From Nanobdellota archaeon (GTDB taxonomy: Archaea > Nanobdellota > Nanobdellia > Parvarchaeales > Parvarchaeaceae), in assembly GCA_021852265.1 (NCBI GenBank), contig JAJZNV010000022.1, positions 45,617 to 84,121 on the forward strand: DNA of 38,505 nt, read 5' to 3'. Within the stretch, counting starts at the first letter, position 1; every line of letters starts with the position of its first letter. The position numbers and the translations under genes are program-made. Below are positions 1 through 38,505 of this stretch, one piece after another. A model generated the notes under the pieces. The model did not search any database, was not told the DNA's origin, and worked only from the letters and a program-made list of their open reading frames with translations.

Positions 1-1803
1 TATCTTATCAAACGCCATTGCAAGAATGAACACAATCACTATGCCGAATAGACCGTATTTGTAGTAATTGGAGGTCTGGTTCGACAAGAAAAGCGATACT
101 GCCAGCATGATTGAAACGAGAGTTAAAAATATCATGACTGGTACTGCCTTCTTTACACCCGGCTCCCGCCTATGCCATAACATGTATATAGCAGGTATAA
201 ATGCTCCAAGTATAAACATAACCAGCATCGATGTCGCACCATTACCAGGCGTATAAATAGCACCGAATAAAAGCAACATGAAAGGCAACGCCAGCAAAAA
301 TGGAACGTACCAGTGCTTGAATCTCTTTAAAAAATAATACAGCAGGAGTATCCCTGCCAGGGATAAGATTATGAAGTTGATACTAATCGTGTTTGGATCC
401 CCGCATACACCAGTCAAACCACTTGCATCACATATTCTCCCGGCAAGCGTAACTTGTCCGTATTCTGCGATAGTCTGAGTGACCGGATTTATCACGCCTA
501 TCCCCAATGGATATTGGATATTTGTAATTATGTATTCGACGACTCTAGGAAGCCGTCCAAGGACGCCAAGCGCCACGGCGGTTACTATGCCGCTATATAT
601 TGCCACAGAAACACCTGCATTGACAAAGGGTATCTTAAGCTTTCTCTTGTATTTGTCGTATACAAATAACTTGAAGAGCACCATGACGTAACAAATGTAT
701 ATCGGATAATATTGTATGCTTTCGGTGAGGGTTGAAGAAGTGACGGTGAAAAAGCTGGCCCAGAATGGAATGAAAAGACCGAACGGTAAAAATGAATATA
801 AATCGTCCTTGTCAGCATGGTCCAAAAGTATCAGTGTTATGTAGACTAATGGTATCAAGAAAGTCAAAAACTTGAAGAAACCGCTTGTGTTTGCATCCAG
901 CCCCGTGGCCAGTGCGACCATAAACCCGTACATTATCTTCGTTCGTCTGTCTTTCGATTTCAGCGCCTTAATTAAAAAGTATATCGCTAAAAGTATGAAC
1001 AGAAAGCCCATGGCATCTTTTGTTGAAAATCCCGCCGTAGTCCTATTAAGCAGTGTCTGAAACACCGGGAATATGAATGCACTAAGGGTTGCTATGCTAT
1101 ACTTTACTGTTTCGCCCTGATTTTCAAATAAATCAAGACATATCAAGAACAGAAGCAGCGTGGAAAGCAGTGCAGCTATTACCGGATAGATCATCGCCCA
1201 TGTCATTGTAGTGGCTGCGGGAAAGATAGGTTGCATCAGCCTGAATACATACGCGTCAAAAAATGATATCAGTAATGCATCCGTTCTAGACGGTTTACCT
1301 AACGGCAGATACTCAATATGATTTATCGTCGGCACATTGCCGGTATTTACGATGTTGTTAGTCTGTATGTAAAATATATAAGGATCAAGCCCAGTTAGAG
1401 ATCCCCCCATACCTAAAAAGTTGTTCCCAATAAGAGGAGAAGCCCCTAAGGCAGGTAAACTGGCGGATCTTATCACTACGCCGATTATAACCGCTATAAT
1501 CAGCAAAACGTAAAAAAGTACCTTTTTCTGAATTAGTATGAAATATAAAAGTCTGAAGAATTTCGTGATGCCGTCAAAGTTAACCTGTATCTCTACCTCG
1601 GTTATCTTCTCCCGCTTTGCGGGGTTTATCTCATCCAGACGCTTACCTTCATCCTTAAGTTTTTTTAATCTTTCCTGTTCCTTTTTTAGCTCTCCTATTT
1701 CTCTCCGTAACCGTTCATTCTCGTTCTCTATTTCTGAATTTACCCGATTCTCCGCCCGGTCTATCTCATTCTCGATTCTCTTCAATTCATCGTCTTCAGC
1801 CAT
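1..1803 (-). CDS. aglB: Oligosaccharyltransferase STT3/AglB, 3' end cut by window
   Basis: Membrane enzyme that transfers a lipid-linked glycan to Asn in N-X-S/T sequons on the outer face of the membrane. My translation gives 601 codons open to the window edge, so the soluble C-terminal domain with the WWD motif is missing. Residues 1-75 are a charged, coiled-coil-like stretch (for example RLRREIGELKKEQERLKK), then TM1 at about 95-112. The first external loop has GLDPYIFY (D140, metal-ligand position). The second has RTTAGFSTKDAMG (residues 254-266). Loop EL5 carries TIAE (444-447), the archaeal TIxE motif. About a dozen further hydrophobic segments fit the STT3 fold. The start is the ATG at 1803, with a TATA-like element (GATTTAAAAG on the minus strand) about 40 nt upstream. 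The neighbouring flippase supports a role in N-glycosylation. Confidence 0.88.
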   Translation of the reverse strand, partial: MAEDDELKRIENEIDRAENRVNSEIENENERLRREIGELKKEQERLKKLKDEGKRLDEINPAKREKITEVEIQVNFDGITKFFRLLYFILIQKKVLFYVLLIIAVIIGVVIRSASLPALGASPLIGNNFLGMGGSLTGLDPYIFYIQTNNIVNTGNVPTINHIEYLPLGKPSRTDALLISFFDAYVFRLMQPIFPAATTMTWAMIYPVIAALLSTLLLFLICLDLFENQGETVKYSIATLSAFIFPVFQTLLNRTTAGFSTKDAMGFLFILLAIYFLIKALKSKDRRTKIMYGFMVALATGLDANTSGFFKFLTFLIPLVYITLILLDHADKDDLYSFLPFGLFIPFWASFFTVTSSTLTESIQYYPIYICYVMVLFKLFVYDKYKRKLKIPFVNAGVSVAIYSGIVTAVALGVLGRLPRVVEYIITNIQYPLGIGVINPVTQTIAEYGQVTLAGRICDASGLTGVCGDPNTISINFIILSLAGILLLYYFLKRFKHWYVPFLLALPFMLLLFGAIYTPGNGATSMLVMFILGAFIPAIYMLWHRREPGVKKAVPVMIFLTLVSIMLAVSLFLSNQTSNYYKYGLFGIVIVFILAMAFDKI

Positions 1804-1862
1804 AGGAGATTTAATAGTATAAAGAAAGATTTTATGCTTTTAAATCTTTCTGGAACGCAAAT

Positions 1863-2642
1863 CTAAAAGTGTTGGCTGGATAACTCCCATGCATCATGCT
1901 TCCACAGCAGAAATTCTGGGTTATTTAAAAATATGAAGTGCTCTGGATGCGCCAGGTATTCGTCATAGATGCTTTTGTTTTCATCCAAGAAATCTATTTT
2001 TGGTGCATTGATGTGAGTTATAGAAACGTTACTATAATTCTTGTTGAGTATTACCCTCTTCTTATCGGTCACATATACTGCACCCCCTCCCGCTTTCCGG
2101 ATTGGTTCATAGATAGATTCAAATCTGGCATTGACAAGATTTGCTTCTACCAATGGCTTTTTACCAATATTTATCGAAATGTGACCGTAATTTGGTTCCA
2201 TTATGACCTTATCGCCTGCTTTGGCGTGTATAAGCTTCACATCATAATGCCCGTCATCACAAACTTTCTGCAGTATATATAGTACCTCTCCAGAAATCAC
2301 TTCGTACAATTCTGGGTATGCAAGATTTTGTACTGCAACCGGATGGTAATGACCCAGCGTCTTATTAAATTCACCGCCTAGATCATAAACATTCATAACT
2401 GTTACATCGTAGCGCATATTGTGCGCCTCAAATACACTGTCATTCATATTCTGGCCTGCAGCCCGGAACATATAGTACAAGATATCATTCTTATTTTTGT
2501 CGTTTATAAAATTCTTATTGAATATTACATCTCTCATCTCGTCTAGATGTCTGACAGAACTTCGAACTTCTTCTCCCTCTGAATATAATTTTTTCGATTT
2601 CTCATCAAACTCTAAATCAACCGCTTTAACATTAAGCTTCAT
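1863..2642 (-). CDS. pgi: Cupin-type glucose-6-phosphate isomerase
   Basis: Interconverts glucose-6-phosphate and fructose-6-phosphate in the cytoplasm. This is the metal-dependent cupin form found in archaea, unrelated to the bacterial/eukaryotic enzyme. The family signature is clear: TLGHYHP (residues 96-102) supplies metal-binding histidines, followed by ELYEVISGEVLYILQ and then a distal EPNYGH with the last histidine ligand. The protein has 259 residues, whereas the Pyrococcus-type enzyme has about 190. The extra length is an N-terminal strand region and an extended C-terminus with aromatic residues. It lies 60 nt upstream of aglB on the same strand and 35 nt downstream of the flippase gene, so the three may be co-transcribed. 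It is likely to feed sugar phosphates to glycan synthesis as well as glycolysis. Confidence 0.85.
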   Translation of the reverse strand: MKLNVKAVDLEFDEKSKKLYSEGEEVRSSVRHLDEMRDVIFNKNFINDKNKNDILYYMFRAAGQNMNDSVFEAHNMRYDVTVMNVYDLGGEFNKTLGHYHPVAVQNLAYPELYEVISGEVLYILQKVCDDGHYDVKLIHAKAGDKVIMEPNYGHISINIGKKPLVEANLVNARFESIYEPIRKAGGGAVYVTDKKRVILNKNYSNVSITHINAPKIDFLDENKSIYDEYLAHPEHFIFLNNPEFLLWKHDAWELSSQHF

Positions 2643-2677
2643 ACCGATAAATTCTCAATAGTCTTATAAAAGCATTT

Positions 2678-4222
2678 TTATCTACGACGTATATAACTAA
2701 TGATTTTGTCCATTTTACCAAGCCTTAAGAAGAATTCCACATCCCTGTCGGTTAAAAGTCTCATCATATAAATCAGTACAATGTAAACAATCAATCCAGC
2801 TATCAAAACAAATGGCAATGGCGCGAGCGTGCTCATCGAATTAAGAGCGAAGTATATGAAGGCAGCCATTATCAGTGAAGCAAGAAGACTCTTAAGAACT
2901 GCAACGTATGGGAGCCTTAATTCTATGTACCTTGAAACGAAATATAACATAACAATGGTTATGCTCACGTTAGATATCAGATAGACTGCTGCGGCCCCGT
3001 TTGCAAGAAATTGAGGTACGAGCAAGATATTTAACGTAACGCCTATCACTGCGCCAACTATACTCGCATACATAAAATATTTCTGCTTCCCGATAGCACT
3101 TATAACACTTGTCAGCGGACCGAATAAGCTTGATACCAGTGCAGCGCCTAAGATTATAATAAACGGTGTCTCTGCGCCGAGAAGTGATGCATGGTAAAGG
3201 TACTGAATTATCTGCCTGGAGGCTACAAGGGCACCTACTATAAGGGGAATAGTCACCATTGCAGTATATCTTAAAACGGTATTCATCACCCTATAAAGAT
3301 TATCATATTGTTTTCTATCGAAGTATTTTGTAATTGTCGCGAAAAACGGCGTGCTGAGCGCACTGGCGGGGATTGTTACCAAACTTGCCATCAAAAGACC
3401 TATTCTATAAAAACTCACGAAGGACGCATCAGGGGCAAAAAACCCTAAAACCAAGGTTATAAGGGGACCATAGAATAGTCCAATCAAACTACTGGTATAT
3501 GTGAATGAGCTATACCTATTTAGCCCATGAAGCTCGGCCTTGCTTATCGGAATCGGCTTTCCAAGTGGTTTTATTATCCTATAAATAAAATATATACCCA
3601 CAGAGGCAGTTATGATATACAAGACCGTATAGAATGCGATGGCACCTACCAGACCGAACCCGATTATAACAATTATCACCTGCACAATGCGCAGGGCGTC
3701 AAACAATAGTCCTTTAAAAAAGGTATATTTCATCTGCTGATAGGCAGCGTATACGCTGTCTGAGAATCCTTCACTTATCGAATAGAAGACCAGTCCTATC
3801 GCGAGTAACTGCAGCAATAATGAGAGCTGGGGAATACGATAGGCTACAGCTATCGGGTTTGAAAGCAAAAACATTAGAATTGATCCTATAATCGTACCGA
3901 TTGTGAGCAGCCAAAAATAGTGAATCGATATCCATGCAGCGCCCTTCTTATTTCGTTTTGCACGGTATCTTGATATTCCGTACTGCGCGGCGGATCCAAA
4001 ACCGAACGTCATTATTGTTAAGAATACGCTCCAGTACAGCGTCGCTATCGAGAAAATACCATAATTAGTTGCTCCAAGGAACCTCACGAAAAGAACGCTC
4101 AGGACAAAACTTATAAAAAATTTGGAAACGTACCTAAACATGGCATAAATACTATTTGAGGCGAGCACCACATGCTCTGCAGCTATATCCTCCTCATTTT
4201 TTTGCTTGTTGGATCTGACCAT
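2678..4222 (-). CDS. MOP-superfamily polysaccharide/lipid-linked sugar flippase (Wzx-like)
   Basis: A 514-residue integral membrane protein with about 14 hydrophobic segments. The N-terminal pattern FVRFLGATNYGIFSIA is characteristic of the polysaccharide-biosynthesis (RfbX/Wzx) branch of the MOP exporter superfamily. A short charged cytoplasmic N-terminus (about 25 residues) precedes TM1. Family members flip undecaprenyl- or dolichol-linked oligosaccharides across the membrane. With AglB on the same strand downstream, the likely substrate is the lipid-linked glycan for protein N-glycosylation; that is inference from context. The ATG at 4222 sits about 25 nt from an A/T-rich TATA element in a promoter region shared with the divergent gene. 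Confidence 0.82.
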   Translation of the reverse strand: MVRSNKQKNEEDIAAEHVVLASNSIYAMFRYVSKFFISFVLSVLFVRFLGATNYGIFSIATLYWSVFLTIMTFGFGSAAQYGISRYRAKRNKKGAAWISIHYFWLLTIGTIIGSILMFLLSNPIAVAYRIPQLSLLLQLLAIGLVFYSISEGFSDSVYAAYQQMKYTFFKGLLFDALRIVQVIIVIIGFGLVGAIAFYTVLYIITASVGIYFIYRIIKPLGKPIPISKAELHGLNRYSSFTYTSSLIGLFYGPLITLVLGFFAPDASFVSFYRIGLLMASLVTIPASALSTPFFATITKYFDRKQYDNLYRVMNTVLRYTAMVTIPLIVGALVASRQIIQYLYHASLLGAETPFIIILGAALVSSLFGPLTSVISAIGKQKYFMYASIVGAVIGVTLNILLVPQFLANGAAAVYLISNVSITIVMLYFVSRYIELRLPYVAVLKSLLASLIMAAFIYFALNSMSTLAPLPFVLIAGLIVYIVLIYMMRLLTDRDVEFFLRLGKMDKIISYIRRR

Positions 4223-4279
4223 ATATTAGAGTTTTAAGGCTCGGCATATATATTTATTAAACTATCCCTATTACATTTA
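4223..4279. promoter_or_regulatory. Divergent promoter region between flippase and small membrane protein genes
   Basis: This 57-bp spacer separates two divergent start codons. The A/T core around 4242-4260 contains TATATATTTATTAAAC. It places a TATA-like box about 25 nt before the ATG at 4280 on the plus strand and, read the other way, about 25 nt before the ATG at 4222. Both transcripts would be leaderless or nearly so. The boxes overlap, so TBP/TFB binding for the two directions is probably mutually exclusive (inference). Confidence 0.5.
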
Positions 4280-4633
4280 ATGTTCGGATTGGTAATTAAT
4301 GCGCTGTTTTTACTGCTGGTTTCCATGTCATTACCCGCAGGATACCTCATAGGAGTATACACGGAATCTGAAATAGAAGGGCTATCCGAACGCTTGCAAG
4401 TCACCAGATTTTTTAATATTTTCTTTATAGTTATAGAAGCCGCTGCGCTGCTACTCTCACTTAATTTCGGAAGTGAAGTTTACATGATTACGGGTGCAGT
4501 GATGATAATCCTAAATATTTGCCTTTCCGCATTTTATACTTCTGTAAAGGCAGATCTTATCAGAATGGTCGAATATGCGCTTATTTTTATCATTCTGAGC
4601 ATTTCTATTTCGTCCATTTTAATAACGATATGA
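4280..4633 (+). CDS. Small integral membrane protein, unknown function
   Basis: 117 residues with four predicted membrane segments (about 1-22, 40-60, 66-86 and 95-115) joined by short loops. The acidic loop at residues 27-37 contains TESEIEGLSERLQV. I recognise no family. The stop overlaps the next start as ATGA, so translation is likely coupled to the YchF GTPase, and it is the first gene of a four-gene operon (membrane protein, ychF, ksgA, M50 protease). No catalytic motif is visible. Confidence 0.65.
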   Translation: MFGLVINALFLLLVSMSLPAGYLIGVYTESEIEGLSERLQVTRFFNIFFIVIEAAALLLSLNFGSEVYMITGAVMIILNICLSAFYTSVKADLIRMVEYALIFIILSISISSILITI

Positions 4634-5769
4634 AGGTCGGCATAATCGGCAGAACGAATGTAGGTAAAAGTACTTTCTTTAAGGCACTGACTCTTGAGGA
4701 AGTGCAGATAGAAGATCGCCCATTTACCACTATAGACCCAAATCGTGGAATAGGCTATGTTACTGTCCATTGCCCTGAAAAAGAGTTTAATACAAAATGC
4801 AATCCTCATAATTCACCGTGTGTGGGGGGCGTAAGAAGAGTGCCTCTGGAAGTTATAGATGTTGCAGGATTGATTGAAGGTGCAAGCGCAGGAAAAGGAC
4901 TGGGCAACAAGTTTTTAAGTGAGGCAATGGAAGCAGATGCGCTTATAGAAGTAATAGACATATCTGGCAAGAGCAATGAGAGTGGTGGGCCGGCAATTGA
5001 TTATGACCCTACTAAAGACATCGATATGGTTGAACGGGAACTTGTACTTTGGATAAAATCAATAATCCTGAAGTCAAGGGTGCGTAACAATGAGGATATC
5101 TCTGAGGCAGTGTATAAGAGCCTATCCGGACTAAAGTTCAGACCGGAGACTGTGAGAGACGCGATTAAGAAAAATGCTGTAAAAACCCTGGATGATTTTT
5201 CCGCCGAAAGCATAAGTAGATTTGTTCTGGACCATGACAAACCGATAGTGATAGCATGCAACAAGATGGATGCCACCGATAATCTCAAGGAACGGATGAA
5301 CAAGTTAAAATCACGATACAAATATGATTTGATACCCTGTTCTGCGGCCGCTGAACTGACTCTCAAAGAGGCTGAAAAGCACGGGTTCCTAGAATACCCT
5401 GAAAACAATTTTAAGATTACAAAAGACCTTAACAAAGATCAAACAAGAGCCTTGGATATAGTCGGAGAAATCATAAAAAAGAACGGAAGCACCGGCGTAC
5501 AGGAGATATTAAACCACCTAGTGCTTGAGACCTCAAAAAATAAGGTCATATTCACAGTTGAGGATGAAAAAAAACTTTGTGATGGGCGCGGCAGGATACT
5601 TCCCGATGCGTATATAGTCAAGGAGAGCGCTACCCCTCGTGATGTAGCCGGCATAGTGCACACTGATTTAGTCCAAAAATATAAGGGAGCAATAGACTGC
5701 AGGACGAATCTAAAAATAAAAAATGATGAGCCGGTTAAAAACGGACAGATATTAAAGATAATTATATGA
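4630..5769 (+). CDS. ychF: Redox-regulated nucleotide-binding protein YchF/OLA1, archaeal form
   Basis: Translation-associated P-loop NTPase of the Obg/YchF family. I start it at the ATG at 4630 because MKVGIIGRTN begins directly with the first beta strand of the G domain and the ATG overlaps the upstream stop. The result is 379 residues. G1 is GRTNVGKST (7-15), the switch region is RPFTTIDPN (30-38) and G3 is DVAG (77-80). G4 is NKMD (211-214), the guanine-type motif kept in archaeal YchF, whereas bacterial/eukaryotic OLA1 prefers ATP. The cysteine pattern KCNPHNSPCV (56-65) is typical of archaeal members. The C-terminal TGS domain ends in NGQILKII. The stop overlaps the ksgA start. Confidence 0.93.
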   Translation: MKVGIIGRTNVGKSTFFKALTLEEVQIEDRPFTTIDPNRGIGYVTVHCPEKEFNTKCNPHNSPCVGGVRRVPLEVIDVAGLIEGASAGKGLGNKFLSEAMEADALIEVIDISGKSNESGGPAIDYDPTKDIDMVERELVLWIKSIILKSRVRNNEDISEAVYKSLSGLKFRPETVRDAIKKNAVKTLDDFSAESISRFVLDHDKPIVIACNKMDATDNLKERMNKLKSRYKYDLIPCSAAAELTLKEAEKHGFLEYPENNFKITKDLNKDQTRALDIVGEIIKKNGSTGVQEILNHLVLETSKNKVIFTVEDEKKLCDGRGRILPDAYIVKESATPRDVAGIVHTDLVQKYKGAIDCRTNLKIKNDEPVKNGQILKIII

Positions 5770-6560
5770 GGAACACGCAGGTTTTCTTAAGGGATAAGAA
5801 CGTAATGCAGAAGATAATCTCCGCAGCGGAATTGAAGCCGGATGACGTTATTCTAGAGATAGGGAGTGGCGATGGCAGGCTTACGCGCGAACTCGCAAGC
5901 TGCACTAAAAAGGTTTACGCTGTAGAACGGGATTTAAACTTGATAGACGCGTCAAAGATGGAATTACGGGACTTGAATAATATAGAATTCATAAATGATG
6001 ACGCTCTTAATATAGAATTCGCCAGCGACATAGACAAGGTGGTATCTAACCTCCCTTACGCAATATCCTCGCCTATAACAACCAAGATAATATATTTTTT
6101 AAACGAACATCCTGGATCTATAGCAATCCTGATGTACCAGAAAGAGTTCGGTGAAAGGATGATCGCGATACCGGGCATACGGGATTACTCGATGCTTTCA
6201 GTATTCTGCCAGTATACCTCCACTACAGAAAAATTACTGAACGTAAGCAAAAATTGTTTTAAACCGACGCCGTCTGTGGACTCAATGGTCGTAAAGATTA
6301 CACCGAAAAATATAAGGATAGATGAGGGCTTTTTGAGCTTCTGCAGGGCTATCTTTCAGCACAAAAAAAAGAACCTTTATTCCGCTATAATGGACAGTCG
6401 CGAAAAAATGGCTGTGCATTCAAAAGAGTCTTTGAGGGAGAAGCTTAACGGCTTGGATAAAGACCTACTTAAAGAAAAGGTTTTCCTATTTGAGGTGGAA
6501 CAGTTATTGAGTATATATAGGGCGGCGCTTAAATTAGGTATATGCCAAGAGTCCGCGTAG
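5766..6560 (+). CDS. ksgA: 16S rRNA dimethyladenosine transferase KsgA/Dim1
   Basis: Dimethylates two adjacent adenosines in the 3'-terminal helix of 16S rRNA using S-adenosylmethionine, late in small-subunit assembly. The N-terminus has TQVFLRDKNVMQKII, the family's QNFL-like opening. SAM motif I is EIGSGDGRLT (31-40), the acidic motif II residue is in YAVERD, and motif IV is NLPYAISSP (95-103), the N6-adenine methylation signature. At 264 residues it has the usual length. It overlaps ychF by ATGA at its start and the M50 gene by 19 nt at its end, so it lies inside a tightly coupled operon. Confidence 0.93.
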   Translation: MRNTQVFLRDKNVMQKIISAAELKPDDVILEIGSGDGRLTRELASCTKKVYAVERDLNLIDASKMELRDLNNIEFINDDALNIEFASDIDKVVSNLPYAISSPITTKIIYFLNEHPGSIAILMYQKEFGERMIAIPGIRDYSMLSVFCQYTSTTEKLLNVSKNCFKPTPSVDSMVVKITPKNIRIDEGFLSFCRAIFQHKKKNLYSAIMDSREKMAVHSKESLREKLNGLDKDLLKEKVFLFEVEQLLSIYRAALKLGICQESA

Positions 6561-7288
6561 TCAAGAAAAAGAGGAGGTTGCTGAATAGCCTCAGAGGTAT
6601 CTCCCATAGGTTCACTAAGCAGGAAGTAGGACACATTCTTATCGCGTGGATCGTGCTTTCATTCGCATTCACTTTCGCGTTTGATTCTGGAATTTACAGC
6701 ATCGGATTTGCACTTGCGTTCTGTGCATCTGCAGTCGTATTAGGATGCGGGTTCATAATGCATGAACTGATGCACAAATTCACCGCACAGAAATATCGAT
6801 ACCATGCTACGTTTATAATGTGGCCATGGGGCATCCTGCTTGCATTAGTAACATCACTTTTTGGGATGATATTCGCTGCGCCGGGAGCTACTTATTTTGA
6901 ACCGGATCCACGGGAGCAGTACTTAGACCCTAACGGTTTTACAAAGAGATACGGGATAATCTCATTGGCGGGACCAAAAATAAACATTATCTTTGGTTTT
7001 ATCTTTTTCGGGCTTTTTCTGCTTTCTATAAACTTATTGGCACATTCTGCCGGCTACATTGCCGTATTCATTCTCTTAGTTACAAGTTTCGGTTCATACA
7101 TAAACTTTTACCTCGCCGCCTTTAACATGCTGCCTATAAACCCCTTGGACGGTTATAAGGTATTCAACTGGAGCAGACGGATCTGGTTTACAGTGTTTGC
7201 GCTAGCCGTTGGAATGACTATAATAAATTTCATATATGTCTATCCAACCATTATCTACATCCTTCTGAGAGTGCTGCCTTCTATTTAG
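6542..7288 (+). CDS. M50 family (site-2-protease-like) membrane metalloprotease
   Basis: Zinc intramembrane protease candidate of 248 residues with about six membrane segments. HELMH (74-78) supplies two zinc-binding histidines and the catalytic Glu. LPINPLDG (197-204) supplies the third ligand (D203) in the conserved NPxDG motif. No PDZ domain is present, which resembles the compact archaeal S2P group. The basic N-terminus (PRVRVVKKKRR) is presumably cytoplasmic. It overlaps ksgA by 19 nt and is the last gene of the operon. The substrate is unknown; regulated cleavage of a membrane-tethered factor is the usual family role. Confidence 0.85.
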   Translation: MPRVRVVKKKRRLLNSLRGISHRFTKQEVGHILIAWIVLSFAFTFAFDSGIYSIGFALAFCASAVVLGCGFIMHELMHKFTAQKYRYHATFIMWPWGILLALVTSLFGMIFAAPGATYFEPDPREQYLDPNGFTKRYGIISLAGPKINIIFGFIFFGLFLLSINLLAHSAGYIAVFILLVTSFGSYINFYLAAFNMLPINPLDGYKVFNWSRRIWFTVFALAVGMTIINFIYVYPTIIYILLRVLPSI

Positions 7289-7329
7289 ACAGATTAAAGC
7301 ATTTATATTTGTAAGTACAAACTTTGTAT

Positions 7330-8034
7330 ATGGCAAAATTTTCTTTTGTTAAGGAGCCGAAGGATGCAAAATATGTAGTCACTGCCTTTCAGACTGTCGG
7401 TTACATCTCATTGCTCGCAATGCAATACCTTGAGGAAAAAGGCGCGATAAGGCAGATAGGGTTTCTTGATCTGAATAGTGGAGAACAAATAGCCGTGGTC
7501 AATAACGGGGAAATCGGTTTCCCGATACGTGTATTGAGGGGAGGAGATGTGATATTCATAACTTCACAGTTTCCTCTGCCACAAAAATCTGTAGATGGGC
7601 TCGTTGATGCAGTATTCGAGTTGTGCAAAAAAAACTCTTATAAGGGCATAATCGCTCTGGATGGACTGGCAATCGACCGGGCTAAAACGGAAAGTGATGT
7701 TTATTACGTTTCAACTAAGAATGGTGTGCAGCCTGCCGGAACCAAAAAATTGGATGAAGGCGCAATGATAGGCTTGAATGCTGTGCTTGCACTTAGAGCT
7801 AAGCTCGAAAACCTACCACTTACAATAGTGATGGCAGAAACGCACTCTGAAATACCAGATGGTCTCGCAGCAGCGGCGCTCATACAAGTGATAAACAGCA
7901 TATCTGGCATGAATGTAGACGCACAAGAGCTTGTCGTGGAGTACAAAAAAACTATGGCCAAAATAGATTCTATGCTAAAGAAGATAGCAACAAAACCAAA
8001 AGAGGAGCAAAGCAGCCCAGAAGTCTACGGATAG
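7330..8034 (+). CDS. PAC2 family protein (proteasome-assembly-chaperone-like)
   Basis: 234 residues. I chose the ATG at 7330 over an in-frame TTG 6 nt earlier because a TATA-like box (CATTTATATTT, about 7300-7310) lies 25 nt upstream, which suits a leaderless message. The PAC2 pattern is visible. FQTVGYISLLAMQYL follows the first strand, then come a VLRGGDVIFITSQF strand-turn and GIIALDGLA. The downstream ETHSEIPDGLAAAALIQVI matches the family's glycine/proline region. The C-terminal 40 residues are lysine-rich and may be flexible. Archaeal PAC2 proteins (PbaB type) bind proteasome alpha subunits or act as a proteasome-associated ATP-independent chaperone, which would connect it to PsmA elsewhere in the window. 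Confidence 0.72.
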   Translation: MAKFSFVKEPKDAKYVVTAFQTVGYISLLAMQYLEEKGAIRQIGFLDLNSGEQIAVVNNGEIGFPIRVLRGGDVIFITSQFPLPQKSVDGLVDAVFELCKKNSYKGIIALDGLAIDRAKTESDVYYVSTKNGVQPAGTKKLDEGAMIGLNAVLALRAKLENLPLTIVMAETHSEIPDGLAAAALIQVINSISGMNVDAQELVVEYKKTMAKIDSMLKKIATKPKEEQSSPEVYG

Positions 8035-8037
8035 TTC

Positions 8038-8454
8038 TTAAATATTTTCAAAGTTCTCTTCTTCTTTTTCGGCTATCTCATTTAGGTACTTGGATACATT
8101 CCCGTCCATAAAAGATGTTGAATATGCGGTTATATCCTTTATCGGAACCCATTTATACGCCTGAAAGAACGTGCTCACTTCCGGTTCTCCGCCACGATAT
8201 TCTGCTACGTAAAGATAATAAGTAAGTTTTGGATTCTCACTAGGATTATACTTGAATATCTTTTCAGTAAGCGCGTATTTTACGACTAGCTTGTTTAGGA
8301 AATTATTTAATTCCCTGCGGGGACTGGTATCCTCACTTAATGATAAGAAAGGAAAGACCCATGTCGCTCGTGGCATAAGCTTGTCCTGCTCTTTTAATTT
8401 AACTAGCAATACTGTGTTATTCCGCAGTATTATGGCAGATATTCTCCTCTCCAT
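8038..8454 (-). CDS. Nudix-fold protein with degenerate catalytic box
   Basis: 138 residues with the outline of a Nudix domain: an opening strand ISAIILRNNTVLLVKL, then WVFPFLSLSEDTSPRREL in place of the Nudix box, and later a KWVPIKDITAY element like the end of the fold. The canonical GX5EX7REUXEEXGU box is not kept. The glycines and the EE metal ligands are absent, although an RE pair (47-48) remains. It is therefore probably not a pyrophosphohydrolase and may be a binding or regulatory domain. The C-terminus is acidic. It faces the PAC2 gene tail to tail with a 3-nt gap. A TATA-like box lies about 25 nt upstream of its ATG. Confidence 0.55.
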   Translation of the reverse strand: MERRISAIILRNNTVLLVKLKEQDKLMPRATWVFPFLSLSEDTSPRRELNNFLNKLVVKYALTEKIFKYNPSENPKLTYYLYVAEYRGGEPEVSTFFQAYKWVPIKDITAYSTSFMDGNVSKYLNEIAEKEEENFENI

Positions 8455-8543
8455 ATACCTCTAATAAGAGTGCGGGTATAAATGCATTAAAATGACACTA
8501 GATTCAAATAATATTTATAGGAAAGGGTGCTAAAGATATTGTC

Positions 8544-8840
8544 ATGGACAAGGCAAATACGATAATATTGCTCTTTCTGGTGGTAATGGTCGTGGCTGCA
8601 GCACTATTCTATACAAATACCGGTGAAAATCATCGCTCTATCTCGATAGGCTTGTGTGAGTTAAAATGTCAGAACATAACATCCGGACCATCCTATAATG
8701 GAAGCAGTTTCTGCGCGGCGCAGAATATGAGCTTTGGGTATTCATGTGCAATCACTACACATGCGAATTTATCACTGTGCAACGGCAATCCTCAGACAGT
8801 TTACGTAAACAATAACTGCCAGTTGGTGTCTGTCGGATAG
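8544..8840 (+). CDS. Small membrane-anchored, cysteine- and sequon-rich extracellular protein
   Basis: 98 residues. One N-terminal hydrophobic segment (7-23) could be a signal anchor, preceded by a short basic start. The rest would be outside the cell. It contains six cysteines (C38, C42, C57, C68, C79, C92), enough for three disulfides, and four N-glycosylation sequons (N44-I-T, N52-G-S, N61-M-S, N75-L-S). I recognise no family. A TATA-like box (AATATTTATAGG) at about 8509-8520 gives a leader of a few nucleotides at most. The sequon density matches the presence of AglB in the window. Confidence 0.62.
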   Translation: MDKANTIILLFLVVMVVAAALFYTNTGENHRSISIGLCELKCQNITSGPSYNGSSFCAAQNMSFGYSCAITTHANLSLCNGNPQTVYVNNNCQLVSVG

Positions 8841-8844
8841 GGAC

Positions 8845-9501
8845 TTATTTCACTTTTATCAGTTCCAGTAGTTTTTTTATTTTTCCGTTGAGAAAATCTA
8901 TTCTATTCTGCTTGTCGCTTACTATCTCAGATGTTTCAATGTGCATTAAAACACCATTGCAGTTAGAGCACCTAAAGTCATTCTCCAGCGCCTTGTTGAG
9001 CTCGTAGCGTCTGTTGCAGTTTTCACATACGTAAAAGTCATTGGCCTTATTCAAGTCTATGGATTTCTTCGCCTGCGTTATCTCATCTTCATATTCTTTC
9101 TGTATAAGAAACAGAAGTCTTTCCGGATTTGCTCTCCAGTAATATGTGTACCACGCCTTTGCACCCCTTTTCTTCTTTGTGTAGGAAACGAGATTTTTGT
9201 TGTAAAGGCGGTAAAGGAATTTTCTTATCGCATTCGCCTTTTCGAACTTTAACTTGCGGGCCAGAAGATTTTCTTCCATAGGCCCCTTATCTATCAGGTA
9301 TGTAAAGATTTCAAGGCCCTTGTCTCCGCTGAGGTCTATAATGTATTTTGTCGCCTCCTCCAATGCGAGCAGCTTTTTTACGTTAACTATTATCTTCTGT
9401 GGTTTTTTCTGAGCAGGATGCGATTTTATGTGCTTTGACTTCTTCGCCTTCTGTTCATGCGCGCTTTTCTTAGAAGGTCTTGAAGTTTTTTTCTTGGCCA
9501 T
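8845..9501 (-). CDS. tfe: Transcription factor E alpha subunit (TFE)
   Basis: Archaeal TFIIE-alpha homologue that helps promoter opening by RNA polymerase. I start it at the ATG at 9501 (MAKKKTS) because a TATA-like GTTATATAC lies about 28 nt upstream. An in-frame start 21 nt earlier would lie inside the promoter. The product has 218 residues. A lysine-rich tail of about 35 residues is followed by the extended winged-helix domain, with GLEIFTYLIDKGPMEENLLA and then NAIRKFLYRLYNKNLVSY, and YYWRANPERLLFLI. The C-terminal zinc ribbon has CENC and CSNC pairs. The basic N-terminal extension is longer than in the classic Sulfolobus protein. Confidence 0.88.
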   Translation of the reverse strand: MAKKKTSRPSKKSAHEQKAKKSKHIKSHPAQKKPQKIIVNVKKLLALEEATKYIIDLSGDKGLEIFTYLIDKGPMEENLLARKLKFEKANAIRKFLYRLYNKNLVSYTKKKRGAKAWYTYYWRANPERLLFLIQKEYEDEITQAKKSIDLNKANDFYVCENCNRRYELNKALENDFRCSNCNGVLMHIETSEIVSDKQNRIDFLNGKIKKLLELIKVK

Positions 9502-9552
9502 AGTGTATCTATCAGTAACCAAAGTATATAACGCTATCTAGGTACCGGCGGC

Positions 9553-10788
9553 TCAGAGGGCAGAAAACAGCAGCGTACCCAGTGGCGTTAAAAGCAGAAA
9601 CAGTGCCGAAAATGCTATTATGATTATATTTGTCAAACCAATAAGTCTCTTTTTGTCTTTTACAACATAACCTAAAAGTTCGTTTACTATCTTGCACCCG
9701 TCGGTTATGCCGAATATGGGCAGAAAATTGGCAAGACCCAACCCGAGGGATATAAATGATATCCACAGGAATAGCCCGTCAAACCAGTAAACTATCTGAG
9801 GAGGCGCGCCACCGTTAGGATACGCATTACACGATACTGGTGAGATAAAGAACTGATTGCCTATACACACGTACTCTCCACCTATCCCTATATAGCTGTG
9901 CGTCGAGGTAGTGTTTATAGAAGCATTATAAGCTGTTTTTATGTGGTACACCGTACCAGATGAGGACGTAAGGTTTACATACTGGCCAGGATTCACACTG
10001 AGATAGGATTCTGCCGCCGTTGAACTATTGAATTGCTTGCCATTTATCTGGGTTATAGTCGTTCCTGCAGTGAGATTTGCATTGTAGGCTGGGCCGCCGT
10101 GTACCACGCTCAGAACATTAAGCACTATCGGTGAGAACGAGACTGCGTGTACACTCACAAGATAATTTGACAGTAGAATATAAACAACCAAGAAGATTAC
10201 CCCAAGTATAACATTTGTAAAGGACCCTGCTGCTAGGATCTTCAACCTGTCAAATCTTTTGGCCTTAGAAAACTGTTTCTCATTTGGTTCAACGAATGCA
10301 AGCGGCAAAAACGCAAGGAAAAACCCAAAACCTGAGGATTTTATCTTTATTTTTTTGGATAAGGCGACAACTCCGTGTGACGCTTCGTGAAGAGCTACGG
10401 CTATTATAAGCGCCAAAAGCCAGTAAAGGATCGGCACACCTGCTATACCCGGTACGCCTGCTACGGGCAAAACCAACTCAGCGCCAGCTGGAGTAGTGGA
10501 CGGATGAGATATCATTGCGCCAAGGTACGGTACCAACAGCCATACCATCAGCGCTATCGAGCCGACCGCAGCAAAGACACCAAGGATTCCGAATATATTT
10601 ACGGTACGCCTGTATCTGGATAACCGCCCCATTACCTTAAGGCCTATTTTTGTTCTGTATATGAAAAGAACTTTTCCTTCAACAGCAAATCGTTTCCTGT
10701 TTATCAAGACAAACGCAACTATTATGATGAAGACTGCCAGGGCGAATATGTTATTTTCATTCGCGTAGAAAAAACTCTCAAGAGACAT
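9553..10788 (-). CDS. M50 site-2 protease with PDZ-like insert
   Basis: 411-residue intramembrane zinc protease candidate. HEASH (134-138) carries the catalytic Glu and two ligands. ITDG (361-364) sits in the position of the usual LDG motif, with D363 as the third ligand. Between them is a soluble PDZ-like region of about 110 residues (VVHGGPAYNANLTAGTTITQINGKQF), a typical ligand-sensing module. That region contains several N-X-S/T sequons (NLT, NSS, NLT, NAS, NTT), so it is probably exported and glycosylated. The ATG lies 5 nt downstream of the eL40 stop, so the two are in one transcript. It is the second M50 protease in the window, with a different architecture from the first. Confidence 0.85.
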   Translation of the reverse strand: MSLESFFYANENNIFALAVFIIIVAFVLINRKRFAVEGKVLFIYRTKIGLKVMGRLSRYRRTVNIFGILGVFAAVGSIALMVWLLVPYLGAMISHPSTTPAGAELVLPVAGVPGIAGVPILYWLLALIIAVALHEASHGVVALSKKIKIKSSGFGFFLAFLPLAFVEPNEKQFSKAKRFDRLKILAAGSFTNVILGVIFLVVYILLSNYLVSVHAVSFSPIVLNVLSVVHGGPAYNANLTAGTTITQINGKQFNSSTAAESYLSVNPGQYVNLTSSSGTVYHIKTAYNASINTTSTHSYIGIGGEYVCIGNQFFISPVSCNAYPNGGAPPQIVYWFDGLFLWISFISLGLGLANFLPIFGITDGCKIVNELLGYVVKDKKRLIGLTNIIIIAFSALFLLLTPLGTLLFSAL

Positions 10789-10793
10789 AGGTT

Positions 10794-10982
10794 TCAGACC
10801 TTAAGCTTTCTCAATTCTTTATGCTTTGGTCTAAGGACTTTTGCACCACAATTCCTGCACCTTACCTGCACTGGCCTTAGAAGCTTTGGATTAGATATCC
10901 TTATCTTCGCGTTACAGTTTCTGCACACATATATATCCTTAAAAAGGCGCGCATCTGCAATGGGGTTAGCTTTCTCTGCCAT
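10794..10982 (-). CDS. rpl40e: Large ribosomal subunit protein eL40
   Basis: 62-residue zinc-ribbon ribosomal protein. The diagnostic opening ADARLFKDIYVCRNCNAK matches the archaeal eL40 start (EARLF, then CxxC). A second pair CRNC follows, and the C-terminus LRPKHKELRKLK matches the LRPK-K-R family ending. It is slightly longer than the typical archaeal eL40 of about 50 residues because of an extra loop between the cysteine pairs. It is the first gene of an operon with the PDZ-bearing M50 protease. Confidence 0.88.
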   Translation of the reverse strand: MAEKANPIADARLFKDIYVCRNCNAKIRISNPKLLRPVQVRCRNCGAKVLRPKHKELRKLKV

Positions 10983-11007
10983 AATTCTTTAGTTATTATA
11001 CACTTCT

Positions 11008-11029
11008 AAGCTTATTTATATATAAGCTT
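11008..11029. promoter_or_regulatory. Palindromic TATA region between eL40 and RNase P p30-like genes
   Basis: The 22-bp element has 8-bp arms AAGCTTAT and ATAAGCTT around TTATAT. It sits 28 nt upstream of the ATG at 11048, the right distance for a leaderless plus-strand message. It is about 35 nt from the divergent eL40 start. The symmetric A/T core can act as a TATA box in both directions. The arms could also bind a dimeric regulator, but no regulator is identified. Confidence 0.45.
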
Positions 11030-11047
11030 TTGTTTGCTTAGGATTAT

Positions 11048-11548
11048 ATGTATATCGATCTAATTTCAAAACGCGATAAGTCGCTTATAGACGAGCTGAA
11101 AGCACTTGGCTTTGGCGCAGTATTCTGTCCAGAGAAGGATTCTATCCGAAATGTACTCGACCCTGAACCGTTCGACCTTAAGATGTACGCAGGAGACGAC
11201 TACGAGTTCGTAATCACAAAGGGAAAGGCGGATGCAGTAACGGATCTGGAAAAGAGTGGTTTTTTGCTCAATAAGGGACTCTGCTCAAAACTAAAAGAGA
11301 ATAAAATATTCGTAATATTCAAGTTTAAATCCCTAGTTGAATCACCCGATTTTTTCCGTACATACAAGAATTTCCTTATAAATGGGCGCCTTTGCAGCGA
11401 TTATAGCGTTCCGTCCTTATTCGTGTCTTTTGCTGGTGATTTAAATGAGGTCAAGTCCCCTATACAGCTTGCGGCATTCGCAGAAAATTTCCGTTATAAT
11501 TACAACAACTACCGAAAATCTTTAGAGCTATTGCTGAAGAGGACCTAA
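11048..11548 (+). CDS. rnp3: Probable RNase P protein component 3 (Rpp30/p30), reduced PHP fold
   Basis: 166 residues, shorter than the usual 200-240 for archaeal p30. The start MYIDLISKRDKSLIDELKA resembles the first strand and helix of the TIM-barrel/PHP-like p30 family. The end, FVSFAGDLNEVKSPIQLAAF then NYRKSLELLL, matches the family's late strand, the RSPRDL-like motif and the final helix. The middle is divergent. RNase P p30 works with Pop5 (present at 22061-22390) in 5' tRNA maturation. Assignment rests on these patterns only; a profile search with the RNase_P_p30 model would settle it. Confidence 0.55.
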   Translation: MYIDLISKRDKSLIDELKALGFGAVFCPEKDSIRNVLDPEPFDLKMYAGDDYEFVITKGKADAVTDLEKSGFLLNKGLCSKLKENKIFVIFKFKSLVESPDFFRTYKNFLINGRLCSDYSVPSLFVSFAGDLNEVKSPIQLAAFAENFRYNYNNYRKSLELLLKRT

Positions 11549-11588
11549 GTTTAAAGTTTTATAAACATTGCTTATCCTATGTAATGCT

Positions 11589-12500
11589 ATGTCCTCAGTA
11601 AAAGTAGTATTATTGTTCGGCGTACTCGCGTTAATACTTGTGGGTTTTGGAACTCTTGTTGGTTACCTTATAGGAGATATGCTGGTAATGGCATCTATAT
11701 TCTTTGCACTAGCGATAGGTATGAATATATTTTCGTATTATAAGTGTGATTACCTCGCAATAAAAATGACCAAAACGAAGCTGATAGAGCGGAAAGACAA
11801 TCCAAGGTTTTATGACCTTGTTAAGAAGGTCGCTGAGACTGCGAAGATACCTATGCCGCGGGTGGGAATAATGCCGTCCACAACGCCAAATGCATTCGCT
11901 ACGGGCAGAGACGAGAAACATGCCGTGGTAGTCGCAACAGACAGCATTCTTTCCATGCTTAATGATGATGAGATGGAGGCAGTTCTTGGCCATGAGATAA
12001 GCCATATAACACACAAGGATGTTTTGGTGTCCACAATCGCAGCGACCATAGCTACGGTTATTTCTTATATCGGCAACATAATTCTATTTTCAGAGCTTTT
12101 CGGCGGCATGAATGAACGAAATGGAAATACTAGTATTTTACTCCTTGTCTCCGCGATATTGATACCGCTTGGCGCTACTTTTGTACAGCTTGGAATTTCA
12201 AGGTCCAGGGAAGCTGACGCGGATATAGGCAGTGTTCAACTGCTCAGAAAGCCAGATCAGTTGATTTCTTCACTTCAAAAGATAAGTAAACCTGTCAACA
12301 AAAACGCATCGATATCTAGAAGTAGTATTGGTTTTCCATCTCGGAACTCTCCAAATAATTCTGCAAACGCGTTCTCTGCACTATTTATTATGAATAATTT
12401 GAACGCGCACTCTTTGCTTAACCTATTCTCTACACATCCTTCGCTAGAAAAGAGAATTGCCGCGATACTGAAAGAAAAAGAAAGACTAAAAATAGCTTAG
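11589..12500 (+). CDS. htpX: M48 family membrane metalloprotease HtpX
   Basis: Membrane-embedded zinc protease of quality control. The ATG at 11589 is preferred because a TATA-like GTTTTATAAAC lies 28 nt upstream; in-frame earlier codons would overlap the promoter. The result is 303 residues. Two N-terminal membrane segments are followed by MPRVGIMPSTTPNAFATGRD, the HtpX substrate-strand region. GHEISHITHKD contains the HExxH zinc site, and two further membrane segments come next. SREADAD carries the Glu third ligand. The C-terminal LFSTHPSLEKRIAAI is the family's closing motif. Confidence 0.92.
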   Translation: MSSVKVVLLFGVLALILVGFGTLVGYLIGDMLVMASIFFALAIGMNIFSYYKCDYLAIKMTKTKLIERKDNPRFYDLVKKVAETAKIPMPRVGIMPSTTPNAFATGRDEKHAVVVATDSILSMLNDDEMEAVLGHEISHITHKDVLVSTIAATIATVISYIGNIILFSELFGGMNERNGNTSILLLVSAILIPLGATFVQLGISRSREADADIGSVQLLRKPDQLISSLQKISKPVNKNASISRSSIGFPSRNSPNNSANAFSALFIMNNLNAHSLLNLFSTHPSLEKRIAAILKEKERLKIA

Positions 12501-12550
12501 GCGTACTCAAAACTTAAGTTATTTAATTCCTATCTCCGTATGTTCTATAT

Positions 12551-12624
12551 GCTCCCGTAGTTTAGCTTGGATAGAATACTGGCCTGCGAAGCCGGTGACC
12601 CCAGTTCAAATCTGGGCAGGGGCA
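12551..12624 (+). tRNA. tRNA-Arg (anticodon GCG)
   Basis: A 74-nt cloverleaf. The acceptor GCTCCCG pairs with CAGGGGC with one C-A mismatch (6:67) and one G-U pair. The D arm is GTTT/GAAT with GG in the loop. The anticodon stem is CTGGC/GCCGG with loop CTGCGAA (anticodon GCG at 12586-12588, codon CGC). The T arm is CCCAG-TTCAAAT-CTGGG. Discriminator A. CCA is not encoded. No intron. A T run follows at about 12628, a plausible termination signal. Confidence 0.9.
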
Positions 12625-12683
12625 GCTATTTTTTAGAGAGTGATAAGTACTGAAAAGTACACTCTTTAATATCCGGCGGTTCA

Positions 12684-13277
12684 ATGAATCAAATGAGTGA
12701 CAAAATAACAATAGATGCCTATAATAAAAATAGCAAAATTTATGAGTCCAAACATAACTCTAAAAATTTCTGGAAAAAAGAGTATGGTGAATTTGAAGGC
12801 GGTATACACGGAAAGAAGGTCTTGGATGTTGGATGCGGTTTTGGAAGAGACTCCAAGCATTTTGCAGAAAATGGTTTTAATGTAATTGGAATTGATGCAT
12901 CATTAGGCATGCTTAAGCTAGCAGAAAAAGTGCCTCTCGCGCAATTCATGCTCATGGACATGCTTAAACTTTCTTTTAAAGACAAGAGTTTTGATGGAAT
13001 CTGGTGCTGTGCAAGTCTTTTGCATGTGCGGCACGAAGAGGCTGCATTTGTTTTAAAAGGATTTAAACGTGTATTGAAACAAGGTGGTATTTTATTTGTT
13101 TCTGTACAAGAAGGCGATGGAGAGCGATACAAATCTTATCCGGATGGCACCAAAAGATTCTTTTCTTATTACACTGAGAATAGCTTGAAAAATCTTGTAG
13201 AAAGAGCTGGTTTTAAGATTATTACGCTGCGAAGACGAGATGATGTCTGGTTGACTGTCATTGCTACTTTACCTTAA
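12684..13277 (+). CDS. Class I SAM-dependent methyltransferase
   Basis: 197 residues. Motif I is VLDVGCGFGRDSKHFA and the motif II acidic residue is in VIGIDAS. FDGIWCCASLLHV is the motif IV region, and RVLKQGGILFVSV is the strand after helix E. This is the UbiE/Methyltransf_11 type, which acts on many small molecules and some proteins; the substrate cannot be read from sequence. It starts 60 nt after tRNA-Arg(GCG) and is more A/T-rich than the housekeeping genes around it, consistent with acquisition next to a tRNA. The other in-frame ATG at 12693 is equally possible as the start. Confidence 0.82.
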   Translation: MNQMSDKITIDAYNKNSKIYESKHNSKNFWKKEYGEFEGGIHGKKVLDVGCGFGRDSKHFAENGFNVIGIDASLGMLKLAEKVPLAQFMLMDMLKLSFKDKSFDGIWCCASLLHVRHEEAAFVLKGFKRVLKQGGILFVSVQEGDGERYKSYPDGTKRFFSYYTENSLKNLVERAGFKIITLRRRDDVWLTVIATLP

Positions 13278-13297
13278 CCCAGTTTATCTGATGAAAT

Positions 13298-13951
13298 TTA
13301 GTCAAAGACTTGCATTTTGTGCAAGAAGTCATAGAATAGTCTCTCGTAGTTTTTCTTTATCGGCTGTTTAGAGTACTCTTTCAACAAGGATATCAATCTC
13401 TTTACACCTATCTCGTTAACTATTCTTTTTGTAGCTAGGTACGAACTCCTATAAAATTCGGTTATATCAAAATCTTTCTTCCCGCGCCTATCGCTCCCTT
13501 TAAGGGAAAATGCTAGACTATTAATGTCAGGTTTGCCAGTCCACTTGTAGTATTTATCACTGCCGTCTACCAAAGAAGCCACTCCTTCCATAAGCCACTG
13601 TGGTGTAAATGCACCAACGAAATTCATGTAAAATATATGGTTTGTCTCGTGTAACACGACCTGATAAAAGCCCATCTTATTGTTTGTTATCCGATTATAT
13701 ACGGAGGGAGCGAAAGTAATTATTCTTTTTTTATTAGACATGCCCGATTCCCATCGCTGAGTTCTTCTTTTAAGTTCTCCATCGTAACTCTTTCGGGTAT
13801 AACAAAGAACCAATTTAAATTGCGGTTTCGTCCCTGGAAACATCAGTTCATTTAGCAGGTACGCTTTTTCTAAGGAAGCCTCAGCAACCTTCGTATCGTG
13901 CAACGTGTCTTCTTGTTTTACACCAAGTACCCATATTTTTATGTTTTTCAT
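13298..13951 (-). CDS. HExxH metallopeptidase-like protein (gluzincin type)
   Basis: 217 residues. VVLHETNHIFYMNFVGAF contains an HExxH zinc site, and WLMEGVASLVDG about 25 residues later holds a Glu in the E-G-A context typical of gluzincins in the peptidase MA clan. No signal peptide or membrane segment is visible, so it should be cytoplasmic. The N-terminal third has no recognised domain. A TATA-like GTATAAATAGG lies about 29 nt upstream of the ATG. It lies convergent to the methyltransferase gene within the block between the two tRNA-Arg genes. The exact family is unassigned. Confidence 0.6.
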   Translation of the reverse strand: MKNIKIWVLGVKQEDTLHDTKVAEASLEKAYLLNELMFPGTKPQFKLVLCYTRKSYDGELKRRTQRWESGMSNKKRIITFAPSVYNRITNNKMGFYQVVLHETNHIFYMNFVGAFTPQWLMEGVASLVDGSDKYYKWTGKPDINSLAFSLKGSDRRGKKDFDITEFYRSSYLATKRIVNEIGVKRLISLLKEYSKQPIKKNYERLFYDFLHKMQVFD

Positions 13952-14064
13952 ATTAGCTATAAAATAGACATTTCCTATTTATACTCAATACCAGATTAGG
14001 ACTCATAGAAAGAGCACTATCTAAAAATAAACTTAGCTGCCTTTCCATTCCAGATTTAAATCCA

Positions 14065-14799
14065 TTACGTTTCATTATTATCTCCACGCATAGAAGATAC
14101 GAGTTTATAGAAACGCGCCTCCACTCTTTTAGCTAGTTCGGGATTATTGGCTCTTACGAACTCCTGATACTTGTTACCAAGGGTTTCGCTGCTCTTTGAA
14201 ATTTTACCGCTGACCAGATCTAACTGTTCTGGAACAAAACTTATGTACGCAAGCCAGCTAGGAATCGAGATTCCCGCGTTCTCCGCGTTCTGCATTGAAT
14301 TTACCAGATATGTCCCGTTGCGTTCTTCTCCATTTATGGTATTTCCGAATGCCTTTACCGCCTCTGCAGGGTATCCAAGTGCAATGCCTTCCTCTTCATC
14401 ATTATTTGCATTTACCAACATCTCAAGGTTTTTCCGATTGGAGGCAATGTAAACACTAATCAGATTATAATAGGCCCCTATACTGTCCATATAATCTTTT
14501 ACTTCATTCGTTACAGAATATGGCAAGCTAAGTTCATCTAACCCTAGTTTTAAAGACTTGACTTTATCGTCTCTAGCTAACTTAGCTTTTTCTATCTTTT
14601 CTTTTTCTTTGCAAGCTATTACATCGAGTTCAAATCTTGCGGCCGGCTTAAGTCCATTCAAAACTAGATAGAGCTCCAACTCATTAAACGGGTCATCGCT
14701 GATGAGACTCAGTGATAATAATTTTAATACTTCACTGTAAGCTTCTCTTCCTTTTTTGTTCAAAAGAATTTCTAGGTTGCTATGAGACACGCTAGGCAT
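14065..14799 (-). CDS. Unknown cytoplasmic protein, weak DUF483-like pattern
   Basis: 244 residues, largely helical and with no membrane segment. The stretch ALGYPAEAVKAF, followed about 40 residues later by PSWLAYISFVPEQ and a helical end LAKRVEARFYKLV, resembles the order of motifs I remember for archaeal DUF483 proteins (GYP..CV..F, then a PC motif). Here the cysteines expected in that pattern are replaced. The resemblance is weak and no function follows from it. A TATA-like ATATTTATATA lies about 24 nt upstream of the ATG, so it is probably transcribed alone. Confidence 0.5.
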   Translation of the reverse strand: MPSVSHSNLEILLNKKGREAYSEVLKLLSLSLISDDPFNELELYLVLNGLKPAARFELDVIACKEKEKIEKAKLARDDKVKSLKLGLDELSLPYSVTNEVKDYMDSIGAYYNLISVYIASNRKNLEMLVNANNDEEEGIALGYPAEAVKAFGNTINGEERNGTYLVNSMQNAENAGISIPSWLAYISFVPEQLDLVSGKISKSSETLGNKYQEFVRANNPELAKRVEARFYKLVSSMRGDNNET

Positions 14800-14992
14800 T
14801 TATAGTGAAATTAGTTTCGGTATATAAATATTTAACGATCGGCATAATCTGGAAAGATAGATTGATAAATTGCGAATCTATTATATTTGACGTTTGAATG
14901 ACCTTTCTGTTCGTCCCAAAATAGCATTAATTAATATTTCACTATTTTATAGTAAAGAAACCTTTATATATAGGTTATTATCTAATAAAGGC

Positions 14993-15433
14993 ATGGTAAA
15001 GAAGTCATTAAACAGCTTATATGAAGTTTTGGACCGCAATCAGGTCATCGGTGAGAAAGCCACCAACGTCTGTGCATACGCCTTTTTTGATTGTGGCGCT
15101 ACAAAAAAGAGGGTAAGCCGCGAATTATCATATATCAAAAAACTGGTGGGAATGCCCGTTGATTTGAAACTCATTTTGACGGAAGGAGTACATCCAGAAT
15201 CCTTTAATGATCCGGAGTTAAGAGAAATCGCACGTGAGGCGAAGTCCGCGGGAATTAGGTACACTATGAAAACGACATACCAAGGTAATAAATATAATAA
15301 TAAATCCGTTGCAGATATGGCTTCTATAATTTTAAATCAAGCGTATCAATCCACTTTATATTCCAAAGATGAACCTTTTATAGGAACGATAGTCTACAAA
15401 GGAAACAATAGCCATTATTTAGAGAGAGTATAA
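14993..15433 (+). CDS. Unknown small protein
   Basis: 146 residues when started at the ATG at 14993. A longer reading from 14894 would cross a strong TATA-like box (CCTTTATATATA, 14961-14972) that lies about 27 nt before this ATG, so the short form is preferred. The sequence alternates strands and helices (LKLILTEGVHPES, then ELREIAREAKSAGIRYTMK), as in a small alpha/beta fold. I do not recognise the family. It converges on tRNA-Arg(TCT) and belongs to the accessory block between the two tRNA-Arg genes. Confidence 0.55.
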   Translation: MVKKSLNSLYEVLDRNQVIGEKATNVCAYAFFDCGATKKRVSRELSYIKKLVGMPVDLKLILTEGVHPESFNDPELREIAREAKSAGIRYTMKTTYQGNKYNNKSVADMASIILNQAYQSTLYSKDEPFIGTIVYKGNNSHYLERV

Positions 15434-15493
15434 AAGAGTAAAAGCTTACCTACAATTGTAAAGGCTATTTTCAGAAAAGATTGTGTATTAGGA

Positions 15494-15568
15494 TGGGCCC
15501 GGCAGGATTTGAACCTGCGACATGCGGATTAGAAGTCCGCCGCTATATCCATGCTAAGCCACGGGCCC
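15494..15568 (-). tRNA. tRNA-Arg (anticodon TCT)
   Basis: A 75-nt cloverleaf on the minus strand. The acceptor GGGCCCG/CGGGCCC pairs perfectly. The D arm is GGCTTAGC with GG in the loop. The anticodon stem is GCGGA/TCCGC with loop CTTCTAA (anticodon TCT at 15531-15533, codon AGA). The T arm is GCAGG-TTCAAAT-CCTGC. Discriminator A, no encoded CCA, no intron. It lies 22 nt beyond the end of the SRP54 superoperon, on the same strand. Confidence 0.93.
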
Positions 15569-15590
15569 ACTTAAGCAATTTAGTCCGGCA

Positions 15591-15743
15591 CTATTTATTA
15601 ATTTTAGTTTTTATGGTTTCTTTATTGACTTTAAAACATGAGCTGCAAACGGAGTAGGCCTTGCCGGCGGACTTGACGTAATTGCCATTTATCTTGCCGA
15701 GGAAAGTCGTCTCTATCTCCTTACCGCAAACTGAACATTTCAT
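15591..15743 (-). CDS. 50-residue four-cysteine zinc-binding protein
   Basis: Short gene that begins MKCSVCGKEIETTFLGKING and has a second cysteine pair CSSC at residues 33-36, giving a CxxC...CxxC zinc ribbon. The tail is lysine-rich. Its ATG overlaps the SRP54 stop as ATGA, so it is translationally coupled and almost certainly real despite its size. It is the last gene of the exosome/SRP54 superoperon. Function is unknown; the context suggests ribosome or SRP association (inference). Confidence 0.72.
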   Translation of the reverse strand: MKCSVCGKEIETTFLGKINGNYVKSAGKAYSVCSSCFKVNKETIKTKINK

Positions 15744-17053
15744 AACTTTATTCCGAACCTCTTCATAAGATTTGCGACCTGCTTGTTACCAGACATTTTC
15801 ATCACAGTCTTCATTTTCCTGTATTGGTCGAGCAGTTCCCGTACTAGGTCTTCGCTCTGTCCGCTCCCTTTCGCTATTCTTTTCATTCTCTGGGCGTTTA
15901 TCGTGTTCGGCTCCTCCAGTTCCTTTTTCGTCATGGAGTCCATTATCGTCGTGAATTTCCCTATGTTTTCTCCCTGCCTTTCAATGAGCTCCCTCGTGCT
16001 TCCGGAACTTGGAAGACCCGGTATAAGGCTGCTCAATTTATCCAACGGACCAAGTTTTTTGGTGTTTGCATACTGATCGTAAACATCCATAAGATTGAAT
16101 TCCCCTTTTATGACCTTCTTGACACTTTCCTCATTTATCTTTATGTTTTCCTCTTCCGCCTTTTTCAAAAGTGACTCAAAGCCCTCAAGACCGAGCAGTT
16201 TGGACACGAATTTCTTTGGATCGAAGTCCTCTATCTCATTCATTTTTTCACCGGTAGTTATGAACACGACCTTTGCGCCGCTTATGTACGCAGCAGTAAG
16301 AGCTCCGCCTCCATTCGCAGTACCATCGGTCTTTGTTAGAATTATATTGTTTATCCCAAGGAGGTTGTGGAATGCTTTTACCTGTATGCCGGCATTCTGC
16401 CCCAGATCTGCGGGAATAACGAGGGTAACATTATTTGGCTTGAACTCGTCGTTCACTCCCTTGATCTCCTTTACAAGGTCGTTGTCCAGTGCATCCCTTC
16501 CCGCGCTGTCGCCTATTATTACGTCATAGTTCTTGAACGATGCTGAATTGGACTTTATTATCTGTACAGGGTCTTTTCCGCCCCCCGCCACCTTTACATT
16601 TATCTGCTTGCTGAGCTGGTTCAACTGCTCGAATGCCGCAGGTCTGAACGTGTCGAGCCCAAGAAGCAGCACCCTGTAACCTCTCTTCTTGTAATAATTT
16701 GCAAGCTTCGCGGCAGTAGTTGTCTTACCAGAACCGAAGAGCCCTACGAGGAGAATCTTGTAAGGTACGGTGTTTATCTCTACCTTAGCCTCATTCGAGC
16801 CGAGGATATCGACCATGTTGTTGTATATCACGTCTATTATGCGCTCACGGCTTAGAAGCCCTTTGCCTTTTTTTGCGCTTATGTCTGCCCTAATTTTCTT
16901 TATGAAATTTTCTACGACATTTTTGTCAACATCCCCTTCGAGAAGCGCCCTATTTATCTCCGAGATTACCTCTTCGACCTTTTCATTTCCAGTAGAATCG
17001 AGAAGCTTTTTAATGCCATCCTTTAGCTTACTAGCTAAACTGTCAAATGCCAT
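15740..17053 (-). CDS. srp54: Signal recognition particle 54 kDa protein
   Basis: GTPase that binds signal sequences on nascent chains and docks with FtsY. In 437 residues it has the N domain (residues 1-90), the G domain and the M domain. G1 is GLFGSGKTT and the DTAGR motif reads DSAGRD. The guanine specificity motif TKTDGTANGGGAL has Thr where Met is common. The closing GDVNSL-like linker is divergent. The M domain contains MDSMTKKELEEPNTINAQR, MKRIAKGSGQ and a hydrophobic end. It starts 13 nt after rpoK. Confidence 0.95.
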   Translation of the reverse strand: MAFDSLASKLKDGIKKLLDSTGNEKVEEVISEINRALLEGDVDKNVVENFIKKIRADISAKKGKGLLSRERIIDVIYNNMVDILGSNEAKVEINTVPYKILLVGLFGSGKTTTAAKLANYYKKRGYRVLLLGLDTFRPAAFEQLNQLSKQINVKVAGGGKDPVQIIKSNSASFKNYDVIIGDSAGRDALDNDLVKEIKGVNDEFKPNNVTLVIPADLGQNAGIQVKAFHNLLGINNIILTKTDGTANGGGALTAAYISGAKVVFITTGEKMNEIEDFDPKKFVSKLLGLEGFESLLKKAEEENIKINEESVKKVIKGEFNLMDVYDQYANTKKLGPLDKLSSLIPGLPSSGSTRELIERQGENIGKFTTIMDSMTKKELEEPNTINAQRMKRIAKGSGQSEDLVRELLDQYRKMKTVMKMSGNKQVANLMKRFGIKL

Positions 17054-17066
17054 CCTGTACTGTTAT

Positions 17067-17240
17067 TTAGTTTCTTTTTACGGTGATAGGGAGTACACCC
17101 TTCTCAAGCTCTTTTTTTGCGATGTCGATATAACGATCTTCTTTCTTGTTTACTTTGACCAATGCCGGAGCACCTAGAGCCAACTGAAGTGCCCTTGCAC
17201 CTATCAGCCTAGCCTTCTCAAACTTGTTGTATTCTTCCAT
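17067..17240 (-). CDS. rpoK: DNA-directed RNA polymerase subunit K (Rpb6/omega homologue)
   Basis: A 57-residue gene. The sequence MEEYNKFEKARLIGARALQL, followed by ALGAPALV and ending GVLPITVKRN, is the archaeal RpoK signature (T-x-FEKARIIGARALQIAMGAP ... PITI-R). Rpb6-family proteins stabilise the largest polymerase subunit. It starts 1 nt after the Rrp42 stop and ends 13 nt before SRP54, so it is embedded in the superoperon, where polymerase supply is tied to the RNA-decay genes. Confidence 0.92.
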   Translation of the reverse strand: MEEYNKFEKARLIGARALQLALGAPALVKVNKKEDRYIDIAKKELEKGVLPITVKRN

Positions 17241-17241
17241 A

Positions 17242-18003
17242 TTACTTTTTAGTCTGTTTCATTAATAAATCCTTAGTAGCATCCTTCAATTCAAAAGCTT
17301 TCCCAGTACAAAAATCCACTTCTTCAGGAGTGAAGAAGCCACTGCCACCCTTCTGTATGGAATTTATTTTTTCCCCGACGCCCAGAGTGAGTCTTGCACT
17401 GGCGACATTCTCTTCTACGGCACTAGGGTCATAAAATATGGAATTATTTACCTTTGCAAAAGTATGGCTAACTGCCAGTTTATTGAAGTCCAGTGGGAGC
17501 GGAAGCTTCTGCTCCTGACCTTCTATTTTATACCTAGCATCTAGAAGCGCACTGAGTGCGGCGATATTGCACGCGTCCAAAAGGTTTCCCTCATTATTTA
17601 GCGCGAAGACATCGATGTAAACGAATAATACCTTTTTACCGACCTCGATCACTAATTTTTTCAGGTCTATAAGATTTGATTCACGTATCCCTCTGTCTGT
17701 TACTCTTGCGATCTCCACGGAATACATGATCCTGTCCGATGGATAATTAGTGCAAAGTTCTGATGCCTCAAAATTGACTATGAGCCCTCCTTCATCTGCA
17801 CGGTCCGGAAATGGCTCTCCGGGCAGCACTTTTACCCCTGCCAGCACTTTCGTACCGCCAAGTTCAAGGTATGCGGAGCCATCGGAGTGGTTTATCACAC
17901 CATTTTTTATAGTTAATTTCCTTCCCTCGATAGGCTTTCTCTCGTCTAACCTTATCGCCTCAGCGGCTATCTCCTTCACATACTCGTAGTTTTCGAGACT
18001 CAT
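17242..18003 (-). CDS. rrp42: Exosome subunit Rrp42 (non-catalytic RNase PH-like ring subunit)
   Basis: 253 residues of the RNase PH fold. Features are RLDERKPIEGRKLTI, then GSAYLELGGTKVLAGVK, GLIVNFEASELC, RVTDRGIRESNLIDLKKL and DVFALNNEGNLLDACNIA. It forms the hexameric ring with Rrp41 and supplies RNA-binding surface but not the catalytic aspartates. The start overlaps the FAU-1 stop by ATGA. In most archaea Rrp41 and Rrp42 are adjacent; here they are separated by FAU-1. Confidence 0.94.
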   Translation of the reverse strand: MSLENYEYVKEIAAEAIRLDERKPIEGRKLTIKNGVINHSDGSAYLELGGTKVLAGVKVLPGEPFPDRADEGGLIVNFEASELCTNYPSDRIMYSVEIARVTDRGIRESNLIDLKKLVIEVGKKVLFVYIDVFALNNEGNLLDACNIAALSALLDARYKIEGQEQKLPLPLDFNKLAVSHTFAKVNNSIFYDPSAVEENVASARLTLGVGEKINSIQKGGSGFFTPEEVDFCTGKAFELKDATKDLLMKQTKK

Positions 18004-19316
18004 ATCTTGCTTGCTTCCCCTAATGATTTCTTAAGGTTGGTCTTCAATTCAGAGCTTATCTCACCCTTTTTGAACAGCTTTTCTATCCTCTCTTCATTTA
18101 GGACTGTTACATTCCCGTTCTCATGTTTTGCAGTAACGTCAAAAGTCACTATCTTTGTGAATTTCGGGAAAATCTCTGGCTTAAGCGTCAGGACTCTCTC
18201 CTCCGAATCGCCGCGTTTTATTGTGACATAACTTTTATCGGCGTCTATGGTGTAACTCTTTTCACCCCAGTCATTCCTGCTGCTGATCTTTAATTCCTTT
18301 ACATTTTCATCTTTTATATTGACATCGTCCAGCATCCCATCGACTTTGTAAGAGGTTCCGTTAAGACGCGTGAACATTATACGGTATAGCTTGCCCTTCG
18401 TGGGACCGTACCTCAAGAGGGTTTCGTTTACCTTCTTTGTCATCTCCGAATCGGAGCCTTTGCCCATAATATTCTCAGCAAAATCGGTAAGTATTGTATA
18501 ACCGGCCGATTTGAGTATATGGTGGTTTGGTATCGTTGGCATCACTGATTTTCGGATCTTGTCCAGCTTTGCTTTATCATCCTTGTCAAAAAGCGTGAAG
18601 TATTTGTCTACGCCTTCGTACAGTGTGGCAGGTTCATTACACCCATTGAATTTTTCGGTTATCTCTTTCTCTTTTTGCATCAAGTCGCTGAGTTCCTGTT
18701 TAAGCACTGATTCTTCTTTGTTCTCGGCACCCTGTACCCATAATATCCCCCAGTCCTTAAGGTCAAGCCCTTTTGCAATCTCATAAAGCTTGTCTCTCCC
18801 CTCGTGCGAGCGTATACCCTTACTCATCTTTGTGAATCCATTCTTTATTATGACAACGTCTTCACCGAATATCCTTAACTGCGTAGACAGCATTATCTTG
18901 CCGTCGTATGTGCCTTTAGACTGCACAAGTATCTTCGAACCGGGCTTGACGTAACCCCAGAAGTTCTTGAGATCCAGTACGCCTTCTTCGTCATCCGGAA
19001 GGGAGATTACTATGGATTTCGATTTCTGGTCCGTGTTTTTTATTATACCGCAATACATCTTGCCTATGTCTTCCTTAAAGAACACACTATCTTTCAGATG
19101 TTTTTTTAGAGTATCTATGACCTTGCCCGGAGAGGAACCGTAAACGTATATGCCCTCCTTCATCTCCATATCTTCTATCATTACATCTGGTGCCGATTCA
19201 TCACTTAATTTCAGAGCCGCCTTTATCGCGTCTGCGGCCTGTGTTATTTCTACACCTTCATCAATAAGCAGTTTTGTTATTGCAGTTGAATATATTCCTC
19301 TAACTTTGACTTTCAT
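18000..19316 (-). CDS. fau-1: FAU-1 family RNase E/G-like RNA-binding protein
   Basis: 438 residues. The opening MKVKVRGIYSTAITKLLID is the FAU-1 signature. An S1-like barrel region follows (GMKYCGIIKNTD type), then the central region GFTKMSKGIRSHEGRDKLYE. The C-terminal part contains LRYGPTKGKLYRIMFTRLNG and resembles DUF402. The Pyrococcus homologue binds A/U-rich RNA and processes 5S rRNA precursors. The gene overlaps rrp41 by 17 nt and rrp42 by 4 nt, so it is translated as part of the exosome block. That position strongly suggests a shared role in RNA processing. Confidence 0.82.
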   Translation of the reverse strand: MKVKVRGIYSTAITKLLIDEGVEITQAADAIKAALKLSDESAPDVMIEDMEMKEGIYVYGSSPGKVIDTLKKHLKDSVFFKEDIGKMYCGIIKNTDQKSKSIVISLPDDEEGVLDLKNFWGYVKPGSKILVQSKGTYDGKIMLSTQLRIFGEDVVIIKNGFTKMSKGIRSHEGRDKLYEIAKGLDLKDWGILWVQGAENKEESVLKQELSDLMQKEKEITEKFNGCNEPATLYEGVDKYFTLFDKDDKAKLDKIRKSVMPTIPNHHILKSAGYTILTDFAENIMGKGSDSEMTKKVNETLLRYGPTKGKLYRIMFTRLNGTSYKVDGMLDDVNIKDENVKELKISSRNDWGEKSYTIDADKSYVTIKRGDSEERVLTLKPEIFPKFTKIVTFDVTAKHENGNVTVLNEERIEKLFKKGEISSELKTNLKKSLGEASKI

Positions 19317-20007
19317 TTGAAAACCTCCTCTTCAGCGCGGCTTTTTGAAGCTCGTAAATCTTGGCGGCGCCTATCTTGCCAATCTCAATTATCTTCTTCA
19401 GATCTTCCCTGCTTACCTTGCCGTCCAACTGAAGCAGAACTATCTCGTTCTTTGACGGCAGGAATCCAATGGGAACGTCAGTAGCTCCACCCTCATGGAA
19501 ATCCTCTTCCTCCTTTGTAAGGTCTAAGCATATTGAGTCGCCTATCTTTCCGGCGGCAACTGCAGCTACCAGATCCCTCATAGGCAACCCTGCATCTGCA
19601 CAGGCCATTGCCGCAGCAGTCAGACTAGCGCATCTTGTACCTGCGTCTGCCTGGCTTACGTACACACGCACATCTATCATCGATCTGGGCATTTCTTCTA
19701 GTATTACCGCACGGTTCAGTGAATTGGTTATTACTTCGCTTATTTCCATATCACGCCTATCAAAACCAGGTTTTGCCCTGTCCGGGACAGAAAATGGCAT
19801 CATATCATATCTGCACATAATTATTGCGCGGTCAACTTTCTCCAGGTGTTTTGGCTTAACCTCTTGCGGACCGTAAACCGCCGCATAAGCTTCTGTGTTT
19901 CCTATCTTGAACCTTGCGCTACCGTTAGCATTTGGTATTATTCCCGTCTCAGCCTCCATAGGCCTCAATTCATCGAATTTCCTTTTATCAAACCTTTCTT
20001 CGTACAT
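19300..20007 (-). CDS. rrp41: Exosome catalytic subunit Rrp41
   Basis: Phosphorolytic 3'-5' exoribonuclease subunit of the archaeal exosome. I start it at the ATG at 20007 (MYEERFDKRKFDELRPMEAE), with GGAG 12 nt upstream, rather than at a TTG 6 nt earlier. It has 235 residues. RNase PH features are GSARFKIGNTEAYAAVYGP, phosphate-binding residues near SQADAGTRCASLTAA, and the catalytic acidic region with D residues in GGATDVPIGFL and VLLQLDGK. The start lies inside the end of rrp4 (20-nt overlap) and the stop inside the FAU-1 start. Confidence 0.95.
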   Translation of the reverse strand: MYEERFDKRKFDELRPMEAETGIIPNANGSARFKIGNTEAYAAVYGPQEVKPKHLEKVDRAIIMCRYDMMPFSVPDRAKPGFDRRDMEISEVITNSLNRAVILEEMPRSMIDVRVYVSQADAGTRCASLTAAAMACADAGLPMRDLVAAVAAGKIGDSICLDLTKEEEDFHEGGATDVPIGFLPSKNEIVLLQLDGKVSREDLKKIIEIGKIGAAKIYELQKAALKRRFSNESQS

Positions 20008-20665
20008 GTTCAAACAACTCCTTTACCTTTTCCTGCAGATCCGGGTTATGGTACTCTTCTTCTACCAATTTTATTGCAGAGAGTGCTATCGCTTTATTCT
20101 CTTCTTCCCCATCCACCCATATTACGCCATTCTGGCCTATGACAATCTCACAGTGTGTTTCATTTTTAATCAGATTTATCATCGCGCCCTCTTTACCTAT
20201 GAGCCGCGGCAATTTCATAGGGTCTATCTTTGCTATCATGTTAGACGGCAGTTTTGCATACTTTGTACCGCGCATCGACAGATCTGCGGCTTTATTCGCG
20301 TAGATTCTGAATACACGTGCATAAATCAGATCCCCTATATCCAGATATCTGTTGAGCTCATCTAGTTCAGCCCTGAAGTTAATATCTCTTGCATCCAGTC
20401 TGGTGTAGTACGGCGCATCTATGTCGACCACCCAGTATTTGCTGCTGACCTCTATTACCTTACCTATGATGTCATCGCCCTCATGCGGCTTGTATACTCC
20501 CGTAAGCGGGGTAACGTTTACACCACGGTCGCTAACCTGGACCATCCCGAAATACTTCGAAAAGACGTTTTGTGTCCCTTCTAAGTAAGTCCCAGGACCT
20601 CCTCGTCCATCATCTGAGAGCAGTTCTCCCGGCGTTACAACATCGTAATTTTTTACATTTACCAT
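19988..20665 (-). CDS. rrp4: Exosome RNA-binding subunit Rrp4
   Basis: 225 residues that cap the exosome ring. The N-terminal domain has VVTPGELLSDDG and the typical GPGTYLEGTQNVFSKYFGMV. The S1 domain is GDDIIGKVIEVSSKYWVVDIDAP. The KH domain follows with RLIGKEGAMINLIKNETHCE and an IWVDGEEE strand. The stop overlaps rrp41 and the start lies 4 nt after SBDS. Confidence 0.95.
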   Translation of the reverse strand: MVNVKNYDVVTPGELLSDDGRGGPGTYLEGTQNVFSKYFGMVQVSDRGVNVTPLTGVYKPHEGDDIIGKVIEVSSKYWVVDIDAPYYTRLDARDINFRAELDELNRYLDIGDLIYARVFRIYANKAADLSMRGTKYAKLPSNMIAKIDPMKLPRLIGKEGAMINLIKNETHCEIVIGQNGVIWVDGEEENKAIALSAIKLVEEEYHNPDLQEKVKELFEHVRRKV

Positions 20666-20669
20666 ATCT

Positions 20670-21344
20670 CTAAAGTTTTTTTATCGTTACATTTCCGTGC
20701 GTCACACTTTTTAATTTATTCAAGAGTTCGGCTTCGTTTCCAGCCTTTACCGAGAAATTGACGCTCATTGCATTCTCGTTTCTTGTATTACTTTTAATGG
20801 ATGCTAACCTTTTTAAATATAACATTGCCTCGTTTGAGTACTGAATCGGTATATCTGCGGCATAAGAAAATTCCCCGAGCTTTATCGGAAGCACCTTTTT
20901 TAGCCTCGTAAGGATATCTTCCACCTGTTCCTTTTCGGGTTTATTCAGGTCGAAGTTGCAATGCACTTCCTGCAGCGCCAATTCTATGCGCTTTCTTGGA
21001 ATTGGTATATTAGTGGTGGCGTCGATTGCCATGGAGGATATCTCTTCTATAATCCTGTTTTTTAGCATGGAGAGCTGTTTATCCCTATAAGCACTGCTTA
21101 ACTGTACCTCGCCGCGCTTTATTATCTCCATTGCTATGCGTTTTACATCGGATGTGCCGAAAACGCTTTCTAAGTTGCCGGCTACCTCGCCAGTTTTGAC
21201 GTCTTTGAATATCCTGTCAACAAGCAGTGCCGAACTTATATCCGCGCTCTTTCCATCTCTAATGAGCATGGCTTTTTCACAGTCAACAAAAATTTCGAAT
21301 CTTTTGTCTTTAACCTGAAGCCTTGCAATCACTCTATCTTCCAT
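20670..21344 (-). CDS. sdo1: SBDS family ribosome maturation protein
   Basis: 224 residues, three-domain SBDS homologue. FYSH-domain features are VIARLQVKDKRFEIFVDCEK, IFKDVKTGEVA and the helix RIAMEIIKRGEVQLSSAYRDKQL. The central domain contains TNIPIPRKRIELAL and HCNFDLNKPEKEQVEDIL, followed by the C-terminal ferredoxin-like domain. In eukaryotes SBDS with EFL1 evicts eIF6 from 60S subunits; archaeal homologues are placed in exosome operons, as here. Confidence 0.94.
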   Translation of the reverse strand: MEDRVIARLQVKDKRFEIFVDCEKAMLIRDGKSADISSALLVDRIFKDVKTGEVAGNLESVFGTSDVKRIAMEIIKRGEVQLSSAYRDKQLSMLKNRIIEEISSMAIDATTNIPIPRKRIELALQEVHCNFDLNKPEKEQVEDILTRLKKVLPIKLGEFSYAADIPIQYSNEAMLYLKRLASIKSNTRNENAMSVNFSVKAGNEAELLNKLKSVTHGNVTIKKL

Positions 21345-21366
21345 AAGATGATGAAATAATAATTAT

Positions 21367-22080
21367 CTAAAGGTATCCCGCAATCTCATCTTTGCTTAGT
21401 TTCTTAAAACCAGACGTGTTTACTACTGCTATCTCAAATCTGTCTGGATGCAGCTTGACACCGCCAGTCTTAAGTGACTTTATTGCGAGTTTTATGAGCG
21501 TATCGGTATCCATTGCGTCTTTATACCCTTCTTCGAGTGCCTTGTTTATTTCAGACGAATTTGCGCCTATTGCTACAGCCTTGAACTGGAAGAATATGCC
21601 GCTTGGCTCAAGCATAAACAATGTAGGTGCTCCATTTCTCATTCCGCCAAACAACAGACTAACACCGTAAGGTCTTGCGCCGCCGTACTGTGTGAATGCC
21701 TGCATGTCTGCACTTACCTTTTTTATCATCAGTAACATGTCAACCTGCTCACTGTATGTCATGCGGTGCTGTTGTGCCTCGACCTGTGCTTTTTCTACCA
21801 GCATGCGTCCATCGGCTATCATACCTGAGATTGCAGCTGCTACGTTGTCCTCTACCTTGAATATCTTTTCAATGCTATCTGCTACAATAAGTCCCAAGCC
21901 AGCCTCTGGCATCTTTTTATCCGCTACGAATACTACAGACTCCTTACCGACCAGCGCCAGCGCAGCTGAACCTTGTGAGACGGTTTTCCTTGCGTATTCG
22001 ACCTGTAAAAGTCTACCATCTGGACTAAATAGCGTAATTGCGCGATCGTAACCCATCAAGTCATTTGGTGCTTGTTCCAT
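21367..22080 (-). CDS. psmA: 20S proteasome alpha subunit
   Basis: 237 residues. The alpha-type N-terminus is present: GYDRAITLFSPDGRLLQVEYA (the conserved YDRA...FSPEGRLxQVEYA signature). RKTVSQGSAALALVGKESVVF and SGMIADGRMLVEKAQ follow. No N-terminal catalytic threonine is present, as expected for alpha. The alpha rings gate substrate entry. It overlaps Pop5 by 20 nt. No beta subunit is in the window. Confidence 0.96.
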   Translation of the reverse strand: MEQAPNDLMGYDRAITLFSPDGRLLQVEYARKTVSQGSAALALVGKESVVFVADKKMPEAGLGLIVADSIEKIFKVEDNVAAAISGMIADGRMLVEKAQVEAQQHRMTYSEQVDMLLMIKKVSADMQAFTQYGGARPYGVSLLFGGMRNGAPTLFMLEPSGIFFQFKAVAIGANSSEINKALEEGYKDAMDTDTLIKLAIKSLKTGGVKLHPDRFEIAVVNTSGFKKLSKDEIAGYL

Positions 22081-22390
22081 GTCTAGTTTCCTCCAGTTTT
22101 ATACTTTTTAGACTGCCACTACTTTTCAATGTAAGCAGATTCGATTTATAAAACTTACCTATCAACGATAGTATAAAGATAGCTTCATATTTATATTCAT
22201 TGTTAACGCTTATCACTCCGAGAATCCCGTCCTTCGCCCCCATGTATAGCTCCTTTATTGTCCTTAGATTTGCTTTTATCGCAAACAAAGGTGAAAGCCT
22301 ATTCACGGTTGCAAAAAGCCTTTTCTCGAATTCATCCCTGTTATCTACGCCACTCATGTATACGAGAACGTATCTTCTCTTTATCCGCAT
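22061..22390 (-). CDS. rnp2: RNase P protein component 2 (Pop5)
   Basis: 109 residues from the ATG at 22390 (MRIKRRYVLVYM). A TTG 9 nt earlier is rejected because it would overlap the preceding stop without benefit. The Pop5 pattern is visible: RRYVLVYMSG, then a GAKDGILGVISVNNEYKYEAIFILSLI stretch, and a serine-rich GSLKSIKL end like the family's SGTIK. Pop5 pairs with p30 on the RNase P specificity/catalytic RNA. It is the second gene of the superoperon. Confidence 0.86.
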   Translation of the reverse strand: MRIKRRYVLVYMSGVDNRDEFEKRLFATVNRLSPLFAIKANLRTIKELYMGAKDGILGVISVNNEYKYEAIFILSLIGKFYKSNLLTLKSSGSLKSIKLEETRHGTSTK

Positions 22391-22395
22391 AATCC

Positions 22396-22593
22396 TCAAT
22401 TTTTATCGAATCGGTAGATGATATAGACTATAAGAGCCGTTGCAATTGCTGCGGTTGCCGTCAGAAGATAAATATTAACCTTGCCTCCAAAGGCACTGTC
22501 AATCCAGCTGTAGAACATTGATACCAGTCCTATGAATAGAACTACTCCAACCGTACCTAATTCAAATGCCCTTTCCCACTTTTGCATTGCCAT
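22396..22593 (-). CDS. Small two-helix membrane protein, first gene of the superoperon
   Basis: 65 residues with two predicted membrane segments (about 12-30 and 40-58) and a basic tail. No family recognised. Its stop lies 5 nt before the pop5 ATG, so it leads the operon. A TATA-like box (ACTATTTAAATAG) lies about 30 nt upstream. Small membrane proteins are recorded at the head of exosome/proteasome blocks in some archaea, but I cannot assign this one. Confidence 0.6.
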   Translation of the reverse strand: MAMQKWERAFELGTVGVVLFIGLVSMFYSWIDSAFGGKVNIYLLTATAAIATALIVYIIYRFDKN

Positions 22594-22598
22594 ATCTA

Positions 22599-22630
22599 TA
22601 GACTCATATAGTCTAATCTATTTAAATAGT
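22599..22630 (-). promoter_or_regulatory. Promoter of the exosome superoperon with overlapping inverted repeat
   Basis: On the minus strand a TATA-like ACTATTTAAATAG (22618-22630) is followed by an inverted repeat TAGACT-catat-AGTCTA (22599-22615). The repeat ends a few nucleotides before the first start codon and covers the expected transcription start. Such placement is typical of a repressor operator, though the repeat is short and the binding protein unknown. Confidence 0.45.
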
Positions 22631-22745
22631 ATATCACTTAGGGACTCCTTCAACAATTCCTCGAGAATTCATTTTCCTTTTCCCTATAAAATACAAGTAA
22701 AAATATTTGGCAATCTTTTAAATTTTTCTATCTGAGATTATAATT

Positions 22746-24269
22746 CTAGTCCTTGAACTTACCGGAGTATTTCTTGCCCAGGTTCTTTGGCGCCAAGTTA
22801 AGGACTATTGTTTTCAGGACAGTCATTTCTTCTATGCTGTACCCTACGCCTTCCTTCCCCTGACCGGAGTCCTTTATCCCGCCGAATGGGAAATATGCAG
22901 TCCCGTGCGACGGCGCAGAATTAAGCGTGACATTTCCGGTCTGCAATGACTTCATTACCTCCCAGGCACTGTAAAAATCTTCAGTGAAAACACAAGAATC
23001 CAACCCGTACTTTGACCCATTTGATATTTTTATAGCATCCTCTCTATCCTTTATTTTTATGACGGTTACTACAGGTCCAAACGTCTCTTCGTGGGCGATT
23101 TCCGAGTTTAACGGTACATCCACTAACAGTGTAGGCTCATAGTATGCATCCTTGAATTTCCCACCTGCCAATAATTTTGCGCCCTTCTTTACCGCATCTT
23201 TAACCATGCCGTCTATCCTCACAGCTGCCTTTTGGCTTATCGTTGGCCCGAGGGTAACCTCTTTGTCTTTAAGAGGATTACCGAATCTGTAATCTGCCAA
23301 GTGTCTTTTAACGCCTTCTATAAATTTTTTATACACTTTTTCGGTAACTAGTATTCTGCTTATAGCATCGCATCTCTGCCCGGACAATTCTAGTGATCCT
23401 TTTACACACTCTTTTGCGGCAAGTTCCAGGTCGGCATCGTCAAGCACTATGGCGGCTGCTTTTCCGCCCAGCTCAAGATGCACCTTTTTCAGACCGGCTA
23501 TCGATGAAATATGCTTGCCGACCGGTGTACTGCCCGTAAAACTTATCATGTTTATCTTATCACTTTTTACAAGAATGTCCCCTGTCTCCTCACCGCTGCC
23601 AGTTATCACCTGCAGCGTTCCGGAAGGAACACCGACCTTCCTAAATATTTCGGCACACATCAAGAATGCGAGCGGATCTGCACTTGGCGGTTTTAGGATT
23701 ACAGAGTTGCCTGCAAGAAGAGCTGGCAGCACCTTTGCTATTGAGGTATAGACAGGATAATTGAATGGCGAGATGCCGAGCACGACCCCGATTGGTTCCC
23801 TTATAACGAGGGCTATCTTCTGGGCAGTATCACTCGACCAGTCCCCAGGCATGTACTCGCCCATTATCTTTCTGGAGTCTTCCATACTAAGACGCATCCT
23901 CTCCAGTGCTGCATTTATTTCGCCGTTGGCTGCCTGTAAAGCTTTTCCAGATTCAGTAACAAGCACGCTTGCGATTTCGTCCTTGTGCATGGCGAGCTCT
24001 TTTCTCACCGCATTTATAAGTTCTATGCGGTCGATTGCAGCCATGTCCCTTATTTTGTTCTTGTTTCTTTCGGCAGAATCCAAAGCGGCCTTTATTTCAT
24101 CGTTGTTTACGCTCCCTATCTCCGCAATCTTCGTGCTGTCGATAGGCGTTATAACATCAATTTTTTCTTTGGTTTTTGTCCACTTTCCGTCTATCAGTAC
24201 TTTGAATCTTGGAAATTCCCCTGGAGTATAAATCTCAGAAAAATAATTACTAAGTGCTATCTTGGCCAT
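22746..24269 (-). CDS. gapN: Non-phosphorylating NADP-dependent glyceraldehyde-3-phosphate dehydrogenase (GAPN), aldehyde dehydrogenase superfamily
   Basis: Oxidises glyceraldehyde-3-phosphate directly to 3-phosphoglycerate with NAD(P). I start it at the ATG at 24269 (MAKIALSNYF) because a TATA-like box at about 24292-24301 lies 28 nt upstream, giving 507 residues. Catalytic Glu266 is in LELGGK and catalytic Cys300 in SGQRCDA, the version seen in archaeal and bacterial GAPN enzymes. Cofactor-site motifs are SPFNYP, ILKPPSADP and SFTGSTPVG; EETFGPV and NSAPSHGTAYFPFGG follow. Substrate specificity within the superfamily is inferred from these motifs; another aldehyde is possible. Confidence 0.8.
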   Translation of the reverse strand: MAKIALSNYFSEIYTPGEFPRFKVLIDGKWTKTKEKIDVITPIDSTKIAEIGSVNNDEIKAALDSAERNKNKIRDMAAIDRIELINAVRKELAMHKDEIASVLVTESGKALQAANGEINAALERMRLSMEDSRKIMGEYMPGDWSSDTAQKIALVIREPIGVVLGISPFNYPVYTSIAKVLPALLAGNSVILKPPSADPLAFLMCAEIFRKVGVPSGTLQVITGSGEETGDILVKSDKINMISFTGSTPVGKHISSIAGLKKVHLELGGKAAAIVLDDADLELAAKECVKGSLELSGQRCDAISRILVTEKVYKKFIEGVKRHLADYRFGNPLKDKEVTLGPTISQKAAVRIDGMVKDAVKKGAKLLAGGKFKDAYYEPTLLVDVPLNSEIAHEETFGPVVTVIKIKDREDAIKISNGSKYGLDSCVFTEDFYSAWEVMKSLQTGNVTLNSAPSHGTAYFPFGGIKDSGQGKEGVGYSIEEMTVLKTIVLNLAPKNLGKKYSGKFKD

Positions 24270-24335
24270 AAACCTATAAAGCACTCGTGTAAATAAAACC
24301 TTATTTTGGGTATGACAGAATGCTTGCCTGTCTAT

Positions 24336-24797
24336 CTAGCTGCCCAAGAGCGTCTCAATGTACTTACAAGAATCATCGACAGTTTTTTCAAGCGCGGAGA
24401 GGTACAGAGAATCCAACTTTACTCTCCAGTCAGCATCTGGATTTATCTTTGCATTGTAATTGTATAATTTTCCCCTATAGTCATCTGTCTCAAATACGGT
24501 CTCTCCCTTATATTCTATAGCAATCTTTCTGGTAGCGATGCCTGTTACAGATCCAAAGGAGGTATACGGCTGTGAATAAGTGAAAGTACCGGTCAACTTA
24601 AGATCGTTGTTCTCATAGCGCTTAAACATAAAAAATACATTGTTACCAGTTTTATCCGTCTCTGTTCCAAAGACATCCAGAATCGTTTGACTCTCGGCTA
24701 TCAAATCCTCAAGCGCACGCCTCTTAGCGGCGGATTTTGTTCTCTTGGCCTTAATGTCTGCTATGGCATGCTTTATGACTGGAAACCAGCGTCTCAT
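24336..24797 (-). CDS. Unknown protein with basic helical N-terminus
   Basis: 153 residues. A basic helical N-terminus (IKHAIADIKAKRTKSAAKRR) precedes a beta-rich middle (KRYENNDLKLTGTFTYSQPY, then RKIAIEYKGETVFETDDYRG) and a short helical end. No family recognised and no membrane segment. A TATA-like CTTATATAC lies 28 nt upstream of its ATG. It is divergent from the LonB-like gene. Confidence 0.55.
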   Translation of the reverse strand: MRRWFPVIKHAIADIKAKRTKSAAKRRALEDLIAESQTILDVFGTETDKTGNNVFFMFKRYENNDLKLTGTFTYSQPYTSFGSVTGIATRKIAIEYKGETVFETDDYRGKLYNYNAKINPDADWRVKLDSLYLSALEKTVDDSCKYIETLLGS

Positions 24798-24922
24798 TTT
24801 AGTATAGTGATATAAGGTTGTATATAAGCGTTGATTCTGCCCAAATTACGGACAAATTTGTAATAAATATATGTTTTTCCACGCGTAAAACCTTAAATAG
24901 GAAGTCTCTTCAAAACAATAGG

Positions 24923-27088
24923 ATGGGAGGGCTAAAACCGACTGCTACTCAGATTACTCATAAAAAAATTACTTTATCTGATATTATTGCAGATAACGAT
25001 TTCTGGCTAAACCATTTCAAAGACACCTCCCAGCTGCCGAACATCCTGCATAAACCGGAAACAGAGGAGGAAGCGCTAAATTCGCGTTTCCAGTACAATC
25101 CATTTGACGAAATAGTAGGACATGAGGAAGAAAAAGACGTTGCGATTAAACGCGTATATTGGGTTCTCTCACAATTTAGAAAAATGCACTTGGCACGGGA
25201 AAAACTGGAAAGCGAAGGAAAGAAAGAGGATTATCCTTTCGGCGATTCCATTATAGATATACTTGCCCGGGAATTTCCCGCAATGCCGATGATAGTCAGA
25301 AGCGGTCCTTACGGTGGCACAAAAACGCTGCAGCAGAAGGCGGAAAAAGAACTTTTTTACATGCTGAGGGATTCGTTTGGAATCACTGGAAGGGATTACT
25401 ATACAAAATACGATAAAGATTCGTCACTTGAATTTTTACTTGTAGACAAATCTTCCCCTAACGGTAAGGAGGACATAGATAAGTTCGAGAGAGAACAGGC
25501 TCAGATGAGAAAGCTGAAGCACTACGGGATAAAGGGCGCACTATATACAACAGGTGCCTTCATAGGTGTCGCCCTTGCCAATATAATCATATCCAATTAC
25601 TATCTTGCTGAATATTTTGGGGTAGATTCACTAACGTGGGTTACCGAGGGAGTCGTCTCTGAGCTAATCTACCTCGCTTACGCATCGGTTATCGGCATGG
25701 CTGCCACACTTGGCTATTTTGTGAAGAGATTTTTCAGTAAGAATAAGAATAACGATCTGAAACGATTATCATTAGGGAGTGATATGCCACGGACGTACAA
25801 AGGTGCAGAATCTCTTGAGAGTTTAATAGGATCTTACGACAAGGATGCAAAAGATATATCGCCACAGTTCAAACTTCGCAGTGTTGGAGACCTTTTGACG
25901 GCTAATGAGGGTGTTTTTGTAGTCGAGAACCTCAATGCCCTCTCAAAGGAGGTTCAGCATGCATTGGCACAGCAAATTGAAGAGAAATACGTCGACCTTG
26001 CAAACCTTAAGATACGAAAATTCTGTTATGTTTACCATTCGTTTGGATTAAACACAGAAAAGACTTCAGAGCTTGAGGAGTCACTCAGGAACAGGCTGAA
26101 TTACGCCGTGAACCTGTATGTTAAAAATGAGATAAAAAGGAACACTTATAATGAGCGCCACATGGCACTTTACTTGAGATTTAAGTCGAGCCAGGGCGGC
26201 AATATCCCCTGGAAATCGGATGCCTGGAAAGAGCTTCTTGATTACTGTTCCAGACTCGCTGGAAATGCAGGTGAGTTAAGGATAGACAGGGGAGTAATCA
26301 GCGTAATCGAAAGGGCGCAAACCGTCGCCAAAGAAAGAGGTTCGGATAGTGTGGGGCTGCAGCACCTATTGGACGTTGAAAGAGACTATCTTTCTTTTGT
26401 ACAAACACCTCTTACGGAGAGGCTGCGCGATTTTTCGCTTGAACATGCATTTAAACCTGGCGAGGGAAGTGAAGTCGGTGTAGTGCATGCACTCATAAGT
26501 TATCATGATACGGTTTTAAACGACTCATCTGCCGGGAAAGCCAGGTTCGATAAAAACCACAATGAGGATTACAGTGCATACATACGAAGTGAGGATTACG
26601 TCGGGTATGCAATGAGGACCACTGCACTCGCAAAGCGAGTCGCGGATGGAGAGAAAGGGAAGATAAGTATAACTGCTAGTGACGGCAGCGGCATAGATGA
26701 AGCCCGATATGTTAAGCTGTTGGCACCATTATTTTGGCATACCGACTTGTCAAGGTATAATATTCACATAGCCGTAGAGTCACCGGCTGATGATGACACG
26801 GTGCTGTCAAGCATGTACGTAGCTGTCAGATCAGCGATCGAAAATAAACCGATTCGCCAGGATAGATATATAGCATTAAAATTAATAGAAACCGGACGGC
26901 TTGGCTCTGTGCCACGCCTGAATTCTAGGATGGGCGCAATTCCTGGCGTTGGTGGCCAGAAAATAGTGGTGTCAGATACGGACTATAACCGCAAGATCCT
27001 AACTGCCAATGGAAGATCTATATACCGAGAAAATAATGCCGTTTCAGTTTCGAACCTCGATGTACTCATGTCGGTGATGCAGGCATAA
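24923..27088 (+). CDS. LonB-like membrane AAA+/protease homologue with degraded active sites
   Basis: 721 residues from the ATG at 24923, which lies 27 nt after a TATA-like CTTAAATAGG; earlier in-frame codons would be in the promoter. The architecture follows archaeal LonB. FDEIVGHEEEKDVAIKR comes first, then a Walker A-like GPYGGTKT (128-135), two membrane segments inserted in the AAA domain (about 206-225 and 244-268), a Walker B-like VFVVENLN (331-338), a sensor-2 region ELEESLRNRL, and a Lon-type C-terminal domain. Key residues are altered. The third glycine of Walker A is Thr, and the Walker B DE is EN. The Lon GDSAS motif aligns with DDTVL (Thr626), and the catalytic Lys spacing after GG is changed (GGQK, K680). 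IHIAVES and ENKPIRQD still match LonB. Likely a non-proteolytic scaffold or adaptor. Confidence 0.75.
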   Translation: MGGLKPTATQITHKKITLSDIIADNDFWLNHFKDTSQLPNILHKPETEEEALNSRFQYNPFDEIVGHEEEKDVAIKRVYWVLSQFRKMHLAREKLESEGKKEDYPFGDSIIDILAREFPAMPMIVRSGPYGGTKTLQQKAEKELFYMLRDSFGITGRDYYTKYDKDSSLEFLLVDKSSPNGKEDIDKFEREQAQMRKLKHYGIKGALYTTGAFIGVALANIIISNYYLAEYFGVDSLTWVTEGVVSELIYLAYASVIGMAATLGYFVKRFFSKNKNNDLKRLSLGSDMPRTYKGAESLESLIGSYDKDAKDISPQFKLRSVGDLLTANEGVFVVENLNALSKEVQHALAQQIEEKYVDLANLKIRKFCYVYHSFGLNTEKTSELEESLRNRLNYAVNLYVKNEIKRNTYNERHMALYLRFKSSQGGNIPWKSDAWKELLDYCSRLAGNAGELRIDRGVISVIERAQTVAKERGSDSVGLQHLLDVERDYLSFVQTPLTERLRDFSLEHAFKPGEGSEVGVVHALISYHDTVLNDSSAGKARFDKNHNEDYSAYIRSEDYVGYAMRTTALAKRVADGEKGKISITASDGSGIDEARYVKLLAPLFWHTDLSRYNIHIAVESPADDDTVLSSMYVAVRSAIENKPIRQDRYIALKLIETGRLGSVPRLNSRMGAIPGVGGQKIVVSDTDYNRKILTANGRSIYRENNAVSVSNLDVLMSVMQA

Positions 27089-27089
27089 A

Positions 27090-27806
27090 ATGGAACTTCA
27101 TAGTAAACCGGAAGAACAGATAATAGAGGAAGAGTGCAAGAAATTGGCGAATAAGAAGCTGAAGGATGACTTAGAAAAAATAATCGGAACTGCATATAAT
27201 CTCCTGCCGGTTGGGGTAATGCCTGCGGAATCCTATCCCCAAATAAAGAAAGGACATAAATATTTCAATGAAAGACTTGCCAACATCATATCTGTCGCAT
27301 ATGAGGGCATACTAGGTGCATATCTGGTAAGCCAGCCGACGCTTTCGTACGTTCAGAATATGACCTTCAATGGCCTGGCTCCTGGTTCACAGTTTACAGC
27401 GCCGGTATTCTCTATAATGGTACCCGAACAGGCATTTTTGGTTGCGGGTGCGTACCTTCTCCTTGATGTAACAAGACTGGCAGGATTATACTTTGATAAG
27501 CCGTTAGGGACACTTGCTGCTGAAGCAGTTGTACATGCAAGGGATTGGCTAAAACTAAAGCTGTTAAAAAGGGATGGAAAATACATGAACGAGGCGATGA
27601 GGAACATAACGGACAAGCTCGAAACCAATAGGCACATAAATAGTGAAATAGAAAAAGAAGACCTGCGAAAAACACTTTGCGGTCTTCAGGAACGGCTTTA
27701 CTGGAGTGAGGGTCTGTACCCCGTCGAAGAATACGAACTGACATTCAGGGTAAACGAACTGCGGAAGCAGCTTGGCATGGAACAAATAACCTACAATAAA
27801 AAATAA
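27090..27806 (+). CDS. Unknown membrane protein co-transcribed with the LonB-like gene
   Basis: 238 residues, starting 1 nt after the LonB-like stop, so probably translated from the same message. It has a charged N-terminal helix, a hydrophobic segment around residues 70-85, a second around 110-128 with a loop rich in small residues between them, and a charged helical C-terminal half (KLLKRDGKYMNEAMRNITDK and onward). I recognise no family. Tight coupling suggests the two products form a membrane complex. Confidence 0.62.
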   Translation: MELHSKPEEQIIEEECKKLANKKLKDDLEKIIGTAYNLLPVGVMPAESYPQIKKGHKYFNERLANIISVAYEGILGAYLVSQPTLSYVQNMTFNGLAPGSQFTAPVFSIMVPEQAFLVAGAYLLLDVTRLAGLYFDKPLGTLAAEAVVHARDWLKLKLLKRDGKYMNEAMRNITDKLETNRHINSEIEKEDLRKTLCGLQERLYWSEGLYPVEEYELTFRVNELRKQLGMEQITYNKK

Positions 27807-27912
27807 GAAACTGCATCGGATTACTATTCAAAACGGGCTTGTAAGTGAGCTGAATTTTCAAATGCGACTCTAAAAGACTAGGTCCGTCCATTTTAATAGA
27901 TCTGACGCGCTT

Positions 27913-28413
27913 TTATTTTAACTGTAAGACCATCTTGTACATGTCTTGACTCAGACTATAAAGATCGTCGCCATCTCCCTCGACTTCGAATGAGAACCTC
28001 CTATAAAAAGGGATTAATTCCGGCCTGCAGTATAAAAATACACTATGACAACCTGCACCAGTGGCAACCCGAACCAGGTCTTCTATGAGCACAGACGCAA
28101 CGCCTTCCCCCCGGCACGCTTCCTCGGTATAAACATGGAAGATGTAACCCTTGCTTTTACTGCCAAATAGCCTTTCTGGAAGCGTTATAAGACACGCAAC
28201 ACCGGCAACCGCACCGTTTAGCTCGCAGACTTTAATATGCTCATATACTGGTTTACCAACAAGCCGCTCAAGGTTGCTTATTGCCTCAACGGCATAACTT
28301 ATAATTTTCTGCGGTTTTCCGTAGATATGCAAGTCCAGCTTATCCCAGAGAGTTCTGACTATTGGCATATCCTCAGTCGTGGCGTACTTAATCTTCAAGT
28401 TTTCTAACCCCAT
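27913..28413 (-). CDS. GNAT family N-acetyltransferase
   Basis: 166 residues. Motif A of the acetyl-CoA-binding fold is HVYTEEACRGEGVASVLIED (the R/Q-x-x-G-x-G/A loop reads CRGEGVA). Motif B follows as GCHSVFLYCRPELIPFYRRF. The N-terminal region IKYATTEDMPIVRTLWDKLD is the usual start of the family. The substrate cannot be predicted. A TATA-like TATAAATG box lies close upstream. It is transcribed divergently from the Nudix gene. Confidence 0.82.
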   Translation of the reverse strand: MGLENLKIKYATTEDMPIVRTLWDKLDLHIYGKPQKIISYAVEAISNLERLVGKPVYEHIKVCELNGAVAGVACLITLPERLFGSKSKGYIFHVYTEEACRGEGVASVLIEDLVRVATGAGCHSVFLYCRPELIPFYRRFSFEVEGDGDDLYSLSQDMYKMVLQLK

Positions 28414-28580
28414 ATTAGCTCATTTATAGGCGATGTGCTGTGATTACCGTAAATAATTTAATTGCACAGAACTAAAATATAAAGTTAAATTAGAACTAAT
28501 AATCGGGATCTGGCCTAAGATTTGTTTTTACTTTCCCGAAATCCGCTTTCCTTTATATGTTATTGGCAGTACTAAATAAA

Positions 28581-29150
28581 ATGACTGAAGAGTTAATAGA
28601 TGTTTTAAATGAACGGGGAGATAAGACTGGAATAACCATGCCCCGTGAAATAATACATAAAGACGGTCTTTGGCATGCTTCAGTGCAGATATGGGTATAT
28701 TCCCCCAAAAGAAGAGAAGTATTACTGCAAAAAAGAAGCTTGGAGAAAGAAAGTTATCCGGGAAGATTTGATATCTCAGCTGCGGGCCATGTTGATGCGG
28801 GAGAATCTGTGGAAAACGCTGCGCTTAGAGAGTTTCATGAGGAGCTCGGAATACCTATCAAGTTCAGCGATTTAGAACCGATTTTTATTTGGAGGGATAG
28901 CGTAGAAGTAAAAAAAGGCTTTTTGGAAAATGAATTTCAATATGTTTACCTTTTAGAGATGGACGACCTTCCCACGAATATCCAAAAGAGTGAATTGGAA
29001 AGTGTAGAATTTATTTCTTTTGATAAATTTATGCGAGAAATTGAAAATCCAGAGACTGCTAAGATATATGTACCGCATTTTTATTACCCCAAATTGGTTG
29101 CAGTGCTTAAAACCAAAATGTCGATTCATCGAAGGAAAAATTCCTTTTAA
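28581..29150 (+). CDS. Nudix hydrolase, isopentenyl-diphosphate-isomerase-like subfamily
   Basis: 189 residues from the ATG at 28581; a TATA-like CCTTTATATG lies 27 nt upstream, so an earlier in-frame ATG at 28557 is inside the promoter. The Nudix box is perfect: GHVDAGESVENAALREFHEE then LGI (69-91), with all metal-binding glutamates. The opening ELIDVLNERGDKTGITMPRE and WHASVQIWVY are typical of the YfcD/IPP-isomerase-like Nudix group. The reaction is presumably hydrolysis of a nucleoside-diphosphate-linked compound; isomerase activity is possible but its specific Cys and Glu were not confirmed. Confidence 0.8.
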   Translation: MTEELIDVLNERGDKTGITMPREIIHKDGLWHASVQIWVYSPKRREVLLQKRSLEKESYPGRFDISAAGHVDAGESVENAALREFHEELGIPIKFSDLEPIFIWRDSVEVKKGFLENEFQYVYLLEMDDLPTNIQKSELESVEFISFDKFMREIENPETAKIYVPHFYYPKLVAVLKTKMSIHRRKNSF

Positions 29151-29375
29151 CGGGCATTCTTTTATTAATTTAGTAATTAGCTGGCTGGAAATAACATCTA
29201 TTGCTCGCGGTACTAAAGACGCCCTGTTTCTATTGACAGCTATAAAATTAGACGTCATCAACGCAAATATCTTCTTAGTGTAAAAGAATAGGATATTGTG
29301 TCTACGCCCGTATTAGCTATCCGTTGTTTTAATCTTTCGGATAAGTTTATAAGGTTTTGGTTTCTAAGGGGAGAT

Positions 29376-29843
29376 ATGGAAAGCAGCCAGACGCATAAAT
29401 CACCCGTGCGTTCAGATAGCAGGTCTGCATCAATACTGGAAATTGTCCTTGGGAGAGAACTAGATTTTGACGCAGTTGAACATTCCATAACAGCATACGC
29501 TAAGAAGCATAACCTGTCTCCGGTTATCAAACAGCAGTATAATTTTTTGCCGGTTGGATATTACTTTTTGGCTTCAAAACGCTTTGGTTACAAGGGTAAG
29601 AGTTACTGCAAAGAAGATATTGATCTAAACAATGGGCTAAGGATAACACTAAACATCGAGTTGGAATTGGTAACTGAGGATATTGTTACCGTCCATAAGC
29701 GCCTGCCTATCGATAGATTTTACATAACACCACAAGCAAATAAACCGGGTACATTGGCCGCTTTAAATGAAAATGTTAAAAAATTCGCTAAAGACCTTGG
29801 AGATTACCTTCAGGACAACCTGATAAGCCGGCCGAAGAAATAG
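29376..29843 (+). CDS. Unknown protein next to tRNA-Glu
   Basis: 155 residues from the ATG at 29376, which lies about 28 nt after a TATA-like AAGTTTATAAGG; a longer in-frame reading would cover the promoter. The sequence has a helical first half (SASILEIVLGRELDFDAVEH) and a beta-rich middle (LRITLNIELELVTEDIVTVH), like a small alpha/beta domain. No family recognised. It is the last chromosomal gene before the integrative element. Confidence 0.55.
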   Translation: MESSQTHKSPVRSDSRSASILEIVLGRELDFDAVEHSITAYAKKHNLSPVIKQQYNFLPVGYYFLASKRFGYKGKSYCKEDIDLNNGLRITLNIELELVTEDIVTVHKRLPIDRFYITPQANKPGTLAALNENVKKFAKDLGDYLQDNLISRPKK

Positions 29844-29930
29844 CCCGAAATCGGCTCGAGTTTAACTGCTCCTCACTAATTTAATAGCTAAAAAGCTTAA
29901 TAATACATTGAAAAGTTAATACATTTAGAT

Positions 29931-30021
29931 GCCCCGATAGTCTAGAGGCCAAGGACATCGCCCTTTCGATCAGTTATCGAGAGGACAGGCGATGACCCGG
30001 GTTCAAATCCCGGTCGGGGCA
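29931..30021 (+). tRNA. tRNA-Glu (anticodon TTC) with 18-nt intron
   Basis: The acceptor GCCCCGA/TCGGGGC is perfectly paired, with discriminator A. The D arm is GTCT/GGAC. The anticodon stem is TCGCC/GGCGA, with loop CTTTCGA after removal of an intron at the canonical position 37/38. The T arm is CCGGG-TTCAAAT-CCCGG. The mature length is 73 nt. Its 3' end is the attachment site of the element that follows; integration leaves the gene intact. Confidence 0.93.
29969..29986 (+). other. tRNA intron with relaxed bulge-helix-bulge
   Basis: The 18-nt intron begins ATCAGTTATCGAG and lies between position 37 (G) and 38 (A). Flanking 3-nt bulges CG|A and AC|A are separated by a 4-bp helix (CTTT with GAGG, including two G-U pairs). 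The longer pairing CGAT/ATCG around loop CAGTT also folds the precursor. Cleavage by the archaeal splicing endonuclease is expected. Confidence 0.72.
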
Positions 30022-30023
30022 TT
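30009..30023 (+). repeat. Attachment site copy 1 (3' end of tRNA-Glu)
   Basis: CCCGGTCGGGGCATT, made of the last T-stem bases and the acceptor 3' strand of tRNA-Glu. It is repeated exactly at 33283-33297, in the same orientation. This is the expected signature of tyrosine-recombinase integration into a tRNA 3' end. Confidence 0.85.
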
Positions 30024-30041
30024 GAGAGAAAACGGGGAAAG

Positions 30042-30239
30042 GTGAAGCAAAGCCGCAAGTGGTTTGTTGTCTTCTTTATTGGAGTCAGTTATCTTTGGTT
30101 GCTATTTATTTTATTTTCAAAATCCCAAGAAATTACACTTACATTGTTAATTACTGGTTTTCTTATTAATTCTGAGGCGTTTTGGCTGCCTTCAATTATT
30201 GACAGGAAAAAGCAATTAAGCCGGACGGTACAACTATGA
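30042..30239 (+). CDS. Small membrane protein in the element (tentative)
   Basis: 65 codons from a GTG. The product has two hydrophobic segments (about 8-27 and 34-52) and charged ends (MKQSRKWF start, DRKKQLSR end), a sensible topology for a small membrane protein. No TATA box can be placed upstream because the tRNA lies there; transcription by read-through from the tRNA promoter is possible. A minus-strand candidate overlaps its 3' end, so at most one may be real. Confidence 0.35.
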   Translation: MKQSRKWFVVFFIGVSYLWLLFILFSKSQEITLTLLITGFLINSEAFWLPSIIDRKKQLSRTVQL

Positions 30240-30351
30240 TAGCTGCGCCAAGAATCAGGACTGTTACATTTGAGACCTGCTCTCCTACTAATCCAATTAC
30301 ACTTCCAAGAACAATACACACAATTATCCCTACTATACATTCCCAATCCAT
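30196..30351 (-). CDS. Very small two-helix membrane protein (tentative)
   Basis: 51 codons beginning MDWECIVGIIVCIVLGSVIG and ending LIAFSCQ. Two hydrophobic helices are separated by EQVSNVT. Upstream on the minus strand is an A/T-rich TATTAAAAGTATA-type stretch at a plausible promoter distance. It overlaps the plus-strand candidate by 44 nt. The evidence is composition and promoter spacing only. Confidence 0.3.
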   Translation of the reverse strand: MDWECIVGIIVCIVLGSVIGLVGEQVSNVTVLILGAAIIVVPSGLIAFSCQ

Positions 30352-30541
30352 TAATTATTATAATCCCTTGTATACTTTTAATCCTTTCAAAATCTCCGCT
30401 CAGCGAGCCGTTCCTATCGATAGTAGGAATACGACTATACAAAGCACTATAACTAATCTTAACTTCATATCTAACCAGTTTATTTTACGCACTAACCCTT
30501 TAACTGGCAATTTTAACTGTCAAATTTCAATGAGTTCCTTC

Positions 30542-30600
30542 TCACAGGCAACGGGTGTCTTATATCTAACCAATATTCTAAAAATACCCGTTGCTTGTGA
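30542..30600. repeat. 15-bp inverted repeat upstream of the integrase
   Basis: Arms TCACAGGCAACGGGT (30542-30556) and ACCCGTTGCTTGTGA (30586-30600) match at 14 of 15 positions, with the exception pairing as G-T in RNA. A 29-nt A/T-rich spacer lies between. It is in the otherwise gene-poor 770-bp stretch between tRNA-Glu and the integrase. It could be a recombinase arm or excision-factor site, or a regulatory hairpin. Confidence 0.6.
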
Positions 30601-30715
30601 TTTAATTGGTAAATCAAAAAGTCCGCATCACCGTGGAAGAGCTCCCGGAGAAAGCTTAAATTATGGAAAACACGACGACGGCAGCTATGGGGACGAGGAC
30701 AGCAACGATTACAGT

Positions 30716-30732
30716 GCCGGCTCAGAGCCGGC
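30716..30732. repeat. GC-rich 7-bp hairpin
   Basis: GCCGGCT-cag-AGCCGGC, a perfect 7-bp stem with a 3-nt loop. It lies about 60-75 nt before the preferred integrase start and no T run follows it. It may pause transcription or mark a recombination junction. Confidence 0.5.
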
Positions 30733-30756
30733 TGCATCCAGTATCAGCAGTAAATT

Positions 30757-30778
30757 GTCGGGGGGTGGGATTCGAACC
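30757..30778 (-). other. tRNA 3'-end-like fragment inside the integrase upstream region
   Basis: Read on the minus strand, GGTTCGAATCCCACCCCCC resembles a T loop, the 3' strand of a T stem and the start of an acceptor 3' strand. The 5' T-stem strand does not pair beyond two bases, so it is not a functional tRNA half. It translates on the plus strand as GVGFEPE, a string commonly produced when tRNA ends are read as protein. It may be an attachment-core remnant from a different tRNA. Confidence 0.3.
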
Positions 30779-30791
30779 GGAGTACTTTGAC

Positions 30792-31643
30792 ATGGAAAGC
30801 CACGAGATAATACCAAAATTCCTAGAATCGCTGGACAGAGAGGGCTTTTCGCCACGCACAAAAGAGTGGTATATCATCGTCTTGCACAAATTCCAAGAAG
30901 TCATACGAAACGATATCACCACAATAACCTCTGATGACGTCGACAAGTTTTTCTCTTTTATACGCTCCAGCGATTTCGTCTTTGAGACCAAGAAGCACTA
31001 CCTAAGCAGATTAAGGAAATTCGCTTTATGGCTTAACCCAGATTTGAAGCTGGCTCGTTATAGATTCCAGACCAAAGAGAAACGTATGCTGCCTCACGAG
31101 ACGTTATCTTTAGATGAGATTAAAAAGCTGATAGACTCAGCGGATAAAATCGGAGAGAAGGCAATTTTATCCTTGTTATATGATACGGGCTGCCGTCCGC
31201 ACGAATTATTGTCATTAAATAGGCAGGACGTGCAAAAGAACGAGAACGGGCTTTTTGTCTATGTGCCGGAAGACACAAAGACAGGTTCGAGGCAAATCCC
31301 AGTTATATTGACGACAAGAAGCGATTATTACTTAGAGCAATACCTAGAAGCGAATCCGATCAAGCCGGCGGACAAGTTGTTCCCTGTGAGTGTGTATTGG
31401 CTCAACTCTCTAATAAAGAACCTTGCCCTTAAATTGAATTTCGACAAGAGGGTTTATTCATATCTTTTCAGGCATTCGAGGGCTACGTTTTTGGCGCAGT
31501 ATTTGACGGAATCACAATTATGTGTCTATTTTGGCTGGAGACAAGGCAGCGATATGCCTAAAATATACATCCATTTGAGTGGGCGTGATATTTTGCCGGC
31601 GGTGATTGAGCTGAATAGAAAACTAAGAGAGGAGGTTTTATGA
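30792..31643 (+). CDS. Tyrosine recombinase/integrase (XerA-like)
   Basis: 283 residues from the ATG at 30792. A longer in-frame reading begins at 30663, or at 30687, about 27 nt after a TATA-like GCTTAAATTATGG. Its extra residues, however, read through the tRNA-like fragment and lack integrase character. The core-binding domain contains LDREGFSPRTKEWYIIVLHK. The catalytic domain contains the first Arg in LLYDTGCRPHELLSLNRQDV, a Lys in the beta hairpin PEDTKTGSRQIPV, YLFRHSRATFLA in which the usual HxxR is YxxR, GWRQGSDMPK, and the nucleophile Tyr in PKIYIHLSG. It is adjacent to the attachment sites and its stop overlaps the next gene by ATGA. Confidence 0.88.
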   Translation: MESHEIIPKFLESLDREGFSPRTKEWYIIVLHKFQEVIRNDITTITSDDVDKFFSFIRSSDFVFETKKHYLSRLRKFALWLNPDLKLARYRFQTKEKRMLPHETLSLDEIKKLIDSADKIGEKAILSLLYDTGCRPHELLSLNRQDVQKNENGLFVYVPEDTKTGSRQIPVILTTRSDYYLEQYLEANPIKPADKLFPVSVYWLNSLIKNLALKLNFDKRVYSYLFRHSRATFLAQYLTESQLCVYFGWRQGSDMPKIYIHLSGRDILPAVIELNRKLREEVL

Positions 31644-32422
31644 AAAAGAAAAAGACTTTTATTTCAAAAAAATCTAAATATTATGTAATGATGGAAAACG
31701 AAGCACAAATAAATTATCCTATCGATTTTTTGAGACAACTCTCCCTACAATTCCCATTGCAAGAAATAGCACTTTTGGCTAAACTTAAACGCTATGCGAC
31801 TTGGATGCGTCTAAAAAGTAAAATAGCCGAAATTCAAAAGGAAAACAAACAAGAAATCCTAAGTTTATATGATTCTATTTTAGAAATAACCAAAAAACAG
31901 GTTTATGACATAACACCGACTACCGAAGATATAATTAAAATTAAAAACAAAGTTGCAAGTATAAATGAAAAATTCAAAGATATAAATAAATTTTATGATA
32001 GTTGTTCAATTACGGAGAAAAGAAATCTTCTTTTACCTTTTTTGAAACAAGAGAGTTCTGAATTCAAAAAATATCTACCTATATTTGTCCAAAAATTAGA
32101 TTCAAAAAGTTCTTGGGACAAGAACGATTCGCTTATCTATGTGTATTATAAATTATATTTAGAATTAATTGATGCTTCATATCTAAAGTTATATTCAGAG
32201 GTGCCTTCTAAAATAGAATCTACTATAAATCAGATTTCATCTTTATTATTTTTTTATAAGCCAATATTAATTGCATATATCCTAAATAAATTAGATCATA
32301 AGGTTTTAATTAGACGATTAGCAGAGTTAAGAACCGACTTGCGCCCGAGAATTTTACCAAAGGTTACAAAAGAAATGAAAGAATTGTTTAAAGTCCCTCC
32401 CATCCAAGAAGACAATATTTAA
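31640..32422 (+). CDS. Unknown lysine-rich helical protein, element cargo
   Basis: 260 residues, very rich in Lys, Ile and Leu and almost entirely helical. MKKKKTFISKKSKYYVMM opens a basic N-terminus. No membrane segment is certain, although LLFFYKPILIAYILNKL (about 200-218) is hydrophobic. I recognise no family. It overlaps the integrase stop (ATGA) and ends 3 nt before the PIN-like gene, so the three form an operon. The base composition is far more A/T-rich than the integrase, indicating a different origin. It could be a partner or antitoxin of the PIN-like protein (inference). Confidence 0.62.
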   Translation: MKKKKTFISKKSKYYVMMENEAQINYPIDFLRQLSLQFPLQEIALLAKLKRYATWMRLKSKIAEIQKENKQEILSLYDSILEITKKQVYDITPTTEDIIKIKNKVASINEKFKDINKFYDSCSITEKRNLLLPFLKQESSEFKKYLPIFVQKLDSKSSWDKNDSLIYVYYKLYLELIDASYLKLYSEVPSKIESTINQISSLLFFYKPILIAYILNKLDHKVLIRRLAELRTDLRPRILPKVTKEMKELFKVPPIQEDNI

Positions 32423-32425
32423 ATT

Positions 32426-33223
32426 ATGGAAAAATCAACTGGAAAGTTTTTAGATACAAATGTTGTTTTTGATGCTACGTTTGAACTGCGATCAAATCGT
32501 AAGAACTTTCTAAAGTTCATGAAAGATTTTAAATATAAAGATTTGTTTGTGGAGACTGTAGTTACTTTAGAAGCTATTGAAATAATATATACAACTTTTG
32601 AATTAATTACGCCACTTATACGAAATATAATTTTTAATAGTGATTGGGATAATTTAAATGACAAAAAAAGACAAGAATTATTATCTGATATTAGTAATAA
32701 AATTGATAACGACGTAGAAATATCAAAAAATAACAGAACAGAATTCGCACAAGCGGAATACAATACATTGTTTCCTTCGTTTTTAACGGAGAATAAAGAA
32801 AATATCCAAGTGATACTAAGAATTGTGCCGGACCAGTATACTGAACACTTTAGAATGCGATTAGAAGATTTATTTGAAATATTTCAAGCCCATATGAGCG
32901 ACATAGATTACAGCGATTTTAACTCTGAGCTTAAAAAATTAAATGACAATAAAACTACTTTTGACATAAAAGACAGTATAGATTTTAAGATATTATGTAG
33001 TTTACTCTCTATTTTGCAGTTTGGGGGACAAGATAATACTTATGGAGAACATCATGAATTTAATAATGTAAATCTATATAGTCGTGATAGCAAGTTTTTG
33101 ACAAATGTAGAAAAATTTAAAAAATTAATAGAAGCCACTACCAATTCTTCATATATAAATATAAGTCAAATAAAACAAGATGCTAGTAACCTTTCAGCTG
33201 CACACCCCTATGTATCAGACTAA
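32426..33223 (+). CDS. PIN-like domain protein, candidate nuclease, element cargo
   Basis: 265 residues. The N-terminus FLDTNVVFDATF matches the PIN opening (hDTN, Asp10). An acidic residue in TLEAIEI (near residue 49) fits the second position. SIDFKILCSLLSIL (D near 187) fits the third, and NLYSRDSKFL (D near 222) matches the late hhTxDxxF motif. The acidic positions of a metal-dependent ribonuclease are therefore present, but a large helical insert (about 60-180) separates them, so it is not a standard short VapC toxin. It is the last gene of the integrase operon and lies 59 nt before the second attachment site. Confidence 0.6.
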   Translation: MEKSTGKFLDTNVVFDATFELRSNRKNFLKFMKDFKYKDLFVETVVTLEAIEIIYTTFELITPLIRNIIFNSDWDNLNDKKRQELLSDISNKIDNDVEISKNNRTEFAQAEYNTLFPSFLTENKENIQVILRIVPDQYTEHFRMRLEDLFEIFQAHMSDIDYSDFNSELKKLNDNKTTFDIKDSIDFKILCSLLSILQFGGQDNTYGEHHEFNNVNLYSRDSKFLTNVEKFKKLIEATTNSSYINISQIKQDASNLSAAHPYVSD

Positions 33224-33282
33224 AACTTAAATATATGAGAACAAACATCAAATATCATTCTAATATGCGAGAAAGCATAGCA

Positions 33283-33297
33283 CCCGGTCGGGGCATT
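33283..33297 (+). repeat. Attachment site copy 2
   Basis: CCCGGTCGGGGCATT, identical to the tRNA-Glu 3' end at 30009-30023 and in the same orientation. The bases before it (GAAAGCATAGCA) are unrelated to tRNA, so this is an isolated core rather than a duplicated tRNA. It separates the first element from the truncated recombinase and restriction-modification genes. Confidence 0.85.
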
Positions 33298-33345
33298 CGA
33301 ATGAGGTTCTGCTCCTTACCCTAAATCTTGGCTTTTTTATAGCTG

Positions 33346-33825
33346 TTGGAGGCTGCAAAGAAGGCGGGCATAACCAAGCGAGTACATGCTCATGCATTTA
33401 GACGTGCAAGGGCCACACATTTGGCAAAAGTATTCCCCGAAGCTGTAATGAAGCAGATATTTGGCTGGACAAATGATAGTGACATGGCAGCACTTTACTA
33501 TCATCTAAGCGGAAAAGATGTAGACGAAGCCTTACTAAAGTTACACGGAATAAAAACCGAAAATACTGAAGAAGTCAAAGCTGAAACAAGAGTATGTAGA
33601 AGATGTACAGCGGTAAATTCCGCATTTTCTCAATTTTGTAAGAACTGTTCATTTCCATTAGATAGCATGGAGGTAATCAAACTAGACAATAAAATAAGAA
33701 AATTTGATGGGTTGTTAAGGGATTTCTTTGTATATTATGCTAATAAGGATAAAAAGTTTAAAGAAATATTCTTAGAATTTATACATGGATCAAATTCAGA
33801 AAATATTTTTAGTTTAGATAAATAA
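33346..33825 (+). pseudogene. 5'-truncated tyrosine recombinase with C-terminal zinc ribbon
   Basis: Only the C-terminal part of an integrase remains. VHAHAFRRARATHLAK contains the HxxR box. GWTNDSDMAALYYHLSG has the nucleophile Tyr. A zinc ribbon CRRC...CKNC and about 60 helical residues follow. The core-binding domain and the first catalytic Arg are missing, and an in-frame TAG (33340-33342) lies just upstream of the first usable codon, a TTG. It begins about 50 nt after attachment copy 2. It is not a copy of the intact integrase, because sequence and C-terminal domain differ. Confidence 0.75.
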
Positions 33826-33830
33826 GTTTA

Positions 33831-33842
33831 TCTATATAAAAC
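33831..33842 (+). promoter_or_regulatory. TATA box of the restriction-modification operon
   Basis: CTATATAAAACA lies about 26 nt upstream of the mod ATG at 33863, predicting a leaderless transcript for mod-res. No other promoter-like element is obvious between the recombinase remnant and mod. Confidence 0.55.
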
Positions 33843-33862
33843 ATAAAAATGTAATCTAGTGT

Positions 33863-35791
33863 ATGGATGACGCTGAACTAAAATGGAAGAACAAAAATAC
33901 ACAAATAGAGAAGATTTCGCTTCCATTTCAAAAGATAGAAGAAGTGAATTTATCTAATGCTGCCAAGGGAACACTTCTGCCAGAAATAAGAGAAACCGAA
34001 GAGGCCGCATGGAAAAATAAACTAATCTGGGGGGATAACAAGTATATCATAAACTCACTTCTTAAAGATGAAACCGTGGCAGGAAAAATAAAATTAATTT
34101 ATATAGATCCGCCGTTTTTCACCGGCACGAACATGAACATAAACATTAGCATTGGTAGCAAAGCGGAAGTTACAAAAGAACCATCTGCAATAGAAGAAGT
34201 GGCTTACAGAAACATGTGGAAAGAAGGGGTCTCATCTTTTTTACAGTATATGTATGAAAGAATAAAACCGATGCGAGATCTTCTTTCTGAAGATGGGGCG
34301 ATATATGTTCGCTTTGATTATCATTATGCGCATTATATAAAGTTAATACTCGATGAAATATTTGGATATGAAAATTTCAGAAACGAAATAATTATCAATC
34401 GCACGAGGAAAAACGTAATGGAATCCCAAACTCAGAGAGTATTTCCAACAGCTACAGACTCCTTATTTTTATATGCTAAAAGCGAAAGCGCATTGTTGAA
34501 CCAAGTGGTTAAGAAGATGAGTGAAAAGAGGGAAGCCTTTTGGAGACACATGGATGATTCGGCTGGTCAAGGAGGGCCAAAAATATTTTTTGGCAAGCAG
34601 CTTTCTCCACCAGTTGGAAAGCACTTCAAATATTCACAAGAAAAAATAAATGAGATGATTTCGGAAGGTAAGTTGAGATTAAAATGCAAAGAGTGTGGCT
34701 ATGAGCACACTAAAGGCGAATGGAGAAAGTGTCCTAAATGTAAAAAAGACAATCCAAAACCAGAATATTTTGTTGCTGAAAAGGAACATCAATTAATCGA
34801 TACTAATTGGACGGATATCCCGGGCTATTCATTTAGTACTGGCTACCCCACAGAGAATTCAGAACAAGTTTTAGAACGAGTAATTTTAGCTTCGTCAAAA
34901 AAAGGAGATGTTGTAGCAGATTTTTTTGGAGGATCTGGTACGACCGCCGCCGTAGCAGAAAAATTAGATAGGAGATGGATAACTTGTGATATAGGCAGAT
35001 TTTCTATACACACAATGAGAAAAAGACTACTTGAGATACCAACATGCCAACCATTTGAAGTTCTAAATTTGGGAAAATATGAAAGACAACAATGGATCTC
35101 AGAAAATACAAAGGGAGACTATAACTCTTATATTCTTTTTATTCTACAGCTGTATGGCTCAAAACCATTAGATAATTTCTCTTTCATCCATGGTAAAAAA
35201 GGCTCTAAAGCAGTTCATATTGGTCCTATAGATTCTCCAATTTTAAAGGAAGAAATTTGGAATGCTTTGAAAGAATGTAAAAGTGCGGGATTTGGCGACT
35301 TAGACATTCTCGGTTGGGAGTGGGAACTGGGACTAAACGATTCTATAATCAAAGAAGCTAAAGATGAATTTAATGTAAGTTTGGCGTTGAAAGTTATTCC
35401 TCGCGAGGTAATGGATAAACGCGCTACAGACGCTGGCGATGTTAAATTCTATGAGCTTGCCTACTTAAAAGCTAACTTAGAAGCAAAAAAACTTAATGTT
35501 AAGGTAAAACTTGATAAATTTATAATACCAAACGTAGATGAACTGCCGAAAGAAATAAAAGAAAAGGTCAAAAGCTGGATGGATTATATAGATTATTGGG
35601 CGGTGGACTGGGATTTTAATGGTACCTTTCATAATGAGTGGCAAACATACAGAACTAAAAAAGACTCTAAATTAGAGTTAGAGACTCCTTTACATGAATA
35701 TAATAAAAAGGGGAAACGAAAAATACAAATAAAGGTCATAGACATTTTTGGAAACGATACAAGTACCGTAAAAGAGGTTTCCTTAGCATGA
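33863..35791 (+). CDS. mod: Type III-like adenine-specific DNA methyltransferase (Mod)
   Basis: 642 residues, N6-adenine methyltransferase of the beta class: catalytic motif IV IDPPFFTG (81-88, Phe in place of the usual Tyr) comes before the SAM motif DFFGGSGTT (353-361). Between them, in the target-recognition region, is a zinc ribbon with cysteines 275, 278, 290 and 293 (CKECGY, then CPKC). The C-terminal 240 residues end in KIQIKVIDIFGNDT, a domain common in archaeal and bacterial Mod proteins paired with Res. Mod supplies both methylation and DNA recognition for the complex. The stop overlaps the res start by ATGA. Confidence 0.92.
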   Translation: MDDAELKWKNKNTQIEKISLPFQKIEEVNLSNAAKGTLLPEIRETEEAAWKNKLIWGDNKYIINSLLKDETVAGKIKLIYIDPPFFTGTNMNINISIGSKAEVTKEPSAIEEVAYRNMWKEGVSSFLQYMYERIKPMRDLLSEDGAIYVRFDYHYAHYIKLILDEIFGYENFRNEIIINRTRKNVMESQTQRVFPTATDSLFLYAKSESALLNQVVKKMSEKREAFWRHMDDSAGQGGPKIFFGKQLSPPVGKHFKYSQEKINEMISEGKLRLKCKECGYEHTKGEWRKCPKCKKDNPKPEYFVAEKEHQLIDTNWTDIPGYSFSTGYPTENSEQVLERVILASSKKGDVVADFFGGSGTTAAVAEKLDRRWITCDIGRFSIHTMRKRLLEIPTCQPFEVLNLGKYERQQWISENTKGDYNSYILFILQLYGSKPLDNFSFIHGKKGSKAVHIGPIDSPILKEEIWNALKECKSAGFGDLDILGWEWELGLNDSIIKEAKDEFNVSLALKVIPREVMDKRATDAGDVKFYELAYLKANLEAKKLNVKVKLDKFIIPNVDELPKEIKEKVKSWMDYIDYWAVDWDFNGTFHNEWQTYRTKKDSKLELETPLHEYNKKGKRKIQIKVIDIFGNDTSTVKEVSLA

Positions 35792-38322
35792 GTAGCCCAT
35801 TCGAAGAACCAATCGATAGAATGGCGACTTTAGCACCACTAGTACCGAAAATCAGAGAAGAAGTAAATAAGTGGCGCGCAGATGGCTATCCGGGAGCTTC
35901 GGAAACAACTAATTCATTATTAAACTTCTGGTTCAATGAAGACCATAAACAAAATGAGAGATTTTTCCGCTACTATTTTTGCCAACGAGAAGCTATCGAA
36001 ACCCTAATATACTTATACGAAGTGAAAAAATTTAGGCGACTAGAACAATTAGTAAGAATTTATGATACAACAAAAAAGGTAGCCTATAATCCAAATGAAG
36101 ACTTATTCGCAAAATACTGTTTTAAGATGGCTACTGGAACAGGTAAAACAAAAATAATGGCATTAGCCATTGTTTGGTCTTTTTTTAAGAATATAATAGA
36201 TAAAGATGACGCATTCGCAAAAAACTTCTTAATAATGGCACCAAACATAGCCGTTTTCGAAAGACTAAGGAGCGATTTCGAAAGTGGAAAAATTTTAAAA
36301 TCGGACCCATTGATTCCTGAGGAACTCCAAAGTTATTGGGATGTAGACTTTGTAATGGCGGATGAGATAACTAGCAAATCATCTAAAGGAAGAGTATATC
36401 TTACGAACGTTCAAAAATTATACGAGAGAAACGCTGCTAATGAATTAAATCCAATAGAAAAATTGATTGGCACAAAACCGAATGATGTAAAAACTGCATA
36501 TGAACTAATATTTAATGATATTATAGAAGCAGATAGCTTAGCGATTTTTAATGATGAAGCACATCATGTTTGGGATCCCGATTTAAAATGGAATAAGATT
36601 ATTACTGGTTTATATGAGAAATTTTCGGCCAAAAATAAAACCTTTTCTTTTCAGTTAGATTTTTCTGCTACACCTAAACGACAAGATACGGGTTCATTAT
36701 TTCAATGGATAATAGTAGACTATCATTTAATGGACGCTATTAAAAATGGTGTCGTCAAACGTCCTTTAATCGGCGATATAGAAAACGCGAGAGAAGTTCC
36801 ATCATCAAAAGCGGACATAAGATATAGAGATTATATTGAGGCAGGAATTCGCAGATTTAATAAATATAAAGAAAAGTATGCACCGTTAGGCAAAACGCCA
36901 GTTATATTTTTTATGGCTACAAACACAAAGGAAGCTGAAGATGTGGCAGATTTTCTCAATAAGAAAAATGAATTCAAAAATAAGATTTTGCTAATCCATA
37001 CTAATTTAAAGGGGGATATAAGTGACAAAGAATGGACAGAATTAAAAGAAGAAGTAAAAAATTTAGATTTTACAGATGGAAAATATTTAGCTGTTGTAAG
37101 CGTTTTAATGTTAAGGGAGGGTTGGGACGTTAAAAGTGTTAATGTAATTGTTGGGCTTAGACCTTATACTTCAAAAGCAGATATTCTACCTGAGCAAACT
37201 CTGGGACGCGGATTAAGGTTGCTATTCGGCCCAGAATCCGGGTACTCTGAAACCGTCGATATTTTTGGTTCGTCTGGATTTATAACGGCTATAGATCAAA
37301 AACTGCAGCAAGAGGGAGTTAAAGTTGAACACGTTAAAGAGAAAGATTTCCAAGACATAACTAATATTTTTGTAGATCCAAATAAAAAACGTTTGGATAT
37401 CGAAATTCCATTAATAACACAAAAATATACGAGAACTAGCAGACCATTAAACGATCTAAAAATAGAAAACCTACCTAAAAAACTATTTTCATTAGACATT
37501 AACCAATACTCAATAACAAAAACTGCTAGAGGAAAAGATATTCTAACTAAAAAGCAAATATGGAAAGAAACCTGGAAACAGCCTTCGCCAGAGAATTTCG
37601 AAGGAATAATAAGTTATTTTTCATCGGCTATTCTAAGAGAGTGTAAAATTCCATCCAGAACTAATGAGTTAATCCCAAAAGTAGATGATTATATAACTAA
37701 ATACCTATTTGATCGGCCATTAAACGATAAAGACAAAAAAGACGATCGATTCCTTAATAGACTAGTTGAGCCAGGGGTATTTCAAATTTTATTAGAGATT
37801 TTCCCTGAAGAAATAAATAAACTTACCATCTCTCCACAAAAAGTAAAATTAGAAAACAGAAATCGTAAAGCTTCACAAGTGCAGCCATTTTTAACTAGGA
37901 AAAAAGTCTATAAGCCACAAAAATGTATTCTTAACCTTGTTCCGGTTGCAAATGACTTGGAACTTAGGTTTTGTGAATTTCTTGATAGGGTTAAAGATGT
38001 TAAAAAATTCATAAAAAATGATGTTAACCTTAACTTTTATATCGAATACGTTAATTCAATGGGGGGAATTTCGTACTATCAACCCGACTTTATTGTGGAA
38101 ACAACAAAAGGCACGTTTTTAGTTGAAACGAAGGGCTTTGAAACTGAAGACGTTCCAAGAAAAGATAAGCGTGCTACTGAGTGGTGTAAGGATGTTTCTA
38201 AATTAACAAAAAATAGCTGGTGTTATCTAAAAGTAAAACAAGACGCATTTGATGTAAACGTTAACGTAGCCACGTTTGAGAAATTTGCTAAAATAATGCA
38301 AGTTTATAACAAGACAAAATAA
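35788..38322 (+). CDS. res: Type III-like restriction subunit (Res): DEAH helicase plus PD-(D/E)XK nuclease
   Basis: 844 residues, ATP-dependent translocase and endonuclease partner of Mod. Walker A is ATGTGKT (115-121), DEAHH is at 256-260, SAT at 293-295, and the helicase motif VI region is PEQTLGRGLRLLFG. The C-terminal nuclease has D767 in YQPDF and E780-x-K782 in VETKG, so PD-(D/E)XK is complete. All catalytic residues look intact, so the system is probably active. It starts inside the last codons of mod (ATGA), which ensures balanced synthesis. Confidence 0.93.
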   Translation: MSSPFEEPIDRMATLAPLVPKIREEVNKWRADGYPGASETTNSLLNFWFNEDHKQNERFFRYYFCQREAIETLIYLYEVKKFRRLEQLVRIYDTTKKVAYNPNEDLFAKYCFKMATGTGKTKIMALAIVWSFFKNIIDKDDAFAKNFLIMAPNIAVFERLRSDFESGKILKSDPLIPEELQSYWDVDFVMADEITSKSSKGRVYLTNVQKLYERNAANELNPIEKLIGTKPNDVKTAYELIFNDIIEADSLAIFNDEAHHVWDPDLKWNKIITGLYEKFSAKNKTFSFQLDFSATPKRQDTGSLFQWIIVDYHLMDAIKNGVVKRPLIGDIENAREVPSSKADIRYRDYIEAGIRRFNKYKEKYAPLGKTPVIFFMATNTKEAEDVADFLNKKNEFKNKILLIHTNLKGDISDKEWTELKEEVKNLDFTDGKYLAVVSVLMLREGWDVKSVNVIVGLRPYTSKADILPEQTLGRGLRLLFGPESGYSETVDIFGSSGFITAIDQKLQQEGVKVEHVKEKDFQDITNIFVDPNKKRLDIEIPLITQKYTRTSRPLNDLKIENLPKKLFSLDINQYSITKTARGKDILTKKQIWKETWKQPSPENFEGIISYFSSAILRECKIPSRTNELIPKVDDYITKYLFDRPLNDKDKKDDRFLNRLVEPGVFQILLEIFPEEINKLTISPQKVKLENRNRKASQVQPFLTRKKVYKPQKCILNLVPVANDLELRFCEFLDRVKDVKKFIKNDVNLNFYIEYVNSMGGISYYQPDFIVETTKGTFLVETKGFETEDVPRKDKRATEWCKDVSKLTKNSWCYLKVKQDAFDVNVNVATFEKFAKIMQVYNKTK

Positions 38323-38412
38323 TTTATTAGATTTATTGCATGCTGTACCAGTTCATTGCCCTTTTTAGGGGTTTACCCAAGATTTACGCTCATTAAATTA
38401 GCGGCGCCGATT

Positions 38413-38500
38413 AAAATAACGTTATTATAACGTTAGCTAAGAGAAGCGACGCTATTAACTAACGTTTACTTATTATGCGCATGCAAAATGACGTTATTTT
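38413..38500. repeat. Cluster of AACGTT palindromes downstream of res
   Basis: Four copies of an ACGTT core lie in about 90 nt: the perfect palindrome AATAACGTTATT (38415-38426), TAACGTTA (38428-38435), AACGTT (38461-38466) and ACGTTATTTT (38491-38500). The first and last also form a 10-bp inverted repeat (AAAATAACGT / ACGTTATTTT). A GC palindrome CGGCGCCG lies just before, at 38402-38409. The rest of 38323-38505 holds no gene. The arrangement resembles binding sites for a dimeric protein or an origin-like region. Confidence 0.55.
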
Positions 38501-38505
38501 GGTTC

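Follow-up and report, generated by a model that had tools for sequence, protein, structure and literature searches.

The window analysed here, a stretch of 38,505 nucleotides (G000:C4:45617-84121), comes from a 777-kb source genome (G000) assembled in 26 contigs. On its forward strand, an open reading frame running from an ATG at position 24923 to a stop codon that ends at 27088 encodes a 721-residue relative of LonB, hereafter pseudo-LonB or pLon, as judged from profile, structure and model matches. A TTG further upstream, at 24818, would lengthen the product to 756 residues, an extension that lacks alignment support. One base past the pLon stop, and on the same strand, a second frame (27090-27806) encodes a predicted membrane protein of 238 residues and no known family, referred to below as the partner.

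Several other features of the window deserve mention in their own right. At 33863-38319, a DNA methylase gene of the N6_N4_Mtase family adjoins a ResIII gene, and the two look like a type III restriction-modification system carried by a very small archaeal genome. A gene for an RNase E/G family protein (18003-19316; Pfam E 2.8e-8) lies near the proteasome alpha gene and adjoins an RNase PH gene (17245-18003). Finally, ARAGORN reports a tRNA-like gene of 93 bases at 29930-30022 with an ambiguous, two-base anticodon.

Relationship of pLon to LonB

The pLon product matches the LonB family model TIGR00764 over residues 375-698 with an E value of 1.5e-11 and a score of 43.6 bits, far below the curated cut-off of 516.6. 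Searched as a single sequence, it finds the Lon protein of T. onnurineus (3k1j, E 3.5e-9), and a profile of the pLon family compared with solved chains retrieves 3k1j (2.5e-14), 4zpx and 1xhk, all of which are archaeal Lon proteins. A template-free model of moderate quality (pLDDT 60, pTM 0.50) has its top match in 4zpx (Z 18.0 over 289 residues, rmsd 4.0), followed by 3k1j (Z 17.9 over 439 residues, rmsd 6.5) and then by MtaLonC (Z 9.8). Matches of the RuvB, NtrC and exosome types at Z values of 8 or less, among the best 50 rows, were taken as background from a common fold. Pfam searches returned sub-threshold matches only, including one to LonB_AAA-LID (E 0.094). Neither the AAA nor the M41 domain of FtsH was matched in Pfam or NCBIfam at E<=1, and the BrxL protein of BREX systems was matched neither there at E<=1 nor in PADLOC at E<=0.1. 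With archaeal Lon proteins ranking first both by sequence and by model, pLon is a true, if highly divergent, homologue that lies closest to LonB.

The order of domains is that of LonB: an AAA+ domain carrying a membrane insert, a lid and a Lon protease domain. The insert (25535-25705) sits between Walker A and Walker B and is formed, according to hydropathy and the model, by two helices at residues 205-223 and 243-261. Both are weakly hydrophobic, with peaks of 1.71 and 1.57 against 2.4-2.8 in canonical LonBs of the genus, and other pLons have one or two helices above the hydropathy cut. The first-pass annotation had described the frame as a genuine LonB homologue retaining the full layout with its membrane insert, and both statements are borne out.

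Descent from LonB is clear, but membership of the family as a protease fails, and the canonical forms of Walker A, Walker B and the Ser-Lys dyad are all missing from the window's pLon. By alignment, Walker A (25304-25327, residues 128-135) reads GPYGGTKT, with Thr replacing the Gly that precedes the retained Lys134, while Walker B (25925-25930) has E335-N336 instead of DE. Thr626 (26798-26800) occupies the place of the catalytic Ser and Arg669 (26927-26929) that of the catalytic Lys, which is Arg in every covered member of the family. The absent third Gly, the EN pair, Thr626 and an out-of-register Lys680 had all been noticed earlier, and each observation holds, the Lys position being that of R669. 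The accompanying verdict that both sites are degraded is correct as to the losses but understates what has been kept; the Walker A Lys, the sensor-1 Asn377 (26051-26053) and Arg391 at the Arg-finger position (26093-26095) are invariant in the family.

Fixation of the losses across homologues

Orthologues of pLon occur in eight of the 28 genomes of the genus, including the source genome; the seven further copies have open frames and are 34-43% identical to that of the window. Beyond the genus, four genomes representing three other families of the class (G032, G355, G449 and G472) carry the gene, bringing the count to 12 of 378 genomes and four families in all. A match in G092 was removed from this count as a canonical LonB with all motifs present. 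The pLon of YF1.bin22 is near-identical to that of G027. The motif frequencies below are based on members whose contig covers the site in question, with the near-identical YF1/G027 copies among them, and the G449 and G472 rows were scored visually.

Walker B lacks its DE pair in all 12 covered pLons, reading EN in ten and EQ in two, and the Lys of the protease dyad is replaced by Arg in 13 of 13. Greater variation is seen at the Ser position (Thr in three, Ala in six and Ser in three of 12). The sensor-1 Asn and the Arg of the Arg finger are each present in 12 of 12, as is the Walker A Lys in 11 of 11. The Gly before that Lys is kept in four of 11 members (G006, G004, G032 and G472), two of which, G032 and G472, belong to other families, and it is replaced in the remaining seven, including the window's copy. 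In all ten pLons covering it, the segment HDPFQSGGLGTP, which we take to be pore loop 1, is shorter by five or six residues. Among canonical LonBs of the genus, all eight positions checked are unaltered in 24 of 24 rows, a count that excludes the LonB of G012, which is in two pieces.

These substitutions allow some predictions. The exchange of Lys for Arg should abolish protease activity in every covered pLon, even where the Ser is kept, because the dyad mechanism needs the Lys. Loss of hydrolysis is probably the older event, with decay of Walker A following later, in the genus, since the copies of G032 and G472, from outside the genus, have a classical P-loop and yet already carry the amide in Walker B.

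The pLon frames are open over the whole gene in all eight genus genomes, one of them being ended by a contig edge. Between pairs other than G027/YF1, dN ranges from 0.13 to 0.76 and the finite dN/dS ratios lie below 1, but dS is saturated in all pairs except one, so that the statement can only be qualitative. The partner genes of G012 and G024 give a dN/dS of 0.13. Evolution of pLon is nonetheless fast, its identity being 34-70% across the same seven genomes in which that of the canonical LonBs is 72-85%. Sequencing error is rejected on the recurrence of identical losses in independent genomes, and a pseudogene on the open frames and purifying selection. A comparison of homologues had been proposed as a check on the degraded sites; it shows the losses to be fixed throughout the family, with EN or EQ in 12 of 12 members and Arg in 13 of 13.

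The pLon and LonB trees disagree in detail, and the LonB tree, which contains one clade of 15 rows without pLon, is itself partly unresolved, so that either loss or transfer may lie behind the patchy distribution of pLon. As a separate observation, the pLon of G032 (L017 1369-3365) is broken at a run of A into two frames that overlap, which error, a programmed shift or decay might each explain, and an M50 protease gene follows about 160 bases downstream on the same strand.

A membrane protein linked to pLon

The partner, which the first-pass annotation had overlooked, is modelled with low confidence as two predicted membrane helices on either side of a beta hairpin, followed by a C-terminal tail that is also helical. 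The model is poor (pLDDT 62, pTM 0.37); against the PDB it gave no match at E<=0.001 and no convincing fold match, and the sequence reached no Pfam or NCBIfam family above the curated cut-off and no solved relative. Its helices are weakly hydrophobic, and in some members none rises above the hydropathy cut.

The linkage between the two genes is tight. A partner homologue adjoins pLon in seven of the eight genus loci, that of the window included, and the pLon stop and the next start overlap or are separated by at most one nucleotide in all eight of these loci and in two other families. In G000 and G006, the locus has the same neighbours, namely aldehyde dehydrogenase and proteasome genes. Taking the pLon and partner surveys to cover the same 378 genomes, as their sizes and listed genomes agree, 11 of the 12 genomes with pLon also have the partner, although one of the 11 has no more than the C-terminal tail, and the 366 others have none. 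Fisher's test, ignoring kinship, returns 2.5e-20 for this co-occurrence, a value that overstates the evidence because eight of the 12 pLon genomes belong to one genus. G472 is the best independent point for the pairing; a profile built without the G472 row recovered its partner, and the first 153 bases of the contig encode the C-terminus of a pLon, dyad Arg included. G032 gave no partner match.

In G022, the slot of the partner is taken by a 636-residue protein that shares just the ~48 C-terminal residues with it, at E values of 2.6e-5 and 5.8e-4 for profiles built without G022. This protein (L052 8172-10079) shows a HEYSH motif on inspection, no family match was found for it and, once the tail is removed, none of the other 54 genomes in the 55 searched yields a relative. 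When a profile of the tail, with the G022 sequence among its members, was run against the 28 genus genomes, its eight strong matches fell in exactly the eight genomes with pLon, while five further genomes gave weak matches only (best E 0.006). The tail may be a module by which proteins dock to pLon.

In G355, G449 and G472, the pLon and partner genes are followed by a third (L116 2071-3174, L127 749-1876 and L065 from 1217), encoding a protein of about 370 residues that has a hydrophobic N-terminal stretch and is predicted to be membrane-anchored. It possesses conserved DFEAY and LEA motifs and matched no known family. As the gene was found in these three genomes only, among the 378 of the class, two families have a three-gene module where the genus has one of two genes.

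Canonical LonB in the same genomes

An active LonB paralogue had been suggested as something to look for in the source genome, and an active-looking copy was found on another contig (G000:C25:21522-23393). It scores 807 bits, and its GIPGTGKS, FIDE, EGDSAS and GGVNSK motifs are intact. A LonB above the cut-off is present in 25 of the 28 genus genomes and in seven of the eight that carry pLon, the one carrier without it being G024, an 84% complete MAG. The source genome also encodes a third, S16-like protein with a Lon domain (L006; G000:C6:7640-8083 within a 635-residue frame), which looks exported. It has an N-terminal signal-like stretch, a Lon_C match above the Pfam cut-off and a C-terminal hydrophobic helix, and its Ser and Lys motifs are apparently intact, making it a candidate exported Lon-like protease.

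A structural role and its alternatives

The reading we favour, with about as much belief as doubt, is that pLon forms a membrane ring dead for both hydrolysis and proteolysis that works structurally with its partner. By this account, a LonB paralogue would have become a membrane-anchored pseudoenzyme that most likely still assembles into an AAA+ ring. Replacement of the catalytic Glu by Asn or Gln, with the Walker A Lys, sensor 1 and the Arg finger kept, is what would be expected of a ring that binds ATP without burning it; lacking the catalytic Glu, such a ring would not cycle and would stay in one resting state. Nucleotide is probably bound by the less decayed members, but in the window's pLon and six others binding may be lost too, given that these seven of 11 have another residue in place of the Gly that precedes the Walker A Lys. 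With the pore-loop segment shortened and the Ser-Lys dyad gone, substrates would be neither pulled nor cut.

What remains to such a ring would be to hold, assemble or gate the two-helix operon partner at the cell membrane, joined in two other families by the third, membrane-anchored protein. The tight gene coupling suggests pLon as a scaffold or gate for the partner, and the almost perfect co-occurrence of the two points to a two-component membrane complex, although co-occurrence is no proof of contact. The predicted helices of both proteins are weakly hydrophobic, with fewer than two above the cut in some members. The first-pass annotation had proposed a new role for a dead LonB, as scaffold, chaperone or regulator of an active LonB. 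Since every homologue covered shares the losses, a role other than proteolysis, kept up by selection, is indeed the best reading, and the evidence suggests that pLon and its partner are now a structural or regulatory membrane machine rather than a protease; regulation of the active LonB is a possible but unlikely role.

In laboratories, AAA+ rings are trapped in the ATP state by changing the Walker B Glu to Gln. More tentatively, one may picture pLon as an evolved LonB ring resembling such a trap, static or switch-like, that carries the partner and elsewhere an exported, anchored protein. This could possibly be a surface or transport assembly, a complex dedicated to DPANN archaea.

An unlikely alternative is that pLon serves the active LonB as a regulatory subunit, entering mixed hexamers through its Arg-finger and sensor-1 surfaces and lowering or redirecting proteolysis. 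The retention of these inter-subunit residues and the presence of LonB in seven of eight carriers would suit this idea. Nevertheless, the interface should restrain a subunit of the same ring, and pLon diverges far more than LonB between the same genomes; moreover, pLon has a dedicated partner, and LonB is found with or without pLon. Slightly less likely still is a chaperone that turns ATP over slowly at a rewired site, using the Glu that stands in for the Asp of Walker B, and remodels or inserts membrane proteins without cutting them. The Walker A Lys, sensor-1 Asn, Arg finger and one Walker B Glu are invariant, and human LONP1 offers a precedent, with a chaperone-like activity that, in the parts of PMC8368198 drawn on here, requires ATP hydrolysis and not protease activity. 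The amide at the catalytic Glu position in every covered member, the shortened pore-loop segment and the further decay of Walker A in seven of 11 argue against it.

The patchy spread of the module, in eight of 28 genus genomes plus four genomes of three further families, and linked genes that are not known outside it could also suggest a mobile or defence cassette, which we consider improbable. The shared neighbours in G000 and G006 speak against such a cassette, PHROGs gave no match and PADLOC just a weak one to an AAA domain (E 0.0017). A viral origin is rejected, since searches of viral_contigs for relatives of pLon, of the partner and of the third gene all came back empty. That pLon is simply decaying without function, as the lost active sites and the split G032 copy might hint, is very improbable in view of the open genus frames (one ended by a contig edge), purifying selection, the linked partner and invariant columns distant from the active sites.

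Comparison with known systems

Several known proteins can be set beside pLon. With archaeal LonB it shares the domain order, a membrane insert placed between the two Walker motifs, the lid and the Lon protease fold, and it differs in lying far under the curated cut-off, in its N-terminal and other insertions, in having lost the catalytic Glu, the pore-loop segment and the Ser-Lys dyad, and in possessing a dedicated partner. The Lon-like domain of RadA/Sms, which is inactive and not a protease, also has the Lon protease fold (model match Z ~8), but it belongs to a RecA-type motor without a membrane insert. The literature searched, in which most subscription journals are not covered, yielded neither a described LonB pseudoenzyme nor a pLon-partner pair. 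In the sections consulted, a review of archaeal membrane proteases treats LonB as an active and essential protease, and the word "inactive" is absent from them (PMC9263693).

MtaLonC, as described in excerpts of PMC3391209, is a Lon-like hexamer without ATPase activity that still binds nucleotide, and it shares with pLon a degenerate AAA+ site. LonC retains protease activity and is free of membrane segments, whereas pLon has lost the protease and kept the weakly hydrophobic membrane insert, sensor 1 and the Arg finger. The D1 domain of Pex6 is, according to part of PMC6696164, an AAA+ domain without a functional Walker B, where Thr and Ala stand for Asp and Glu; unlike pLon, it belongs to the double-ring Pex1/Pex6 motor and not to Lon. 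The pLon and partner genes offer a defined pair for testing how an AAA+ protease ring is put to structural use, and they come from organisms with a largely uncharted membrane biology. There is an analogy of role with the FtsHi proteins of the chloroplast envelope, pseudo-proteases in complexes thought to serve substrate transport (PMC9020784, in part). Like pLon, they are protease-dead relatives of a membrane AAA+ protease, although the likeness extends to role only, as FtsHi comes from an unrelated protease family (HEXXH) and from a eukaryotic organelle. Inactive AAA+ proteases are thus known from organelles, and pLon would be a LonB-derived case in which both halves are apparently off.

Follow-up and report, generated by a model that had tools for sequence, protein, structure and literature searches.

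An orphan two-gene cargo, P0001-P0002, in a small tRNA-Glu-targeted integrative element of a Nanobdellota archaeon

Which genes travel with very small integrative elements of archaea, and what might they do there? The question is raised by a 38,505-nucleotide stretch of contig JAJZNV010000022.1 from a Nanobdellota archaeon (hereafter the window), which reaches the contig end in a 0.78-Mb assembly that is 88% complete. An earlier note, made from the DNA alone, had described an undescribed two-gene cargo at 31640-33223, consisting of a lysine-rich protein and a PIN-like nuclease with a large insert, translationally linked to an integrase. The coordinates are right, and both genes are present as described: P0001 (260 aa) at 31640-32422 and P0002 (265 aa) at 32426-33223, both on the forward strand. 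The meaningful unit is larger, however, as the pair lies within an element at 30009-33297 whose terminal repeats the earlier note had missed.

The cargo genes and the nuclease question

The start of P0001 lies within an ATGA that it shares with the stop codon of the integrase gene, with a GGAGG just 5' of the overlap, which bears out the proposed translational linkage, and P0002 starts 3 nt past the P0001 stop. P0001 is basic (14.6% lysine; 47 K+R against 32 D+E), while P0002 is acidic (31 K+R against 43 D+E). The G+C content of both genes is 27-28% (0.27-0.28), compared to 0.42 for the window integrase; their codon-position G+C follows the pattern of coding DNA and, by our own estimate, open frames of this length are not expected by chance at such a G+C content. 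A 15-mer, TTAAATTATGGAAAA, is found both at the upstream integrase start (30656-30670) and at the start of P0002 (32419-32433), a recurrence that may be due to chance in AT-rich DNA.

No curated family matches either protein, and no relatives of P0001 or P0002 were found in 371 genomes of the phylum, in viral contigs or in phage and plasmid records, in scans with single proteins that detect only close relatives. The phylum search returned only weak matches to parts of the proteins, from one or two genomes and within unrelated open reading frames, and a scan of a wider collection of genome contigs, carried out for P0002 only, returned no relative. In agreement with the earlier description of the partner as unrelated to known antitoxins, P0001 has no match to an antitoxin or DNA-binding family.

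P0002 resembles PIN nucleases by motif order only. Its acidic positions D10, E49/E52, D183/D186 and D221 follow one another in the order expected of PIN domains, with D10 in an N-terminal FLDTNVV motif (residues 8-14, DTN at 10-12), E49/E52 after a hydrophobic stretch, and D221 within SRDSKF. PIN identity finds no backing in a profile, a relative or a structure. About 115 residues separate the second and third acidic regions; an insert of this sort is not distinctive, as PIN_12 and PIN_8 proteins have a long stretch at the same place. The structure prediction proposed for the PIN active site yielded no usable fold (AlphaFold2 model built with no alignment; pLDDT 35). A loose regular expression for the full PIN order was discarded as useless, being passed by 525 of 200,000 shuffled sequences and by only 7 of 35 true PIN proteins.

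P0002 has about an even chance of being a nuclease, and if so it would be a PIN-like, metal-dependent one. It is also possible, at somewhat under even chance, that P0002 is not a PIN protein at all, that the motif order is coincidental and that the pair has another effector or structural role. Such a reading would agree with the results of our profile searches, in which P0002 had no PIN match in Pfam, NCBIfam, PADLOC, PHROGs or the PDB, and none to the Pfam PIN families up to an E-value of 1 for the whole protein or of 10 for its pieces and for the core without the insert. It would also agree with Pfam's best match, a brief segment of 6-phosphofructo-2-kinase (E-value 1.5e-4 when a fragment was searched), an assignment that we rejected for P0002, which has no Walker A motif. 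In hhalign comparisons P0002 scored within the range of its shuffles, both against VapC-type PIN domains (28 PF01850 sequences; 14.4, shuffles up to 17.8) and, in an insensitive test with 7 sequences, against PIN_12/PIN_8 (18.7, shuffles up to 28.1). These negative results are weak, however, because known PIN_12/PIN_8 proteins themselves reach scores of just 13-27 with the VapC-type profile, and one of these falls below P0002. Coincidence is further made less likely by the rarity of the strict N-terminal motif (hhDTNh), which, although written after P0002 had been seen, occurs in only 420 of 1,000,000 shuffles and in none of the other open reading frames among 405 background frames of at least 100 aa, and by the three other acidic positions that come in order after it.

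For P0001, the AlphaFold2 model (also with no alignment) is all-helical but of low confidence (pLDDT 51), and a Foldseek search with it returned nothing at an E-value of 0.001 or better. If P0002 is a nuclease, P0001 could be its basic, helical partner, which would either keep it inactive or target it to RNA.

A small element at a tRNA-Glu gene

Upstream of the pair, an intron-containing tRNA-Glu (UUC) gene was detected with ARAGORN at 29930-30022 on the forward strand. The program left the tRNA type unnamed, and we assigned it by alignment with the orthologous genes of relatives. An exact 15-bp direct repeat of the 3' end of this gene, CCCGGTCGGGGCATT, is found on the forward strand at 30009-30023 (attL) and again at 33283-33297 (attR), and thus bounds an element of 3.3 kb, with the chromosomal tRNA gene as target and its 3' end as attachment site. 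Between the repeats lie a small membrane ORF on the forward strand (30042-30239), which belongs to a conserved left module, a second one of 51 aa that overlaps it on the reverse strand (30196-30351), a tyrosine integrase gene (30663-31643, forward; conserved from 30792), the pair P0001-P0002, and a right end (33225-33297, forward) that includes attR and is conserved across the element family. The integrase matches Pfam PF00589 (E-value 3.4e-11), and its nearest NCBIfam model is the XerA-like NF040815 (E-value 9.9e-30), although below the cut-off of that model. Close to the start of the integrase frame, the antisense stretch GGTTCGAATCCCACCCCCCGACA (30755-30778) looks like the 3' end of a tRNA; we dropped it as a second attachment site, as the assembly has no matching tRNA elsewhere and the corresponding stretch in G326 (see below) is not tRNA-like.

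When searched at an E-value of 1e-8, the integrase has matches in 7 of 32 genomes of the same family, the window's own included. In three of these, all metagenome-assembled genomes deposited as Nanoarchaeota archaeon (YF1.bin68, DBS2-5.bin35 and DS4.bin97; here G326, G376 and G373, respectively), it is encoded just behind tRNA-Glu. These sister elements, of 2.8, 2.2 and 4.1 kb, are likewise flanked by direct repeats, which measure 13, 12 and 14 bp and lie 2796, 2179 and 4056 bp apart (3274 bp in the window). Two of their integrases are 84% and 73% identical to that of the window, while that of G373 is split by a frameshift. The small membrane protein of the left module is kept in the G326 and G376 elements, and the N-terminal part of the overlapping one in G326. 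The tRNA-Glu intron is present in the window, G326 and G376 and absent from G373 and most relatives, independently of the presence of an element. The family as it stands comprises four copies, all from metagenome assemblies and with short repeats (12-15 bp). In line with the earlier note, which had placed the pair on a mobile element, the ends are set by these repeats and sister copies occupy the same tRNA-Glu. A further, decayed copy in G326 (G326:C19, 1122-1600), located at tRNA-Glu(CUC), is 95% identical to the G326 element at its left end and 99% identical in a piece of the integrase, which suggests recent movement. In the genome that the window comes from, tRNA-Glu(CUC) shows no copy, and the element ends were not found in viral contigs. 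As the right flanks of the relatives do not match one another, no empty site could be demonstrated.

The window and G326 elements are 86% identical in the left 399 bp, 79% in the integrase DNA and 84% in the final 69 bp; the DNA that separates the integrase from these 69 bp shows no significant match. The same holds when all four elements are aligned, with similarity ending at the ATGA of the integrase and returning in the right end, starting near ACTTAAATAT. In all four, the slot between these points begins with an ATGA on the integrase stop codon, and the first genes coupled in this way, of 260 (P0001), 119, 64 and 69 aa, do not resemble one another; by eye, that of 64 aa is zinc-ribbon-like and that of 69 aa a membrane protein. 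Across the elements, the cargo has a G+C content of 27-32%, against 42-48% for the integrases. The otherwise unrelated last genes of the G326 and G376 elements share their final codons (KYxNKH and the stop), as these are encoded by the conserved right end. As the first gene differs among the four elements yet is joined to the integrase in the same way in each, the coupling belongs to the element rather than to the P0001-P0002 pair.

Possible roles of the pair

As sister elements with the same backbone and at the same tRNA-Glu carry entirely different genes in the slot, P0001-P0002 is very probably exchangeable cargo rather than part of the element's machinery, and since these elements persist without it, it is dispensable for integration. 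The element would enter the 3' end of tRNA-Glu by means of its own tyrosine integrase, and the cargo may be read from the integrase transcript. That the pair is exchangeable cargo and includes a nuclease effector, taken jointly, falls a little short of an even chance. More tentatively, we propose that these minimal archaeal elements form a family with a single fixed dock, between the integrase ATGA and the conserved right end, into which unrelated genes are swapped and at once translated with the integrase, and that the dock here holds a new nuclease-partner system.

As to function, it is conceivable, though far from assured, that the pair serves in defence or in competition between elements, in which case it would be kept because it benefits the host or excludes rivals. 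We consider this likelier than a housekeeping role because other integrases of the genus adjoin restriction-modification genes, which is an association only. In the window, a truncated zinc-ribbon tyrosine integrase gene (33346-33825) follows directly after attR, and then a type III restriction-modification system (33863-38322) that extends nearly to the contig end; the region 33346-38322 probably represents an older element, stacked with the present one at this tRNA-Glu. A longer relative of this truncated integrase is found in another genome (G088), at that genome's own tRNA-Glu. In G377 (contig C21), an integrase gene overlaps a methyltransferase gene and a second methyltransferase gene adjoins, and in G376 (contig C25) an integrase is encoded near proteins that by eye are Vsr-like and C5-methyltransferase-like. 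The cargo of the G326, G376 and G373 elements includes no recognisable defence family.

We regard as rather unlikely that the pair is instead a toxin-antitoxin addiction system, with P0002 as nuclease toxin and P0001 as antitoxin, so that loss of the element would kill or arrest the cell. While the adjacency of the genes at a distance of 3 nt, their opposite net charges, their location on a mobile element and the PIN-like motif order of P0002 would all fit, P0001, with its 260 aa, is far above the usual length of an antitoxin and has no DNA-binding family match, and the sister elements persist without the pair or any known toxin-antitoxin family. Finally, the notion that P0001 and P0002 are the element's own machinery for excision, replication or transfer, which their direct coupling to the integrase might suggest, is very improbable and largely refuted by the elements whose integrases share 84% and 73% identity with that of the window: they occupy the same site without both genes and carry unrelated ones instead.

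If exchangeable cargo in a fixed dock proves general, the slot would offer a short and easily searched place for unfamiliar defence or competition genes of tiny archaea, about whose own defences little is known, as well as a clean natural experiment, with the same backbone and the same site but different cargo. Taken by itself, the P0001-P0002 pair is orphan cargo of two genes, one of them for a plausible, unproven nuclease.

Comparison with known systems

With respect to VapBC systems, the likeness lies in two adjacent genes and in the PIN-like acidic order of P0002; on the other hand, P0002 has no match to the PIN family of VapC (PF01850), is 265 aa long and has a long middle stretch, and its 260-aa partner is not a known antitoxin, whereas VapBC has a small, DNA-binding one. 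The PIN_12 (PF16289, DUF4935) and PIN_8 (PF18476) families, with models of 172 and 227 positions, resemble P0002 in the long stretch that separates the second acidic position from the third, but show no sequence similarity to it that our insensitive comparison could detect. Compared by integrase and layout, integron cassettes are similar in that exchangeable cargo lies beside a tyrosine recombinase related to XerA and the integron integrases; however, the window integrase scores just 41.5 bits on TIGR02249 (cut-off 265), and there is one cargo slot within an integrated element in place of an array. In contrast to SSV-type archaeal elements, where the attachment site lies inside the integrase gene, which is split, the repeats here lie outside an intact integrase frame.

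The backbone itself is that of a small tRNA-targeted integrative element, which is a known kind: it has an integrase of the PF00589 family, a repeat of the tRNA 3' end on either side, and relatives at the same site. Archaeal tyrosine recombinases (PMC8371274) provide the wider frame of comparison, and tRNA-targeted islands and cryptic integrated elements have been described in archaea such as Thaumarchaeota (PMC6563490). With the latter, this family shares the tyrosine integrase, insertion at a tRNA 3' end that restores the gene, short direct repeats and cargo of unknown function, but it differs in its very small size (2.2-4.1 kb), consisting essentially of an integrase and one cargo slot, and in the start of that slot, which in each of the four members coincides with the integrase stop codon. 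Within our limited search of the literature, it is this fixed dock, holding unrelated cargo in every one of the four copies and, in one, an orphan pair, that appears to be new.
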